Of a stretch of DNA of 64,000 nt, positions 1-64,000 are shown one piece after another. The stretch is taken from assembly GCA_019359175.1 (NCBI GenBank), contig JAHHHU010000001.1, positions 372,001 through 436,000 of the forward strand. The letters are read 5' to 3'. Under the pieces are notes generated by a model. It saw only the letters and a list, made by a program, of their open reading frames with translations. It made no database searches and was not told the DNA's origin. Positions within the stretch are counted from its first letter, which is position 1. Each line of letters begins with the position of its first letter. Made by a program: the position numbers and the translations under genes. Origin of the DNA: Phormidium tanganyikae FI6-MK23. Its GTDB lineage: Bacteria > Cyanobacteriota > Cyanobacteriia > Leptolyngbyales > Leptolyngbyaceae.

Positions 1-426
1 CTCAACCGGAAGCAAAAAGGTAGAACCCAAATGATCCACAAGTTTTCCGCCATCGACTACGACAATGAACTGATCCGCCAAACTATCAACAATCTTTTCT
101 TGGGTGTGAGCCGCACCGCCACCTTTGATCAGATTCTTTTGCGGATCAACTTCGTCTGCACCGTCGATCGCAATATCGATCTTTTCAATTTCGTCTAATG
201 TCGTCAGCGGAATGCCAAACTGACGCGCTAAAACGATCGCTTGAAACGAGGTCGGAACCCCTTTAACGTTTTGCAGATCGCCCGATTGCAATCGTTCCCC
301 GATCGCTTGAATCGCGTAAGCCGTAGTGGAGCCTGTGCCCAATCCCACGATCGAATTGGATTGAACTTTGGCAGCCGCCGCATAGCCGACTTGCTGTTTC
401 ATCATCGTTACGGGATCTGCATTCAT
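1..426 (-). CDS. rpiA: ribose-5-phosphate isomerase A (3' part outside window)
   Basis: This enzyme interconverts ribose 5-phosphate and ribulose 5-phosphate in the Calvin and pentose phosphate cycles, in the cytosol. Translated from the ATG at 426, the 142 visible residues show the family's hallmark phosphate-binding segment ([13 protein letters not shown]), the catalytic-region motif DGADEVD and the [11 protein letters not shown] segment. The gene runs leftwards out of the window, so the C-terminal 90 or so residues of a usual 230-residue protein are missing here. It is upstream-adjacent to the porin gene on the same strand, 53 bp away. The motifs make the call close to certain. Confidence 0.96.
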
Positions 427-479
427 AGCCTGCGTTCCTTTAGAGTTATCAATCTCTCAATGTACTATCTCGCGTGCAT

Positions 480-1967
480 TCAAAACCCATAAAGCACTCG
501 AAGCGACCATTCTACGATCGTGGGACTTGCGCGATTATTTGGATTAGAAACGACAGTGACAGAGGGACTGACATTTAAACGATCGTTGAGCAACAATCCG
601 AAAAAGGCTTCAAAATTCGTCTGAGTGGCATCGCCTAAACGATTGGTGATGAATGGTTGCCCGATCGCTAATCCTGCTTTTGAGCCAGGAATGAGAAAGT
701 TTTGAAACGATACGCCAACCGCCCAAGTTTTCGGATTCAAATCGAGGTCTTGCTGCAATAACGTATTAAAGCCTTGATAGCTACCGACTCCCAAACGCCC
801 GAAAATACCAAACACTCCGAATCGTTGTTGAATTGCCCATTCTGCGCTTAAACCTGCTGCATTGATCTGTGTGCCATTGATCTCTGCATTTGTGTATTGC
901 AGTTGAACTTTGATCGGCATATTTGGGATTGCGTACTCTGCTTCGACGCTGGCTTGGTATCTATCGCGAAACACTCCCGCATTCACGTTTGAGGAATCAA
1001 CCGCCGCATACAGCGCTCGAACGGTGAGATCGCGATTGAGTGACCAAGAGATCGCGGCTCCGGCTCCTCCAAAGCGATCGATTTCGTTCTGCACAATTAA
1101 AGGATTGTTGGCGAAAAAGCTAGAGCCGAAATTTTCCCCGGTTTGATTGGCGAAACTATTGCGATCGATAAAGTCGCTCGGCGGTAAGTTCGAGCCGACT
1201 GCTACTCCTAGATTCTCAGTCGGACGAAACGCATAGTACAGCTTACGAATCTTGAGTTCGCGAGTGGCTCCAACGGCATCAAGTCCGCCACCGTCCGCTA
1301 AAACGCCTGTTGTTCCGAGCAAATTTTGGCGATCGTTGTGTGCCTTTGAGATCGCATCTTCGCCATTGTTTCCGGCTTCGAGTTGGGTGACTAAGCGATC
1401 GTTGCCTCGAAAGCTTGTGAGCAAATTCAGCCGAACGCGAGAAATGACAGTCGAATCTGCGTTTGTGCCATTTGTTGCGACGTAATAGACTTGTCCATTG
1501 AGTTTTGTGGTGGTAGAGAACTGCTGATTTTCTTGAGTAACAATCCGGCTTTCAAGATTATCAACGCGCGATCGCAGTTGAGATAGTGCCTCACCATAAG
1601 CATTGATCAAGCGGCGAATGGTTTGTACATCTTCTGCGATCCCTGAACTTGAATTTCCCGCTAATAATTGTTCTTCAATTCTGCCGATCACGGTTGAAAT
1701 CGCCGCTGCAAATTCATTTCGGCTGAGGGGACGATTGCCGCGAAAGGTTCGATCAGGGTATCCAGTCAGCACTCCGTAACGCTCTACCAACGATTGCACC
1801 GCTTGAAATGCCCAATCGCCCGGACGCACATCCGTAAGCTCAGAAACCGAGTTCACTTGATCCATTGAATCGTTGTCTGTGTCGATCGTAGATTGTGACC
1901 AAGCAGGAGAAGCCACGATCGCTACTATCAGGCTACTCAAGCCAAAGAGCCATTTCACTTGTTTCAC
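480..1967 (-). CDS. SLH-domain OprB-family outer-membrane porin
   Basis: Predicted outer-membrane channel of the cyanobacterial SLH-OprB ('iron uptake porin') family. Order of parts: Sec signal peptide (residues 1-25, hydrophobic core then SPAWSQ); one S-layer homology domain at about 45-100 (DVRPGDWAFQAVQSL, LTGYPDRTFRG), which anchors the protein to peptidoglycan-linked polymer; a coiled-coil stretch at about 110-150; then a beta-barrel domain to the C-terminal phenylalanine, which is typical of outer-membrane proteins. Length (495) is slightly shorter than the usual 520-600. Substrate cannot be read from sequence; iron or inorganic ions are suggested by family members only. Confidence 0.92.
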   Translation of the reverse strand: MKQVKWLFGLSSLIVAIVASPAWSQSTIDTDNDSMDQVNSVSELTDVRPGDWAFQAVQSLVERYGVLTGYPDRTFRGNRPLSRNEFAAAISTVIGRIEEQLLAGNSSSGIAEDVQTIRRLINAYGEALSQLRSRVDNLESRIVTQENQQFSTTTKLNGQVYYVATNGTNADSTVISRVRLNLLTSFRGNDRLVTQLEAGNNGEDAISKAHNDRQNLLGTTGVLADGGGLDAVGATRELKIRKLYYAFRPTENLGVAVGSNLPPSDFIDRNSFANQTGENFGSSFFANNPLIVQNEIDRFGGAGAAISWSLNRDLTVRALYAAVDSSNVNAGVFRDRYQASVEAEYAIPNMPIKVQLQYTNAEINGTQINAAGLSAEWAIQQRFGVFGIFGRLGVGSYQGFNTLLQQDLDLNPKTWAVGVSFQNFLIPGSKAGLAIGQPFITNRLGDATQTNFEAFFGLLLNDRLNVSPSVTVVSNPNNRASPTIVEWSLRVLYGF

Positions 1968-2034
1968 ACTCTACACTCCTCATGGGCTGCGAACTTTTTA
2001 GTTATAGCAGCCCGCTCAGATTCGTCTCAATTGA

Positions 2035-2463
2035 TCAAGCACTCACCGTTTCGGCTTTTTTCTCAGATTGAGATCCTTGTGTACCCAGTTGAATCAGTTC
2101 CACTTTGTAGCCGTCCGGGTCTTCAACAAACGCGATCACGGTTGAACCATGCTTCATTGCTCCAGGTTGGCGAGTCACTTTTCCGCCTTTTTGTGCAATC
2201 GCTTCACAAGTTGCGTAAATGTCATCAACCCCGATCGCAATATGCCCATAGGCATCCCCTAATTCGTACTTCTCTTTTCCCCAGTTGTAGGTCAGCTCAA
2301 TCACAGCCGTATCGGATTCCGCTCCATAGCCCACAAACGCTAGGGTGAATTCTCCGCCTGGATAATCCTTTTTTCTGATAAGCTTCATGTCGAGCAAATC
2401 ACAATAGAACTTCAGCGATTCATCCAGATTTCCGACACGGAGCATCGTATGTAACAAACGCAT
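2035..2463 (-). CDS. gloA: lactoylglutathione lyase (glyoxalase I)
   Basis: Converts the methylglyoxal-glutathione hemithioacetal into S-lactoylglutathione, the first step of methylglyoxal detoxification. The 142-residue protein has the single-module VOC fold with all four metal ligands at the classical positions H5, E56, H74 and E122. This pattern matches the nickel-dependent bacterial type. It starts at the ATG at 2463, 9 bp after the stop of the CIA30-family gene, so the two are probably co-transcribed. Confidence 0.96.
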
Positions 2464-2472
2464 AATGTTCTC

Positions 2473-3135
2473 CTAATAAGCAGCGATCGACGAAATTTCT
2501 AAGCGAAATGATCCGGGGTTAAAATTCGGATTCAGTGCGCCATCATATTCAAATTTACTCAGCATCAGTTGAAATGAGCGAATGTGATCGGTAGAGATCT
2601 TCGCATTCGACATTGTTTTCGCCCGAAACACTGGAACGGTTTGAGCAAAAGAAATTTGCACCGTAATCCACTCGTTTGCAACGGTATCAAACGAATGGGA
2701 ATAGCCGACACTATCCCAGCCATCGCCATCGCGCACGAGAAACTTATAGCGATTGCCGTCTCCTTTGAGTCGGAGTTCGATGCCTGTAAAGGTTGAAAGG
2801 TCGATCGACGGTTCAAAGTTGCGAGTACGAATCGAGGCAAATCCGCCAGAATTCGCGATCGATACATTCCCCGAAAACACTGCGACTCCATCTTCTAATC
2901 GAACGCTGCTATCACTCACGCCGCCCATTACAACATCATCAAGAGCGCCCCAAGTATTTTGAATATCCGTTGCAGGATTGCTGAAATCGAACAAAACTCG
3001 ATTGTTTAATGCAGGCTGAGGATTGGGGCGAGGTTGGAACATTTTTTGCACCCAACTAACGACAGGGATTGCTTCAAAGTACTCTAATGTTTGCACAAAT
3101 CGGCCCAAATCCCATTGAGTCCGTTGTTCACTCAT
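2473..3135 (-). CDS. CIA30-family protein
   Basis: A 220-residue protein of the CIA30 (complex I intermediate-associated protein 30) family, a galactose-binding-like beta-sandwich. Residues about 45-215 carry the family signatures: an N-terminal LFDFSNP, the segment WGALDDVVMGGVSDS, GGFASIRTR, and LRLKGDGNRYKF. In plants and cyanobacteria the fold is linked to assembly or membrane biogenesis, but the biochemical role here is unknown. It is the first gene of a probable two-gene unit with gloA. No signal peptide is visible. Confidence 0.87.
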   Translation of the reverse strand: MSEQRTQWDLGRFVQTLEYFEAIPVVSWVQKMFQPRPNPQPALNNRVLFDFSNPATDIQNTWGALDDVVMGGVSDSSVRLEDGVAVFSGNVSIANSGGFASIRTRNFEPSIDLSTFTGIELRLKGDGNRYKFLVRDGDGWDSVGYSHSFDTVANEWITVQISFAQTVPVFRAKTMSNAKISTDHIRSFQLMLSKFEYDGALNPNFNPGSFRLEISSIAAY

Positions 3136-3283
3136 GAGGTTCTCCAGATTGAGGGACTCCCTTCATTCTAGGAAACGCGATCGATTTTCTTCATCATTGA
3201 ACAAGTTTGGAGGAAGTTGAACTTTGTCGGGTAGAAAAAGCAGCGATACATTGAACTAAGACATAGTGCCGAAGGAAACAACG

Positions 3284-3487
3284 ATGATGTTCAAAGGCTA
3301 TAGAGGAAAATATGAAGTAGATACCAATACTGGTATTGTATTTGGTCGCGTTTTAGATATTCGGGCTGTTGTCACTTTTAAGAGCAAAACGAAAGAAGAG
3401 GCAGCACAAGCTTTTCGGGATTCGGTTGATGACTACCTCGATTTTTGTCAAGAACTAGGAGAGGAACCAAATCAACCAGTTCTCTAA
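3284..3487 (+). CDS. lone HicB-like antitoxin-fold protein
   Basis: Small 67-residue protein resembling the HicB family: a YRGKYEVD strand, then TKEEAAQAFRDSVDDYLDF, which is the helix of the partial RNase-H-like HicB fold. The start is taken at the ATG at 3284, because AAGG lies 8-9 nt upstream; an in-frame GTG at 3266 would add six residues but has no clear ribosome site. No HicA-like toxin is adjacent: the next gene is a hydrolase. It may be an orphan antitoxin or may act on a distant toxin. Compare the complete hicB-hicA pair at 51239. Confidence 0.75.
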   Translation: MMFKGYRGKYEVDTNTGIVFGRVLDIRAVVTFKSKTKEEAAQAFRDSVDDYLDFCQELGEEPNQPVL

Positions 3488-3529
3488 AATTTGCTGTAAT
3501 GAAAGAGTCGTGTTCTACGATCGCACATT

Positions 3530-4393
3530 ATGCTGAAATTCCATCCCCCAGGTTTTGGGCAAAAGTTTACTCAGACAAGCTTAGGCACGATCGCTTATTA
3601 CACACAGAATCAAGCTAGCGACGAAACACCGATCGTGTTCTTGCATAGCTTCGGGGGTGGCTCCTCTGCATATGAATGGTCAAAGGTCTACCCGGTGTTT
3701 GATTCGACGATCGCGGCTGATCTAATTGGTTGGGGCGATTCGAGCCATCCCGCACGCGACTATCGACCCGAAGACTATGTGATGACGATCGCGGAATTTC
3801 TCAAAAAGATCTCAGATCAGCCTGTCACTCTGGTTGCTGCTTCATTGACTGGAGCGTTTGCAATCCGGTTAGCGTTACAACAACCGGAACTTGTACGATC
3901 GTTATTCCTCATCTGTCCTTCTGGATTTGATGATTTTGGACAAAATGCAGGGCGACGAATTCCGCTGGACATCATCAATACGCCAATTTTGGATCGAATT
4001 ATTTATACGATCGGCGCAACAAATGATTTTGCGGTGCGGAATTTCTTAGAGAATTTCTTGTTTGCGAATCGCGATCGGATTACGCCTGAAATGATCAATG
4101 CCTATCTCGAATCGGCTCGAAAACCGAATGCGGACTACGCAGCACTGGCATTTTTGCGGGGCGATTTGTATTTCGATTTATCGCTATATGTGTCGCAGTT
4201 GAATACACCGACTTCGATCGTTTGGGGAAGTCAGGCACAATTTACCGATGTTGAACTAGGGCGACGATTAGCGGCAGTCAATCCAGAGGCGATTCGGCAG
4301 TTTCAGATTGTGCCGGAATCTGGGGTACTAGCGCATTTGGAGCAACCCGCGATCGTGGCGAAACTGCTCCGAAAGTGGGTAGAAACTCTTTAG
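3530..4393 (+). CDS. alpha/beta-fold hydrolase
   Basis: A 287-residue alpha/beta hydrolase. Visible elements are the oxyanion-hole region (VFLHSFGGGSSAYEW, residues about 37-51), the nucleophile elbow AASLTG with Ser in place of the usual GxSxG surroundings, a probable acid in the TSIVWGSQAQF region, and a C-terminal histidine near GVLAHLEQP. The substrate is unknown. The protein lacks a signal peptide, so it is probably cytosolic. The gene is 42 bp downstream of the HicB-like gene and convergent with the HpsL-like gene. Confidence 0.88.
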   Translation: MLKFHPPGFGQKFTQTSLGTIAYYTQNQASDETPIVFLHSFGGGSSAYEWSKVYPVFDSTIAADLIGWGDSSHPARDYRPEDYVMTIAEFLKKISDQPVTLVAASLTGAFAIRLALQQPELVRSLFLICPSGFDDFGQNAGRRIPLDIINTPILDRIIYTIGATNDFAVRNFLENFLFANRDRITPEMINAYLESARKPNADYAALAFLRGDLYFDLSLYVSQLNTPTSIVWGSQAQFTDVELGRRLAAVNPEAIRQFQIVPESGVLAHLEQPAIVAKLLRKWVETL

Positions 4394-4407
4394 AAAGGAA
4401 CCCTATT

Positions 4408-6000
4408 TCACCGCTTCCGCTTTTTTGCTTTCGGATCTTCGACCGGGACTGGCTCCAGTCGATCGAGTTCCGGCAACTTTAGCGCAACCCCCGCAAAGAA
4501 CCAGTAGTAAATTGCAACCGGATCAACATCCAGCGGGTAATAGTAAGTGTTGTAGCTGATTACCATAACGAACGTCCAAAACACCGCCCCGTAACCTCGG
4601 AGATTCTTATCTTTGATCGATCGATAAGCCTTAAAACAAGCGATCGTTAAAGCCGTCACCAATACGAGAAACAAAATCACACCGATCGGGCCAATCTCAT
4701 ACATCACTTTGGGATAATACGTCTCGATCAGTTCCGTTTCTCCCATCGCCCGCGCCGAATTCGTTGCACGTCCTAACCCTTTACCGAGTAGACTTGCTCC
4801 CCGCGCTACTGTATTAAACTGCTCAGTAATAAACGCATCCGGTGGAGACGCATTCCACCGACTCACCGCGCTATCGATCCGCTCTTGTACCACCGCTGGA
4901 TTCGCCGCCATTGCCACCACGATCGCGCCCACAAGTCCAACCCCGATCGGCAAAAATCGCTTCAAATTTGCGATCTGCCCAGTTGTAAATAGCTGAATCA
5001 CGATCATCACAGGCACAAGCATCAAGGCGATCCGCTGTCCGCAAATCACCGCCATCACGATCGTCCCCAGCATTCCAACACCGCCGACGATCTTCCAAAT
5101 CAGATTACGATCGAAAAACGTCACCGCAAACGTCGTAAACGCACTCGAAATCAAATACCAGCCCCACTGCCACGGAGCCACAAACGTTCCCGGCAACCGA
5201 ATCACCCCTTGTTCCGGGGTATACAGCAGCGATCCGCCGACAAAACAGCGTGCCTCTAGCGATGCCTTAAACAACTCTGCACCTTCGCCCACCGTTCCCT
5301 TACAGCGTCCAGTCCTTAGCATCATGTACTGAACAAACGCCAAACCACAACAGACAATCACCACGACCACCGTGATTCGCATGACGTTGTAGACATCTTG
5401 CTTCTTCTTCATCAAGTAATAAGCGCAGGGAATCAGCGGCGCATATCCCAACAGCACCTTCAAGCCCAAAACCCCCATAAAAAAGGGCTTCTCAGAGGGC
5501 TTACCTGTAAACTGTTGCGCTCCATTGACAAAAAGCAGCACCAAAATACAGTAGACGAACAGCAATAGCAGCGGAGTCTTCAGCGACTTGGGAATCATCA
5601 TCGATAGATTCTGCCGCTTGCAGTACTGATAGATTGCAATCAGCGCAGGAATAAACATTCCATCTTTTGCCAACTGCATCAATGGATTGTTACCAACGGT
5701 CGCGTATGTAATCGTTCCGCCGAAAGGCATATAAATCATGAAGGCGTGCAGAGCGTGCCAGGGAAACTTAAACGACAGCATCAAGGTGAGAATCGCAGCA
5801 AATCCTCCAACCCCACCTTTGATTCCGCCCACGGCGAACAGCACCATCCCCGCCACGAGCGAAACCATCGTAGACATTGAAATGAAGCTAACCGCTGCTT
5901 TACGGGCTTGAATTGCTTTACGTTTTTCGGCTAAACGCTCTTTTAACGTCAGCGTTGAGTCTGTCTCGATCGAGGATTTACCTTTGCGCTTTTTTGCCAT
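4408..6000 (-). CDS. hpsL: O-antigen-ligase-like membrane protein, HpsL type
   Basis: A 530-residue polytopic membrane protein with a strongly basic, cytosolic N-terminus (MAKKRKGKSS, then KERLAEKRKAIQARK) and about 11 hydrophobic segments, ending in a basic tail. The arrangement, with a large loop after the middle segments, resembles Wzy/WaaL-type polysaccharide polymerases or ligases. From memory it most resembles HpsL of the Nostoc hormogonium polysaccharide locus; the assignment to HpsL is from general resemblance, not from a search. It is divergent from the GT39 gene across a 104 bp gap that should hold both promoters. The neighbourhood supports a role in surface polysaccharide. Confidence 0.68.
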   Translation of the reverse strand: MAKKRKGKSSIETDSTLTLKERLAEKRKAIQARKAAVSFISMSTMVSLVAGMVLFAVGGIKGGVGGFAAILTLMLSFKFPWHALHAFMIYMPFGGTITYATVGNNPLMQLAKDGMFIPALIAIYQYCKRQNLSMMIPKSLKTPLLLLFVYCILVLLFVNGAQQFTGKPSEKPFFMGVLGLKVLLGYAPLIPCAYYLMKKKQDVYNVMRITVVVVIVCCGLAFVQYMMLRTGRCKGTVGEGAELFKASLEARCFVGGSLLYTPEQGVIRLPGTFVAPWQWGWYLISSAFTTFAVTFFDRNLIWKIVGGVGMLGTIVMAVICGQRIALMLVPVMIVIQLFTTGQIANLKRFLPIGVGLVGAIVVAMAANPAVVQERIDSAVSRWNASPPDAFITEQFNTVARGASLLGKGLGRATNSARAMGETELIETYYPKVMYEIGPIGVILFLVLVTALTIACFKAYRSIKDKNLRGYGAVFWTFVMVISYNTYYYPLDVDPVAIYYWFFAGVALKLPELDRLEPVPVEDPKAKKRKR

Positions 6001-6104
6001 AGGAGCCGGACAACCCTCATTACCGTTGTCAAATTAAGCACCTGAATCATAGCCGAGAACGCTCGAGCGGGAAGACTAATTGCAGCCCTCCACCGGATTG
6101 AATC

Positions 6105-7718
6105 ATGATCAATCGAAACATTCTGCTCTATTGGCGAAAAGCGCTCACGTTAGAGATGCTTCTCGGTTGTGCGATCGTGGTTGGGATTTACTTCCGCATT
6201 CTCAATCTTGGAAGCCGCGAATTCTGGTATGACGAAGTTCTCTCGCTGCTGCTCTCCGCAGGTCAAAGACTGCAATACTCGCTGCCGGAAGGAACTCCGA
6301 TCGCGCTTGCTCAATACACCACTTTATTAAATCTGCCGTCTGAAGGTTCGTTTGCTAACACGCTACAAGGCTTGATACGCGGACTTTACAAAGGAGAACC
6401 TCATCCCCCCGTTTTCTTCCTCGTTCAGCATTTCTGGTTGCGCCTATTCGGGAACAGTGAAATCGCGATGCGAAGCTTACCCGCACTCTGGAGCATAGGC
6501 GCGATCGCGGCGGCTTACGGTCTAGGGCGAAAACTCCTCGATCATCGCAGCGGCTTACTGTTTGCGGCACTTTTGGCGACGAATCCCTTTTATCTATTTC
6601 ACTCGCTCAATGTCCGAATGTATACGCCGCTCGTTCTTTGGGCAATTCTCAGCGTTTGGGCACTGTTAGAAATCATCTCGCGTCCTCGTTGGAAATGGCA
6701 ATTCGCATTTGTGTTGTCGATCGCATTCGGTCTGCTCACGTTCTATTTATTTGCCTACTGGGTCATCGTTCTCGCTGGATTGATCCTCGTGCTGGATCGC
6801 AAACACTGGATTCAGCACGCAATCAGAATGATGATTGCGGGACTCCTTACGCTTCCTTGGGCGGTATCAGGCACGCTGAAACAGTTACGAAATGCTGATC
6901 TCGATCGCTTCGGTGTGCGAGAAGGCAACTCTGCCTTTTTACACCTTCAAGATCTCTTTCAAACGGTAGGGACACAGCTCATCGTCGGAGATTGGGCGAC
7001 GAGCTTACCGACCGGAACGATTGCGATCGCGGGACTGTTTGCGAGCGTCGGACTCGGACTCGCAGCGATCTACCTCTGGAAGACTGGTCAAAAAACAAGC
7101 TTGGCGGTAGGGTTGGGGATGAGTATCTTCCCGCTGTTTCTAGCATTTTGCGTCGATGTTTTGGCGCGGAAATATACGCTGGGATTTGGTTGGGGTCGAG
7201 CGCTGATCTTTGTGCTGCCAGGGTGTTTATTGCTGATGACGATCGCAATTCGACAACTCAAAGCACGACAAAGTGCGGTGGCATTAATGCTACTGTTGCT
7301 GTATTTGGCGATCGATGTCGGGGATTTGACTTTGAGGTCGCGATCGGTGTTTCATCAAGTGGCAGAGACGGTGCAACTCGACTCGGCTCCGACGCTGATT
7401 GCGCTCGATTCTCAAGCTTGGGGACACGTCAACCGTTTGGCGTATTACATCCCGTCCACTAGCCGCGTCGATCTGCTTGCCCAACCCGCCAATCAACTCA
7501 GCACCAGTTTAAGAAACGCATTAAAAAAAGCGTCCTATCGTCGGGTGATTTGGCTTGAAAGTGCGGCTCCAGTCTGGTCGCCACCTGCAACGGCTCAAGA
7601 ACGTCAACAAATTCAGCAGGTTTTAGAGGAACGATTCTCGATCGCCAAGACTCAACCTCTCTTGGGAACTATGAGCCTAGATGAGTTTCAACTCAAACTT
7701 TATCAAACTGCCCAATAA
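6105..7718 (+). CDS. GT39/PMT-like membrane glycosyltransferase
   Basis: A 537-residue membrane glycosyltransferase of the GT-C class (dolichol- or polyprenyl-phosphate-sugar dependent). Residues about 30-45 carry the characteristic first-loop acidic motif (SREFWYDEVLSL). About ten hydrophobic segments follow, and a soluble C-terminal part begins near residue 420. It is followed after 27 bp by a polyprenyl-phosphate-sugar synthase-like gene, which would make the lipid-linked sugar donor that GT39 enzymes use, so the pair probably works as one pathway. The sugar and acceptor cannot be read from the sequence. Confidence 0.85.
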   Translation: MINRNILLYWRKALTLEMLLGCAIVVGIYFRILNLGSREFWYDEVLSLLLSAGQRLQYSLPEGTPIALAQYTTLLNLPSEGSFANTLQGLIRGLYKGEPHPPVFFLVQHFWLRLFGNSEIAMRSLPALWSIGAIAAAYGLGRKLLDHRSGLLFAALLATNPFYLFHSLNVRMYTPLVLWAILSVWALLEIISRPRWKWQFAFVLSIAFGLLTFYLFAYWVIVLAGLILVLDRKHWIQHAIRMMIAGLLTLPWAVSGTLKQLRNADLDRFGVREGNSAFLHLQDLFQTVGTQLIVGDWATSLPTGTIAIAGLFASVGLGLAAIYLWKTGQKTSLAVGLGMSIFPLFLAFCVDVLARKYTLGFGWGRALIFVLPGCLLLMTIAIRQLKARQSAVALMLLLLYLAIDVGDLTLRSRSVFHQVAETVQLDSAPTLIALDSQAWGHVNRLAYYIPSTSRVDLLAQPANQLSTSLRNALKKASYRRVIWLESAAPVWSPPATAQERQQIQQVLEERFSIAKTQPLLGTMSLDEFQLKLYQTAQ

Positions 7719-7745
7719 TTTCTGTCGTCCTATCCTAACCGCGTC

Positions 7746-8969
7746 ATGATTGTGCCTCCTTCTCTTCTCCCTCCGCCTTCTGGTGAACTAAAAATCCCTC
7801 ACGCTTCGGAGAGTGTTCGCACGCCCAAATCGGTCTACTTCTCGCTAGTAGTCCCGACTTACAACGAAGGGCAAAACGTAGAACAGGTGGTACGAATCTT
7901 ATCGGGTCTGCTCGATCACACGCTGCCAAACGATTACGAACTGATTATCGTCGATGATGACAGCCCCGATCGCACTTGGGAAATCGCTCAACACCTCACA
8001 GCAGATTATCCGAATCTGCGGGTAATGCGGCGACAGGAAGAACGGGGATTATCAACCGCTGTGATTCGAGGCTGGCAAGCAGCGCACGGGGAAGTGTTGG
8101 GCGTGATCGACGGAGATTTGCAGCATCCTCCTGAAGTGTTGCTCAAACTGCTTCAAGCGGTAAAGAACGGGGCAGATTTGGCAGTCGCGAGTCGCCACAT
8201 TGAAGGAGGCGGCACAAGCGATTGGGGCTTTATTCGTCGAATATTGTCCCGTGGCGCACAGCTTATCGGCTTAGTGATTTTGCCTAGCGTCGTCGGTCGC
8301 GTTTCCGATCCGATGAGCGGCTATTTTATGGTGAGACGAAGCGCGATCGCCGATTGTTTGCTCAGCCCTGTGGGGTATAAAATTCTGCTCGAAGTTCTTG
8401 GTCGGGGACAGATCGATCGCGTGACTGAAGTGGGCTATGTGTTCCAAGAACGGCAAGAAGGCGAGAGCAAAGTCACCTGGCGACAGTACATCGAATACTT
8501 GATGCACTTAGGAAAACTGCGATCGCGTGGACGCATCACCCGCCTACGCGAAAAATTTCAGTTGGGGCGCTTCTTACGCTTCGGGCTAGTCGGATTTAGC
8601 GGCTTTTGTGTTGATATGGTGGCGTTTTATCTGCTGCGATCGCAGTTTGATCTCGGCATTGCTCGGAGTACGATGCTCTCTGCCGAAGTCGCGGTAATCA
8701 ATAACTTCTTGTGGAATGATTTGTGGACGTTTGGCGATATTTCACGTGGGCAACCCGGCAAACGTCAGCGATTTAAGCGCTTTTTGAAATTCAATCTCAT
8801 CTGCTTGATGGGCATTATCTTACAAGCCTTGATCGTGAGCTTACTGCACGATGCGTTCAACCTCAGCGAATTCATCGCCAAACCGATCGCGATCGTAATT
8901 GTCACGTTCTGGAACTTCTGGATCAACCTCAAACTCAGTTGGCGTGTGACCGACGTGCGGCGCAAATAG
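7746..8969 (+). CDS. GT2 polyprenyl-phosphate sugar synthase fused to GtrA
   Basis: A 407-residue two-domain protein. Residues about 30-265 are a DPM1-like GT2 glycosyltransferase (FSLVVPTYNEGQNV, IIVDDDSPDRTWE, the metal-binding DGDLQHPPE, and a QEGESKVTW acceptor-side motif). Residues about 275-405 are a GtrA-like membrane domain with four hydrophobic segments (FGLVGFSGFCVDMVAF first). The enzyme should transfer a hexose from a nucleotide sugar to polyprenyl phosphate and help move it across the membrane. It lies 27 bp after the GT39 gene and is probably co-transcribed with it. Confidence 0.9.
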   Translation: MIVPPSLLPPPSGELKIPHASESVRTPKSVYFSLVVPTYNEGQNVEQVVRILSGLLDHTLPNDYELIIVDDDSPDRTWEIAQHLTADYPNLRVMRRQEERGLSTAVIRGWQAAHGEVLGVIDGDLQHPPEVLLKLLQAVKNGADLAVASRHIEGGGTSDWGFIRRILSRGAQLIGLVILPSVVGRVSDPMSGYFMVRRSAIADCLLSPVGYKILLEVLGRGQIDRVTEVGYVFQERQEGESKVTWRQYIEYLMHLGKLRSRGRITRLREKFQLGRFLRFGLVGFSGFCVDMVAFYLLRSQFDLGIARSTMLSAEVAVINNFLWNDLWTFGDISRGQPGKRQRFKRFLKFNLICLMGIILQALIVSLLHDAFNLSEFIAKPIAIVIVTFWNFWINLKLSWRVTDVRRK

Positions 8970-8997
8970 ATTCTTTTTTGAGTGTCGCGCTCCACAA

Positions 8998-9055
8998 ATT
9001 TCAAGGAACTATAAAGACGAAGAACTTCTTGTTCACTTCTTTTGTTCCTTGAAAT
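8998..9055. other. 12-bp perfect inverted repeat upstream of the J-domain gene
   Basis: ATTTCAAGGAAC (8998-9009) and its exact complement (9044-9055) are separated by 34 bases. The right arm ends 13 bases before the ATG at 9069. No T-run follows either arm, so this is not a standard terminator; a leader hairpin or a protein site is possible. Confidence 0.5.
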
Positions 9056-9068
9056 CACAGGTTAACCC

Positions 9069-10001
9069 ATGAGCTTCCAGATTGATCGCGGACTATTTCT
9101 TCCTGACTTCTCTGATTTTCATGCGATCTTAGGAGCCTCGATCGAGGCAGAAGTCAAAGAAATTCGCAAACAATACCTGAAGATCGCGCGTCGCTTGCAC
9201 CCGGATAGCTGCGTTGCAGAACTTGAAAGCGATCGACACCTCGCAGAGCAACTGTTATCGAAACTGGTGAATCCGGCTTGGCAAAACCTTTCACAAGAAA
9301 AAACCCGAACCAATCACCTGCTGGTTTTGAAAATGAAAGGGCAGGGAGCCGCCCGCAAACGACACGAACTAGAATTCGGCAGTAATCTCGCAAAGCAGCT
9401 TTTGACCTCTGGCAACGCCGATTACTTTTATCGCACCGCGCTGAAAGACTTATCCGACCGACAATACGAACAACTGGATCAAGCGATCGAACTCACCGCC
9501 CAAATTAGCGAACTAAATTTAGCCTACCTAATTTGTCGCGATGGCACTTCAGAAAGCAACTCACCCAAGAGCCAGATCTATACTCCTTCAACGCCAACCG
9601 CGACCAACACGCCATCGCAACCCGCGCCGCCTCGACCCGAATCGCTCAACGATCAGTATTACCGTCGAGCAGAAGGATTCGCGGCAAAGGGAAATTATGC
9701 CCAAGCAACGATAGAATTGCGAGATGCCCTAAAGATTGAGCCAAACAGTAGCCGCTGTCACAGTTTAATGGGCTTAGTATATTTGCGGCAAAATCAACCG
9801 ACGATGGCGAAGATTCATTTCACCAAAGCGCTGTCCGTCGATCCGCAAGACCCGATCGCGTTGGAAGGCAAACAAAAGCTCGAACCTCCTGCGGCAAAAC
9901 TGCCAGCCAGCAAACCCGCAGCGAAATCCGATGCCACAAAACCTAATTCGACAAAACCTAGCGGCGGTATGTTTGGTGGTCTTTTTGGCAAAAAAAAGTA
10001 A
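9069..10001 (+). CDS. J-domain protein with TPR repeats
   Basis: A 310-residue protein. Residues about 15-85 form a J-domain with the HPD tripeptide at 44-46 (RRLHPDS), which in this family stimulates DnaK ATPase. Residues about 195-270 hold TPR motifs (YYRRAEGFAAKGNYAQATIELRDAL, then LMGLVYLRQNQPTMAKIHFTKAL). The linker is proline/threonine rich, and the tail is low-complexity lysine/alanine/proline ending in GGLFGKKK. It lacks the glycine/phenylalanine and zinc-finger parts of DnaJ, so it is a specialised co-chaperone; the client is unknown. hisZ follows after 24 bp. Confidence 0.88.
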   Translation: MSFQIDRGLFLPDFSDFHAILGASIEAEVKEIRKQYLKIARRLHPDSCVAELESDRHLAEQLLSKLVNPAWQNLSQEKTRTNHLLVLKMKGQGAARKRHELEFGSNLAKQLLTSGNADYFYRTALKDLSDRQYEQLDQAIELTAQISELNLAYLICRDGTSESNSPKSQIYTPSTPTATNTPSQPAPPRPESLNDQYYRRAEGFAAKGNYAQATIELRDALKIEPNSSRCHSLMGLVYLRQNQPTMAKIHFTKALSVDPQDPIALEGKQKLEPPAAKLPASKPAAKSDATKPNSTKPSGGMFGGLFGKKK

Positions 10002-10025
10002 CGCTTAATTCCACACAAAGACTCA

Positions 10026-11207
10026 ATGGTTTACCAGCCCCCCGCAGGTGCGCGCGACCTCCTGCCTCTGGATGTCGCCCAAAAACGTTGGATTGAAGAT
10101 CGGCTCCAGCAGGTGTTTCACGGTTGGGGCTATCACCGCATCATTACCTCAACGCTCGAACGCTTGGATACGTTGATGGCAGGTGGCGCGATCGAGCGCT
10201 CGACCGTGATTCAACTGCACCAACTCGAAGAAGACCCGCTCGGCTTACGTCCAGAGTTGACCGCTTCGATCGCTCGCACCGTTGCGACTCGCCTCTCAAA
10301 CAGCACTTTCCCGCAGCGGCTTTACTACAATGCCAATGTGTTTCGCCGCGCTCAAGAAGGCAGCCATACCCATCAGCAGGAGTTTTATCAAGCTGGAGTC
10401 GAGTTACTCGGCGGCGGCGGTCTGAGATCGGATGCTGAAGTGCTTCTACTGATGCTGGACTGTTTGAAAAGCTTAGAGCTATCTGGGCAGTTGATTTTAG
10501 GAGAAGCGGGATTAACGCGATCGCTGCTTTCGGTGTTTCCTGAGGCGATTCGTTCTAAAGTTCGTCGCGCGATCGCACATCTCGATCGACTCGCATTAGA
10601 AGCTTTGCCTTTGTCGGATGTCGATCGCGAGCGTGCCTTGCTCCTTCTAGACCTACGCGGCAAGCCTGCGGATGTTTTACAAAAAGTGAGCGGCTTGAAT
10701 CTAAACGAAACCGAGCGCTCGATCGTGAATAATCTCAAGTCCTTGATTGAACTTCTGCAAGCCAGTGTCGATGTGCATATCGTGCTGGATTTGAGTTTGA
10801 TTCGCACGTTTGATTACTACACCGGGATTGTGTTTGAAGTGGTGACACAATCGGGGCAGATTGTCCTCGGACAAGGGGGAAGATACGATCAACTACTCGG
10901 ACAGTTTCATCCGCAAGGCGAATCGATTCCGGGGATCGGCTTTTCCCTCCAACTTGAGAATTTGCATCAGGTGTTGCTGACGACGGGACAGCTACCGAAA
11001 CAAACGCGATCGTGTGATTGGCTTGTGGTGTCAGAGGTTCCACGATTGGCGTTTTCTCATGCTCAGAAGTTACGGGACATGGGCGATCAAGTGGAGGTAG
11101 ATCTGAGTTCTGGAACTCGTGAGGAGGTTCAGAATTACGCGCAACAGCGGCGAATTTCTCAGATTGCTTGGGTTCAGACGGATGGGGAAGTTGTAGTGGA
11201 GAGATAA
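10026..11207 (+). CDS. hisZ: ATP phosphoribosyltransferase regulatory subunit
   Basis: HisZ is a HisRS-like paralogue that pairs with the short-form HisG to catalyse and regulate the first step of histidine synthesis. The 393-residue protein begins with the HisRS-like PPAGARDLLP, has the class II synthetase core (LRPELTASIARTVA, then RTFDYYTGIVFEVV and GGRYDQLLGQF), and lacks the C-terminal anticodon-binding domain of true HisRS. Its length matches cyanobacterial HisZ. hisG is not in the window. It follows the J-domain gene closely and converges on typA. Confidence 0.93.
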   Translation: MVYQPPAGARDLLPLDVAQKRWIEDRLQQVFHGWGYHRIITSTLERLDTLMAGGAIERSTVIQLHQLEEDPLGLRPELTASIARTVATRLSNSTFPQRLYYNANVFRRAQEGSHTHQQEFYQAGVELLGGGGLRSDAEVLLLMLDCLKSLELSGQLILGEAGLTRSLLSVFPEAIRSKVRRAIAHLDRLALEALPLSDVDRERALLLLDLRGKPADVLQKVSGLNLNETERSIVNNLKSLIELLQASVDVHIVLDLSLIRTFDYYTGIVFEVVTQSGQIVLGQGGRYDQLLGQFHPQGESIPGIGFSLQLENLHQVLLTTGQLPKQTRSCDWLVVSEVPRLAFSHAQKLRDMGDQVEVDLSSGTREEVQNYAQQRRISQIAWVQTDGEVVVER

Positions 11208-11234
11208 AAAAGGGGCGATCGGTTAAGTTCTTCC

Positions 11235-11314
11235 GTCATTGCTGAGAGCTTCTGCCCCCTAAATCCCCCAAATTTAGGGGATTTAGGGGGCAGAAGCCGA
11301 CCGAAACGAAGCGA
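11235..11314. repeat. palindromic repeat, family 1, copy A
   Basis: An 80 bp element with perfect 21 bp arms (11248-11268 and 11277-11297) built on the ccccctaaatcccc core. Its outer flanks (gtcattgctgagagctt on the left, aagccgaccgaaacgaagc on the right) reappear in reverse orientation around copy C at 16610-16677. The shared flanks show that the repeat unit extends beyond the hairpin. Confidence 0.85.
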
Positions 11315-11341
11315 TAAGCGACTTGTATTTACGCCAACCGA

Positions 11342-11378
11342 CAAAAAACGGGCGATCGAGATTATCTCGATCGCCCGT
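11342..11378 (-). terminator. rho-independent terminator of typA
   Basis: A 14 bp perfect stem (11348-11361 with 11365-11378, tight loop) is followed, when read on the minus strand, by a run of six Ts (11342-11347). It lies 18 bp past the typA stop codon. It could also stop hisZ transcripts, although no T-run lies on that side. Confidence 0.82.
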
Positions 11379-11395
11379 TCAATTCACCGATGCGC

Positions 11396-13192
11396 TTACT
11401 TCTTCGCTAATCTCTTCGCTTTCGCCACTTTCCGCAATCGAATCGAGGCTGGCGTGACTTCGAGCAATTCATCCGGCCCGATGTACTCTAGAGCACGTTC
11501 CAAACTCATATCGATCGGCTCTTTCAACTGCACCAATTCTTCACCGCCAGACGCACGGTGATTGGTCAATTGCTTCGTCTTACAAACATTGAGTTCGAGA
11601 TCCTGGGGTCGGTTGTGTTCGCCCAAAATCATGCCCTTGTAGACCTTCGTGCCAGGACGAATGAAGAACACGCCGCGATCTTCAGCATTCTGCATTGAGT
11701 AGAAGGTTGCAACGCCTTCCTCAAACGAGATCAGAACACCATTGCGACGCGCTTCGATATCACCGCTCATCGGGCGGTACTCTAGGAAACTGTGGTTCAC
11801 AATTCCTGCACCGCGAGTCAGACGCATACACTCGCCTCGGAAACCGATCAGACCCCGCGCCGGAATCACAAATTCTAGATTCGTGCGTCCGTTGGTTCCG
11901 ACCTGCATATCTTGCATCTCGCCTTTACGCTGTCCGAGTCGCTCAATACAGCCTCCAACCGATTCTTCTGGCACATCCAGCAGCAAGGTTTCAAACGGCT
12001 CACAAGGCTGACCATTCACTTCACGGAAAATCACCTGCGGCTGAGACACTTGGAATTCGTAACCTTCACGACGCATCGTTTCGATCAGAATGCCTAAGTG
12101 CAATTCACCCCGACCAGAAACCGCGAGTTTATCCGGTGAATCAGTGTCTTCAATTCGGAGTGCCACGTTAGTTTCGAGTTCGCGGTAGAGCCGATCGCGC
12201 AATTGCCGCGAGGTGACGAAATCGCCTTCTTGCCCCGCAAACGGCGAATCGTTCACCGAGAAGGTCATTTGTAAAGTCGGCTCATCCACTTTGATCAGCG
12301 GTAGAGCTTGGGGATCGTTGGGATCGGTAATCGTTTCACCGATGTTCGCATTTGCAAATCCAGCGACTGCAACCAAGTTTCCAGCCGTTGATTCTTCAAT
12401 GTCGATCCGCTTCAGTCCCTCAAAGCCCATCAGCTTCGAGATTTTGGACTTCACGATCGCTCCGGTTTCAGTCACGATCGCGGCTTGTTGTCCGATCTTG
12501 ATCGTGCCGTTGTGAATCTTTCCGATCACAATCCGACCGAGGTAGTCCGAGTAATCGAGCGTCGTTACTTGCAGTTGAAGCGGTTTGGTTGCATCTCCCA
12601 CAGGCGGCGGAACATGGCGTAAAATCGCATCAAACAGCGGCTTCATATCGCTCGATTCTTCTTCTAGCGTGTCTTTCGCGAACGCCGACAAGCCAGAACC
12701 GAACAAGTAAGGAAATTCGCACTGGTCATCATCCGCGCCAAGTTCGATGAACAGATCCAGCACTTTATCGACTGCAATCATCGGATTGGCACGAGGACGA
12801 TCGATCTTATTCACAAAGACGATCGGGCGCAGTCCTTTCTCTAGCGCTTTCTTCAGCACGAATCGAGTCTGAGGCATCGGGCCTTCATTGGCATCCACGA
12901 TCAGCAGACAGCCATCGACCATGCCCAAAACGCGCTCGACTTCACCGCCAAAATCCGCGTGTCCGGGCGTATCCACAATATTAATCAGCGTGTCTTTGTA
13001 GCGAACCGCTGTATTTTTCGACAGAATCGTAATCCCGCGCTCACGTTCGAGATCATTCGAGTCCATCACGCAGTCCGGGACTTCTTCTCCCTCGCGGAAC
13101 GTTCCCGCTTGCTTAAGAAGGGCATCGACAAGGGTAGTTTTACCGTGGTCAACGTGAGCAATGATAGCAACGTTGCGAATGGGAAGAGTCAT
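11396..13192 (-). CDS. typA: translational GTPase TypA/BipA
   Basis: A ribosome-binding GTPase of the EF-G superfamily used in stress and cold adaptation and in ribosome assembly. All G motifs are visible: [10 protein letters not shown] near the N-terminus, the RERGITI switch [15 protein letters not shown], and NKIDR. The EF-G-like domains follow, then the BipA-specific C-terminal domain ending in a basic [11 protein letters not shown]. Length (598) is normal. It is transcribed alone, with a terminator immediately downstream. Confidence 0.97.
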
Positions 13193-13254
13193 AAATACGA
13201 CCGTAAGGGTTGAAAGAAATCTTAAAGAGGCTTAACAATTCTATCCTAGCGGCT

Positions 13255-13725
13255 TCACGTTTGATTGGGAATCTGTTCGGCGTTAAGTTGCAAAATTCGA
13301 TCGATGATTTCACTCGCCACAGGCAGCACCGACAAACGATTTCCTTGACGCACGACCGCAAGTTCTTCCGGTGTAAAGGTCTGACGCAATCGATCAAGCG
13401 AGATCAGCGGCAATTTTTGCAGAAACTCGACTTGAACAGTCTGCCACCGGGGAGAATTGGGCGATGATTTTACGTCGTAATATTTGCTATCCGGATCAAA
13501 CTGGGTCGGATCTACGAGTTCAGATTCCACAATCTTCATTAAGCCAGCAATGCCAGGAGGGTTTGCATTGGAATGATAGAAAAACGCAACATCTCCCGAT
13601 TTCATCGATCGTAGGAAGTTGCGGGCTTGGTAGTTGCGAACTCCGTCCCAAATAGTGACGCGATCGCGCTCTAAGTCCGTTATCGAGTAAACATCTGGCT
13701 CAGATTTCATCAACCAATACTGCAT
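13255..13725 (-). CDS. EVE-domain protein
   Basis: A 156-residue EVE-domain protein (PUA-like fold). The domain starts at the ATG at 13725 with MQYWLMKSEPDVYSI and contains WDGVRNYQARNFL, GDVAFFYHSN and GIAGLMKIV, all standard EVE signatures. An in-frame start 30 codons upstream (13815) would add a sequence not belonging to the domain and is rejected. EVE proteins bind modified bases in DNA or RNA; the ligand here is not known. It stands 62 bp upstream of typA on the same strand. Confidence 0.9.
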   Translation of the reverse strand: MQYWLMKSEPDVYSITDLERDRVTIWDGVRNYQARNFLRSMKSGDVAFFYHSNANPPGIAGLMKIVESELVDPTQFDPDSKYYDVKSSPNSPRWQTVQVEFLQKLPLISLDRLRQTFTPEELAVVRQGNRLSVLPVASEIIDRILQLNAEQIPNQT

Positions 13726-13890
13726 CACATCGTCCCCATTCTGCGGGCAGTCTACCGCACTCATCGCCATCGATCGGAGAACGTTGCTCAATCGCAAAAA
13801 TTCTCTCTGATTCACAGCATCGAATCCGCAGAAACAGTTTTTTGAGAACGCAACCTGTTATAAAAGTTTCGAGAGAGGAGTGAATATCGC

Positions 13891-14712
13891 ATGAACTTAA
13901 ACAAAAGCGCTTTGGATCTTTTAAAGGAAACGAGTCGAACGTTTTATATTCCCATTAGCCGTTTGCCATCGGGATTACAGGAAGCAGTGGCTTCGGCGTA
14001 TCTCTGTATGAGAGCGATCGACCAAATCGAAGATCATCCCGATCTGGATAATGCCGTAAAAGCGCGAATGCTGCGGCAAATTAGCTTAGTGCTGCAAGGG
14101 GGCGATCGCGGATTCACCGCCGAAGATTTTCGCCTAGTCTTTGCCTCGGAGTTAGCACACCTTGAGGAAGTGACGCTGCGGTTGGATGAATGGCTCTCAT
14201 ATGCTCCGTCAGACATCGCTCCGCGCATCTGGGAGGCAATCTCTACCATGTCCGATCGAATGGCACACTGGGCAGATTGCAACTGGGCGATTGAGACAGA
14301 AACGGAACTCGATCAGTACACTTTTAGCGTAGCGGCATCGGTGGGCTTGCTGCTGTCGGATTTGTGGTCATGGTACGACGGCACAAAGACCGATCGAATG
14401 GAAGCGGTAGGGTTTGGCCGGGGCTTACAGTCGGTGAATATTCTTCGCAACCATGGGGAAGATTTTACGCGCGGTGTGACGTTCTATCCAAAGGGTTGGA
14501 CAAACGATCAGATGCAGGCATATTCGCGTCGTCAGCTTGAGCTTGCAAATGCTTATGTCGGCTCTCTTCCAGCGACGAGCCCGGCTTTAGATTTCTGTCG
14601 AATTATTCTGATGTTGGCTCACGCGACGTTGGAAGCGATGGAGCATGGAGCCGAGAAGTTAACGCGATCGGAAGTGATGGAGTTGGTTCAGCAAGTGACC
14701 AAAGCGAGTTGA
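13891..14712 (+). CDS. phytoene/squalene synthase-like protein
   Basis: A 273-residue protein of the trans-isoprenyl head-to-head synthase family. It has the first acidic motif region (CMRAIDQIEDHPDLD, residues about 48-62), a middle YTFSVAASVGLLLSDLW, and a second acidic region reading NILRNHGED rather than the usual NILRDxxED, so the first aspartate is replaced by asparagine. It is shorter than authentic phytoene synthases (about 310) and squalene synthases (about 350). Close relatives seem widespread in cyanobacteria as a separate clade. The product, or whether it is catalytic at all, is uncertain. A GAGAGGAG ribosome site lies upstream of the ATG. Confidence 0.8.
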   Translation: MNLNKSALDLLKETSRTFYIPISRLPSGLQEAVASAYLCMRAIDQIEDHPDLDNAVKARMLRQISLVLQGGDRGFTAEDFRLVFASELAHLEEVTLRLDEWLSYAPSDIAPRIWEAISTMSDRMAHWADCNWAIETETELDQYTFSVAASVGLLLSDLWSWYDGTKTDRMEAVGFGRGLQSVNILRNHGEDFTRGVTFYPKGWTNDQMQAYSRRQLELANAYVGSLPATSPALDFCRIILMLAHATLEAMEHGAEKLTRSEVMELVQQVTKAS

Positions 14713-14760
14713 GAACATCCGCTCGATCGAAGCGGTTCGCTCCGATGCTGAATGCGGGAA

Positions 14761-14842
14761 GCCCCCTAAATCCCCCATTCTGGGGGACTTTGAGAAGGCT
14801 ATCTGAATCTCAAAGTCCCCAAATTTGGGGGATTTAGGGGGC
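14761..14842. repeat. palindromic repeat, family 1, copy B
   Basis: Two 35 bp arms (14761-14795 and 14808-14842) pair with three mismatches around a 12-base loop. The arms carry the same ccccctaaatccccca core plus the ggggactttgaga extension that is also present in the large copy D. It sits between the convergent synthase-like and coiled-coil genes. Confidence 0.85.
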
Positions 14843-14877
14843 AAAAGCCGCTGACACCGAAGCGAATCAATTTCAAA

Positions 14878-16395
14878 CTACTGACCTGATCGCGGAAAGC
14901 TCGGCAATTCGACTGCCGCAAGAGACTCGCGTTTTTTCTGCGATCGTTCTGGATACACGACAGGCGATGGACTGCCTTCCGATGTTGGAATCACGAACGG
15001 TTCACTAGGACGATCGCTTGCATTGAGCGTAATGAACGGCGAAGCAGTTGGGATCGCAGGTTCAATCTCTGGCTCAAATGCGGGCGGCAATGCCAAGTTA
15101 AATGGATTTGCCGCCATTTCTCCGATCGGTTCTTCAACCGGAATCGATTCGACAGCGAATTCTTCAAGTCGTGCAGCGATCGCAAGTTCATCGACAATGA
15201 CTTCTGGGATTTCAGCTTTTGGAGCTTTAGCTGCATTCGGCACAAACAAGTCAATGTTGTGATGAACAGCGGGTGTTTCTTCAGTCGTTGATGCTTCACT
15301 TCTCGATCGAGCGATCGTGTAACTCAAGGGCGGATGCACAACGATCGGTTCCGGTTGTGCGGTTTCGACATCCTCAATCTCAAAATTATCAATCTCAAAA
15401 GATTCGGTTGCGATCGCTTCGGGTTGAAACGCAATCGGTTCCGGTTCCTGCTCGAATAAGATGGCATCATCGGGAGCAGTTGCCCAAACGCTTTCGGACG
15501 GCGCAGCGATATTGCTGACGACCGTTTCAGGTTCCCAGGGTTGAGAATCGAGTGTGGTAGACCAAGGCCGAACGGGCTGCGCTTTGACAAACCTAACCGA
15601 ATCAGACTGAGACTCGCTTTCTGAAATCGCGTGATCGACCGATTCTTCGATCTTTTGAGTTGCCGTAACATCGAGGCATTTTTCGAGCGCGGCTTTGAAT
15701 TGCAGCGTGTATTGTTGCTGGCGGTGAAGGCGCGATCGCAAATCTCGACAAGAGCTTTCAGACTGGCGCAACTGCTGGATTTGGTCATCGTAGCGCTGTT
15801 TGGTTAAGGCACAATCACGCTCTAATTGAGCGACCTGAGTTTGGCTCACTTCGAGTTGTGCAGTTAACGTTTCGATCAAAATCTGCTGTTTCTGTTGAGC
15901 TTGATGCGCTTGCTCCAAGGTCTGAGAAAGTGAAGCAACTCCCACTTGAGTCGTTGTAATCGTTTGCAGATATTCAGCGAGTTGAACTTCTTGATCCTGC
16001 AATCTTTGTCGCGACGCATCTAAAGCTTGTCGCTGTTTTGCAATCATCGCGGCTTGCTGTTGCGTCAGGTGCGTTTCTCGCATCGATCGCTGTTCTGCTT
16101 CGGCTTGCTGAGTGCTGATCTGAGTTTCCAATCGTTTCGTTTCGGCTCTCAAAGTGGCATGAGATTCACCCAGCGAAAACTCCAGTTCTGCCACTCGCGA
16201 TCGCAGTTTTTGATTTTGTTGTTCGAGATCTTTGATGCGAAGACCGACTTGCGAGGGTTCTTCGGTTGGAGCTTCTGGAATGGTGTTAATGTCGATCGCG
16301 TTTGGAAAATTCACGGTTGTCCAACCTGCTTCGGATTCGGGTTGGGTTGGCTCGATTGGATCAGACGGAATGTTTGGGATCTCAGCTTCACTCAT
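14878..16395 (-). CDS. coiled-coil protein of unknown function
   Basis: A 505-residue protein that I do not recognise. Residues 1-50 are acidic and proline-rich. Residues about 50-230 are a long glutamine- and leucine-rich coiled coil (for example LEQQNQKLRSRVAELEFSL, then ETLTAQLEVSQTQVAQLERD). Residues about 240-490 are a very acidic, probably disordered region rich in E, P, A and short hydrophobic clusters, and the last 25 residues turn basic (ERSQKKRE). There is no signal peptide or membrane segment. The architecture suggests a cytosolic scaffold, but this is inference. It is transcribed alone. Confidence 0.72.
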   Translation of the reverse strand: MSEAEIPNIPSDPIEPTQPESEAGWTTVNFPNAIDINTIPEAPTEEPSQVGLRIKDLEQQNQKLRSRVAELEFSLGESHATLRAETKRLETQISTQQAEAEQRSMRETHLTQQQAAMIAKQRQALDASRQRLQDQEVQLAEYLQTITTTQVGVASLSQTLEQAHQAQQKQQILIETLTAQLEVSQTQVAQLERDCALTKQRYDDQIQQLRQSESSCRDLRSRLHRQQQYTLQFKAALEKCLDVTATQKIEESVDHAISESESQSDSVRFVKAQPVRPWSTTLDSQPWEPETVVSNIAAPSESVWATAPDDAILFEQEPEPIAFQPEAIATESFEIDNFEIEDVETAQPEPIVVHPPLSYTIARSRSEASTTEETPAVHHNIDLFVPNAAKAPKAEIPEVIVDELAIAARLEEFAVESIPVEEPIGEMAANPFNLALPPAFEPEIEPAIPTASPFITLNASDRPSEPFVIPTSEGSPSPVVYPERSQKKRESLAAVELPSFPRSGQ

Positions 16396-16609
16396 GGGAT
16401 AACCTGCAAGACGGGATCAACTCAGCACAGCAGCGTTTCTACAACGAGAAACATTTAATGATATTTAGTTATAGCGACTGTTCTGAAGAATTGAACGTTT
16501 TCTTCTAAATTTCTGTCACACAACTTACCACGCTATAATTTGCCAGGCTTGAGAGTAAATTGAAACTTGCTTAACTTCACAAGCGCAGCGTGTATACACA
16601 AGCCGTTTG
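16396..16609. other. non-coding gap between coiled-coil gene and thrS
   Basis: The whole gap between genes is 322 bp, and the part before repeat copy C is AT-rich and non-coding. It should hold the promoter of the coiled-coil gene. Near its right end, gtgtatacacaagccg at about 16590-16605 resembles the terminal sequence of the inverted-repeat element at 20873-20964. Confidence 0.5.
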
Positions 16610-16677
16610 TTGCTTCGTTTCTGTCGGCTTCTGCCCCCTAAATCCCCCAAATTGGGGGCGAAGCTCTCAGCAATGAC
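16610..16677. repeat. palindromic repeat, family 1, copy C (shortened)
   Basis: A 68 bp copy in the opposite orientation to copy A. Reverse-complemented, it aligns with copy A end to end, including gtcattgctgagagcttc at one side and aagccgacagaaacgaagc at the other, but lacks about a dozen bases of the central arm. It lies just past the thrS stop. Confidence 0.8.
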
Positions 16678-16717
16678 AGGCTAAGAAATTTACACGGTAG
16701 CGGTGTTCCTCTTCAGC

Positions 16718-18532
16718 TTAGAAGTTTCCGTGAGCTTCGTTTGCAGCTTTAAGCCGATCGACAACTTCCACAACCGCGATCGCGCCCAGTTCTCCGGAAG
16801 CACGAGTCCGAATACTCAACGCACTCCCTTCGACTTCTTTCGCTCCCACAACCGCCATCACCGGAATCTTATCCTTCTCAGCGTTGCGGATTAGCTTACC
16901 GAGTCGATCGCCACCTGGAGCCACTTCTGCCCGAATTCCAGCCTGTTTCATCTGCTGAACCACTTGAACCGCAAACGGTCGAAACTCATCGCTCACAGGC
17001 AAGATGCGAATCTGCTCTGGAGCAAGCCACACCGGAAAATCTCCTGCATACTCTTCGATCAGAATTCCGATCAGTCGCTCTAATGACCCAAACGGCGCAC
17101 GGTGAATCATGACCGGACGCTGGCGGCTTCCATCTTCTGCAACGTATTCGAGATCAAAGCGTTCCGGTAAGTTGTAATCGACTTGCACAGTTCCAAGCTG
17201 CCACTCTCGATCGAGCGCATCACTGAAGATAAAGTCCAATTTCGGGCCGTAAAATGCTGCCTCACCGATGCCCTCAAAATAGTTCATTCCAAGAGTTTCA
17301 ACCGCGCGACGAATTGCACCTTGAGCTTTATCCCAAGCATCATCAGAACCAATGTATTTGTCTGAATCCGGATCACGGAAACTTAGACGTGCTTTGAAGT
17401 TCTTGAGCTGCAAACTCTTAAACACCGATAGGATCAAATCCACTACGCTGAGAAACTCAGAATCAAGCTGCTCAGGAGCCACAAACAAGTGAGAATCATC
17501 AACCGTAAAGCCGCGTACTCTGGTCAGTCCGCCGAGTTCACCAGATTGCTCGTAGCGATAGACGGTTCCGAATTCCGCGAGTCGCATCGGGAGTTCTCGA
17601 TACGATCGTAGTTCGCTCTTATAGATCTGAATGTGAAACGGACAGTTCATTGGCTTCATCACGAAGCCTTGTTCGTCAGCGCGGGCTTTGTCATCCTCCG
17701 CCATCATCGGGAACATATCTTCGCTGTATTTCTGCCAGTGTCCCGAAGTTTTGAACAGATCGACTCTGGCAATGTGAGGAGTGACAACGGGCAAGTAGCC
17801 GCGCTTTGTCTGCTCTTGTTTGAGAAAGTCTTCAAGAGTCGATCGTAAAACGGTTCCCTTCGGTGTCCACATCGGCAAACCGGGGCCGACTAAATCCGAG
17901 AAGATAAACAAGCCCAGTTCTTTACCCAGTTTGCGGTGATCGCGCTTCTGTGCTTCTTCTTTACGGCGCTTGTATTCAGCTAACTGCTCCGGCGTTTCCC
18001 AAGCCGTCCCGTAAATCCGCTGCAATTGTGCCTTGGTTTCATCCCCGCGCCAGTATGCACCTGCGACCGATTCGAGGTCGATCGCATCCGGATTTAGTTC
18101 TGCGGTGCTATCAACGTGCGGGCCTGCACACAAATCCCACCACTGATCGCCCAAGTGATAAATCGCGATCGGCTCTTGCTTGATATCGCCGAGAATTTCT
18201 AGTTTGTATGGCTCATTGATCGCTTGAATCCGCGATGCTGCTTCTTCGCGGCTGACTTCCTCGCGGCTCACAGGCAAATTGCGGCGAATGATTTTCGCCA
18301 TCTCTTTTTTGATCGCCTTGAGATCCTTTTCGGTAAACGGCTCAGGACTATCAAAATCGTAGTAAAACCCATTCTCGATCCAAGGGCCGATCGTCACCTG
18401 CGCCTTCGGAAAAAGTTTCTGTACCGCCATCGCCATCACGTGCGAAGTCGTATGACGAATCTTTTGTAGAGCTACAGATTCGCTGGTTTTGGGCAAGTAG
18501 ATTTTTTCCGACTGCGGAGAATCGTCTGACAT
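16718..18532 (-). CDS. thrS: threonyl-tRNA synthetase
   Basis: Charges tRNA-Thr. The 604-residue protein begins directly at the editing-domain region (RHTTSHVMAMAVQKLFP). It therefore lacks the N-terminal TGS domain found in the 642-residue E. coli enzyme, as is common in cyanobacteria. The class II catalytic core is present with the zinc-ligand region MNCPFHIQIYK, motif 2 (FGTVYRYEQSGELGGLTRVRGFT) and motif 3 (APFGSLERLIGILIEEY), followed by the anticodon-binding domain. It is divergent from the DUF2605 gene. Confidence 0.97.
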   Translation of the reverse strand: MSDDSPQSEKIYLPKTSESVALQKIRHTTSHVMAMAVQKLFPKAQVTIGPWIENGFYYDFDSPEPFTEKDLKAIKKEMAKIIRRNLPVSREEVSREEAASRIQAINEPYKLEILGDIKQEPIAIYHLGDQWWDLCAGPHVDSTAELNPDAIDLESVAGAYWRGDETKAQLQRIYGTAWETPEQLAEYKRRKEEAQKRDHRKLGKELGLFIFSDLVGPGLPMWTPKGTVLRSTLEDFLKQEQTKRGYLPVVTPHIARVDLFKTSGHWQKYSEDMFPMMAEDDKARADEQGFVMKPMNCPFHIQIYKSELRSYRELPMRLAEFGTVYRYEQSGELGGLTRVRGFTVDDSHLFVAPEQLDSEFLSVVDLILSVFKSLQLKNFKARLSFRDPDSDKYIGSDDAWDKAQGAIRRAVETLGMNYFEGIGEAAFYGPKLDFIFSDALDREWQLGTVQVDYNLPERFDLEYVAEDGSRQRPVMIHRAPFGSLERLIGILIEEYAGDFPVWLAPEQIRILPVSDEFRPFAVQVVQQMKQAGIRAEVAPGGDRLGKLIRNAEKDKIPVMAVVGAKEVEGSALSIRTRASGELGAIAVVEVVDRLKAANEAHGNF

Positions 18533-18684
18533 AGAGCAAGAATAAGGATGAATGCCTTATCTATCTTACCGATCCCCTGTCATTGTGTGTTCAATCTGCA
18601 ATCTTTCAAGGTAAGATGAAAAAGGTTACGAAATGTAAAGAATATTAGGAATCGTTGACGCAATCCGCGTTTTGCTCTCGCCAA

Positions 18685-19002
18685 ATGTTTAACTCCAATC
18701 GACCTGAACCTGATTTACTCAAAACCGTTTTAGAACCGTTGCTCGATGACTTCCAGTACTGGTTTTCTCGATCGCGGACTCTCCTTGAAACCGAGAACTT
18801 GTCCTTCCTTTCTGACGAAGAACACGCCGATCTTCTCGAGCGTGTAATCCAAACCCAGCAAGAAGTTAACACCGTTCAAGCCTTGCTCAAAGCGACCGAC
18901 GGACAAGCCGGAGTGGATACTTCTATATTAGTGACCTGGCATCATCTCGTCAGCGAATGTTGGCAAGTCAGCATGAAACTCCGATCGCAGAAATCACCAT
19001 AA
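18685..19002 (+). CDS. DUF2605 family protein
   Basis: A 105-residue cytosolic protein of the cyanobacterial DUF2605 family (PEPDLLKTVLEPLLDDFQYWFSRSR, ending in TWHHLVSECW). The ATG at 18685 puts the family signature at the N-terminus; an in-frame TTG at 18655 would add ten unrelated residues. Function is unknown. It is followed by a DUF2973 gene, and the two are neighbours in many cyanobacteria as far as I recall, which suggests a shared role. Confidence 0.87.
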   Translation: MFNSNRPEPDLLKTVLEPLLDDFQYWFSRSRTLLETENLSFLSDEEHADLLERVIQTQQEVNTVQALLKATDGQAGVDTSILVTWHHLVSECWQVSMKLRSQKSP

Positions 19003-19025
19003 GAATCAATTGCATCATTTTGCAA

Positions 19026-19072
19026 AGTCTCTCTCAAATCGGATGCCACGATTTAGCAAAATCTGAGAGACT
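19026..19072. other. hairpin between DUF2605 and DUF2973 genes
   Basis: AGTCTCTC (19026-19033) pairs exactly with GAGAGACT (19065-19072), and inner segments (tcaaatcg and cgattt) can pair too. No T-run follows, so it may be a processing or attenuation structure rather than a terminator. Confidence 0.4.
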
Positions 19073-19178
19073 ATATAGATAACTAGAAAACCAATTTTCA
19101 TAATCCTGGGCTGGAGCCGACTGGGTTCCCGCTCAGACTATTTTCAATTCGTCGTTAACTTGGCTTGGAAAGAGGCAT

Positions 19179-19475
19179 ATGATATTGCACCTACTTTACA
19201 TTCTGGCGTTTACAGCACTGGCATTCTTAGCGGTTGGTAATTTAATTCGGAATTTGATGGCTTTGGGAATCGATTCGCAGCGTCAGTATCCGTCGATAGC
19301 ACGATCGCACAATCGTTCCGCTCCTCATCCAGAACTACTCGACGAACACGGCAGAATGATCAACGAACCGCTGTTGGTCATGCGATCGATGAGTGTGGAA
19401 GATGCCCGCGAACAATTAGATGCGATCTACAAATCCTCGCCAGGTGGGGAATCCGCACAGTCTAGCGACGGCTAG
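19179..19475 (+). CDS. DUF2973 family membrane protein
   Basis: A 98-residue protein with one N-terminal transmembrane helix (residues about 2-28, LHLLYILAFTALAFLAVGNLIRNL trimmed) and a short soluble tail containing HPELLDEHGRMINEPLLVMRSMS, the DUF2973 signature. An AAAGAGG ribosome site precedes the ATG at 19179. It is probably a cyanobacterial membrane protein working with the preceding DUF2605 protein; this is inferred from adjacency only. Confidence 0.86.
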   Translation: MILHLLYILAFTALAFLAVGNLIRNLMALGIDSQRQYPSIARSHNRSAPHPELLDEHGRMINEPLLVMRSMSVEDAREQLDAIYKSSPGGESAQSSDG

Positions 19476-19555
19476 CCTCGAATTCAAAAGCCATAATTGT
19501 GGAGTAAGGCGTGATCGTTCATCGATGCGCCTTTTCTATTCTGTGGGGGTGGATG

Positions 19556-20806
19556 ATGAAAGGTGATCCTTCTTGGTGGAATCAAGTTCGGGAAACGGTT
19601 GGGAACGGGGTTTCAGAAGTGACGAAACGAGTTTCGATTGAGCCGATTACTCGATCGATGTCAGGCTGGTTTCGAGTCGATGAAGCAGAGATTCAAGAAA
19701 TTTTGCAAAAAGTGCGATCGGAGTTGCCCACAACTGAGGCGCTCTTAGTCGGAAAACCGCAGTCAGGAAAAAGCTCGATCGTGCGGGGCTTAACTGGAGT
19801 TTCAGCGGAAATTGTCGGTCAAGGATTTCGCCCACACACGCAATACACGCAGCAGTACAGCTACCCGACTCAGGAGTTACCGCTGCTCGTCTTTACCGAC
19901 ACGGTTGGTTTAGGGGATGGAACTCAAGAGACTTCAGAAGTGATTCGCGAATTAGTCGGGGAACTGCAACCCGATGAAACCCGCGCCAAAGTTCTCATTC
20001 TGACCGTCCGAATCAATGATTTTGCAACGGATACACTCAAGCAGATCGCCAGTCGAATTCGCGCTAAACATCCAGAAGTGCCCTGCTTGCTGGTCGTCAC
20101 TTGTTTGCACGAACTGTATCCAGCGGATGTCACCGATCATCCCGACTATCCACCGAGTTTTGCGGATCTCGATCGCGCTTTTTCCACAATCCAGCAGAAC
20201 TTTTCAGGTTTATTCGATCGTGCCGTTCTCATCGATTTCACCTTAGAAGAAGACGAATTTCATCCGACCTTTTATGGTTTAGAAGCATTTATCGATGCGC
20301 TAGCAGAATTGTTACCCGAAGCGGAAGCAAGAACGATCGCGCAACTATTGAACGATCAGAACGCAGGGAAACAAATTAGTGATCTCTATCGCGGTGCGGG
20401 AAGGCGGTATATTCTACCCTTTTCCGTGATGGCGGGTGCTACCGCAGCAATTCCATTACCGTTGGCGACGATGCCTGTTTTAACAGCGCTACAAGTTTCG
20501 ATGGTAGGGGCATTAGGGCAGTTGTACGGACAGACGTTAACCCCTTCGCAGGCGGGGGGAGTGGTCAGCGCGATCGCAGGTGGATTTGTGGCGCAAGCGA
20601 TCGGGCGAGAGTTGATCAAATTTATTCCAGGATTTGGCAGCGTGATTGCGGCATCTTGGGCGAGTGCATACACTTGGGCATTAGGAGAATCGGCTTGTGT
20701 GTATTTTGGGGACTTAATGGGCGGGAAAAAGCCTGATCCGCAACGGATTCAAGCGGCGATGAAAGAATCGTTTCAGTTGGCGAAAGAACGGTTTAAGAAA
20801 AGTTGA
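19556..20806 (+). CDS. dynamin/Era-like GTPase with hydrophobic C-terminus
   Basis: A protein of about 416 residues with a TRAFAC-type GTPase domain: P-loop GKPQSGKSS, DTVGLGDG as G3, then a VVTCLHELYP region in place of the classical NKxD, which is not clearly conserved. The C-terminal 130 residues contain several hydrophobic glycine/alanine-rich helices (MAGATAAIPLPLATMPVL, QAGGVVSAIAGGFVAQAIG), as in DUF697-type membrane-associated GTPases. The start is taken at the second ATG (19556), with GGGGG six bases upstream; a GTG at 19511 is too close to its AAGG. Function is unknown. Confidence 0.78.
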   Translation: MKGDPSWWNQVRETVGNGVSEVTKRVSIEPITRSMSGWFRVDEAEIQEILQKVRSELPTTEALLVGKPQSGKSSIVRGLTGVSAEIVGQGFRPHTQYTQQYSYPTQELPLLVFTDTVGLGDGTQETSEVIRELVGELQPDETRAKVLILTVRINDFATDTLKQIASRIRAKHPEVPCLLVVTCLHELYPADVTDHPDYPPSFADLDRAFSTIQQNFSGLFDRAVLIDFTLEEDEFHPTFYGLEAFIDALAELLPEAEARTIAQLLNDQNAGKQISDLYRGAGRRYILPFSVMAGATAAIPLPLATMPVLTALQVSMVGALGQLYGQTLTPSQAGGVVSAIAGGFVAQAIGRELIKFIPGFGSVIAASWASAYTWALGESACVYFGDLMGGKKPDPQRIQAAMKESFQLAKERFKKS

Positions 20807-20837
20807 GACGGGAGCGCATCCTAATTGCAGAAAACCT

Positions 20838-21009
20838 GAAATTGCCCTCACTCGAACTCTCTCCCATTTTAGAGCTACCCTGTACACACAAGCCGATAAT
20901 CTGTGATTGCATAGACCTCTCGCCCCCTAAACAAAGCGAGAAAAGACTTGTGTGTACACAGTAGCCCATTTTAGGAAAGGAATTAGGAGATGAGGGCGAA
21001 GATCTTGGC
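20838..21009. repeat. degenerate family 2 repeat, interrupted
   Basis: Read on the minus strand, the outer parts give agatcttcgccctcat followed by a hairpin and gagtgagggc, matching the ends of the repeats at 24540 and 30817. The middle is interrupted by the inverted-repeat element at 20873-20964. The uninterrupted repeat would have been about 70 bp. Confidence 0.6.
20873..20964. mobile_element. 92-bp MITE-like element with 10-bp target duplication
   Basis: The element is flanked by perfect direct repeats CCCATTTTAG (20863-20872 and 20965-20974). Its ends are inverted repeats: the region 20874-20892 and the complement of 20947-20965 match at 17 of 19 positions around tgtacacacaag. It contains no coding sequence. 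The structure fits a non-autonomous element inserted into the older repeat. No transposase using these ends is in the window. Confidence 0.7.
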
Positions 21010-21040
21010 ATTCACCCCGTATTCCTAAAAGTACGATCGA

Positions 21041-21403
21041 TTAGGCTGAGAACGATTTACCACAGCCGCAAGTTTGATTCGCATTGGGGTTGGTGAATTG
21101 GAATCCGCCGCCGATCAATGCTGTGCTGTAATCCAACATTAAGCCGTATAAGTAAAGTAAGCTTTTCGGATCGCACACGACTTTAAAGCCGTCGTAATCG
21201 TAAACGTGATCGTCAGAGCGAATATTGGTAGGGTCTTCAAAGTCCATCGTGTAGGACATTCCAGAACAGCCGCCGCCGCGCACTCCGACCCGTAGACAAA
21301 GATCTTTCCCTTGCTGTTCGCGCAGCATGATGACGTGCTTTAGGGCGGTTTCGCTCATTAGAATCCCGCTCTGGGGTTGTGTGGCTTGAGAGGTTTGAGT
21401 CAT
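21041..21403 (-). CDS. iron-sulfur cluster carrier, IscA/SufA/ErpA type
   Basis: A 120-residue A-type Fe-S carrier. The three conserved cysteines are present: one in [10 protein letters not shown] and two in the C-terminal TCGCGKSF. It delivers Fe-S clusters to apoproteins or binds iron in the cytosol. The N-terminal 12 residues are a polar extension. The subtype (IscA, SufA or ErpA) cannot be settled from sequence alone, so no symbol is given. The gene stands alone, with a 392 bp non-coding region upstream. Confidence 0.93.
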
Positions 21404-21735
21404 GCGATCGCTCCTGTGAAATCCCGATTAAAACTCGCCTTTTTCTTATTTTAGCAAGTTCTAACTTTCATCGGATGATTCAAAAGCAATAGCAATCAAA
21501 CTTTAACCTATCTGCAATCTCCGGGAGAAGCGACCAGCCCCCTCGAATTAATTGATGCTCTTCTCCATTCTGTTCACAGCGTTCTACAGTCATGCGTAGA
21601 GAAATTCCCTTTTAGCGTGATTATTAACCTGCAACTCAAGATAGAGAATGCTAAAAACACTTATCGCTATGTTGAATAGACATTCAATCTCCACTTTGAC
21701 ACCGAGTCAGCTCACTTCAAAGTTAAAAGCTATTC
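21404..21735. other. non-coding region between Fe-S carrier and hflX
   Basis: About 330 bp between divergent genes. No convincing coding sequence, RNA gene or terminator is seen. It should contain the promoters of both neighbours. Confidence 0.5.
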
Positions 21736-21799
21736 ACATATAGTTTTAGTTCGTCCAATTACATATAGTTTGTTCAACTACATACGGTTTATCCAATGG
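21736..21799 (+). repeat. three imperfect tandem repeats reaching the hflX start
   Basis: Three units each begin with acata and end with a variant of tccaat: 21736-21760, 21761-21779 and 21780-21799. The shared pattern is acataTAGttt...gttcaact. The third unit contains the ATG at 21796. There is no Shine-Dalgarno sequence between the units and the start. Confidence 0.75.
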
Positions 21800-23472
21800 C
21801 AACTGTTTATGGCGACCTTCAAGGCTTAAAATCGACTCAGATTAAGCAACTTGAGCAGCTATACCAAGAACGACTACCCAACGATCGCTTTATCACCCCC
21901 GAATTTGCGACACAACTAGCAACAATCAGCCAAACCATTCATCAGCCGCTCTGCTGCTATGTGAACCGTCGAGGACAGATTATTCGGGTGGGCGTTGGAA
22001 CACCGATGCAAACCCAGCTTTCGGAGTCCGACTTGCCTCGTCGGGGTCGCGATCGATTAAGTGGAATTCGCTGCTTAGTTGCACAGTTTCAACCCCCTAG
22101 CCCCAGTGCATTGATCGCTCTAATTCGGCAGCGATTCGATGCGCTTGCAGTGATTACGCTTGCAGAAACCAAGAAAGGTGCTGCGCCTTCGATCGAACAG
22201 TCTTATCTGGCGCACATTGCTCCAGACGTTGAGCAACCCTGGCAAGTTGAAGCATTTCCCTTAGAAACACTCATAGAGCAAGATGCGGATGATCTGATTC
22301 ATGAATGGGAAAGCGATTTGCAAGCTTCAGGGTTTGACCTTTCAGCGTTTCAAGCGGTGCAATCTGATCACGATCGCGCTTTGCTCGTTGGATTGCAAAC
22401 GGATGGAATGACTGAGCAGCGGTTTCAGGATGATTTCGACGAACTGATGCGCTTAGTCGAAAGTGCTAAAGGCGAAGTCGTCGGAACGGCACAGCAAAAG
22501 CGATCGCATCCTCATCCACAAACTGTCGTCGGTCAGGGAAAAGTCGAAGAAATCACCTTAGATGCTCAACGCTTGGGTGCAAATCTGATTGTGTTCAACC
22601 AAGATATTTCTGCAAGTCAAGCCCGCAACTTAGAAGAGCAAATTGGCGTGCGCGTGGCTGATCGAACTGAAGTGATTTTAGATATCTTTGCTCAAAGAGC
22701 GCGATCGCAAGCAGGGAAGCTTCAGGTGGAGCTTGCACAGCTAGAGTATCAACTCCCTAAGTTGCGCGGACGTGGGCAATCGATGTCGCGCTTGGGTGCA
22801 GGAATCGGAACACGGGGGCCAGGTGAAACCAAGCTTGAAACAGAACGCCGGACGATTCAGCGAAAAATTGGTCAATTGCAGCAAGAAGTCAATCAGCTTC
22901 AAGCACACCGTACCCGTTTACGGCATCAACGCGATCAACAACAAATACCAACGATCGCACTGGTCGGCTACACCAATGCAGGTAAATCTACCTTGCTGAA
23001 TGTGTTAACTGACGCAGAAGTTTATACCGCTGATCAACTGTTTGCGACCCTCGATCCAACGACGCGACGATTGACGATCAGCGATCCAAACACTCACGAT
23101 CGACGAGATGTACTTCTCACCGATACCGTTGGTTTTATCCATCATTTGCCGTCTGCGCTGATGGATGCGTTCCGCGCCACGCTTGAAGAAGTCACCGAAG
23201 CAAATGCTCTCCTGCACGTCTTGGATCTCTCTCATCCGGCTTGGGAGCAGCACTTGCAGTCGGTGAACACAGTTCTATCTGAGCTACCTGCTATTCCGTC
23301 TGATGCTCTGCTTGTATTTAACAAAATTGATCGCGTCGATCGTGAAACCTTGACCAAAGTGCTGCAAACCTATCCTGATGCAGTGTTTATTTCTGCGATC
23401 GAGCGAACGGGTTTAGATCTGCTACAGCAACGATTAGTGCAATTCACTGATCAAGTTGCAGCCCCGAATTAA
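21796..23472 (+). CDS. hflX: ribosome-associated GTPase HflX
   Basis: HflX binds and splits stalled or stressed ribosomes. The 558-residue protein has a long N-terminal part (about 180 residues) typical of cyanobacterial HflX. The HflX domain (TVVGQGKVEEI, RVADRTEVILDIFAQRA, then RGRGQSMSRLGAGIGTRGPGE, quoted in part) is followed by the Era-like G domain: GYTNAGKST at about 393, DTVGFIHHLP, and NKID near 510. Length is larger than the E. coli protein (426) because of the N-terminal extension. The start codon is embedded in a tandem repeat without a visible ribosome site. Confidence 0.95.
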   Translation: MATVYGDLQGLKSTQIKQLEQLYQERLPNDRFITPEFATQLATISQTIHQPLCCYVNRRGQIIRVGVGTPMQTQLSESDLPRRGRDRLSGIRCLVAQFQPPSPSALIALIRQRFDALAVITLAETKKGAAPSIEQSYLAHIAPDVEQPWQVEAFPLETLIEQDADDLIHEWESDLQASGFDLSAFQAVQSDHDRALLVGLQTDGMTEQRFQDDFDELMRLVESAKGEVVGTAQQKRSHPHPQTVVGQGKVEEITLDAQRLGANLIVFNQDISASQARNLEEQIGVRVADRTEVILDIFAQRARSQAGKLQVELAQLEYQLPKLRGRGQSMSRLGAGIGTRGPGETKLETERRTIQRKIGQLQQEVNQLQAHRTRLRHQRDQQQIPTIALVGYTNAGKSTLLNVLTDAEVYTADQLFATLDPTTRRLTISDPNTHDRRDVLLTDTVGFIHHLPSALMDAFRATLEEVTEANALLHVLDLSHPAWEQHLQSVNTVLSELPAIPSDALLVFNKIDRVDRETLTKVLQTYPDAVFISAIERTGLDLLQQRLVQFTDQVAAPN

Positions 23473-23509
23473 AAACATTGATTGTGCATCACACCCTTAA
23501 CACTCAACT

Positions 23510-24523
23510 ATGAATCCCTCTCTTAAACCTCTCTCTCGTCAGGTCGTGGTGATCACAGGAGCTTCCAGCGGCATTGGATTAGTCACCGCTCGCATGGCTG
23601 CCCAGCAAGGCGCAAAGCTCGTTTTAGCTGCCCGAAATGAAGCTGCACTCCAGCAACTTGTCCAGGAAATTCAGAACAAAGGTGGACAAGCGACTTATGT
23701 TGTCGCGGATGTTGGGCAAGAAGAAGCAGTTAATCGGATTGCGGAAACTGCGATCGCGCAATTCGGGGGCTTTGATACTTGGGTGAATAATGCAGGCGTT
23801 TCGATTTTTGGGCGCTGCGAAGATGTATCAATCCCAGACATGAAGCGAATGTTTGACACCAACTACTGGGGAGTGGTTTATGGCTCTCGTGCAGCGGTTA
23901 GACAGTTTAAGCAGCGTCAGATCAGTGGAGCATTGGTTAATGTAGGTAGTTTTTTAGGCGATCGGGCTGTAGCAGTGCAATCGACTTACTGCACTTCAAA
24001 ACACGCGGTACATGGCTGGACGGATGCTTTACGAATGGAATTAGAAGCTGAAGGCGCACCGATTTCGGTCACGCTGATCCATCCCGGACGAATTGATACT
24101 CCCTACAACGAACACGCCCGGAGCTATATGCCTAAACAACCCGCGCACAGGGGCATGATTTATTCACCCGAAGCTGTAGCGGATGCAATTTTGTTCTCAG
24201 CGGCGCATCGGAGACGAGATATGTTTGTAGGCTTCCAAGCGAAGGCGCTTGCAGTGTTAGGCGGCATTTCTCCCCGGTTGACAGACAAGCTGATGGAGAT
24301 TTGGGCATTTCCTTCGCAACAGTCCGATCGACCTTCGCGCGATCGCGAAGATAATGCGCTCTACTATCCAGGCTATGGACTGCACGAACGCGGCACGCAT
24401 CAAGGCTGGATTCGCTCTGGTAAGAGTATGTATGTTCAAGCGGAGAAGTATCCAATTGCAGCAATTTCAGCGATCGTAGGTCTAGGAACTCTAGCTTGGT
24501 GGTTTGCAAACTCGTTAGCTTAG
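23510..24523 (+). CDS. SDR-family oxidoreductase with C-terminal hydrophobic tail
   Basis: A 337-residue short-chain dehydrogenase. The cofactor motif TGASSGIG is at residues 17-24, NNAG near 97, the catalytic Ser in NVGSFLGD, and YCTSK as YxxxK. It is longer than classical SDRs (250): residues 250-337 form an extension with a hydrophobic segment at the extreme C-terminus (AAISAIVGLGTLAWWFA), suggesting membrane association. The substrate is unknown. It follows hflX by 37 bp and may be co-transcribed. Confidence 0.88.
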   Translation: MNPSLKPLSRQVVVITGASSGIGLVTARMAAQQGAKLVLAARNEAALQQLVQEIQNKGGQATYVVADVGQEEAVNRIAETAIAQFGGFDTWVNNAGVSIFGRCEDVSIPDMKRMFDTNYWGVVYGSRAAVRQFKQRQISGALVNVGSFLGDRAVAVQSTYCTSKHAVHGWTDALRMELEAEGAPISVTLIHPGRIDTPYNEHARSYMPKQPAHRGMIYSPEAVADAILFSAAHRRRDMFVGFQAKALAVLGGISPRLTDKLMEIWAFPSQQSDRPSRDREDNALYYPGYGLHERGTHQGWIRSGKSMYVQAEKYPIAAISAIVGLGTLAWWFANSLA

Positions 24524-24539
24524 AACTTGGACTGACGCC

Positions 24540-24646
24540 GAGATCTTCGCCCTCATCCCCTAGCCCCTTCTCCCAGATTGAGAGAAGGGGAGCCGGACTC
24601 TTGCTCCCTCTCCCAGATTGGGAGAGGGTTGGGGTGAGGGCGAGAC
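24540..24646. repeat. family 2 interspersed repeat, copy 1
   Basis: A 107 bp sequence made of two successive hairpins (ccccttctcccagattgagagaagggg and ccctctcccagattgggagaggg, both shown in pieces) bracketed by gccctcat and gtgagggc. A near-identical copy is at 30817-30925. It lies between the convergent SDR and ktrA genes. Confidence 0.9.
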
Positions 24647-24703
24647 ACTCCTGCAATGATAAAAAGAATTGAATTCACGATCGTTTCTAAACCGCTAATA
24701 CTT

Positions 24704-25405
24704 TTAGATTGGCAATCGATCGATATCTCGGTTTGTGCCGATCACAACGATCGCAGTTCCTTTTACCAAGTGCGTATTCGGATCGGGATTGATGATAAAT
24801 TTTCCGTTGTGGCTGAAGGCGAGGAGATTTAAGCCGTAGTGCGATCGAAGTCTTAATTCTGCGATCGTTTTTCCGTGGAAGTTTTCGGGGGCGATTAATT
24901 CAACGATGCTATTTTCAGGATCGAGATCGAATCGTTCTAAAATTCCAGGTTTCGTGAGCGATCGAGCCAGCGTGCAGCCCATTTCATGTTCTGGAAAAAC
25001 GACGTGATCCGCACCTACTTTTTTCAAAAGTTTTTCATGAGTCTCTGACGATGCCTTTGCGACGACGTGACGCACCCCGCCTTCTTTGACGTTCATTGTA
25101 GTGATAATGCTTTCTTGAACGTAATTCCCGATCGCCACAATGACGGTATCTTGCTCGAAAAATCCCGCTTCTTTGAGTGCAGCAGGCTGAGTCGAATCGA
25201 TTTGGCGAGCGTGCGTCACGATGCGATCGTTTAATGCCTGATCAACTCTGCCTTTGTCCGAATCGACCGCCAGCACTTCATATCCAGAATTGTGCATACT
25301 GGCGCAGACCGCCCGACCAAATCGACCCAAACCAATTACGGCAAACTGTCGATTTCTATTATTCGATCGCAAACTGTGAAAAAATCCCAGCGACGATAAA
25401 TTCAC
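24704..25405 (-). CDS. ktrA: potassium uptake regulatory subunit KtrA (TrkA family)
   Basis: The cytosolic gating ring subunit of the Ktr potassium uptake system. The 233-residue protein has an N-terminal RCK Rossmann domain (FAVIGLGRFGRAV, then AVDSD as the acidic end of strand beta-2), binding NAD(H) or ATP/ADP. A C-terminal TrkA_C domain covers about 155-230 (IVELIAPENFHGKTIAEL). It follows ktrB by 51 bp on the same strand. Confidence 0.93.
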   Translation of the reverse strand: MNLSSLGFFHSLRSNNRNRQFAVIGLGRFGRAVCASMHNSGYEVLAVDSDKGRVDQALNDRIVTHARQIDSTQPAALKEAGFFEQDTVIVAIGNYVQESIITTMNVKEGGVRHVVAKASSETHEKLLKKVGADHVVFPEHEMGCTLARSLTKPGILERFDLDPENSIVELIAPENFHGKTIAELRLRSHYGLNLLAFSHNGKFIINPDPNTHLVKGTAIVVIGTNRDIDRLPI

Positions 25406-25456
25406 GACCTTCTCTGCCTCTTAGTAGTCTCGATCGTTTATGATAGTTTGAAAATG

Positions 25457-26830
25457 TTACCCAACGAGCAGGTTTTCTTCAGGATAATTTACAAAACTCG
25501 GTTTCGGGTCGCCTAGAAGTGCGCTCATTAACAACAGAATTCCGACTCGTCCGATGTACATTACAACGACGATCAAAAGTTGCCCTGCAACCGATAGATT
25601 TCCCGTTCCAAATGCGGTTAAGCCGACGGTCGCAAAGGCAGAAACGACTTCAAACAGAATATTGATGAAATTGAGTTCAGGATCAGTGAGCGCAATTAAT
25701 ATCGTCGCAGTAATCACCGTGGCGATCGAGCCGATTAACACACTGACTGCTTTCAAAATCAGCGCAACCGGAATCTGACGCTGTGACGATAGCACCACTT
25801 CTTTTCCTTGTAGAACTGCTTTTGTACAGTCTAGTAATATTCTTAGCGTTGTTGTTTTGATTCCGCCGCCTGTTCCTCCCGGACTTGAACCAATGAACAT
25901 AAATGCGATCGTAATAAATAATCCTGCGGTGGTCATTTTTGTAATATCGATCGTATTAAATCCAGCAGTACGAGGACTCACAGATTGAAACCACGCCGCC
26001 ATAATTTTACTGGGTAAACTCAGCGCACCGAGCGTATTTGGATTGCGAAACTCAGTTGCGAGAAATGCGATCGTTCCCACAAGCAAAAGCGCGATCGTGG
26101 TACTCACAGCAACTCGAAAATTGAGCGAAAAACTTGATCTTCTGGGGTTGCGACGAGTGCGATCGCGTGCCCAGCAGTACAGTTCCATAATTACCTGATA
26201 GCCAATGCCACCGAAGATAATCAATCCTGTAATAGTGAAATTGACGATCGGGTTGTTTACATACTGCACCAAGTTATCTGAGAATAAGCCGAATCCAGCA
26301 TTATTAAAGGCATTGACGCTGTGAAAAATCGATTGCCACAGGGCAAAAAGGGGTCGATCGTGAAACTGCGGTAGAAACACCGTCATCAATAGAATCACGC
26401 CCGTTAGCTCAAACAGTAGCGTCGTTGCGATAATCGACTGCAATAATCCCGCCAAACCCGATAAGCCTTGCACATCGAGCGATTGCTGCACCGCAATTTT
26501 TTCTCGCAGTCCCAATCGCTTACCCAAAACGAGCAATAAAACCGTTGTCGCGGTCATGTAACCCAACCCACCGACCTGCACCAAGATCATAATAAAAAGC
26601 TGCCCCCAGAAAGAATAAAACTTTCCGACATCCACGACCGATAATCCCGTGACACAAACCGCTGAAGTTGAAGTAAACACGGCGGTTACAAGGCTATTCC
26701 ACTCTCCAGTTGCAGTCGAAAAAGGCAACATCAGAAGACCTGTTCCGACGAAAATAACCGCGAGAAATCCTAAACAAATCGTGCGGGAGACAGTCATAAA
26801 CGAAGGGCGAGAAACGGTACGATCGAGCAA
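25457..26830 (-). CDS. ktrB: potassium uptake channel subunit KtrB (TrkH family)
   Basis: The membrane subunit of a Na+-dependent potassium uptake system of the SKT superfamily. The 457-residue protein shows four repeated membrane-pore-membrane units. The pore glycines sit in the SAVCVTGLSVVD, FNNAGFGLFSD, RTAGFNTID and AFATVGLTAFGTG segments. Together with KtrA it should import potassium during osmotic stress. Only 20 bp separate its start from that of the divergent rhodanese gene, so their promoters must overlap the coding sequences. Confidence 0.94.
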   Translation of the reverse strand: MLDRTVSRPSFMTVSRTICLGFLAVIFVGTGLLMLPFSTATGEWNSLVTAVFTSTSAVCVTGLSVVDVGKFYSFWGQLFIMILVQVGGLGYMTATTVLLLVLGKRLGLREKIAVQQSLDVQGLSGLAGLLQSIIATTLLFELTGVILLMTVFLPQFHDRPLFALWQSIFHSVNAFNNAGFGLFSDNLVQYVNNPIVNFTITGLIIFGGIGYQVIMELYCWARDRTRRNPRRSSFSLNFRVAVSTTIALLLVGTIAFLATEFRNPNTLGALSLPSKIMAAWFQSVSPRTAGFNTIDITKMTTAGLFITIAFMFIGSSPGGTGGGIKTTTLRILLDCTKAVLQGKEVVLSSQRQIPVALILKAVSVLIGSIATVITATILIALTDPELNFINILFEVVSAFATVGLTAFGTGNLSVAGQLLIVVVMYIGRVGILLLMSALLGDPKPSFVNYPEENLLVG

Positions 26831-26850
26831 AATTGTAGATCTATTTTGCT

Positions 26851-27309
26851 GTGAATCTTCTATTTAAACTGCTCAAGCTCTGGATTCGGTCTAAATTCCC
26901 CACGGTTCGATCGCTTTCCACTCAAGATCTCGATCGATGGCTGCAAGATTCTGACAAGACACCTCCGATTCTGTTAGATGCTCGCACGATGCCGGAGTTC
27001 AGTGTGAGCCATCTTAAAACGGCACAGCGCATTGATCCACAAGACCCGAATTGGACACATTTACCGAAGCATTTTGCGATCGTCGTGTATTGCTCGGTGG
27101 GATACCGCAGCGCTCGACTTGCCGAACAGCTTCAGCAGCAAGGATTTATCGATGTGCAGAATTTGGAAGGAAGCATTTTTCAATGGGCAAATGAAGGTCG
27201 ATCGCTGTATGAGAACAATGAGAAATCCGTGCGATTGGTGCATCCCTATAATGCTCAGTGGGGGAAATTGTTAAAACCTAATTTGAGAGCGGCGATCGAT
27301 GAATGCTAA
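26851..27309 (+). CDS. rhodanese-domain protein
   Basis: A 152-residue single-domain sulfurtransferase-like protein. Residues about 30-115 form the rhodanese fold (LLDARTMPEFSVSHL, and the active loop VYCSVGYRS with catalytic Cys). The start is GTG at 26851, as no ATG precedes the domain. It overlaps the acyltransferase start by 11 bp (ATCGATGAATGC), indicating translational coupling. In similar cyanobacterial clusters such proteins neighbour TIGR04283-type glycosyltransferases, as here. Confidence 0.86.
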   Translation: MNLLFKLLKLWIRSKFPTVRSLSTQDLDRWLQDSDKTPPILLDARTMPEFSVSHLKTAQRIDPQDPNWTHLPKHFAIVVYCSVGYRSARLAEQLQQQGFIDVQNLEGSIFQWANEGRSLYENNEKSVRLVHPYNAQWGKLLKPNLRAAIDEC

Positions 27310-28390
27310 ACGACGAAATGATTTAGATTGGCTACGCGTTTTTGCGGTGGCGGTGTTGATTTATTTTCACGCGGCGGCAGTGTTTTATCGCGGCGATTTG
27401 GGTGAGTTTTATGTGGTGAATCGGTATACCAGTCTGGGGTTCGGATTGTTGATCTCGATCGTGCATCAGTGGCATATGCCGCTCTTTTTCTTTATTTCTG
27501 GGGCTGCAAGTTGGTTTGCCTTGGAAAAGCGATCGCAACAAGATTACATCCAAGAAAGAGTGCAAAGATTGCTAATTCCGTTTGTGTTTGGATTATTTGT
27601 GCTTGTGCCACCCCAGGTTTATCTTTCGCTGATTGTACGATCGCACTTTCAGGGTTCGTACTTCGAGTTTTATCCTCAGTTTTTTAATGGAATTCGCCCC
27701 GCTGGAAACTTTGAATGGGCGCATCTTTGGTTTATTATTTATCTGTTCGTTTTTTCGATCGTTTCGCTGCCAGTTTTGTCGTATTTGAAATCTGCAAATT
27801 ATCGAATTAATTTAATTCTGCTTGCGTTGCCGTTAGCGTTGATCGAAGCGATCTTTCGACCGAGATGGATCGGATTCCAAAATCTATATGATGACTGGGC
27901 GAATGTGCTGCTGTATCTGACTTACTTTATTTACGGATATGGATTGATTGCACGATCGCAGTTTACCGAAATGCTCGATCGATATCGCGGTTGGATTGTT
28001 GGAAGCGCGATCGGGCTGATGTCGATTTTGGTCGGGCTTTGGATCACGCATACCGTTCCCGATCGCGCATATTCTCCTGCTTACATGAGCTATCAAGCTT
28101 TTCGCGGCGTGAATTCTTGGATCTGCGTTTTGGCTTTTTTGAGCTTAGGACAGCACTATCTTCAGTTCCACAATTCTGTTTTGAACTATCTAAATGAATC
28201 TGCATATCCAGTGTATCTATTACATCAAACCATTCTCGTTACGATCGCATTCTTTGTTGTGAGATGGGATATCGATGTTGTGACAAAATTTGTCGTCATT
28301 AGCACCGCTACTATCGCTATCACACTGTTGGTTTATGAATTGCTAGTGCGTAGAATTTGGATCATGCGATCGCTACTCGGACTGAAATGA
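27299..28390 (+). CDS. acyltransferase-3 family membrane protein
   Basis: A 363-residue integral membrane acyltransferase of the acyltransferase-3/OpgC type. It opens with DWLRVFAVAVLIYFHAAAVFY, which carries the typical conserved Arg and His, and has about ten hydrophobic segments; KRSQQDYIQERVQRLLIPF is a further family marker. These enzymes O-acylate sugars or glycolipids at the membrane. The gene overlaps the rhodanese gene by 11 bp and is followed after one base by the glycosyltransferase gene, so the three form one operon. The substrate is unknown. Confidence 0.9.
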   Translation: MNAKRRNDLDWLRVFAVAVLIYFHAAAVFYRGDLGEFYVVNRYTSLGFGLLISIVHQWHMPLFFFISGAASWFALEKRSQQDYIQERVQRLLIPFVFGLFVLVPPQVYLSLIVRSHFQGSYFEFYPQFFNGIRPAGNFEWAHLWFIIYLFVFSIVSLPVLSYLKSANYRINLILLALPLALIEAIFRPRWIGFQNLYDDWANVLLYLTYFIYGYGLIARSQFTEMLDRYRGWIVGSAIGLMSILVGLWITHTVPDRAYSPAYMSYQAFRGVNSWICVLAFLSLGQHYLQFHNSVLNYLNESAYPVYLLHQTILVTIAFFVVRWDIDVVTKFVVISTATIAITLLVYELLVRRIWIMRSLLGLK

Positions 28391-28391
28391 T

Positions 28392-29126
28392 ATGGCTCGT
28401 GTTTCTATTATCATTCCAACTTTAAACGAAAGTCACAGCCTCGATCGCACCCTCAAACAGCTTGCCATTCTCACTCCTGCCGCTTGGGAAATCATCATCG
28501 TCGATGGCGGCAGCACCGATAATACGATCGCACTCGCACAACAAAGCAATCTTGCTCAAATCTTGACCTGCGATCGCTCCAGTCGCGCCATCCAACTCAA
28601 TCGCGGAGCCACTCATGCCAGCGGTGACATTCTCTGCTTTCTACACGCTGACACTCAAATTCCCGATGACGCGATCGCAGTCATCACCCAAACTTTAGCC
28701 GATTCCTCGATCTCCTGTGGTGGCTTCGTTTCACTCATGACAGGCGATCGCACAACGCGCTGGGGCATCTCACTCCACAACTTCCTCAAAACCTACTACG
28801 CGCCTTTGCTGTTTCGACCACATCTATTCGTAAAAGGATTGCGGTTACTGTTTGGGGATCAGGTGATGTTTTGTCGTCGATCGGACTTTTGGGACTGCGG
28901 CGGATTCAACGAAGCTCTACCGATCATGGAAGACGGCGATCTTTGCTTACGATTAGTTCAAAAGGGTCGGATTCGTCAAATCGATCGCATTGTTCAAAGC
29001 TCCGATCGCAGAGTTGCAAAATGGGGCGCATGGAAAGCCACCGCTATCTATCTCTACATTGGGATTCTCTGGGGCATCGGCGTTTCTCCGACTCAACTCA
29101 AACGCCTTTACGACGATATCCGTTAA
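28392..29126 (+). CDS. TIGR04283-type glycosyltransferase
   Basis: A 244-residue GT2 glycosyltransferase of the TIGR04283 (arsenosugar biosynthesis-associated) family. Motifs are IIPTLNESHSLDRTL, IIVDGGSTDNTI, RAIQLNRGATHASGDILCFLHADT (quoted in parts) and GGFNEALPIMEDGDL. Family members pair with the radical SAM enzyme ArsS in arsenosugar synthesis, but no arsS or arsM is visible here, so that specific role is not supported. It is the last gene of the rhodanese operon. Confidence 0.88.
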   Translation: MARVSIIIPTLNESHSLDRTLKQLAILTPAAWEIIIVDGGSTDNTIALAQQSNLAQILTCDRSSRAIQLNRGATHASGDILCFLHADTQIPDDAIAVITQTLADSSISCGGFVSLMTGDRTTRWGISLHNFLKTYYAPLLFRPHLFVKGLRLLFGDQVMFCRRSDFWDCGGFNEALPIMEDGDLCLRLVQKGRIRQIDRIVQSSDRRVAKWGAWKATAIYLYIGILWGIGVSPTQLKRLYDDIR

Positions 29127-29269
29127 GCGCAAAAAATCAAAAAATTCATAACGATCGCGAAAAGACAAAGCGAACGAAATGACACAACCCCTGGCTGAAA
29201 AGAAGCCGTAAAACTGGGGTGAGGGATAGCTCCTTCATCCTTCGCGAGTCAGAGGTATTTTGAGCAAGT

Positions 29270-29324
29270 GCGCCCTACAGTATTGATAAAACACAGTCAG
29301 AGTAAAAAAACAAGGATAGGGCGC
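29270..29324 (+). promoter_or_regulatory. inverted repeat enclosing the rhodopsin ribosome site
   Basis: GCGCCCTA (29270-29277) is exactly complementary to TAGGGCGC (29317-29324). The right arm fills the space between the Shine-Dalgarno AAGGA (29312-29316) and the ATG at 29326. Pairing in the leader RNA would bury the initiation region, so translational control is possible. This is inferred from sequence only. Confidence 0.45.
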
Positions 29325-29325
29325 G

Positions 29326-30057
29326 ATGACACAACAGACGTGGCTTTGGCTCGGTTGTCTGAGCATGGCAGCGGGAGCGATTTTTTTTGGATTCGGGGCA
29401 GAACGGGCGAAAAACGATCGCTGGCAAGTGGTCTACGTTCTGAACTTCTTTATTTGCGCGATCGCATCTGTTCTTTACCTAGCCATGACGCAGCGCCAAG
29501 GATTTAACGTGATCTTCGATCGTCCAACGTTTTGGGTGAGATATATCACTTGGATGTTTTCGACTCCATTAACGATCGTATTACTCAGCTATTTGGGTAG
29601 AACAAAACCGATTATTCTCGCTAGTATGATCGGTGCGGATGTATTAATGATTGCAACTGGTTTCGTCGCTGCAATCTCGCCCAAACCAATTACAAATCTT
29701 TGGTACATCGTAAGCTGCGGCTTTTATCTAGGACTAGCGTATCTGTTGTTAAAGCATTACCGCGATCGAGCAATCGACTCTTATCCTCGATCGAAGTCTG
29801 TGTTCAATCGTTTACTCACCGTACATCTCGTGATTTGGTCACTCTATCCAGTTGTGTGGATTCTCGCAGGAACCGGAATTAACGTGATCAATAGCACCGT
29901 TGAGACGGCATCTTACACCATTCTCGATGTTGCGGCAAAAGTGGGATTTGGATTCTTAGCGCTGAGTTCTTTACAGAAATTGGAGAAGTCGGAACTCAAT
30001 CAGCCAGAGTTCGATGAGTCACTATCCCGCGATAACTATACCGCTAGGAATCGCTGA
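29326..30057 (+). CDS. microbial rhodopsin, halorhodopsin-like, TSL motif
   Basis: A 243-residue seven-helix retinal protein of the bacteriorhodopsin/halorhodopsin family. By alignment to bacteriorhodopsin: R72 (=R82), T75 (=D85), W76, S79 (=T89), L86 (=D96), D105 (=D115), W171-Y174-P175-W178 (=W182, Y185, P186, W189), E193 (=E204), D201 (=D212), and K205 (=K216, the retinal Schiff base). Loss of the D85 and D96 carboxylates argues against proton pumping and for inward anion transport. The cyanobacterial anion pumps I can recall have Thr-Ser-Asp, so Leu at the third position is unusual; haloarchaeal pumps have Thr-Ser-Ala. An AAGGA ribosome site lies nine bases upstream. Its 3' end overlaps urtE by 22 bp. 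No retinal-forming dioxygenase is in the window. Confidence 0.93.
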   Translation: MTQQTWLWLGCLSMAAGAIFFGFGAERAKNDRWQVVYVLNFFICAIASVLYLAMTQRQGFNVIFDRPTFWVRYITWMFSTPLTIVLLSYLGRTKPIILASMIGADVLMIATGFVAAISPKPITNLWYIVSCGFYLGLAYLLLKHYRDRAIDSYPRSKSVFNRLLTVHLVIWSLYPVVWILAGTGINVINSTVETASYTILDVAAKVGFGFLALSSLQKLEKSELNQPEFDESLSRDNYTARNR

Positions 30058-30788
30058 ATCACTTCATTGCTCAGTTCTTGCGTCGAACCCGATGCCACAA
30101 TACCGCCTTTTTGCATTGCGTAGTACCAGTCTGCTTGTCTAACAAAGTGCAAATGCTGCTCCACTAACAATACAGAAATGCCCGTTGTTTCGATGATGCG
30201 ACGCACAGCCGCTTCGATTTCCAGAATGATCGAGGGTTGAATGCCTTCGGTCGGTTCATCCAGCACGAGTAAACGAGGCTGACCCATAAGGGCACGCGCG
30301 ATCGCTAATTGTTGCTGTTGTCCGCCGCTCAAGTCTCCGCCCATCCGCCACAGCATCGATTTGAGTACCGGAAAGAGTTCAAAAATCTCATCGGGAATTT
30401 CAGTGGATTTCTTGCGCTTGGGTAACGCTTCGAGTCCAAGAATCAGATTCTCTTTCACCGTGAGGCGCGGGATTACTTCACGTCCTTGAGGCACGTAGCC
30501 GATCCCAAGACGGGCACGCTGATCTGGGGTCTTCAGGGTAATGGGTTCTCCACTGAGAGCGATCGTGCCAGATCGTGGTTTGAGCAATCCCATAATCGAT
30601 TTCAGCAGCGTTGTTTTACCGACTCCATTTCGTCCGATCAAACACACCATTTTGCCCGGATGAACCGTCATATCAACGCCCCGGAGAATGTGGCTTTCTC
30701 CGTAATACACATTCAGACCGGAGACTTCTAGCATTGAATCTGCGGTACTTGATCCCATTGGTTCTAGTGTGGTGTTGGTGTAGCTCAT
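30036..30788 (-). CDS. urtE: urea ABC transporter ATPase UrtE
   Basis: One of the two cytosolic ATPases of the high-affinity urea importer (LivF-like). It shows Walker A GRNGVGKTT, signature LSGGQQQQLAIARAL, Walker B LLVLDEPTEGI, the switch His in EQHLH, and the LivF/UrtE-type VPQGREVIPRLTV. The start at 30788 (MSYTNTT) is preferred over an upstream in-frame ATG at 30833. The 174 bp gap to urtD contains a family 2 repeat. The stop codon lies inside the rhodopsin gene on the other strand. Confidence 0.95.
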   Translation of the reverse strand: MSYTNTTLEPMGSSTADSMLEVSGLNVYYGESHILRGVDMTVHPGKMVCLIGRNGVGKTTLLKSIMGLLKPRSGTIALSGEPITLKTPDQRARLGIGYVPQGREVIPRLTVKENLILGLEALPKRKKSTEIPDEIFELFPVLKSMLWRMGGDLSGGQQQQLAIARALMGQPRLLVLDEPTEGIQPSIILEIEAAVRRIIETTGISVLLVEQHLHFVRQADWYYAMQKGGIVASGSTQELSNEVIQRFLAV

Positions 30789-30816
30789 AGTGTTTTGAGA
30801 AATGTGGGTTAATGCT

Positions 30817-30925
30817 GAGATCCCCGCCCTCATCCCCTAGCCCCTTCTCCCAGATTGGGAGAAGGGGAACCGGACTCTTGCCCTCCTCTCTCAGATTGGG
30901 AGAGGGGTTGGGAGTGAGGGCGAAG
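30817..30925. repeat. family 2 interspersed repeat, copy 2
   Basis: A 109 bp sequence nearly identical to 24540-24646, with the same two consecutive hairpins and the same gccctcat/gagggc ends. It lies in the gap between urtD and urtE, so it would be transcribed within the urt operon. Confidence 0.9.
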
Positions 30926-30962
30926 CAATTTTGCGATCGTCAAAGGTTTTCAATTCGCGACC

Positions 30963-31718
30963 CTAATCAACGTGATCTTCTTGTTGTCCCAAGTAAACTT
31001 CAATGACTCGCGGATCGCTTTGCACTTCGTCCATTGTGCCTTCACAAAGAACTGTTCCTTGATGCAGTACAGTAACTTTCTTAGCAATCTGTCTGACAAA
31101 TTCCATATCGTGTTCGATCACGACGATCGAATGACTTTCAGCCAGTGCTAGCAACAGATTTCCGACTTTCTCCGTTTCCTCGTCGGTCAGTCCAGCCACA
31201 GGTTCATCGACTAAAAGCAACTCCGGCGACTGAGCCACTAACATTCCAATCTCTAAGCGCTGTTTTTCACCATGAGACAGCAAGGCAGCTTTGATGTCTG
31301 CTTTTAAGTCTAGTCCGATCGTTTCGAGCAATCCCGCAACAGTACGCTGTTCTGCGGCTGGACGTTTTCCCACGATCGCATTCCAAAGGTTTTTATGGCG
31401 CGTGCAAGAAAGTTCCAAATTCTCGCGTGGCGTGAGATTGAGATAAACGCGCGGAGTCTGAAACTTGCGCCCGACTCCAAGACGCGCGATCTGATGCTCT
31501 TTCAAGCCTTTAGTGCTGCGTCCTTTGAAATAGACTGTTCCGATCGTCGGTTGAGTTTTGCCTGTGATTGTATCGAGAAAGGTCGTTTTTCCGGCTCCGT
31601 TTGGGCCAATGATCACTCGCATTTCACCTCGATCGAGGTCGAAATTGAGATTGTTGATCGCCTTGAAGCCACCAAAACTAACTGTCAGATTTTCGATTTG
31701 CAAGATTTTCTCGCTCAT
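30963..31718 (-). CDS. urtD: urea ABC transporter ATPase UrtD
   Basis: The LivG-like ATPase of the urea importer, 251 residues. It contains Walker A GPNGAGKTT, a signature reading LSHGEKQRLEIG (His replacing the second Gly), which is characteristic of UrtD, Walker B LLLVDEPVAGL and the switch His in VIEHDMEF. Its ATG at 31718 lies inside the end of urtC (41 bp overlap), so translation of the two is probably coupled. Confidence 0.95.
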   Translation of the reverse strand: MSEKILQIENLTVSFGGFKAINNLNFDLDRGEMRVIIGPNGAGKTTFLDTITGKTQPTIGTVYFKGRSTKGLKEHQIARLGVGRKFQTPRVYLNLTPRENLELSCTRHKNLWNAIVGKRPAAEQRTVAGLLETIGLDLKADIKAALLSHGEKQRLEIGMLVAQSPELLLVDEPVAGLTDEETEKVGNLLLALAESHSIVVIEHDMEFVRQIAKKVTVLHQGTVLCEGTMDEVQSDPRVIEVYLGQQEDHVD

Positions 31719-32853
31719 ATTGCACTTCCGGATCTTCTTCTAAGCTTGGATAAGTCATTAACTTGCGTTTGCCGAGGAGCCGCGATCGCACAAAATCCAG
31801 CCCGTCTGTGCCGATCCAGCCAATCAATCCACCCGGAAGCACTGTTACAACCGTCAGGAACAACGCACCTTGGAAAAAGTACCAGACCTGGGGAAACTGT
31901 TCGCTCAAGATGCTCTTGGCAAAGTTCACAATCAATGTGCCGAGAATTGCACCAACCAATGTGCCGCGGCCGCCCACAGCAACCCAGATCACCATCTCGA
32001 TCGAGAATGCAATGTCCATCGCTTTCGGTGAAATAATCCCTGATTGCACCGTGAACAATGCACCCGCAACTCCCGCTAATGCAGCAGAAACCGCAAACAC
32101 TAGCACCTTAAACGCAGTGGGATCATAGCCAGAGAATCGTAAACGAGGTTCATCATCTCGCACCGCAACCAGGAGCCGCCCAAGTCTGCCGCTCGTCAGC
32201 CACCGACACAGCGCATAGCCCGCCACTAAGAGCCAAACCGTAAGAATGTAAAACATCCACTGAATTGGCGGATCACCGACGGTTTGACCAAAAAGCGTAG
32301 CGGTATCGGTCTTCAATCCATTTGTTCCATTGATCAGCTTTTGCTGACCGTTGAAGAAGTTAAAGAAAACAATCAACGCGGCTTGAGTCAGAATCGAGAA
32401 ATAAACGCCCCGAATGCGATTACGGAAGACCAAGTAACCGAGAATCGCCGCGACGATCGCAGGCAGCAACACGATCGCGAAAACGGTAAACGGCAGCGAG
32501 TAAAACGGCAGCCAAAATGCTGGAAGCTCAGTTACGCCATAGAGATTAAAGAAATCGGGTAGCTGTCCAGCAGGAATCTGCAACTGCAAAAACATCGCCA
32601 AACTATAGCCGCCCAGCGCAAAAAACAAGCCATGCCCCAGGCTCAAAATGCCCGTGTAGCCCCAAATCAAGTCAATCCCCAAAGCAGCGATCGACAATGC
32701 CAAAAATCGACCCAGCAAGCCCACTCGAAACGCTTGTCCAATGCTCACCAAAACATTTGGCACAATATAAATCAAAGAGATCGCGACCGCAACAACGATT
32801 CCGGCTTCGATCAAAAACGATCGCTGCTTCCACCAAGGCGCTTCTTTACTCAC
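31678..32853 (-). CDS. urtC: urea ABC transporter permease UrtC
   Basis: LivM-like permease subunit of the urea importer, 391 residues. About ten membrane segments are visible (IWGYTGILSLGHGLFFALGGY, ITPKAMDIAFSIEM-like EAA region, and VGGRGTLVGAILGTLIVNFAKS, quoted in part). The C-terminal tail extends about 40 residues past the last helix (KLMTYPSLEEDPEVQYE) and overlaps urtD. It lies 12 bp after urtB. Confidence 0.95.
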   Translation of the reverse strand: MSKEAPWWKQRSFLIEAGIVVAVAISLIYIVPNVLVSIGQAFRVGLLGRFLALSIAALGIDLIWGYTGILSLGHGLFFALGGYSLAMFLQLQIPAGQLPDFFNLYGVTELPAFWLPFYSLPFTVFAIVLLPAIVAAILGYLVFRNRIRGVYFSILTQAALIVFFNFFNGQQKLINGTNGLKTDTATLFGQTVGDPPIQWMFYILTVWLLVAGYALCRWLTSGRLGRLLVAVRDDEPRLRFSGYDPTAFKVLVFAVSAALAGVAGALFTVQSGIISPKAMDIAFSIEMVIWVAVGGRGTLVGAILGTLIVNFAKSILSEQFPQVWYFFQGALFLTVVTVLPGGLIGWIGTDGLDFVRSRLLGKRKLMTYPSLEEDPEVQYERENLANRKSDS

Positions 32854-32865
32854 GTTAACTTCTCC

Positions 32866-34026
32866 CTAAGCATCCACGGTTCGTCCTTTCTGCGGAAATA
32901 ATCCAGCGGGACGGAATTGCAGAAACACAATGATCAATGCAAACACCATCACCTTTGCCATGCTGATCGTCGAGAAAAATTTGAACAGTTCAGACAATGG
33001 CGGAAAGAAGCTAAAAACATCGACTAACACATTTGATCCAATGATGTAGTTCGCAGTCCCGATCGCTAAAGCCGCAATGATCGTTCCAACTAACTTTCCA
33101 ACTCCACCGACCACCACGATCATGAACGTATCCACAATGTAGTTTTGTCCGGTGTTCGGCCCGACTGATCCGAGTAAACTCACCGCACATCCTGCGATTC
33201 CCGCCAGTCCTGATCCAAGCGCAAACGCCAAAGCATCGACTTTCTGAGTGGGAATTCCGAGACACGCGCTCATCGTGCGATTCTGCGTCACCGCCCGAAT
33301 CCGCAAGCCCCAAGGCGTTTTATTCAAGAACCAATACACACCCAGAACACAAGCGATCGTCAAAAAGATGATAAAAATTCGGGCGTAAGAGAACTGTGTT
33401 CCCGCGATCGATAGTCCACCGCGCAACCAACGAGGCGCAGTCACATCCACGTTTTGAGCGCCAAACCAGGGTTTTGTCGCTGCAAGTCCGTAGAGTTGGC
33501 CGATTGTATTGCTTGTAATTAACGCGATCGCAGCGGACAACGGCAGTAAAATCGCGATCGACCAACCTCGGATCTGCTCAAAGTTCGGACGACGCGCCAG
33601 AATCCACATTGCTCCAAAAAACAATGCACAAAACATGACAATCAGCGTGACTAGCTGCCAACTCACACTCCGCACTAACTGTTGCAAAATCAAGCTCACG
33701 CCCCAAGTTGCCAGCAGTGTCTCCAGCGGTCGCCCATATAAGTAACGAATCACGCCTCTCTCTAGCACAATTCCAAACAGAGCCGTGACGATAAATGCTG
33801 CAATCAGAGCAACAAAAATGTAGATATCAAACCAAAATCCGCCCAGCGGTTTGAGCGTATTTTGCACAACAAAGGTGGTGTAAGCGCCGAGCATCATCAA
33901 CTCACCGTGAGCCATGTTGATCACGCCCATCAGTCCGAACACGATCGCTAAACCCAATGCTGCCAACAGCAACACCGAGCCAACACTAACACCACTGAAA
34001 ATTCCGTTCAAAAGTCCTGACAGCAA
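32866..34026 (-). CDS. urtB: urea ABC transporter permease UrtB
   Basis: LivH-like permease subunit of the urea importer, 386 residues. It contains GLAIVFGLMGVINMAHGELMMLGAY (in part), a conserved permease signature, and VVVGGVGKLVGTIIAALAIG. UrtB proteins are longer than LivH because of a central insertion, seen here at about residues 150-215. It is separated from urtA by 371 bp that hold a large palindromic element and a hairpin. Confidence 0.95.
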   Translation of the reverse strand: MLSGLLNGIFSGVSVGSVLLLAALGLAIVFGLMGVINMAHGELMMLGAYTTFVVQNTLKPLGGFWFDIYIFVALIAAFIVTALFGIVLERGVIRYLYGRPLETLLATWGVSLILQQLVRSVSWQLVTLIVMFCALFFGAMWILARRPNFEQIRGWSIAILLPLSAAIALITSNTIGQLYGLAATKPWFGAQNVDVTAPRWLRGGLSIAGTQFSYARIFIIFLTIACVLGVYWFLNKTPWGLRIRAVTQNRTMSACLGIPTQKVDALAFALGSGLAGIAGCAVSLLGSVGPNTGQNYIVDTFMIVVVGGVGKLVGTIIAALAIGTANYIIGSNVLVDVFSFFPPLSELFKFFSTISMAKVMVFALIIVFLQFRPAGLFPQKGRTVDA

Positions 34027-34055
34027 AGCTTTCTCCGTGTCTCGCTTATAAGCCC

Positions 34056-34099
34056 GTATCGTAGAGCGAATTTCTAATAGAAAAGATACTCTACGATAC
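34056..34099. other. hairpin in the urtA-urtB gap
   Basis: Perfect 11 bp arms GTATCGTAGAG (34056-34066) and CTCTACGATAC (34089-34099) around a 22-base AT-rich loop, 29 bp before the urtB start. It may be a transcript-stabilising or partly terminating hairpin that raises binding-protein output over permease output. Such hairpins are common after solute-binding-protein genes. Confidence 0.5.
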
Positions 34100-34159
34100 A
34101 GATTGCTAATGTGCAGAATCTAGAATGTGCTGAAATTAACGTGAACTCCACAAGTTTCT

Positions 34160-34372
34160 TCGCTTCGTTGCCTGTGGGTTCTGCCCCCTAAATCCCCCAT
34201 GTTGGGGGACTTTGAGAGTTAGACGGAGCTGCTCTGAAGCACAAACCTGCAGCCATCGAATGACAGAAGTGTTGTCTCAGAGACTCATCTATATACCAGA
34301 ATCCGCCTCTATCAGTTCAAAGTCCCCCAACATGGGGGATTTAGGGGGCAGAACCCACAGGCAACGAAGCGA
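34160..34372. mobile_element. 213-bp palindromic element (family 1, copy D)
   Basis: Two perfect 56 bp inverted arms (34160-34215 and 34317-34372) enclose 101 bp of unrelated sequence. The arms run from tcgcttcgttgcctgtggg through the ccccctaaatccccca core to gggggactttga. Perfect arms suggest recent origin or gene conversion. No coding capacity is seen in the centre, so it is non-autonomous, MITE-like. It lies between urtA and urtB. Confidence 0.85.
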
Positions 34373-34397
34373 CAAGCTTCATCGAACTGACGTGAAC

Positions 34398-35714
34398 TTA
34401 GGTGGTCTTGTACTTACCGCCCTTCGCAGGATCAGACCAGTCGCAAGCAAAGCCCTTCGTTTCTGTAACAAACTGGTTCCACGGCAAAGGCTTCACCGCT
34501 TCTTTCGTTTCAGACACGATCTTGAACAGACCATCTTGCGCTACTTCACCGATCCGAACGAACTTCGACAAGTGGTGGTTCGCGTTCATTGTCACCTTGC
34601 CTTCTGGTGCATCAAACGTCTGACCGTAAGCTGCCGCCTTCACTTTATCGAGATCGTCAGCGGTTCCTGCTTTCTCAACAGACTGCTTCCACAGATAAAC
34701 CATGATGTAAGCCGCTTCCATCGGATCGTTTACCACGCGCTCACTACCGTATTTCGCCTTGAACGCTTCGACAAACTTCTTACTAGCAGGATTTTCTACC
34801 GTTTGGAAGTAGTTCCATGCAGCGTAATGACCTTTAAGGTACTCAACCCCGATCGCTTTAACTTCTTCTTCTGCGATACTGACCGACATCGACGGGTACT
34901 TATCTGGGGTCAAGCCAGATGCTTGCAGTTCTTTGAAGAATGCAACGTTGGTGTCACCGTTCAAGCTGTTATAGATCACGCCGCCATTGGGGAGTGCTTG
35001 CTTGATCTTGTCCACAACGGATTTGACATCAGTGTTACCCAAAGGAATGTAGTCTTCACCTTTAGTTGTTCCGCCCAATGCTGCAAGCTGCGCTTTGATG
35101 ATCGTGTTTGCGGTACGCGGGAACACATAGTCCGAACCGACCAAGAAGAACTCTTTGCCTTTATTTTTCAGCAACCATTCGACGGAAGGTTCGATCTGTT
35201 GGTTGGGAGCCGCTCCGGTGTAGAACACATTGTTCGAGCATTCTTGCCCTTCATACTGCACCGGATACCAAAGCAAGTGCTTCTTCGACTCAAACACAGG
35301 CAGAACCGCTTTGCGGCTCGCCGAAGTCCAACAGCCAAACACTGTTGCAACTTTGTCTTGGTCGATCAATTTCTTCGCTTTCTCGGCAAAGGTGGGCCAA
35401 TCCGAGTTGCCATCTTCGATCACGGCTTGGATTTGTTTACCCAACACACCGCCCGCTTTATTGATTTCTTCGATCGCTAATTGTTCTGCATCGACAACGC
35501 TCTTTTCAGAGATTGACATCGTGCCGGAGAGCGAGTGAAGAATTCCGACTTTGATGGTGTTTCCTGCCGCTGCGGTGTTGGCGGCGGGAGAAGCTGCGGG
35601 AGAGCTACCAGAGGTTGTACTTGTAGGCGGCGCTCCGCACGACTTTAATAGAACGCTTCCGGCAACTGTGGAGCCAAGAATGATGAATTCGCGCCGTCCA
35701 AATGATTTTGTCAT
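34398..35714 (-). CDS. urtA: urea ABC transporter substrate-binding protein UrtA
   Basis: Periplasmic urea receptor of the importer, 438 residues. The start is set at the ATG at 35714 (MTKSFGRREF), which places a twin-arginine-like signal (GRREFIILG) and a lipobox-like LKSC with the modified cysteine at 26 directly at the N-terminus; an upstream ATG at 35762 is rejected. The mature part begins after a Ser/Ala/Thr-rich linker with the type I periplasmic fold (IKVGILHSLSGTMSISE). It is first of the urt genes, 197 bp downstream of ureG. Confidence 0.95.
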   Translation of the reverse strand: MTKSFGRREFIILGSTVAGSVLLKSCGAPPTSTTSGSSPAASPAANTAAAGNTIKVGILHSLSGTMSISEKSVVDAEQLAIEEINKAGGVLGKQIQAVIEDGNSDWPTFAEKAKKLIDQDKVATVFGCWTSASRKAVLPVFESKKHLLWYPVQYEGQECSNNVFYTGAAPNQQIEPSVEWLLKNKGKEFFLVGSDYVFPRTANTIIKAQLAALGGTTKGEDYIPLGNTDVKSVVDKIKQALPNGGVIYNSLNGDTNVAFFKELQASGLTPDKYPSMSVSIAEEEVKAIGVEYLKGHYAAWNYFQTVENPASKKFVEAFKAKYGSERVVNDPMEAAYIMVYLWKQSVEKAGTADDLDKVKAAAYGQTFDAPEGKVTMNANHHLSKFVRIGEVAQDGLFKIVSETKEAVKPLPWNQFVTETKGFACDWSDPAKGGKYKTT

Positions 35715-35911
35715 GTCCAAAGGTGTAATGATGTCTTGAACCAAGCCAAAGCGATCGAACAATCCCCCGCTGAAGACTGCCTTTGCTAAGGAGCGTCACC
35801 TTCAGCGCAGCGTAGTGGTTCGCAATTTCAAGCTTCAGTAATAACTCTGAAATACTAGGGCTTGGATTTTGAGGAAATTGTATAGTAAATCACCTTTTTA
35901 GGATTGTTTTG

Positions 35912-36544
35912 TCATTTTTGCTTCAGGTTCAGTCCTGAGTAGGTTGTCACAAAGTCAATAATTGTGTCTAACCCAGTGCGAAGTTTGAGATTTGTAAAAA
36001 CAAAGGGTTTTTCTCCCCGCATCTTCTTTGCATCTCGCTCCATCACTTGCAGATCTGCCCCAACATATGGAGCCAAATCAATTTTATTGATCACTAATAG
36101 ATCAGATTTTGTAATGCCGGGCCCACCCTTGCGCGGAATCTTATCGCCGCCTGCAACATCAATCACATAGATATTTAGATCAACGAGTTCCGGGCTGAAA
36201 GTTGCCGCTAAGTTATCCCCGCCGCTTTCAACAAAAATTAGCTCTAGGTTCTGGAAGTGTTGCTCCAGTTGATCGATCGCGGCTAAGTTCATCGACGCAT
36301 CTTCACGGATTGCAGTATGAGGACAGCCACCCGTTTCTACACCGAGAATACGATCGGGATCAAGCGCTTGCGATCGCACGAGAAATTTAGCATCTTCTTG
36401 GGTGTAAATATCATTGGTGACAACGGCGATTTGAGCGCGATGGCGCATGGCTTTACAGAGTGCATCGACCAATGCGGTTTTACCTGATCCCACTGGCCCT
36501 GCAATCCCGACTCGAAATGCAGGAGAAGCTAGAGTTTGTGTCAT
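35912..36544 (-). CDS. ureG: urease accessory GTPase UreG
   Basis: The GTPase that drives nickel delivery into apo-urease with UreD/F/E. The 210-residue protein has the P-loop GPVGSGKTA (16-24), the Cys-Pro-His nickel site in [19 protein letters not shown] (in part), and [13 protein letters not shown]. The other urease genes are not in the window, so ureG is separated from them but sits next to the urea importer, linking uptake and hydrolysis. It is divergent from the AraC gene with 49 bp between them. Confidence 0.96.
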
Positions 36545-36593
36545 GAGAGCTTCTTAAAATTTTGCTGATCTTAAATGACATACCACGAGATCA

Positions 36594-37511
36594 ATGAATT
36601 ACGCTGAAAGAAATTCTGAACTTGGAACAATGACGCTAACGATCGACTTTGCCAAAGAAGGAGAGGTAGGATATCGGCGCGTTTTTTCACGATCGCCTCA
36701 GTTAACCAGTCTTGCTGCGGGATGGGATGGAATTTGCTTTGGGTATGACTATCTGCCGCCCGGAGAAACCACTGAAGTCTTTTCCTTGCAACATACGCTT
36801 GCGATTTTTACGCACACGAATCAATCACAAGTTGCAGAGCGATCAATTGATGGCAAGTTTCACCGAGAACAAGTTGCAAACGGCAATATGGTGCTGGTTC
36901 CGGCGGAGGTTGGCTGTCAGAGTCGCTGGTTTGACTGGGGCGGTGTGATGTTTTTTGGGTTCGATCCAAGCAAGATGACTCAAGCGATCGACATTGATTC
37001 GATCGAACTCATTCCGCAGTTTGCACTCAATGATCCGTTAGTTCATCAGATTGGACTATCCCTCAAAACTGTTTTAGAGCGAGATGGTTCTGCAAGTCGG
37101 CTATATGGTGAATCGTTGTCGAATGCGTTGATAGTACATCTCTTACAGCATTATTCAACGCGGCAAATTTTGATTCAAGAGTACACTAACGGGTTATCCA
37201 AAGCTCGTTTACGCTGCGTTGTAGATTATGTTCACGCTCATTTGGATCAGGATTTGAGTTTAAGTGAACTTGCAGCGATCGCGAAAATGAGTCCGCACTA
37301 TTTTTCACAGTTATTTAAACAAGCAACTGGAGTGACACCACATCAATTTGTGATTCGGGCACGAGTGGAGCGGGCAAAGGAATTATTGATTGTAGGGAAA
37401 TTGTCGATCGCAGACGTTGCAAAACAAGTTGGGTTTGTCGACCAAAGTCATCTACATCGGCATTGTAAAAAACTGTTGGGAGTGACACCGCGAATGATTC
37501 AAAAATCGTAG
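36594..37511 (+). CDS. AraC-family transcriptional regulator
   Basis: A 305-residue regulator. Residues 1-195 are an unknown sensing domain with cupin-like strands. Residues about 205-303 are the double helix-turn-helix AraC domain (LSLSELAAIAKMSPHYFSQLFKQATG, then SIADVAKQVGFVDQSHLHRHCKKLLG, quoted in parts). The final GVTPRMIQKS is a typical AraC end. Divergence from ureG over a 49 bp gap suggests that it might control ureG/urt or itself; this is inference. Confidence 0.9.
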   Translation: MNYAERNSELGTMTLTIDFAKEGEVGYRRVFSRSPQLTSLAAGWDGICFGYDYLPPGETTEVFSLQHTLAIFTHTNQSQVAERSIDGKFHREQVANGNMVLVPAEVGCQSRWFDWGGVMFFGFDPSKMTQAIDIDSIELIPQFALNDPLVHQIGLSLKTVLERDGSASRLYGESLSNALIVHLLQHYSTRQILIQEYTNGLSKARLRCVVDYVHAHLDQDLSLSELAAIAKMSPHYFSQLFKQATGVTPHQFVIRARVERAKELLIVGKLSIADVAKQVGFVDQSHLHRHCKKLLGVTPRMIQKS

Positions 37512-37596
37512 GACGAATCTCCAAAAAACGGACGAATCTCCAAGACGATCGCATCTGAATTTCTGATAGTGAAAATAAACATCAGGAGTTCAAGCA

Positions 37597-38781
37597 ATGG
37601 GCTGGATCGAAACCAAAACCGAACCGATGGTGATCAACATAGGGCCTCACCATCCAGCAATGCACGGTTGTTTCCGCATCATTGTCACCTTGGACGGTGA
37701 AGATGTGATCGACTGTGAACCCGTGATCGGTTATCTGCATCGCGGTATGGAAAAGATTGCCGAAAACCGCACCACGACGATGTTTATCCCTTATACAAGT
37801 CGATGGGACTATTACGGTGGAATGTTTAATGAAGCAGTCACCGTAAACGCTGTTGAGAAATTAGCTCAGATTGAAGTTCCGAAACGGGCAAGATACATTC
37901 GGATGATCATGCTTGAACTCACGCGGATTGTGAATCATCTCCTGTGGTTAGGCCCATTTGTGGGCGATGTGGGCACACAGGCATTGTTCTTTCCGACGAT
38001 GCGCGATCGAGAACTCATCCTCGATTTATTTGAAGCCGTCACAGGCTACCGCATGATCAATCACAACTATTTCCGTGTGGGAGGGGTTGCAGCCGATTTA
38101 CCTTACGGATGGATCGATAAATGCACGGATCTGTGCAGCTATCTACCCCCAACTTTGAACGAATACGAACGGCTGATGACGGACAATCCGATCTTTCGAC
38201 GACGCACCGAAGGCATTGGTGTCCTCACTCGCGAAGCTGCAATTAACTGGGGGGTGACGGGGCCAATGTTACGAGCATCGGGCGTGAAGTGGGACTTACG
38301 CAAGGTTGATCACTACGAATGTTATGACGAACTCGATTGGGAAGTGCAGTGGGAAACCGCAGGCGATTGTTTTGCGCGATATGCCGTGCGACTGCGAGAA
38401 ATGCGAGAGTCAATCAAAATCATTCAGCAAGCCTTAAGAGCGCTTCCCGGTGGAGCTTACGAGACTCTAGAAGCAAAACGAATTGAATCAGGCCCAAAAT
38501 CTGAATGGAATAGATTTGACTATCAATTCATCGCTAAAAAGATTGCTCCCACGTTCAAAATTCCAAAAGGTGAACACTATGTTCGTGTCGAATCTGGTCG
38601 AGGTGAACTCGGAATTTTCATTATTGGCGATGACAACGTTTTTCCCTGGCGCTGGAAGATTCGTCCCGGAGACTACAATAATCTGCAACTGTTACCTGAG
38701 TTGATTCGAGGGCGCAAAGTTGCTGATATTTTTGTAGTTCTGGCAAGCATCGATCTAGTCATGGGATCAGTCGATCGCTAA
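37597..38781 (+). CDS. ndhH: NDH-1 subunit H
   Basis: Peripheral-arm subunit of the thylakoid NAD(P)H/ferredoxin:plastoquinone oxidoreductase (complex I 49-kDa homologue). The 394-residue protein matches cyanobacterial and chloroplast NdhH throughout: [35 protein letters not shown], and the C-terminal [16 protein letters not shown] ribosome site precedes the ATG. Confidence 0.98.
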
Positions 38782-38890
38782 TCGTTCAGAATCCCGAAAA
38801 ACCGCCATAATGGGAACCATCAGCGGATACGATCGCTCATTGATACAAAATTCGCTGTATCCTCATGAAGAATTTTAGGGATTAACGATC

Positions 38891-39256
38891 GTGCCAGTGA
38901 AAGGAGAACCAGTTTCTAAAGGCTTTGCCATTGGACTTCAGATTTGGCTATTGTTTCTGATCAGTTTCTATGGGCTTGGCTATCCTGCACTGTTTAGCAT
39001 TGCGCTCGGTGCGATCGGGGGAACTGCCAGCGGATTTATTGTCGATTGGTGGCTCACGAAAGAGGAAAATATCGAGCCTCAGCGCAAGCGCGTCTCTGAT
39101 GAAGGCGTTGAGGAAAGAACTCGATCGCGTAAACGTCGCACGAATTCCGCCCTCAATCGCCGCAAACGCCTTAAGGAGCGCGAACCTGTAACGCTGAAAA
39201 CAATTACTAGAACATTCTTCCAGCGTCCCCAGGAAAACAAAAACGAGGATAGTTAG
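38891..39256 (+). CDS. small two-helix membrane protein, basic tail
   Basis: A 121-residue protein starting at GTG 38891. Residues about 12-50 form two hydrophobic helices (FAIGLQIWLLFLISFYGLGY and FSIALGAIGGTASGFIVDWW). The rest is highly charged, with many Arg/Lys (RTRSRKRRTNSALNRRKRLKERE) that could bind nucleic acid or lipid head groups. I recognise it only as a cyanobacterial hypothetical type. Its stop codon TAG abuts, with no spare base, the stop codon of the minus-strand 57-residue gene. Confidence 0.75.
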   Translation: MPVKGEPVSKGFAIGLQIWLLFLISFYGLGYPALFSIALGAIGGTASGFIVDWWLTKEENIEPQRKRVSDEGVEERTRSRKRRTNSALNRRKRLKEREPVTLKTITRTFFQRPQENKNEDS

Positions 39257-39430
39257 TTAGTCACTCGGATCGAAAATGATTTCGTAATTTGCTTCAGCAT
39301 TCAGGCGCTTTAATGCCTGTAGATGATCGAATGCGTGATTGCGCTTGCGACAGCGACAGACCACGATTCGCTGCATTTTTGGCAACAGTCGAACAATGCA
39401 CCAGGGAGAAAGACGATCGCGATAGGTCAT
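39257..39430 (-). CDS. 57-residue conserved-looking small protein
   Basis: Short gene below common length cut-offs. The translation starts MTYRDRLSPWCIVRLLPKMQ and continues with a Cys-Arg-Cys-Arg-rich VVCRCRKRNHAFDHLQALKRL, ending EIIFDPSD. The strongest evidence is a near-perfect Shine-Dalgarno GGAGGTGA three bases before the ATG at 39430. The pattern RDRLxPWCIVRLLP...AxxHLQxLxRL resembles small hypothetical proteins I have seen in cyanobacteria. The function is unknown; two close cysteines and many Arg/Lys suggest metal or RNA binding. Confidence 0.8.
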   Translation of the reverse strand: MTYRDRLSPWCIVRLLPKMQRIVVCRCRKRNHAFDHLQALKRLNAEANYEIIFDPSD

Positions 39431-39572
39431 CGTTCACCTCCGCGCCAAAGCTTAGAAGTTTCAACGCATGGCAAAACTCTTGGTATCATGTCTGTACCTC
39501 GTTTGTGGGTGCGATCGTTCTTGAGTTTTCCAGGCTAGAGAACGATCGCTTTGATTGGTATTGTGTTCCAGA

Positions 39573-39627
39573 AGTATCGAGATTTCGATTCTGGGATATG
39601 ACTATTAAAAATCGAAATCTCGATACT
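39573..39627. promoter_or_regulatory. perfect 18-bp inverted repeat, probable operator
   Basis: AGTATCGAGATTTCGATT (39573-39590) and its exact complement (39610-39627) are separated by 19 bases. It ends 18 bp before the start of the small helix-turn-helix regulator gene, a likely autoregulatory site. It could also form a leader hairpin. Confidence 0.65.
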
Positions 39628-39645
39628 GTCAAGTCAGGTTAAAGC

Positions 39646-39852
39646 GTGTTTAGGTTGCGAATTAAAGAGCTTGCTGGTAAACGGGGTTGGACGTTGAAAG
39701 AAGTTGCAGAACGTTCAGAACTTCCCTACAGCACAGTTGCAACCTACGCGAATTCTCCTGGAATGGTCATGGTGAACCTACTTTCAGTGCAGAAAATCGC
39801 GCGGGTATTTGATGTGTCGATCGAAGAACTCGTCGAAGTTTTAGAGGAATAA
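39646..39852 (+). CDS. small XRE/Cro-type DNA-binding protein
   Basis: A 68-residue helix-turn-helix protein consisting of little more than the HTH domain: LRIKELAGKRGWTLKEVAERSELPYSTVATYAN (in part) with the recognition helix at about 27-37, then LLSVQKIARVFDVSIEELVEVLEE. The start is GTG at 39646. There is no adjacent toxin. The perfect inverted repeat just upstream is the obvious candidate binding site. Confidence 0.88.
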   Translation: MFRLRIKELAGKRGWTLKEVAERSELPYSTVATYANSPGMVMVNLLSVQKIARVFDVSIEELVEVLEE

Positions 39853-39860
39853 TCTCGCAC

Positions 39861-40943
39861 CTATTCCCCACACTGTCCCCGCTGTCTCAGCAAATGATCA
39901 CACAGCACCAGCGCCACCATCGCCTCAACCATCGGAACCGCTCTTGGCAGCACACAAGGATCATGTCGCCCTTTCGCCGCTAACGTCACCGCTTCCCCCG
40001 TATTCGTCACCGTGTTCTGCTCCTTCCGAATCGTCGCAGTCGGCTTAAACGCCACCCGAATCACGATATCCTCTCCATTCGAGATGCCGCCCTGCACGCC
40101 ACCTGATCGATTCGTTACAGTGCGAATTCGACCCGCCCCATCGGTGTAGAATTCGTCATTGTGTTCGCTCCCGGTCATCATCGTCCCGGCAAACCCTGAA
40201 CCGATTTCAAATCCCTTCGTCGCTGGAAGCGACATCACCGCTTTTGCCAAATCCGCCTCAAGCTTGTCAAACACAGGCTCACCCAATCCAATCGGAACCC
40301 GTCGCGCCACACATTCAACCACACCCCCGATCGAGTCCCCTTGTCCTCCAGTCTGCTGAATCAACTCGATCATCCGTTCTGCACACTCGGCATCCGGACA
40401 GCGCACAATGTTACTTTCAACTTGCTCCAGCGTCACGGTGTTTGGATCGATCGCAGCTTCGAGATCTTTAATCCGTTTGACATACGCCACAATCTCAACG
40501 CCCGACTGCCGAAGCACTTTTTTCGCGATCGCACCTGCTGCCACTCGTCCGATCGTTTCTCGCGCTGACGATCGCCCACCGCCCGCGATCGCTCGAATTC
40601 CATACTTCGCGTCATAAGTCGCATCTGCGTGAGACGGGCGATACTTCACTGCTATATCGCTATAATCTTGCGATCGCTGATCTTTGTTGCGAACCAAAAT
40701 CGCGATCGGGGTTCCTAACGTTTTGCCGTCCACAATTCCAGATAAAATCTCGCAGTGATCCGCTTCATTTCGGGGAGTTGTGATCTTACTTTGACCCGGA
40801 CGACGACGATCAAGTTCAACTTGAATCTCTTCGGCAGACAGTTCGATCAAGGGCGGACACCCATCGATCACAACGCCGACTCCGCCCCCGTGCGACTCGC
40901 CAAAAGTACTAATCCGAAACAAATGCCCAAACGTACTGCCCAT
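39861..40943 (-). CDS. aroC: chorismate synthase
   Basis: Makes chorismate from 5-enolpyruvylshikimate 3-phosphate using reduced FMN; last step of the shikimate pathway. The 360-residue protein starts [20 protein letters not shown] (signature 1, with the catalytic His) and includes [33 protein letters not shown] and [18 protein letters not shown]. Length is normal. It is convergent with the small regulator, 8 bp apart. Confidence 0.98.
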
Positions 40944-41072
40944 TTTGATGTTCTGATTGCTTAGGGTTTAGATCGTACCGGAAAATAGCCTATCGCAAGA
41001 CAGATTCTTCAAGTTTGCGAATCTTCCATGCTTCAATCTCGTCTCTGAATACTCAGGGAATTTAACCGTGTG

Positions 41073-41618
41073 ATGAAAATGTCTTTAATAAAAACTGTAG
41101 TTCGATCGAGTCTCGGTGTCGGAGTTGCTGTTTTGATCGCGAGTTCTCAAGCGATCGCGGCGGAGCGGGTGATTTTCAAATACAAAATTTTGCGGGAGTC
41201 GCTCTCGGTTCCAGAACTGACCACGTTTGCTCAAACTGGAGAAGTTTCAAACAATTTGCAAACCTATCTCCGGCTTTCTCGTCAGAATCCTGAAACCGTT
41301 CGACGCACCTTGACGCAACCGATCAAGGTCGATCCGATTTTGCTCGATCGCGTTCTCAATAGTCCGTTGGGAAATGGACTGCTCGATCAGTTGGGTCAAG
41401 CGATTCAAACACCAAGAGGCGGAGCCGAACGCCAAGCCCTTCGAGCCGCTTTAGCGCTGTCGGCAAGCGGAGACGGCTCGATTTCAGTGTTAGAAATTCT
41501 GCAAAACTATCCGACTCAGGAAGTGGTTTTAGATGGTGATCGCATCGAAGTCGCTTATCGACGGTTAAACGAGCTTGTCGATCGCTTACGCAACCCTTTA
41601 GGACAAATTCTCCGTTAA
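41073..41618 (+). CDS. stand-alone DUF1400 exported protein
   Basis: A 181-residue protein with a signal peptide (basic start, hydrophobic core VVRSSLGVGVAVLIASSQAIAA) followed by a DUF1400 domain (VIFKYKILRESLSVPELTTFAQTG, then DPILLDRVLNSPLGNGLLDQLG, in part). In cyanobacteria DUF1400 usually stands before an alpha/beta-hydrolase domain in one protein of over 500 residues. Here the protein ends after the DUF1400 part and no hydrolase follows. GTG at 41070 or ATG at 41079 are possible alternative starts. Confidence 0.82.
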   Translation: MKMSLIKTVVRSSLGVGVAVLIASSQAIAAERVIFKYKILRESLSVPELTTFAQTGEVSNNLQTYLRLSRQNPETVRRTLTQPIKVDPILLDRVLNSPLGNGLLDQLGQAIQTPRGGAERQALRAALALSASGDGSISVLEILQNYPTQEVVLDGDRIEVAYRRLNELVDRLRNPLGQILR

Positions 41619-41622
41619 AAAC

Positions 41623-41654
41623 AAAGCCGTTGATCCAGTTTTGGATCAACGGCT
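41623..41654. terminator. terminator between convergent genes
   Basis: A perfect 13 bp stem (41625-41637 and 41642-41654) with a four-base loop. Read on the minus strand it is followed by TTGTTTTT, so it terminates the 66-residue gene; the stem also lies just after the DUF1400 gene stop. Confidence 0.78.
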
Positions 41655-41678
41655 AAACCTGGGTAAAAGTTGAAATTT

Positions 41679-41879
41679 TTAGTAAGCCAAGGTTTCAAGC
41701 GTTTCGCGCAAATACTGATGCACCAAGGCATCTAAATCTGCCTCGTGTGAAGTGCGATCGAGTTGCCAACTTTGAAATCCAGAACTTCCTGAGATCGCAA
41801 GCTTCAAACTTTCCCACATTTGGGAATCGCTGAGTTGAGCCGGATCAGTCGGATTTGCTGAAGAGGGAGGGATTGCCAT
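41679..41879 (-). CDS. 66-residue protein of unknown function
   Basis: A small acidic soluble protein beginning MAIPPSSANPTDPAQLSDSQ and containing MWESLKLAISGSSGFQSWQ and LDALVHQYLRETLETLAY. The ATG at 41879 is chosen, with AAGGT about nine bases upstream; an in-frame start at 41930 would add 17 residues without a ribosome site. No domain is recognised. It resembles short cyanobacterial hypothetical proteins. Confidence 0.72.
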   Translation of the reverse strand: MAIPPSSANPTDPAQLSDSQMWESLKLAISGSSGFQSWQLDRTSHEADLDALVHQYLRETLETLAY

Positions 41880-41942
41880 GAGATACCTTAGTGTGAGAGA
41901 GCAAGCAGACCCTTGGGAGCAACTTAACAAAGCCTGCCATAT

Positions 41943-41968
41943 CTACAGGATAACTTACTTACCTGTAG
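41943..41968. other. short hairpin after accB
   Basis: CTACAGG (41943-41949) pairs with CCTGTAG (41962-41968). It is 60 bp beyond the accB stop on the minus strand and lacks a T-run, so only a weak terminator or promoter-side element for the 66-residue gene is possible. Confidence 0.35.
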
Positions 41969-42027
41969 CGTCTGTGCCGCTGGCAACATTTTGATCCCTA
42001 CGGATGAGAGCCTGCGTGTTTTCGCAT

Positions 42028-42495
42028 CTAAGCTGGATTCACCCGCATCAAAGGCTGTCCGTATTCCACGGGCTCCCCATTCTGCACCAGCACTTCCACA
42101 ATTTCGCCCGACACTTCCGCCTCAATCTCGTTCATCACCTTCATCGCTTCAATAATGCAAACGACTTGCCCTTTCTGAATGCGACTGCCCACATCGGCAA
42201 ACGGCAGCTCATCAGGTGAAGGAGAGCGATAAAACGTGCCAACGATCGGAGAAACCACATCCGCAAGCTTACGCTCGTTAACCGGAGCCGCGATTGGCGT
42301 TTCGGGCTTGGTTGGCTCTAGTGGCGGTGCGATCGTGGAAGTCGATACGGGAACAGGCGCGATCGGAGCGATTTCAACTCGCGACCCGCGCCGTACCGTC
42401 AATTCAAAGTCGGACGATTTTAACGTTAATTCCGAAATATCAGTTTGATTTAACGCCGTTAGTAATTCACGCAGCTCAGTGAGATCCAGTGGCAC
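42028..42495 (-). CDS. accB: biotin carboxyl carrier protein of acetyl-CoA carboxylase
   Basis: Carries biotin between the carboxylase and transcarboxylase of acetyl-CoA carboxylase, the first step of fatty acid synthesis. The 155-residue protein has an N-terminal helical part, a Pro/Thr/Ala linker (about 43-72) and the lipoyl-like biotinyl domain with EAMKVM, whose Lys119 is biotinylated. The start is GTG at 42495 with AGGAG nine bases upstream; it gives the normal MPLDL... N-terminus. It lies 72 bp downstream of efp, the usual cyanobacterial efp-accB arrangement. Confidence 0.96.
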
Positions 42496-42567
42496 AGTTT
42501 TTATACTCCTCAAAAATCGGGGTTGAGATCAGAAAAAGTGCAGAAAGATTCTCTGATCTCTAGCTCA

Positions 42568-43131
42568 TTACTCTTTCTCTCTTCCCAAATACGTATCGGT
42601 GCGGGTATCGACTTTAATCTTTTCCCCGATCGTGATGAACAAGGGAACCATCACTTGTGCGCCCGTTTCTACGATCGCGGGTTTTGTGCCACCCGTCGCA
42701 GTATCGCCCTTCACACCGGGATCAGTCTGCGTCACTTCGAGAACGACTGAGTTTGGCAGTTCTACTTCAAGGACTTGCTCATTCCAGCGAACGACGTTCA
42801 CTTCCATGCCTTCTTTGAGGTACTTCACGCGATCGCCAATCTGCGCCACGCTCAAGCGACCTTCATCGTAAGTTTCCATATCCATAAACACATACTCATC
42901 ACCTTCTTTGTAGGTGTGTTGCATCGTGCTTTTTTCGAGCGTGGCTTGGGGGACAGTCTCCCCTGCCCGGAAAGTGCGCTCAACGACGCTGCCACTTTGA
43001 GCATTTTTTAGCTTGGTGCGAACAAACGCGGAACCCTTACCCGGTTTGACGTGCAAAAACTCGACCACGCGCCAGACTGAGCCATCAAGCTCAATACTGA
43101 CACCGGGACGAAAATCGTTACTGGAAATCAT
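42568..43131 (-). CDS. efp: elongation factor P
   Basis: Relieves ribosome stalling at polyproline stretches. The 187-residue protein has the three-domain EF-P form, begins [10 protein letters not shown] and carries the tip loop [14 protein letters not shown], whose Lys is the usual site of modification. An upstream in-frame ATG (43167) is not used by the family. First gene of the efp-accB unit, divergent from the cyclophilin gene. Confidence 0.97.
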
Positions 43132-43255
43132 GACTTTAACTACTTGATTGGGGAGAACATTCGGCACTTCATTTTACCGTTGACTGACCGCTTTTTATCG
43201 CTCCGCAACATGGGACAATCAAAGCGGGCTGACTGATCTCTAGGTTTTAAGCTGT

Positions 43256-44347
43256 ATGTCTTTTTGTAATGTTTCCTTCAAACGCTCTGTCGTGGCGCTG
43301 ATTTGCGTGATTGTTCTGCTGATCGGGTTTGCGGCACCTGTCTACGCACTTCCTCAAGGCAATGCAATCAAAGATCCGAAAGCACTGTTGCGCTATGCGT
43401 TACCGATCGACAATCCTGATGTTCGCCAATTGCAATCGAGCCTCGAAGATATTTCCGCCCAACTCCGGGCAAATCGCCGCTGGGGTGCGGTCACTTCTGA
43501 TCTCAATCGCGCCGATCGCATTCTGATGCTCAAGCGTGACAAGATTTTGGCGAGTGTAGTGGACGATCGCAAATCCGAAGCCGAACAGTTGATCGAACAG
43601 TTGAAGACCGGAGTTGCGGAACTGACTGAAGTGGCTGCGGCGAAAGATAAAAGCACAACGCTAGAAAAGCGATCGGCATTGCTCGATAAAGTGAGCGACC
43701 TCGAAGCGACGATGGTGTCGAAGTTTCCGTATGAAGTTCCAGAAGAATATAGCAATCTGCCACAACTCAAAGGACGAGCAACGATCGCAGCGAAAACTTC
43801 AAAAGGCGATTTAACGATCGTCGTCGATGGTTTCAGCGCTCCGGTGACGGCTGGCAACTTTGTCGATCTCGTCCAACGCGGTTTCTACAACGGCTTACCC
43901 TTCACTCGCGCCGAAGATTCCTATGTACTGCAAATCGGTGATCCGCCTGGAAAAGAAGTCGGATTCATCGATCCGAAAACGGGTAAATATCGATCGATTC
44001 CGCTCGAAATTCTGGTGAAAGGGGATACAGTTCCGACCTATGGCATCACGTTAGAAGACGCAGGACGCTATCTTGATCCGCCTGTTTTGCCATTTTCAGC
44101 TTATGGTGCGTTGGCGTTAGCGCGTCCTGATGTCGATGCGAATGGGGGATCATCTCAGTTTTTCTTCTTTTTGTTTGAGCCAGAGTTGACTCCTGCGGGT
44201 GCGAATTTGCTCGACGGTCGCTATTCGATTTTCGGATTTGTGACGGAAGGAGCGGAAGTGTTGGGACAACTGAAAGCGGGAGATACGATCGGATCAATGA
44301 AGGTCGTAGACGGATTGGAGAATTTTGTGGAACCGAAAGACGCTTAA
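43256..44347 (+). CDS. TLP40/CYP38-type lumenal cyclophilin
   Basis: A 363-residue peptidyl-prolyl isomerase-like protein. Signal peptide (residues 1-32, ending at PVYALPQG) directs it to the lumen or periplasm. Residues about 35-160 form the helical N-terminal region special to CYP38/TLP40. The cyclophilin-like domain (about 175-358) has TVVDGFSAPVTAGNFVDLVQRGFYNGLPF-like sequence (in part) and GGSSQFFFFLFEPELTPAGANLLDGRYSIFGFV (in part). In plants this protein helps assemble photosystem II; the same role here is inferred from homology. Confidence 0.93.
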   Translation: MSFCNVSFKRSVVALICVIVLLIGFAAPVYALPQGNAIKDPKALLRYALPIDNPDVRQLQSSLEDISAQLRANRRWGAVTSDLNRADRILMLKRDKILASVVDDRKSEAEQLIEQLKTGVAELTEVAAAKDKSTTLEKRSALLDKVSDLEATMVSKFPYEVPEEYSNLPQLKGRATIAAKTSKGDLTIVVDGFSAPVTAGNFVDLVQRGFYNGLPFTRAEDSYVLQIGDPPGKEVGFIDPKTGKYRSIPLEILVKGDTVPTYGITLEDAGRYLDPPVLPFSAYGALALARPDVDANGGSSQFFFFLFEPELTPAGANLLDGRYSIFGFVTEGAEVLGQLKAGDTIGSMKVVDGLENFVEPKDA

Positions 44348-44366
44348 GGCACGACCGTATTCTGAA

Positions 44367-44407
44367 AAGTTAGGACTGTCGAGAGCAAGATTTTGCAGTC
44401 CTAACTT
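44367..44407 (+). terminator. hairpin after the cyclophilin gene
   Basis: Perfect 12 bp arms AAGTTAGGACTG (44367-44378) and CAGTCCTAACTT (44396-44407), 20 bp after the stop codon. There is no T-run, so it is a likely but weak terminator or RNA 3' end-stabilising hairpin. Confidence 0.6.
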
Positions 44408-44512
44408 CATCTCGATAGAAATAACGTCGAGTCAACATGAAAAAAGATGCCCAACGCTAACGCTTGTCGTAATTAGTCGATAGGTATTTCCCATCCTGCA
44501 ATCAACGCTCTT

Positions 44513-45478
44513 ATGTCCCTCACTGTTCAAGATATTGGCGAACAAGGCTTATTAAAGCGAGTTCAGGCATTTTGTCCGAGCGCGATTGTCGGTGATGATG
44601 CCGCTGTTTTACCGACAGAACCCGGAAAGTCGATTGTTATTACTTCAGATGTTTTAGTCGATGGCGTACATTTTAGCGATCAAACCACTCTTCCAGAATC
44701 CGCAGGTTGGAGAGCGATCGCGGCAAATCTCTCAGACCTTGCTGCCATGGGAGCTTCACCGCTCGGTATCACCGTCGGATTGGGCTTACCGAAAACAACG
44801 CCCGTCGAATGGGTAGAACGACTTTATCAAGGAATGTCGGATTGTTTAAACCAGTTCGGTGGCGCGATCGTCGGTGGGGATTTATGTCGATCGACTGTGA
44901 TTACGTTGGCGATTACTGCGTTCGGACAAGTTGATCCGGATCGTGTGATTCTGCGATCGACCGCTCAACTCGGTGATGCTATCTTCGTCACCGGATTTCA
45001 CGGCTCATCTCGTGCGGGTTTAGAGATGCTGTTAAATTCAGACCACACCCAAGATCGAGCTTCTCTAATTCGCGCTCACCAATATCCGATTCCTCGCTTT
45101 GATCTACCTGAATTTTCGACTCGTGTTTCTGGCATGGATAGTAGCGATGGGCTTGCAGATGCGGTTCTACAAATTTGCCGAATGAGTGGGGTCGGAGCGA
45201 AACTCGATCGAGCTTTAATCCCGATCGATCCGGCACTCAAACAATGGGTTTCGACAGAACAAGCGATCGACTGGGCACTATACGGCGGCGAAGATTTTGA
45301 GCTTGTTTTATGTTTGCCGTTGGAGCAGGCGCAACAGTGGGTGAAGCTCGTGAAAGGATCAGCGATCGTCGGTGAAATCACTTCTGATCCGATTGTTCAA
45401 TTGATTGATTCTTCGGGCGAATTTGTCGATCGATCTTTGAGCTTGAATCAAGGATTCCAGCATTTCAGCAGTTCTTGA
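44513..45478 (+). CDS. thiL: thiamine-phosphate kinase
   Basis: Phosphorylates thiamine monophosphate to the active diphosphate cofactor. The 321-residue protein shows the PurM/SelD-like fold signatures GDDAAVL, TSDVLVDGVHF, NLSDLAAMGA, GGDLCRS, GMDSSDGLADAV and YGGEDFELV. Length and motif order are normal. Transcribed as a single gene. Confidence 0.96.
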   Translation: MSLTVQDIGEQGLLKRVQAFCPSAIVGDDAAVLPTEPGKSIVITSDVLVDGVHFSDQTTLPESAGWRAIAANLSDLAAMGASPLGITVGLGLPKTTPVEWVERLYQGMSDCLNQFGGAIVGGDLCRSTVITLAITAFGQVDPDRVILRSTAQLGDAIFVTGFHGSSRAGLEMLLNSDHTQDRASLIRAHQYPIPRFDLPEFSTRVSGMDSSDGLADAVLQICRMSGVGAKLDRALIPIDPALKQWVSTEQAIDWALYGGEDFELVLCLPLEQAQQWVKLVKGSAIVGEITSDPIVQLIDSSGEFVDRSLSLNQGFQHFSSS

Positions 45479-45545
45479 AATACCAGTGCATCTTCGGACT
45501 GGACGATCGCAGCCCAAAGCTTCTACTTTGTAATCGAGATCGCCA

Positions 45546-45872
45546 CTATGACTCAACTTCAAGAGATTGCTTGTGAAGAGCCTTGCTGCGAGCAACCGCA
45601 GCAACGGCACCAGAAAGATTTATCTTCCTAGGAAATACCCGTTTGCTCTCAGGAATTACCCGAAACTGATCGGGGTGAAGAATGACATTTTCATAGTCGG
45701 CTCCGCCCATTAGCGTTTGATTTGGTATGACGATATCAACGGCATACCCCTCTTCCGGGGAGGTGTAGCACTCGATCACTGTGCCGATTGCACCTGCTGG
45801 AATTGTGGAATCGCTGAACTCTGCTTGAAGGTCAACAAGGGTTTGAATCTGATCATTAATTTTCGCTTTCAT
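45546..45872 (-). CDS. DUF4926-like small protein
   Basis: A 108-residue protein. Residues about 5-65 resemble DUF4926 (DLQAEFSDSTIPAGAIGTVIECY, then YAVDIVIPNQTLM), a small beta-barrel often encoded next to DUF6883 or other toxin-like genes. The C-terminal 40 residues are basic and differ from the domain. It starts 21 bp after the DUF6883-like gene, so the two form a pair. An antitoxin or immunity role is only a hypothesis. Confidence 0.7.
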   Translation of the reverse strand: MKAKINDQIQTLVDLQAEFSDSTIPAGAIGTVIECYTSPEEGYAVDIVIPNQTLMGGADYENVILHPDQFRVIPESKRVFPRKINLSGAVAAVARSKALHKQSLEVES

Positions 45873-45893
45873 AGAGCTTCATTTGGGTCTTGA

Positions 45894-46268
45894 TTACACT
45901 TTCAACCAGTTAGTTGCTAACCTTGGCACATCTTTATTTTGATCGATTTGCCACACCGAAACCAGTAACCCTTGTCGCCCGTTAATTCCTTTAAAGGGAA
46001 TGGATACTGTGAAGCGAGGACCGAAAGATTTCAACTTTCCAGGGGTTGCAGACGCTTCCAAAATCGCTTGTCTAAGATACAAAATGATTTCTTGAGCAGC
46101 AAGTTCGCGACTTTCGACGTTGTTTACATCGTAGCCCATTGCTTCAAATGCCATCCATTTCCCATCATTGTTTGAATTTGTCGGATTCATTGAGTATTCT
46201 GAGAATTTGCGAGAATCTATTTCTGCGTTCTCAGCGTTCGGTAATGGATCGCCAGGTTTCCAGTTCAC
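45894..46268 (-). CDS. DUF6883-like protein
   Basis: A 124-residue protein resembling DUF6883: LPNAENAEIDSRKFSEYSMNP at the N-terminus, KWMAFEAMGYDVNN in the middle, and a C-terminal GRQGLLVSVWQIDQNKDVPRLATNW. This domain is found at the C-terminus of polymorphic toxins and also as a stand-alone protein with a small partner. Here it is stand-alone and followed by a DUF4926-like gene. Toxin activity is not shown by the sequence. Confidence 0.72.
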   Translation of the reverse strand: MNWKPGDPLPNAENAEIDSRKFSEYSMNPTNSNNDGKWMAFEAMGYDVNNVESRELAAQEIILYLRQAILEASATPGKLKSFGPRFTVSIPFKGINGRQGLLVSVWQIDQNKDVPRLATNWLKV

Positions 46269-46321
46269 AGTTTGAAGTCAGTTTGTACAGAAGATACCGC
46301 TTTATTTTTGGACATTCCAAC

Positions 46322-46358
46322 AAAAATCCTCGATCGCACAATGCACGATCGAGGATTT
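46322..46358 (-). terminator. rho-independent terminator of gap2
   Basis: A 12 bp perfect stem (46325-46336 with 46346-46357) and, on the minus strand, a following T-run. It lies 18 bp past the gap2 stop. Confidence 0.82.
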
Positions 46359-46375
46359 CAAAAGAATTACTTATT

Positions 46376-47389
46376 CTATTTTTCCCACTTCTGAGCAACC
46401 AGTTCAGCCAGGTCAACCACACGCTGGGAATAGCCCCACTCGTTGTCATACCAAGCCACAACCTTCACCATGTCGCCGCCCATTACCATCGTCAGAGCTG
46501 CATCAACAATAGAAGACTCATCAGTTCCCGCATGATCGCTCGACACCAAAGGCAAATCGCAGTACTTCAAAATGCCCTTCATTGAGCCTTCCGCCGCCTC
46601 TTTCAGCACCGCGTTGACCTGTTCAGCGATTGTGCTTTTCTCCACGTTCACGACGAGATCTACCACCGATACATTCGGAGTCGGAACCCGGAGCGCAATC
46701 CCATTGAGCTTTCCAGCCAGTTCCGGTAACACCAGCGCCACTGCCTTTGCTGCACCCGTTGAAGTCGGCACAATATTGACCGCCGCTGCCCGTGCCCGAC
46801 GCAAATCTCGGTGACTCGCATCTAGAATGCGCTGATCCCCGGTGTAACTGTGAGTCGTGGTCATCGTGCCCTTGATGATGCCAAAATTCTCGTGGATCAC
46901 CTTTGCAAGCGGAGCCAAGCAGTTCGTCGTGCAGCTTGCGTTGCTAATGATGTTGTGCTTGTGGTGGTCGTACTGCTCGTGGTTCACGCCCACGACAAAC
47001 GTGCCATCCTCGTTTTTGCCGGGAGCCGTAATCAACACCTTCTTCGCACCCGCGTTGAGATGCTTGGTTGCGCCTTCTTTCGAGATGAACACACCCGTTG
47101 ATTCGATGATCAGATCGATATCCCATGCGCCCCAGGGCAGGTTTTCGGGATTGCGATCTGACGTACATTTAATTGTCTTACCGTTCACCGTGATCGTGTT
47201 TTCGTCCGCGCTCACTTCGCCAGCAAACTTACCCAGCATCGAGTCGTACTTGATCAAATGAGCGTTCGTTCTAGGATCAGACGTATCGTTGATTGCAACC
47301 AAATCTAGTCCCGTCGTTTGCCGCCCTGCCCAGCACCGCAAAAAGTTGCGTCCAATACGTCCAAAGCCGTTGATCGCTACTCTAACCAC
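46376..47389 (-). CDS. gap2: glyceraldehyde-3-phosphate dehydrogenase, Calvin-cycle type
   Basis: Type I GAPDH of 337 residues with the Rossmann start [13 protein letters not shown], catalytic Cys in SNASCTTNC and WYDNEWGYS. The sequence [28 protein letters not shown] (quoted in parts) closely matches cyanobacterial Gap2, the NADP(H)/NAD(H) dual enzyme used in CO2 fixation and gluconeogenesis, rather than glycolytic Gap1. It has its own terminator and a 656 bp non-coding region upstream. Confidence 0.95.
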
Positions 47390-48046
47390 TGCGTCTTGCC
47401 CTCTGAATATAAATACCTATTGATGAGTCACATCATACCGTAAAAGGCTGCCCACTTTATCAATGACAAATCAATTGGGATCAAGAGAGCATGACAAATC
47501 GCGCTGTACCCTACAAGCGGTAGAACCAACGATTCTGCACTTAGAATCGGGCAGTCTGAGAAATAGATGCCATTTCAAAATAGTTGTGGCAGAATTTGTA
47601 GCACTCTTAAAACTCAATTTTGAATTCAGAGGTGATTTTGGCAGCAAACTCGACAATGGAAGTGTGATAAATTAGCTCAACTTGCGAACAACTTAAAAGA
47701 AGATTAGATCTCAAACAGCAACACTATGAATTGTGAAATGAAGCGTGAAAAATGTGAGGGAGCAACATCTAGAAGCAAGGTTGAATCAACGCTTGCAAAT
47801 TGATCAAAATCTAGTTTTCTTCAGGAATCAGCGCGGGTTGCAGTGAAGCTAATTGATTGAAGCCAATTTTGATGACAACTTTGCGATCGATTTAATTTTT
47901 AACCAAACTAAATTACTTTGAATCGTTCTGAAGTCGCATTCTAGAAAAGCAAAGTCGCTATCAAAATGTTTCCTATTACCGTATCGGTAAAAAGAAATCC
48001 TTGATATGATGGCGCGTGACATTGGTGTGGTGTGTAAGGAGCAAAA
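47390..48046. other. 656-bp non-coding region between gap2 and murC
   Basis: No convincing gene, RNA or repeat. A TATGAT hexamer on the minus strand (atcata at 47432-47437) may be the gap2 -10 box. Another TATGAT at 48005-48010 lies 37 bp before the murC start and may be its -10 box; neither has a clear -35 box. A 70-codon open frame at 47463 lacks a ribosome site and coding character. Confidence 0.45.
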
Positions 48047-49525
48047 ATGCTGAGTTCAGTTGACTTCAGCGGCAGACCGTTTCATTTTATCGGCATCGGT
48101 GGAATTGGAATGTCAGCCCTAGCTTATGTCTTATTAGACCGTGAGTTACCCGTATCTGGTTCAGATCTACGATCGAGCCATATTACCGAACGATTACAAA
48201 CGTTAGGCGCACAGATCTTTGTCGGGCAAGATGCCTCGAATCTCGATCATGTCCGCTCCAGAGCTTCAACGCCGCAGCCCGTAACGCTCGGTGCTTCAGT
48301 TGCGACGCTTGTTCCTCCTGCAAAAACGGAACTGCCGCAGGTCGTTTGCTCCACCGCAATCAATCCCGCCAATCCCGAATATCGAGCCGCACTAGAGCTA
48401 GGTTGTCCGATTTTTCACCGCTCTGATATTCTTGCCGCACTTATTCGGGAATACAAAAGCATCGCAGTTGCCGGAACTCACGGTAAAACCACGACGAGCA
48501 GCCTGATTAGCTATATGCTATACGGCGCAGGCCTTGATCCTACCGTGATAGTCGGTGGAGAAGTGAAAGCTTGGCAAGGCAATGCCCGCATCGGACATGG
48601 AGAATATTTGGTCGCAGAAGCCGACGAATCCGACGGGTCACTAGTGAAATTTGCTCCTTACATCGGCATTATCACAAACGCTGAGTTAGACCATCCCGAC
48701 CACTACAGCGATCTCGATCAGGTCGTCGAGACGTTTCAAATCTTCGCGAATCGCTGCAAAGTGACGATCGGATCGATCGATTGTGAAACGGTACGCGATC
48801 GCATCACGCCAACCATTAGCTACAGTCTTGATCTGGCAACGAAAGCCGATTATACGGTGGATCAAGTCCAGTACGATGGTGACGGCACAACGGCGCGAGT
48901 GTGGGAACGAGGGCAAGTCCTTGGACAGATGAAAATTCAAATTCTCGGCCAGCATAATCTGAGTAATGCACTTGCTGCGGTCGCGGTGGGTCGGTTACTG
49001 GGGTTGGAGTTTAATACGATTGCTGCTGCGATCGCACCGTTTGAAGGGGCGCGTCGTCGGTTTGAGCATCGGGGCAACTACAACAACGTACTGTTTATCG
49101 ATGACTACGCTCACCATCCGAGCGAACTGCGGGTGACATTGGCAGCCGCGAGGCTGCAAGCGGGGAAACTTCATCCTTGTCGTCGCGTCGTCGCCATATT
49201 CCAGCCTCACCGCTACAGTCGCACTCAAACTTTTTTAGCGGAATTTGCGGAATCATTCGGGGACGCAGATGTAGTGATTCTCAGTGATATCTACAGCGCT
49301 GGAGAAGCGAATACAGGGGAGATTAGCGGTCAGACCCTTGCCAGCCTAGTCGCGAAACAGCATTCCAGTGTGCATTACCAACCGTCGCTGCCCGCAATGG
49401 GCGATTTCTTAGCCAAAGTTCTGACTCCAGGAGATTTAGTCATTTTCCTAGGAGCCGGAAATTTGAATCAAATCATTCCCGATGTGATGGCTTATCAACA
49501 GAGCGTTGAGAAAGCTGCTTCCTAA
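48047..49525 (+). CDS. murC: UDP-N-acetylmuramate--L-alanine ligase
   Basis: Adds L-alanine to UDP-MurNAc in peptidoglycan precursor synthesis in the cytosol. The 492-residue protein has the N-terminal Rossmann-like GIGGIGMSALA, the ATP loop GTHGKTTTSS, EADESDGSL and YAHHPSELR. There is an extra segment of about 25 residues near 70-95 (RASTPQPVTLGASVATLVP in part) compared with many MurC proteins. An AAGGAG ribosome site precedes the ATG. murB follows, as is usual in cyanobacteria. Confidence 0.97.
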   Translation: MLSSVDFSGRPFHFIGIGGIGMSALAYVLLDRELPVSGSDLRSSHITERLQTLGAQIFVGQDASNLDHVRSRASTPQPVTLGASVATLVPPAKTELPQVVCSTAINPANPEYRAALELGCPIFHRSDILAALIREYKSIAVAGTHGKTTTSSLISYMLYGAGLDPTVIVGGEVKAWQGNARIGHGEYLVAEADESDGSLVKFAPYIGIITNAELDHPDHYSDLDQVVETFQIFANRCKVTIGSIDCETVRDRITPTISYSLDLATKADYTVDQVQYDGDGTTARVWERGQVLGQMKIQILGQHNLSNALAAVAVGRLLGLEFNTIAAAIAPFEGARRRFEHRGNYNNVLFIDDYAHHPSELRVTLAAARLQAGKLHPCRRVVAIFQPHRYSRTQTFLAEFAESFGDADVVILSDIYSAGEANTGEISGQTLASLVAKQHSSVHYQPSLPAMGDFLAKVLTPGDLVIFLGAGNLNQIIPDVMAYQQSVEKAAS

Positions 49526-49658
49526 GATAGCGACCTTGATTGTGCTCTAGTTTGCTGTGTTTCGTGCAATGGAGATCCCAACCGTGATTCTGATACGCCT
49601 ACTGTGATGGAGATTACGGGGAAAGATCTCAGGTTGAAGCCATACCTGTAGAAATGTT

Positions 49659-50660
49659 ATGACACTCTCTATTGATTCTCGGACTGTTCATTCACCTGTT
49701 TCCGATTTTTCTCGATCGATGAAGTCCGCTTCGATCAAGAAATCGACTCGTTCTAAGATACTCACGATTCCGCTCACTGGTACTGACGCTGTGCTAAAAG
49801 CTAATGTTCCTCTCGCCTCTTTGACTTCGTTTCGAGTGGGTGGCCCTGCGGAGTGGTATGCCGCACCCCGGACGCTCGAAGAATTGCAGGCGGGTTTGGA
49901 GTGGGCACAGTCACAAGGCGTTCCAGTGACGATGTTAGGAGGGGGATCAAATCTGCTCGTTAGCGATGCAGGATTACCGGGATTAGTAATTTCCACGCGA
50001 CATTTAAGACACGCTGAGTTTGATGATGCGACTGGACAAGTGACCGTGGGCGCAGGTGAACCGTTGCCGAGACTCGCTTGGAAACTTGCCGATCGAGGTT
50101 GGCAAGGCTTTGAATGGGCGGTCGGAATTCCCGGCACTGTAGGCGGCGCGGTCGTGATGAATGCGGGCGCACACAGTAGCAGTGTGGAGAACATTCTCGT
50201 CAGCACAACAGTGTTGCTTCCGGATGGAACGACGCAGATTCTCACCCCCGACGAATTGCAGTATGAATATCGCACTTCGGTGTTGCAAGGCAGTTCGCGT
50301 TATGTGACTCATGCAACCTTTCAACTGCGTCCGGGTGCTGATCCAACGGCGGTGAATGCGGTTACAGCAAACCACAAACAACAGCGGCAAAGTTCTCAGC
50401 CGTATCATTTACCGAGTTGTGGCAGTGTATTCCGCAATCCAGAGGACTATAAAGCGGGTTGGTTGATCGAGCAAGTGGGCTTGAAAGGGCATCAGATCGG
50501 GGGTGCTCAAGTCGCTCAACGTCACGCTAACTTTATTCTTAACTGCGGTGGTGCAACAGCATCCGATATTTTCCAACTAATTCACCATGTACAACAGCGG
50601 GTGAATCAGGAATGGTCATTGCTGCTAGAACCTGAAGTGAAAATGCTGGGTGAATTCTAG
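49659..50660 (+). CDS. murB: UDP-N-acetylenolpyruvoylglucosamine reductase
   Basis: FAD-dependent reductase producing UDP-MurNAc. The 333-residue protein shows TSFRVGGPAEWYAAP, the FAD-binding LGGGSNLLVSD, GIPGTVGGAVVMNAGAH (in part) and the CGSVFRNP active-site segment with a catalytic Ser region near 250. The N-terminal 45 residues are a Ser/Thr-rich extension before the domain, so a later start is possible. It lies 133 bp after murC. Confidence 0.96.
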   Translation: MTLSIDSRTVHSPVSDFSRSMKSASIKKSTRSKILTIPLTGTDAVLKANVPLASLTSFRVGGPAEWYAAPRTLEELQAGLEWAQSQGVPVTMLGGGSNLLVSDAGLPGLVISTRHLRHAEFDDATGQVTVGAGEPLPRLAWKLADRGWQGFEWAVGIPGTVGGAVVMNAGAHSSSVENILVSTTVLLPDGTTQILTPDELQYEYRTSVLQGSSRYVTHATFQLRPGADPTAVNAVTANHKQQRQSSQPYHLPSCGSVFRNPEDYKAGWLIEQVGLKGHQIGGAQVAQRHANFILNCGGATASDIFQLIHHVQQRVNQEWSLLLEPEVKMLGEF

Positions 50661-50807
50661 ATTGAGTAGGGAAATCCCTATGCGATCGATGATTTCCAAA
50701 TGCGTCGGATTTGCATCCCGGTGTCATAATAAAGCTGTTTGATTGTTGCTCTGAAGCGCGATTCGTCTAGGGGCAACAATATCCACTCGTAACTTGATTA
50801 AAACGTT

Positions 50808-51155
50808 ATGTCACAAGGACAGGGATTTGGCTTCGGTCTTGGCAAAATGCGCGAATTGACCGACGCAATTAAGAAAGCGCAGCAGGTTCAGGAAGGCGCA
50901 AAACGGCTTCAGGAAGAACTAGAACAAATGGAAATCGTAGGCGAGTCCGGCGGCGGTCTGGTGAAGGTGACGATGAGTGGAAATCAGGAGCCGCTAAAGG
51001 TTGTGATTTCGCCGGATGCGCTGAAAGAAGATGCTGAAACGCTGTCTGATTTGGTTTTGGCTGCAACTCGTACTGCTTACGAAACCTCGACCGCAACGAT
51101 GCGCGAGAAAATGGAAGATCTCACAGGCGGTTTGAATTTGCCTGGATTGGGTTAA
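50808..51155 (+). CDS. YbaB/EbfC family nucleoid-associated protein
   Basis: A 115-residue DNA-binding nucleoid protein of the YbaB family ([30 protein letters not shown], quoted in part). The N-terminus contains a Gly/Phe-rich [10 protein letters not shown] before the long helix. The protein dimerises through that helix and coats DNA. A rho-independent terminator follows. Confidence 0.94.
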
Positions 51156-51182
51156 GGTACGATCGCATTCCTGATAATAAAA

Positions 51183-51219
51183 AGCTGGGTTGTGAACTCA
51201 TAGCCCAGTTTTTTAGTTT
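51183..51219 (+). terminator. rho-independent terminator of the ybaB gene
   Basis: A seven-pair stem (51185-51191 with 51202-51208, one G-T pair) is followed by TTTTTTAGTTT. It separates the mur/ybaB genes from the HicBA module. Confidence 0.8.
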
Positions 51220-51238
51220 ATAGAAGTGGGTTCTACTA

Positions 51239-51436
51239 ATGAAGATTAGAGCAATCATTCATCCAGCCGAGGAAGGGGGCTATTGGGCAGAGGTTCCGGC
51301 GCTTCCGGGCTGCATTACGGAAGGAGATACGATCGAGGAAGTAACCGCGAATTTAAAGGATGCGATCGAAGGCTGGTTAGAGGTTGCAAATAGCCGAACC
51401 AGTTCAACCGATCAGATTGTTGAGATTGCGGTATGA
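51239..51436 (+). CDS. hicB: HicB-family antitoxin
   Basis: A 65-residue antitoxin with the standard HicB fold signature: AEEGGYWAEVPALPGCITEGDTIEEVTANLKDAIEGWLE (in part). It neutralises the HicA toxin encoded by the next gene. Unusually for many loci, the antitoxin gene comes first. The stop overlaps the hicA ATG by 4 bp (ATGA), which couples their translation. Confidence 0.93.
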   Translation: MKIRAIIHPAEEGGYWAEVPALPGCITEGDTIEEVTANLKDAIEGWLEVANSRTSSTDQIVEIAV

Positions 51437-51642
51437 AATCCGTTTCTGGTAAGCGTCTGTGCAAAATTGTGGAACAGAGAGGCTGGATTTTGCGGAGAAC
51501 AACAGGAAGCCATCATATCTATGAGAATCCTGAAATAGAAGAGATTCTTTCAATTCCCGTGCATCGGAATCAAGATTTGAAGATTGGAACGTTGAGAGCC
51601 TTGATGAAAATTGCCCAATTGTCTGAAGAGGATTTACTCTAA
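51433..51642 (+). CDS. hicA: HicA-family mRNA interferase toxin
   Basis: A 69-residue double-stranded-RNA-binding-like toxin with the catalytic His in GSHHIYENP, preceded by CKIVEQRGWILRRTTGS (typical KLxxxGWxxxRxxGSH) and followed by VHRNQDLKIGTLRALMKIA. Family members cleave mRNA. All expected residues are present, so the module is probably functional. Confidence 0.92.
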   Translation: MKSVSGKRLCKIVEQRGWILRRTTGSHHIYENPEIEEILSIPVHRNQDLKIGTLRALMKIAQLSEEDLL

Positions 51643-51693
51643 CAAGCGGTTGTGAGTATTCTGGGCGAGGGTAGATATTAGAGGCGTAATATC

Positions 51694-52206
51694 ATGGCAT
51701 ATCGATTACTGTTTGTGTGTTTGGGAAATATTTGTCGATCGCCCTCTGCCGAAAATATTATGAATCACTTGATTCGACAGGCGGGATTGGAGCGTGAAAT
51801 CGTTTGTGATTCGGCTGGCACATCGAGTTATCACATTGGCAGTCCGCCCGATCGTAGAATGACGGCTGCGGCAAAATTGCAAGGAATCGAATTGATCGGA
51901 CAGGCGCGGCAGTTTATTCGATCGGACTTTGAGGAATTTGATTTGATCTTGGCAATGGATCACGACAATTACGAAGCGATTTGTTCGATCGATCCGGCAG
52001 GCACTTACCAAGATAAAGTTCAACTAATGTGTGACTTCTGCACCAACCACAAGTTGAGAGAAGTTCCTGATCCTTATTATGGCGGTACAGAAGGATTTAA
52101 CTTTGTGATCGATTTGCTGCTTGATGCGTGTCAGGGATTGCTTGATTTCGTCATCAAAGAACAGAATTTAACACCGTCTTCCTCTCCCTCGATCGAGCGA
52201 TCGTGA
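51694..52206 (+). CDS. low-molecular-weight protein-tyrosine phosphatase
   Basis: A 170-residue phosphatase with the P-loop CLGNICRS (C9, R15) and the general-acid loop EVPDPYYGG. These enzymes dephosphorylate tyrosine kinases that control exopolysaccharide export, or act on arsenate; the specific role here is unknown. The last 15 residues ([11 protein letters not shown]) are low complexity. Confidence 0.93.
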
Positions 52207-52327
52207 TAGACTAAATAGATTCAACACAATTCCGAGCGGCTTACCGGGAATAAATGCTTACGGCGACTTGACATTGATCAAGTGCCGCATTGTTGTCTTT
52301 ACACGATCGCAGCCAATCACAAGATCA

Positions 52328-54076
52328 ATGGTTATTTCTTCTACACCCATCGTCCGCAAACCCTCCAAAGTTGAAGGCATCAAAGAGCGCAGTAACTTTT
52401 TGCGTGAACCCGTCGTTTCAGAATTGCGGCTCGACACGAACGCATTCACCGAAGACGGGATTCAACTGATCAAATTTCACGGCTCTTATCAGCAAGACAA
52501 TCGCGATAACCGCGTCAAAGGTCAGGAAAAAGATTACTCGATGATGCTGCGAACCCGCTCACCAGGGGGATTCGTACCGCCAGAGCTGTATTTAACAATC
52601 GATCGCTTATCTGACGAATACGGCAATCACACGATTCGCGTTACCACTCGTCAGGCGTTTCAGCTTCACGGCGTTTTGAAAAAGAATTTGAAAGCGACGA
52701 TTAGCGCGATCGTCAAAAGTATGGGTTCAACGTTGAGCGCTTGCGGCGATGTGAATCGAAACGTAATGGCTCCGCCTGCTCCGTTCAAAAATCGCCCCGA
52801 ATACGAATACGCGCAGAAGTACGCCAATAACATTGCAGACTTGTTAACGCCGCAGTCAGGTGCATATTACGAAGTTTGGCTCGATGGTGAGAAAGCGATT
52901 ACGGGCGAGGAAGATCCCGAAGTTGTAACAGCCCGAAAGCGCAATATCAACGGCTCGAATATTGAAGATTCACCAGAGCCGATTTATGGAACGTACTATC
53001 TGCCGCGTAAGTTCAAGATCGGCGTAACAGTTCCGGGAGATAACTCGATCGATTTATTCTCGCAAGACGTTTCATTGGTTGTGTTGACCAACGATCAAGG
53101 AGAACTCGAAGGCTTTAACGTCTACGCAGGTGGCGGACTTGGACGCACACATGGGAAAGAGGAAACCTTTCCGAGAATTGCTGATCCGCTCGGCTATGTG
53201 GACAAAGCGGATGTGTATGACTTGGTGAAAGCGATCGTGGCAACTCAGCGTGATTATGGAGATCGAACTGACCGTAGACATTCGCGGATGAAGTATTTGG
53301 TCGAAGAGTGGGGAGTTGAGAAATTCCGTGCCAAAGTCGAAGAATATTTTGGCAAAGCGATCGAGCCATTCAAACCGCTACCAGAATTCAAATTTCTCAA
53401 TTTCTTGGGCTGGAACGAACAAGGTGACGGCAAACTGTTCTACGGCATTTCGATCCAAAACGGTCGAATCAAGGATGATAGTGGCTTTAGACTGAAAACA
53501 GCACTGCGGAAGATTGTCAGCAAATTCAATCTACCGATGCTGCTTACACCGAGTCAGAACGTTCTGCTGTACGACATCAAGCGAGAGGACAGACAGCGGA
53601 TTAATCGGGTGCTGCGCGAACATGGAATTGAGCGACCGGACGCGATCGATCCGTTAGTCCGAGATTCGATGGCTTGTCCTGCGCTCCCAACTTGCGGACT
53701 CGCAACCGCCGAATCTGAGCGCGTTAGCTTGCCCGTTTTGACTCGAATTCGGTTGCTGCTCGATCAAGTGGGCTTGCCGAATGAATCGTTTATTGTACGG
53801 ATGACAGGCTGCCCGAATGGATGCGCGCGTCCATATTTGGCAGAATTGGCGTTTGTGGGAAATGGCCCGAATACTTATCAAGTTTGGATGGGCGCGGCTC
53901 CGAACCAAACGCGATTGGCGAAAGTGTTTCTCGAAAAGATGAACATGGATGACCTCGAAACTGTATTCGAGCCAGTGTTTATCTTGTTCAAGAAAGAGCG
54001 GAAACCGAGTGAGAGTTTTGGCGATTTCTGCGATCGACTTAGCTTAGACACAATCCACCAATTCACCGGAGTATAA
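52328..54076 (+). CDS. sir: ferredoxin-dependent sulfite reductase
   Basis: Reduces sulfite to sulfide with six electrons from ferredoxin. The 582-residue protein has the two-fold ferredoxin-like repeats and the siroheme/4Fe-4S cysteines in [12 protein letters not shown] and [11 protein letters not shown]. The sequence overall matches Sir rather than the shorter nitrite reductase NirA. The start at 52328 ([14 protein letters not shown]) fits the family; an in-frame frame start at 52268 is not supported by a ribosome site. It is somewhat shorter than the roughly 635-residue Sir proteins I recall. Confidence 0.93.
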
Positions 54077-54081
54077 AATGA

Positions 54082-54106
54082 AGGGGCGTGAACAGCGCCC
54101 TTTTTT
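54082..54106 (+). terminator. rho-independent terminator of sir
   Basis: GGGCG (54084-54088) pairs with CGCCC (54096-54100) and is followed by TTTTTTA. It starts 6 bp after the stop codon. Confidence 0.82.
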
Positions 54107-54115
54107 ATTGCGCCT

Positions 54116-54748
54116 ATGTTATCTACTTCGATTCGATTGCAGTTAGAACCAGGGGAACGGGTGACACTCCAGCCTGTTTCGTGGCAGCGATTTGAGGAAG
54201 TTTTGGCGGAATTAGGCGATCGACGTTTGCCGAGAATTGCTTATGCGGATCGAACGTTAGAAATTATGGCTCCACTGCCGGAACATGAGCGATCGAAGGT
54301 TTTGATCGCGGACTTAGTTAAACTGCTACTCAGAGCGCAGAAACAACGCTGGGAACCATTAGGCTCGACGACGTTTAAGCGGGAGGAAATGTTGGCAGGC
54401 ATTGAGCCAGATGATTGTTTTTACATTCAGAATTATCAAGCGGTGATTGGGAAAGACCGCATTGATTTAGCGGTTGATCCGCCGCCGGATTTAGCGATCG
54501 AAACCGATGTCACTTCTAAAACCGAGCTATCTGCTTATCAAGCATTAGGCGTTCCTGAGCTTTGGATCTATGCAAAAGGAAAGCTAAAGATCAATGTTTT
54601 AGAGAACGGAGAGTATCGCGAAGTTTCAGTTAGTCCGACATTTCCAGGATTTGCCGTGATCGATCTGATTCCACAGTTTATGCAACGTGCGAAAATTGTA
54701 GGTGTGAGCCAATCGCTTGAGGAATTTGAAGCATTTATTCGATCGTAG
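54116..54748 (+). CDS. Uma2-family putative nuclease
   Basis: A 210-residue Uma2 (DUF820) protein with a restriction-endonuclease-like fold. Active-site elements are DRTLEIMAPLPEHE, the Asp in DPPPDLAIETDVTSK (the D...ExT/K arrangement) and the typical LGVPELWIY. Uma2 genes are very numerous in cyanobacteria and of unknown role; some accompany mobile elements. It is followed after 12 bp by a UPF0175 gene. Confidence 0.92.
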   Translation: MLSTSIRLQLEPGERVTLQPVSWQRFEEVLAELGDRRLPRIAYADRTLEIMAPLPEHERSKVLIADLVKLLLRAQKQRWEPLGSTTFKREEMLAGIEPDDCFYIQNYQAVIGKDRIDLAVDPPPDLAIETDVTSKTELSAYQALGVPELWIYAKGKLKINVLENGEYREVSVSPTFPGFAVIDLIPQFMQRAKIVGVSQSLEEFEAFIRS

Positions 54749-54760
54749 GACATCAAAATT

Positions 54761-55006
54761 ATGAGCGTTGTTATTTCTGATGATATTCTCAAAGCTGCCC
54801 AGATCTCTGAGCTAGAGCTAAAGCGTGAAATTGCTATTTTGCTCTTTCAGCAAAAGAAGCTAAATTTAAGCAAAGCGCGAGAAATGGCAGGGCTTCCGTT
54901 AGTGGAATTTCAGCAAGAATTGGCAAACCGAGGAATTGTCATTTACGACGATGTAACAGGTTTTCAGGCAGAAGTAGAAAACTTGAAAGCTTGGAGTGAT
55001 TTGTGA
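54761..55006 (+). CDS. UPF0175 family antitoxin-like protein
   Basis: An 81-residue UPF0175 protein (LKREIAILLFQQKKLNLSKAREMAGLPLVEFQQELANRGI, in part), with a helix-turn-helix-like core. Members are usually followed by a PIN-domain DUF3368 gene as a toxin-antitoxin pair. Here no PIN gene follows; rsmE starts 15 bp later. It is therefore an orphan, perhaps functionally linked to the preceding Uma2 gene. Confidence 0.88.
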   Translation: MSVVISDDILKAAQISELELKREIAILLFQQKKLNLSKAREMAGLPLVEFQQELANRGIVIYDDVTGFQAEVENLKAWSDL

Positions 55007-55021
55007 CGTAGGATCGAGCAA

Positions 55022-55738
55022 ATGTCGCAGCTACAACGATTAGTAATTATTGATTCCCAGGTACAAGGCTCGATCGTATCTTTATCTTCAGAGCAACAGC
55101 ACTATCTTCAGCGCGTTTTGAGGTTGAAAAATGGCGATCGCTTTATTGCTCTCAACGGCAAAGGACAAACCTGGATCGCAACAATCGAATCAAATCAAGC
55201 TACACTAATCGAATCACTACAAACATTGTCAGAGCTATCCGTCTCAATTACATTAATGTTAGCGCTACCGAAAACGGGATTTGATGATGTTGTTCGCCAA
55301 GTGACAGAATTAGGAGTGGCTTGTATTGCGCCTGTGATCAGCGATCGTACTTTGCTGAATCCAAGTGGAAATAAGCTTGATCGATGGCGACGAATTGCCC
55401 AGGAAGCCGCAGAACAATCGGAACGTCAAATTGTCCCAACAATACTAGAACCGATGCCATTCAAAACAGCATTAGAACAACTGCAAGCTGATTCTCGCTA
55501 CATCTGTGCAGAGCGAAGTTCATCGCAGCATCTAATTAACTGTGATTTTGGAAATTCCGTGATTGTTGCGATCGGGTGTGAAGGCGGTTGGACAACTCAG
55601 GAAATCGAAAGCGCGATCAAACAAAACTATCAGCCTGTCACGTTAGGAAAACGAATTTTAAGAGCGGTAACAGCTCCGATCGCGGCAGCCTCTTTAATCG
55701 CGGGAATGGTAGAAAGCCGAATCGAAAGTGAAACCTAA
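55022..55738 (+). CDS. rsmE: 16S rRNA (uracil-1498-N3)-methyltransferase
   Basis: Methylates U1498 of 16S rRNA with S-adenosylmethionine. The 238-residue SPOUT enzyme shows an N-terminal PUA-like domain (QQHYLQRVLRLKNGDRF), the LALPKTGFDDVVRQVTELGV strand, QSERQIVP and the trefoil-knot SAM site GCEGGWTTQEIE / LGKRILRAVTAPIAA. Length is normal. Confidence 0.95.
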   Translation: MSQLQRLVIIDSQVQGSIVSLSSEQQHYLQRVLRLKNGDRFIALNGKGQTWIATIESNQATLIESLQTLSELSVSITLMLALPKTGFDDVVRQVTELGVACIAPVISDRTLLNPSGNKLDRWRRIAQEAAEQSERQIVPTILEPMPFKTALEQLQADSRYICAERSSSQHLINCDFGNSVIVAIGCEGGWTTQEIESAIKQNYQPVTLGKRILRAVTAPIAAASLIAGMVESRIESET

Positions 55739-55762
55739 AAAGGCAGATTTTCGCGTTGGATT

Positions 55763-56863
55763 ATGTCACTGGATCAGATTGCGGCAGCCTTCGATCGCCA
55801 AGATTACAATGTTGCGGCTCGGTTATTGAATGAGTTTCTTCAGCACTCGCCCCACAATCCTTGGGGGCAGGTGTATAAAGCGCGATTGTATGAAGTCTCA
55901 GAGAATTTCGAGGGTGCAACGGCAATTTATCAGCATCTTCTCAAAAATGTCACTCACCCGAAGATTGTGTCTCATGCGCGGCAAGGACTTCAACGAATTG
56001 CTGCAAAATCTCAGGCACAGCGACAACAAGCGATCGAGCAAGCTAAATCTGCACCCGAAAACACAGAACCCGGTTTACTGATTCTCGAAGCGATCGCGCC
56101 AGAAACCCGGACTCAAGCCGCAAAAGATTTCGCCCGAATTCTGAATCTCGATGTGTATACCGCACGGATACATCTACCCAATCGCGGTTGGAAAGTTTAT
56201 CGATTAGGCGCGATCGGAGAATTGAATTTCTACAATCAGCAACTCAAAGCCGCAACCATTCCTGCTTTTTGTGCAACTGAATCGGATTTGAAACAGATTC
56301 CGGTGTTTGAAGTGTTGTACTTTCTCGATTATGCGCCGAATGCGATCGTGGTCTGCCACAACGAGCAAGGACATCTCGGATCACTAACATTTGATTGGTC
56401 GGAGGTGAGTCAACGCGTGGAAGGACAGCTACCGATTTTTGAGCGAGTAATTGAGTCATCAATGCGGAAAGGTATTGAACGGCAGCGCAAAGAGAAAACT
56501 CAGGATTATGTGCAAGTGTGTGATCTGCATTTGCCAAAAAGACGTTGCATTTTAAGACTTTGTGATTGGCGCTATCACTTCGATCAAGGCATTGAATTTG
56601 GAGCAATGGGCGATGCTACGATCGAGCTTGATCAGTCAATCAATCGATTGCATTGGAATAGTTTGCTGAACTTCCTCACTGAGCAAATTCCTCAAAAACC
56701 GATTTGGTCAGACTTCAGCGCGTTTGGGGAAACTGCGATCGAGTTTTCAATTCTTCTCAACCGTTTACCCGCACAAATTCACTCATACGGGCAAGATGAA
56801 ACCTTGTGGAGCGCGGCGTTTCAACTGTATAGCAATCTTGCATTTATCCGCGATTCTGCATAA
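55763..56863 (+). CDS. TPR-containing protein of unknown function
   Basis: A 366-residue protein. Residues about 1-85 contain tetratricopeptide-like helices (FDRQDYNVAARLLNEFLQHSPHNPWGQVYKARLYE, in part). Residues 85-366 form an unrecognised mixed alpha/beta region with no signal peptide or membrane segment. It follows rsmE by 24 bp and may share its transcript. Its last 20 bp overlap the end of the PBP4 gene on the opposite strand. Confidence 0.8.
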   Translation: MSLDQIAAAFDRQDYNVAARLLNEFLQHSPHNPWGQVYKARLYEVSENFEGATAIYQHLLKNVTHPKIVSHARQGLQRIAAKSQAQRQQAIEQAKSAPENTEPGLLILEAIAPETRTQAAKDFARILNLDVYTARIHLPNRGWKVYRLGAIGELNFYNQQLKAATIPAFCATESDLKQIPVFEVLYFLDYAPNAIVVCHNEQGHLGSLTFDWSEVSQRVEGQLPIFERVIESSMRKGIERQRKEKTQDYVQVCDLHLPKRRCILRLCDWRYHFDQGIEFGAMGDATIELDQSINRLHWNSLLNFLTEQIPQKPIWSDFSAFGETAIEFSILLNRLPAQIHSYGQDETLWSAAFQLYSNLAFIRDSA

Positions 56864-58136
56864 GCTCGATGCGCTGTGCTGATGGCGTTTCTTTTAACCA
56901 TGCACTCGGCTGAATTCCACTTGCATCAACATCAGAACCCCACTCTTTCTGCAATGATTCAAGCAGTAAATCTTGTTGATGTCGCAGTTCAAGAATATCT
57001 GTACCGCGATTGATAATGGCAAACCACACTAAACCACGATCGCGTGTCGGTAATACTCCAGCCAAGGCACTCACTTGATTTAAGGTTCCGGTTTTAATCA
57101 CTGAATGTTTTGGGATATCGCGGTCTTCCAATGTTCCGTTGCGATCGACTCCAGAGATTGGGAAGAAATCAGCGATCGTCATATTCAACGGGTGCATCGT
57201 TCGCTCGATCGCGCTAAACATTGCACAAGCGGCATGAGGTGAAATTTGATTTTCTGTGCCAAGTCCAGAGCCATTGATCAATCGCAATTCATCAGGTGAA
57301 ATATTTGCAGCAGTTGAGGCTTTCTCGATCACGGTTTTCACGCCACCCAGATTATCGGCTAATAGTTGCGCCATCTCATTTTGGCTGTGAACATTGAGAT
57401 ACTTGAGCAAATGAACTAGAGGAAGCGATCGATATCGTATTAATACAATCTGTTTGGGACTTACTGATCCAGTCTGCACTTTTCCTTTTATGTCAATCAT
57501 GGGGCGGATCATTTCCTTCGGCATTTCTCCAAACTCATCTCGAATGTCATCATCCCAAGTTTTAGAGTTCAATGCTTTTTTAAACAATTCGCCGGACTTG
57601 ATGGCATCATCTCGAAAGCTGATCATAAAGCTTCCAGTTACAATCAAATTTCCCGAAATGCGAGTGATACCCAATTGCCGAAGAGCATTGCCAAGCGCGA
57701 TCGCATCTTCCCACAAAAACAGCGGATCGCCCCCACCTTGAATGACTAAATCGCCTTGTAGTGTGCCATTCTCGATCGCACCTGTCGAACTAATCAACGT
57801 CTCGAATTGATGATTCGCGCCCCAAGTTTGCAGCGCAGCTAAAGAAGTCGCAACTTTAGTCAGAGAAGCCGCCGGAATCGCAGTTGTGCCGCGATTGTTT
57901 AACAGTAAATTCGACCCCGATTGCAGCCAGATGCCTTGTTCGGCAGATTTCAAACCTTGACTATTGAGGAACTTAAGATAGGAATTGACCACCTTCTCTG
58001 CGGTCGGATCGTTCGATTGCCAGAACGGAGTTTGAATCGTGGTGTGAGCAATCATTTCACTCGGATCAAACGAAGTTGGCAACCCTGCAAGCTTCAACCA
58101 TCCTGATACTAATCCAGCACTCAATAAATCCAGCAA
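56844..58136 (-). CDS. dacB: D-alanyl-D-alanine carboxypeptidase/endopeptidase (PBP4 class)
   Basis: Periplasmic peptidoglycan-trimming enzyme of the S13 family, 430 residues. The active-site triad of motifs is present: SLTK (S91), SQNEMAQLLADN (SxN) and KTGTLNQVSALAG (KTG). The N-terminus (LLSAGLVSGWLKLAGL) is a weak export signal. The 3' end overlaps the TPR gene by 20 bp. It is divergent from the complex C assembly gene. Confidence 0.93.
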   Translation of the reverse strand: MLDLLSAGLVSGWLKLAGLPTSFDPSEMIAHTTIQTPFWQSNDPTAEKVVNSYLKFLNSQGLKSAEQGIWLQSGSNLLLNNRGTTAIPAASLTKVATSLAALQTWGANHQFETLISSTGAIENGTLQGDLVIQGGGDPLFLWEDAIALGNALRQLGITRISGNLIVTGSFMISFRDDAIKSGELFKKALNSKTWDDDIRDEFGEMPKEMIRPMIDIKGKVQTGSVSPKQIVLIRYRSLPLVHLLKYLNVHSQNEMAQLLADNLGGVKTVIEKASTAANISPDELRLINGSGLGTENQISPHAACAMFSAIERTMHPLNMTIADFFPISGVDRNGTLEDRDIPKHSVIKTGTLNQVSALAGVLPTRDRGLVWFAIINRGTDILELRHQQDLLLESLQKEWGSDVDASGIQPSAWLKETPSAQRIELMQNRG

Positions 58137-58186
58137 ACCGCATCCTCCCGTAAGGTAGGCTAAAAGAATACTGCGAAATCTCGACT

Positions 58187-58828
58187 ATGGCAAAGCCTGA
58201 TCCGAATCGAATTTTACGACTTTTGCCGATCGCTGTTGGCATTCTCGGCGGAAGTTTATTATTCACCAATCGAATTCTCACTCCTGCGCTCACTGATTCT
58301 CAAGCGCGATCGGATGCGTTGGGTGTGATTTTGAGTGCTGTTCTGATTCTCACAGGCTTACTCTGGCAGCAGATCCAGCCGCGCACTCCAGACAGCGTAG
58401 AACTAATCGGAGAAGAAGGCTTTGAACTCGATTCGGAATTGCCGGATTCAGTTAAAACGGAGTTAGCTTGGACATCTCATATTTTGCTGACGAATACTGT
58501 AACGCGATCGCTAATCGTTTTCTATCGCGGTAAAGTTCTTCTGCGTCGTGGCATCCTCAGCCCCAATAAAGAAGTAAAACCTGGCGTAATTTTGCAGCGC
58601 GTTCTCGATAAGCAAAAATCGGTCTATCTCGTTGCGCTCAGGGTCTATCCTGGAAAGATTGAGTTTGATTATATGCCCGAAAATACGCAGGGTGTGATTT
58701 GTCAGCCGATCGGTAAAGAAGGCGTTTTGATTTTGGGTGCGAATGCGCCTCGGAGCTACACGCGACAGGATGAGACTTGGGTAAGTGCGATCGCAGAAAA
58801 ACTAGATAATGCGCTCAGTCATTTGTAA
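58187..58828 (+). CDS. cofactor assembly of complex C subunit B (CCB2/CCB4 family)
   Basis: A 213-residue membrane-anchored protein of the CCB2/CCB4 family that helps attach haem ci to cytochrome b6 of the thylakoid cytochrome b6f complex. Two N-terminal membrane helices (LLPIAVGILGGSLLFTNRIL, then LGVILSAVLILTGLLW) are followed by a soluble domain (ELIGEEGFELDSELPDSVKTELAWTSHILL, in part). The gene is a marker of oxygenic phototrophs. Confidence 0.9.
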   Translation: MAKPDPNRILRLLPIAVGILGGSLLFTNRILTPALTDSQARSDALGVILSAVLILTGLLWQQIQPRTPDSVELIGEEGFELDSELPDSVKTELAWTSHILLTNTVTRSLIVFYRGKVLLRRGILSPNKEVKPGVILQRVLDKQKSVYLVALRVYPGKIEFDYMPENTQGVICQPIGKEGVLILGANAPRSYTRQDETWVSAIAEKLDNALSHL

Positions 58829-58861
58829 TTTGCTTTGGCTTGCTGTAATAGCTTCTTTTTG

Positions 58862-60232
58862 CTACCCTCGCTCCTGGGCTAGAGTTTTACGATATTCACT
58901 AGCCTCAGCAATCTTGGTGAATCTAATCTCTGATTTACAAGTTCTAAGCTCAATATCAATTTCTTCAACAGCTTTTACGATTTCCTCTAGCGAAACACGG
59001 AAAAATTCTTTTCTACCGTTTGCTTTATTCATTCTCTTGACATCGAAACGTTTGTGTAATCGTGACTCAAGTTCTGGGGCATTCGCGCAATTGATCATTG
59101 CATGAACATCGAAGGGAAAAGGTACAGAGGCATCACCTAATTCTTTGACTCGATCCATTGGGTCAAGTCGGCGTGTCATGCCAATTTTGTAGACATGATC
59201 GCCAAATGAGCCAATGTTTGAAATGATATACACATAGCCAGATTTTGTCATTTGAGCTTGAGCGATAGCTCTCTGCTTAACGAATTCAGCTTCCGCGACC
59301 CTCTGCTGCAACTCCTCAATTTGGGCTAGAAGTCTTTCTTGGGCTTTTCCGGTTGCATTTTCTATATCTCTACGAGCTTTTTCCAAAGCTTCTTGATAGC
59401 GTCGCTCTTCACGCTCCGCTTCCTGTTTCGCTTTTTCCAACTCCTTTGATGCCCGTTCCTCTTCGCGCATCTGTTCCCGAATAGCACGTTGCTCTTCTTG
59501 TTCTTGATACTTTTTCTCTTGATACTCCTGAGTAAGCCAAAGTTCTTGTAACTTCAAGTCAAAATACTGTGGTGTAATTTCACACTGCGTTGTCTGAGAT
59601 AATTTATTCAATTCGTCAAAGGCTTTTCTAATACGATTCTCCATCGTTTGAACATTGTTGTACTTTACCTTCATGACGGCAGCGTCACATTCTCCATTGA
59701 AGGCACGCAAAACTAATCTGAGAAAATTATCAGTCATCTTTTTGCCTTCTTTGACGCTTCCACCAACTGACCACTCAGTACTACAAATGGCAGCGGTTTT
59801 ACTCTTTATCATTTGCTTCTGTTGAGTACGAATCGCATCTAGGCGCTGCTTGTACTCCTCCGCTTCCTGAAAGTCATATTTAGAGTTATAAAAGCCGAAT
59901 TCTTCGACAAAGCTTTGTTCCTCTAGCTCTTGAAGCTTTGTTCTTAAGATCGTAGCTCTAGTTGATAGTTCGTACTCCTCAGCTTTTGATTGCTCGTTAA
60001 TGCGTTTTGATTGCTCAGTTAAAGCTGCGATTTGGCTATCTAGGTCTCTGATGGCTCCCTCTCTAGAGATCAGACCGCCGTACTTTCGATCTGCATTTTG
60101 CAATTGCTGATTAGTTTCTTCTGATCGTTGTCGGAGTAGCCGATTCTCCTTTTGGTAACGTTGCAGTTGCTTAATTACAAGAATAAGGGCGGTGATCGAG
60201 GCAGCAGAAAGAAAAAATAGCAGATATGTCAT
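58862..60232 (-). CDS. DUF4041 coiled-coil protein with GIY-YIG (T5orf172) domain
   Basis: A 456-residue protein: an N-terminal membrane helix (YLLFFLSAASITALILVI), coiled coil, a DUF4041 region at about 115-235, a long Glu/Lys/Arg coiled coil (about 235-325), and a C-terminal GIY-YIG nuclease domain of the T5orf172/Mug113 type (GYVYIISNIGSFGDHVYKIGMT, then ESRLHKRF and RKEFFRVS, quoted in parts). Such proteins occur in phages and mobile defence-type regions, but also widely in chromosomes. Role unknown; DNA cleavage or modification is possible. Confidence 0.88.
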   Translation of the reverse strand: MTYLLFFLSAASITALILVIKQLQRYQKENRLLRQRSEETNQQLQNADRKYGGLISREGAIRDLDSQIAALTEQSKRINEQSKAEEYELSTRATILRTKLQELEEQSFVEEFGFYNSKYDFQEAEEYKQRLDAIRTQQKQMIKSKTAAICSTEWSVGGSVKEGKKMTDNFLRLVLRAFNGECDAAVMKVKYNNVQTMENRIRKAFDELNKLSQTTQCEITPQYFDLKLQELWLTQEYQEKKYQEQEEQRAIREQMREEERASKELEKAKQEAEREERRYQEALEKARRDIENATGKAQERLLAQIEELQQRVAEAEFVKQRAIAQAQMTKSGYVYIISNIGSFGDHVYKIGMTRRLDPMDRVKELGDASVPFPFDVHAMINCANAPELESRLHKRFDVKRMNKANGRKEFFRVSLEEIVKAVEEIDIELRTCKSEIRFTKIAEASEYRKTLAQERG

Positions 60233-60459
60233 ACTGATGAACCGAAAGCGTATTCAATTACATGTTAATAACATCCTTTCAGTAATTACACGAATTTTTG
60301 CTTGAGGGTTTACGCTCTCTATAGAAAACTTCCAGACCTTCGCAACTTATAGGAACCTTAAAAGCGCGTTTTTATTTCCTTCAACTCGTTGAGATGTTCA
60401 ATTACTGCAAAATAAAACGACAAGTTGTAGCATAGTGAGATTACTTGGGTTTTGCGACT

Positions 60460-62235
60460 ATGACATCTGCCAAGGTTCACCCGCTACAACGGCTGTTTAA
60501 CTACGATCGCATTTACCGCACTGAAGCGCTGCAAGCTAGCGTTTACTCGGTACTGAATACTGTATTTGATTTAGCACCCCCCTATTTGATTGGGATTGCA
60601 GTTGATATTGTGGTGAATCGAGAAAGCTCTTGGATTGCTCAGCTTGGGGCAAAGGGCATTTCGGCACAGTTAACCGTGGTTTCAGTCCTGACGCTGATTA
60701 TTTGGGGATTGGAGTCCCTATTTCAATATCTGTACGATCGCAAGTGGCGGAATCTGGCTCAAACGATGCAGCATGATTTACGCTTGGATGCTTACCAGCA
60801 TTTGCAGGAATTAGAGCTTAGCTTTTTTGAAACTGAAACTACAGGTAATCTGCTTTCCATTCTCAATGATGATATTAATCAGCTTGAACGCTTTCTCGAT
60901 AGTGGTGCAAATGACATTTTGCAATTTATCACGACTGTGTTACTAATCGGCGGAACGTTTATCGCGTTTGCGCCCTCGGTTTCATGGATTGCGATGTTGC
61001 CAATTCCATTTATTTTGTGGGGTTCATTAGCGTTTCAGAAACGGCTAGCGCCACGATATGCAGATGTGCGTCAGAAAGCCGGATTGATTAGTGCTCGGAT
61101 TGCGAATAATTTATCGGGCGTTGCAACGATTAAAAGCTTTACGGCTGAAGATTACGAACGCGATCGCGTCTTTGTTGAAAGCGATGCGTATCGGCGTAGT
61201 AATCGACGAGCGATCGAGTTGTCTGCTGCATTCGTGCCACTGATTCGATTTGTGATTTTGATCGGATTCACAGCAACATTGTTTTTAGGCGGACTTGAAG
61301 TTGCGAACGGTCGATTGTCGGTTGGAACCTACGGCTTTATGGTGTTTATTATTCAGCGATTGCTATGGCCCTTTACCTCACTAGGGCAAACGCTAGATCA
61401 GTTTCAGCGGGCAATGGCATCGATCAATCGCGTAATGAATCTATTGGATACGCCGATCGAGATTCCAACCGGAAATCGAGCTTTCCCAACGCATCAAGTG
61501 AAGGGCGAGGTTGGGCTTCAGAACATTACCTTTGCGTATCGCGATCGTACTCCTGCCTTAAAAGAACTATCGCTGCATATTCCTGCCGGACAAACAATCG
61601 GGATTGTCGGCGCAACAGGTTCGGGAAAAAGTACGCTAGTGAAATTGCTGCTGAGATTCTATGAAATTCAGCAAGGTCAGATCTTAATCGATGGTGTTGA
61701 TATTCGAGAATTGCAATTGCGAGACTTACGCCGCTGTATCGGTTGGGTGAGTCAAGAAGTGTTTTTGTTTCATGGAACTGTAGCGGAGAACATTGCTTAC
61801 GGTAGTTTTGATGCGAGTCGGGCAGAAATTACTCAAGCTGCGAAACTTGCAGAAGCACACGAATTTATCGCGCAGCTACCAGAAGGCTATGACACGATCG
61901 TGGGTGAACGCGGTCAAAAACTATCCGGTGGACAACGACAACGACTCGCGATCGCACGTGCCATTCTCAAAGATCCACCTATTTTAATTCTCGATGAAGC
62001 CACTTCTGCGGTCGATAACGAAACCGAAGCAGCAATTCAGCGATCGCTCGAAACCATCACACAACATCGCACGACAATTGCGATCGCTCATCGTCTTTCT
62101 ACAATCCGACAAGCCCACTGTATCTATGTGATGGAATACGGGCGCATTGTTGAGCAAGGAACCCATGAAGAACTGCTTGAAATCAATGGACTTTATGCAA
62201 GTCTGTGGCGAGTTCAATCTGGGATTCGTGCCTGA
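60460..62235 (+). CDS. ABC exporter, fused membrane and ATPase domains
   Basis: A 591-residue half-transporter of the MsbA/multidrug type. Six membrane segments at about 25-310 precede the nucleotide-binding domain (about 340-590): Walker A GATGSGKST, signature LSGGQRQR, Walker B ILILDEATSAVD and switch His in AIAHRLSTI. It works as a homo- or heterodimer; the substrate (lipid, drug or peptide) is unknown. The start is ATG at 60460, since the in-frame TTG at 60445 is less likely. Its 3' end overlaps the NYN gene by 22 bp. Confidence 0.94.
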   Translation: MTSAKVHPLQRLFNYDRIYRTEALQASVYSVLNTVFDLAPPYLIGIAVDIVVNRESSWIAQLGAKGISAQLTVVSVLTLIIWGLESLFQYLYDRKWRNLAQTMQHDLRLDAYQHLQELELSFFETETTGNLLSILNDDINQLERFLDSGANDILQFITTVLLIGGTFIAFAPSVSWIAMLPIPFILWGSLAFQKRLAPRYADVRQKAGLISARIANNLSGVATIKSFTAEDYERDRVFVESDAYRRSNRRAIELSAAFVPLIRFVILIGFTATLFLGGLEVANGRLSVGTYGFMVFIIQRLLWPFTSLGQTLDQFQRAMASINRVMNLLDTPIEIPTGNRAFPTHQVKGEVGLQNITFAYRDRTPALKELSLHIPAGQTIGIVGATGSGKSTLVKLLLRFYEIQQGQILIDGVDIRELQLRDLRRCIGWVSQEVFLFHGTVAENIAYGSFDASRAEITQAAKLAEAHEFIAQLPEGYDTIVGERGQKLSGGQRQRLAIARAILKDPPILILDEATSAVDNETEAAIQRSLETITQHRTTIAIAHRLSTIRQAHCIYVMEYGRIVEQGTHEELLEINGLYASLWRVQSGIRA

Positions 62236-62804
62236 GTTGGGCGAATCTTCTCGATTTCGGATTTCATCTTCGATAGGTCAACAAAGCGATCGCAGACATT
62301 GATCAAACTATCACTCGTCATCGTTGGTAAGCTAACCACTTCAGTTTGAACGCCACGATATGAGACATGATCGATCGCATAGGTTAGATCACCTGTGCCG
62401 CTGAGCAAAATGATTCTGTCGCAGTGTTCAGAAAGGGTCAGCATATCGACTGCCATTTCGATGTTCAAATCTGCTTTTTTAGAGCCGTCTGGATGTTGAA
62501 TTAAGTCTTTGCTAACGACTCGATATCCGTTGTGGCGCATCCATAAGAGAAAGCGCTGTTGCTTCTCATTGGTGCGATCGACTCCGGTATAGAAGTAAGC
62601 GCGAACCAGCGATCGATCTTTGGTTAAACATTGCAACAACCGCGTATAGTCAATCTCCAATCCAAGCTGCATCGCTGCATAAAACAAGTTCGCGCCATCG
62701 ATCAAGATAACGACTCGTTCAGTGTGAGCAGTTGAAAACGGCGAAACGGTTGTGAACGGCGAACGGGTCTGCGGAGCTTGGGTCGATCGTGAAATTAATT
62801 GCAT
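62214..62804 (-). CDS. NYN-domain protein, LabA/PIN-like
   Basis: A 196-residue NYN-domain protein (PIN-like ribonuclease fold). Residues about 30-170 hold VVILIDGANLFYAAMQLGL, the acidic ADLNIEMAVDMLTL and ILLSGTGDLTYAIDHV, which place four acidic metal-binding residues. LabA-type members influence circadian output in Synechococcus; whether this one does is unknown. The start is ATG at 62804, with GTG at 62813 possible. Its stop lies inside the ABC exporter gene. Confidence 0.9.
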   Translation of the reverse strand: MQLISRSTQAPQTRSPFTTVSPFSTAHTERVVILIDGANLFYAAMQLGLEIDYTRLLQCLTKDRSLVRAYFYTGVDRTNEKQQRFLLWMRHNGYRVVSKDLIQHPDGSKKADLNIEMAVDMLTLSEHCDRIILLSGTGDLTYAIDHVSYRGVQTEVVSLPTMTSDSLINVCDRFVDLSKMKSEIEKIRPTQARIPD

Positions 62805-62813
62805 TTGAACCAC

Positions 62814-63168
62814 TTCTGTAAAGGATAGAGATTACATTGGCATTAAGAAAATAAAATCGTGCTTTGATACTCCGAAGCTTAGCACTCGTCCGCAAGTCAA
62901 AAAGGTAGAGGGGTCTTGCAAGCCTTTAATAGTTTTTATATTCCTTAATACTTTCTTTAGATTTAACCTGATCTTTCTTCTTTTTGCTAAGTGAATTCAG
63001 AAGGAATAAACAATTCTTAGTATTTGTTAATTTTATTACTAAAAAATAAGGGCGATCGGGAAATGAACGATCGATTTTCGGGTTAATTTTCAACCAGCCT
63101 GTTTCTTCAGAGAGACGAGAACAATTTTAGATAACGGCAGGATTTGCACTACTGTTGTTGAGGATAGA
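62814..63168. other. 355-bp AT-rich non-coding region
   Basis: Between divergent genes. The stretch 62931-63060 is markedly AT-rich with T- and A-runs. No RNA gene or repeat is recognised. It should contain the promoters for both the NYN gene and the epimerase-like gene. Confidence 0.5.
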
Positions 63169-64000
63169 GTGTTGCGCCAGGATTTTGAACTTTTGCAAAC
63201 AACAGAGATTACGTTAGAGAATTCAGAGATTGCAATCGTGATTCGTCCCGATTTGGGTGGTCGCATCGATCGCTTATTCGACAAACGCACTGAACACGAT
63301 TGGATCTGGCATCCCCCGCAGTATGATCCGACTCAATCAAGAGCGATCGAGCTTGGCGAATCGTTCGATCGACATTGGACAGGCGGCTGGGATGAGATTT
63401 TCCCGAATGATGCCGAAGGCGAGTTTCAAGGACGACAACTCGTGGATCATGGGGAATTCTGGTCGCAATCTTGGAACGTTTTAGAACAGGGGCAATCTAG
63501 CCTAAAACTTGGCTTAACTTGTCAAACTGTTCCCGTAAAAGTTGAGAAAACAATCCGAATCGAAAATGCTCAAGTCGAATTATGCTATACGTTTCAGAAT
63601 CTCTCAGATCAGCCCGTTTCGTTTTTGTTCAAACAACACGCTGCAATCGCGATCGAGTCCGGTGATGAAATCATTCTTCCAAAGTGCGACATCGAACCCG
63701 CTTTTCTTGAATTTAGCCGGATCATCGGACAGCCTGGAAAAACGAAGTTTCCAACCGCGATCGACAAAAACGGCGAAGTCGTTTGGCTCGATCGAACTCC
63801 CGCGAGATCGCAGCTACAAGAGTTTTACTACAGTTCTGGATTAGCGATTGGGCAATGTGGCGTAAGAAATCCGCGATCGCGTTCCACCCTGATGATGAAT
63901 TTTAACTTAAATGAATTTCCCTACGTTTGGATTTTCCAGAGTTACGGCGGATGGAACGATTATTATGTACTTGTGATGGAACCTTGTACAACGATGCCTT
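63169..64000 (+). CDS. aldose 1-epimerase-like protein (3' end outside window)
   Basis: Open reading frame still open at the window end, 277 codons visible. The protein belongs to the galactose mutarotase-like fold: IVIRPDLGGRIDRLFDKRT, W-H-P-P segment, GGWDEIFPND, DHGEFWSQSW, FLFKQHAAI and YVWIFQSYGGW. The start is GTG at 63169, with GAGGA four bases upstream; TTG at 63172 is another possibility. It may act on sugars or be a non-enzymatic relative; the catalytic His/Glu pair would be His in DHGEFW and a Glu beyond the visible part. Confidence 0.85.
   Translation, partial: MLRQDFELLQTTEITLENSEIAIVIRPDLGGRIDRLFDKRTEHDWIWHPPQYDPTQSRAIELGESFDRHWTGGWDEIFPNDAEGEFQGRQLVDHGEFWSQSWNVLEQGQSSLKLGLTCQTVPVKVEKTIRIENAQVELCYTFQNLSDQPVSFLFKQHAAIAIESGDEIILPKCDIEPAFLEFSRIIGQPGKTKFPTAIDKNGEVVWLDRTPARSQLQEFYYSSGLAIGQCGVRNPRSRSTLMMNFNLNEFPYVWIFQSYGGWNDYYVLVMEPCTTMP

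Follow-up and report, generated by a model that had tools for sequence, protein, structure and literature searches.

A TSL-type cyanobacterial halorhodopsin in Phormidium tanganyikae belongs to a distinct clade marked by Thr83, Asp105 and Ala204

The window analysed here, a 64,000-nucleotide stretch of the Phormidium tanganyikae FI6-MK23 genome, carries a gene for a halorhodopsin-like protein of 243 residues. The open frame comprises 245 amino acids, and an upstream in-frame stop lies two codons before the ATG at position 29326, so that a longer start is hardly possible. A search for sigma-70-like promoters between 29000 and 30200 found none, against 1.6 expected by chance. The features are listed below with reference to bacteriorhodopsin (BR) and to two cyanobacterial halorhodopsins (CyHRs) with known structures, the chloride and sulfate pump SyHR from Synechocystis (PDB 7zou) and the chloride pump MrHR, or MastR, from Mastigocladopsis repens (PDB 6xl3 and 6k6i).

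29307..29325, + strand: possible ribosome-binding stretch aaaacaaggatagggcgcg upstream of the ATG, read by eye
29326..30057, + strand: TSL-type CyHR, 243 amino acids, from the ATG at 29326 to a stop codon ending at 30057
29536..29592, + strand: helix C, residues 71-89, with R72, T75, W76, S79, T80, P81, T83 (L/Q-switch position) and L86
29638..29640, + strand: Asp105 codon, helix D (SyHR N104, BR D115)
29824..29826, + strand: His167 codon, helix F; this residue typifies the clade of cyanobacterial anion pumps
29872..29874, + strand: Thr183 codon, sulfate switch position (Thr in SyHR, Glu182 in MrHR)
29926..29940, + strand: Asp201, Ala204 (A/TS colour-switch position) and the Schiff-base Lys205, helix G

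Upstream of the rhodopsin gene lie genes for a rhodanese-like protein, an acyltransferase and a glycosyltransferase, of which only the rhodanese recurs beside the rhodopsin of a relative, and in one relative. Downstream, urtE, urtD, urtC and urtB are convergent with the rhodopsin gene, and the rhodopsin and urtE frames overlap at their 3' ends by 22 bases (30036-30057). In each of the six closest TSL genomes, that of the window included, urt genes are found downstream of the rhodopsin gene, with a 3.4-kb contig (L121) showing urtE only. They were not found beside five other TSL genes, one of these stretches being just 4.3 kb long, and a functional link to the urea transporter is not claimed. 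In two stretches of 16-17 kb around genes with a TST motif (L127 and L128, from genomes of another family), urtB-E lie within about 4 kb on the same strand.

The protein matches the Pfam family Bac_rhodopsin over residues 2-217 (E 4.7e-48), and a sequence search of solved structures returned MrHR and SyHR as the closest entries, at about 55% identity and E about 1e-82. The AlphaFold2 model, computed from a 29-row alignment, has a mean pLDDT of 89.3 and a pTM of 0.83 and consists of seven long helices and one short, low-confidence C-terminal helix; a Foldseek search with this predicted structure ranked MrHR and SyHR entries 1-6, with rmsd values of 0.7-0.8 at 55% identity. Together with the phylogenetic placement described below, these matches bear out the first-pass annotation, which had called the protein halorhodopsin-like. 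Helix C (WVRYITWMFSTPLTIVLLS) aligns with its relatives without a single gap, so that R72, T75, S79 and L86 fall on four BR positions that we take to be R82, D85, T89 and D96. These numbers are consistent with the motif table of PMC5877348, and their transfer rests on the gap-free helix, the BR-like rows of the alignment and the conventional BR numbering. A misplaced helix C motif, a source of error that the annotation itself had named, is thereby ruled out; R72, T75, S79, L86, D201, K205 and the helix F aromatic residues had all been placed correctly. D201, K205 and W171, Y174 and P175 of helix F do not vary across the 29-row alignment, which contains this protein.

Relatives were sought in 386 genomes of the phylum, 42 of the order and 388 of the class, in samples that overlap. 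A close relative (E below 1e-70) is present in 28 of the 388 genomes of the class, and the motifs in those 28 genomes are TSL (11), TSD (9), TSI (4), TSV (2) and TST (2). All 11 TSL genomes belong to the order of the window, where TSL proteins occur in 11 of the 42 genomes, its own counted. Among the TSL records with names are those of Cyanobacteria bacterium FACHB-63 (92% identity) and Pseudanabaenaceae cyanobacterium LEGE 13415 (87%); the relative from FACHB-502 carries the TST motif. Two further family-level genome searches yielded no new CyHR, and a search of a plasmid collection returned 8 records, all at most 38% identical to the rhodopsin. A heliorhodopsin search of the genome gave 0 matches, as did its control. 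In three same-genus relatives (L024 and L045 in genome G406, L025 and L048 in G408, L027 and L046 in G407), four rhodopsin matches each were observed, some of them partial; they are of different types, xenorhodopsin-like included, and G407 also has CyR-like matches.

An alignment of 83 rows was assembled from the fetched loci after removal of shorter, identical or contained frames. The first tree was built from 45 rows, comprising 31 cyanobacterial anion-pump sequences and 14 archaeal halorhodopsin, BR-like, sensory-like and CyR-like sequences, leaving aside xenorhodopsin-like, NDQ and the remaining DTE rows and excluding columns 86, 105 and 212. For the second tree, of 37 rows, seven long-branch rows (including the TSV row L076) and six trait columns were removed. 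The CyHR clade containing this protein was recovered with 31 rows in the first tree (support 100/98) and 30 in the second (98/98), and within it the 11 TSL rows, which are 61-91% identical to this protein, form one clade (98/96 and 99/96). The TSL subgroup is thus well supported, as the first-pass annotation had proposed for the leucine-bearing proteins when it called for a phylogeny and for scoring of the motif. The deeper splits are less sure: a union of the TSL and TST rows is weakly supported (89/66 and 80/71), and the 18 TSD, TSV and TSI rows appear as the other side with support of 95/89 in the first tree but 52/46 in the second.

The TSL clade is set apart by residues other than its name-giving leucine, among them Thr83, Asp105 and Ala204, which go beyond what the first-pass annotation had noticed. 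Compared with the 18 TSD, TSV and TSI rows, Thr83, Leu86, Met101, Asp105, Gly136, Leu137 and Ala204 are fixed in the 11 TSL rows. Thr83 occurs in 11/11 TSL rows and in 0/72 other rows of the 83-row alignment, in which Gln83 is confined to the two TST rows; the 18 TSD, TSV and TSI rows have Leu at position 83 (18/18), Leu at 101 (18/18), Asn at 105 (18/18), Ser at 204 (17/18) and Gly136 in one case (1/18). Ser212 is replaced by Ala in 8/11 TSL rows. Asp105 is also present in archaeal halorhodopsin and CyR-like rows, which favours Asp as the ancestral residue; judged from these sequences Asp105 is probably old, although the weak TSL-TST union and the drop in support for its sister group tell against certainty. 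The clade lacks the third-position Asp but retains Asn40, the residue with which the TSD aspartate is partnered in SyHR; the four TSI rows (L071, L073, L074 and L075) have Ser at this position.

On the second tree, position 83 changed twice, 86 four times, 105 once and 204 twice, and positions 83, 86, 105, 204 and 212 each changed one to four times. With so few changes these positions trace common descent and lend coupling no independent support, and for the same reason no statistical covariation among positions 83, 86, 105 and 204 is claimed.

R72, T75, W76, S79, H167, W171, E193, D201 and K205 are invariant in 31/31 CyHR rows, all 11 TSL rows included, and H167 is found in 0/52 other rows. 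The third-motif Asp, which does not strictly define the family, is present in 12/31 CyHR rows, where this protein has L86. The features that define other rhodopsin families are absent from this protein. Cyanorhodopsins (CyRs) have Asp at BR position 85 and Asp or Glu at 96, where this protein has T75 and L86, and the four CyR-like rows lie outside the CyHR clade. Anabaena sensory rhodopsin and the xenorhodopsins have Asp and Pro at BR positions 85 and 212, respectively; the xenorhodopsin-like rows carry these residues, whereas this protein has T75 and D201. Haloarchaeal halorhodopsin, with the motif TSA, shares the T-S site, the lack of Asp at BR 96 and Asp at 105 (L092 and L095), but these two rows, the sole archaeal halorhodopsins in the alignment, form a separate clade (100/100) with Thr in place of His167, and this protein, with its TSL motif, lies outside the pair.

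Based on its family and residues, the protein is probably a CyHR that uses light to pump anions inward, chloride and perhaps also sulfate, whether or not it has been retuned. In SyHR, chloride is held by T74 and S78, and its release has been proposed to proceed past H167, beside a cavity formed by N104, T137 and H167 (PMC9617919). This protein retains the equivalents of T74, S78 and H167 and has Asp105 and Leu137 in place of N104 and T137. The H167A and H167I substitutions in SyHR impair transport of chloride and sulfate, and H167Q does not (PMC11995866). By analogy with SyHR and MrHR, retinal would be bound to K205, with chloride near the protonated Schiff base in the dark state, held by T75 and S79. 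Isomerization of retinal by light would let the anion pass H167 to the cytoplasmic side, where it would exit, and the next anion would enter from outside through an entrance formed by R72 and E193. Leu86 would stand in place of the non-essential Asp of the TSD pumps. Thr83 would lie against the 13-methyl group of retinal and, with Ala204 and Asp105, may shift the absorption and slow late steps of the photocycle. Three genes for RPE65-family carotenoid oxygenases in the genome are possible sources of retinal.

SyHR, at about 55% identity, shares the T-S chloride site, the arginine, E193, H167, D201, K205 and Thr at the sulfate switch, and A47, Q58 and W126 are kept. It differs in Asp85, Leu82, Asn104, Thr137, Ser204 and Ser212, which here are Leu86, Thr83, Asp105, Leu137, Ala204 and Ala212, and its Tyr106 corresponds to Leu107. 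MrHR is similarly close (about 55%), lies in the same clade and has the same chloride-site residues; it differs in its TSD motif and in carrying Glu as its sulfate-switch residue. Sulfate transport is governed by the charge at MrHR 182 or SyHR 183 (PMC9525653). Thr183, which all 11 TSL rows have, is the uncharged form of this entrance switch, as in SyHR, so that sulfate may pass too; F64 and P119, which replace A63 and A118 of SyHR near the switch, count against this.

The TSL motif itself is in print. It is named once each in PMC5877348 and PMC9617919 as a cyanobacterial variant, so that it is not new, whereas the first-pass annotation had named only TSD for the cyanobacterial chloride and sulfate pumps, and PMC9617919 accepts TSV, TSL and TSI as variants of anion pumps. 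These variants show the same variation at the third position and are very probably the group described here; the passages concerned name the motif and describe neither a clade nor Thr83 or Asp105. Some of the 31 CyHR genes counted in PMC11528372 may also be TSL proteins. In the open-licence literature, no study of a TSL protein and no transport, spectral or expression data were found, nor does Thr83 or Asp105 come up there for these proteins; a characterised TSL homologue, against which the annotation had hedged its claim of a distinct subgroup, is thus absent there, although the motif is published. What is new is the evidence for one TSL clade with the signature Thr83/Asp105/Ala204 and for Gln83 in its likely sister, the TST pair.

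The annotation had further expected the leucine to alter photocycle and anion selectivity. This attribution is not supported, given that archaeal TSA proteins are chloride pumps (PMC9617919), as is a TTV relative, the BacHR of Myxosarcina sp. GI1, which absorbs at 557 nm (PMC7979833); Thr83 offers the better argument for an altered photocycle. We tentatively propose, short of an even chance and by analogy with other rhodopsins, that the TSL clade consists of anion pumps retuned in both kinetics and colour, in which Thr83, Asp105 and Ala204 would prolong the life of a late intermediate and move the absorption maximum, and that the sister TST pair with Gln would be a blue-shifted anion pump. Replacement of BR Leu93 by Ala or Thr is said to slow the decay of the N and O intermediates, in work attributed to Subramaniam et al. 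(1991).

The L/Q and A/TS colour switches are BR Leu93 and Ala215, here Thr83 and Ala204 (PMC6197263, PMC7979833, PMC8514524), and in SyHR the equivalent of Thr83, L82, lies in the retinal pocket and reorients as the C20 group of retinal moves towards it (PMC9617919). In BR, Thr90 forms a hydrogen bond to Asp115 (PMC3411786), with Thr80 and Asp105 as the equivalents here. The BR variant L93A has a long-lived O state and no decrease in transport (PMC3411786), so that Thr83 need not matter for output. In proteorhodopsin, wavelength follows side-chain volume at the L/Q switch position (PMC8514524); no coevolving partner of that switch was found in proteorhodopsins (PMC10807816), which argues against coupling. 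The direction of the colour shift is uncertain: Ala204 should shift absorption to the red, and for Thr at 83 the literature passages gave no value. The two TST halorhodopsins with Gln at the L/Q position (L005:4995-5693 and L064:1483-2184) are candidate blue-shifted anion pumps.

The strongest competing account keeps the anion pump and denies only the retuning: the protein would be a plain CyHR pump like SyHR and MrHR, and the TSL motif, T83, D105 and A204 would have accumulated by lineage drift. Because each trait changed so few times on the tree, the traits may occur together through descent from a single ancestor and not for functional reasons, and D85 is not conserved in the family and is reported to be non-essential in MrHR, where its replacement has little effect (PMC9617919). 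However, T83 and A204 sit at retinal-pocket colour-switch positions and are fixed in the TSL rows despite identities that fall to 61%, and the TST pair has another polar residue at 83. Drift comes nearer to an even chance without reaching it.

A more distant account holds that the protein is a retinal-based photoreceptor that has lost efficient pumping, either a slow light sensor or a non-transporting pigment. Sensors typically have slow photocycles, and Thr at the BR Leu93 position should make the cycle slower. The D96-type carboxylate is missing, and so, in 8/11 TSL rows, is Ser212 of its SyHR network. Like this protein, the TSV BacHR of Cyanothece sp. PCC 7425 and the TTV protein of Myxosarcina are cyanobacterial halorhodopsins that lack the third-position Asp; the former, absorbing at 566 nm, showed no substantial transport in E. 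coli (PMC7979833), so that a hydrophobic third residue can go with undetectable pumping. The chloride site and exit path (R72, T75, S79, H167, W171, E193, D201 and K205) are nevertheless kept in 11/11 TSL rows. No transducer-like gene was found among the seven neighbouring genes and no conserved neighbour points to a sensor, so that the sensor offered as an option by the first-pass annotation gains no support from the gene neighbourhood and is unlikely.

An outward proton pump of the cyanorhodopsin type is very improbable: CyR-like rows lie near the CyHR clade and also have Asp105, and a single Thr-to-Asp change turns MrHR into a proton pump (PMC9617919), but T75 replaces the acceptor Asp85, L86 replaces the donor, and the protein lies inside the CyHR clade with the support given above.

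The gene is maintained under strong purifying selection, with dN/dS of 0.043-0.082 against its five nearest relatives, ratios made rough by dS values of 1.1-1.8; against five more distant relatives dN/dS is 0.117-0.180 in four and saturated in one. The strength of this selection indicates that the frame is not a chance one. A decaying gene, an idea prompted by a second, decayed-looking rhodopsin gene in the same genome, is scarcely credible, because the frame is open, the key residues are retained and the ratios to the nearest relatives are low. This second gene (L002; G000:C64:4239-4952, - strand), which lies outside the window, belongs to the NDQ sodium-pump (KR2-like) family and has the appearance of a decayed gene: a stop codon interrupts its frame around helix A, and its helix C is divergent.

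The sequences show the family, residues, clade and selection of the TSL proteins; their transport, direction and substrate we infer from relatives, and their colour and kinetics from individual residues. Few CyHRs have been characterised, and the well-studied MrHR and SyHR are TSD proteins (PMC9617919). The TSL clade supplies natural proteins that lack the Asp96-type residue and have Thr at the main colour switch, which opens the roles of both positions to study in naturally occurring variants. The two TST proteins, with their Gln, offer a lead towards a blue-shifted anion pump, of possible optogenetic use. If the proposed retuning is correct, the colour switch of the proton-pumping proteorhodopsins would also be used in cyanobacterial anion pumps.
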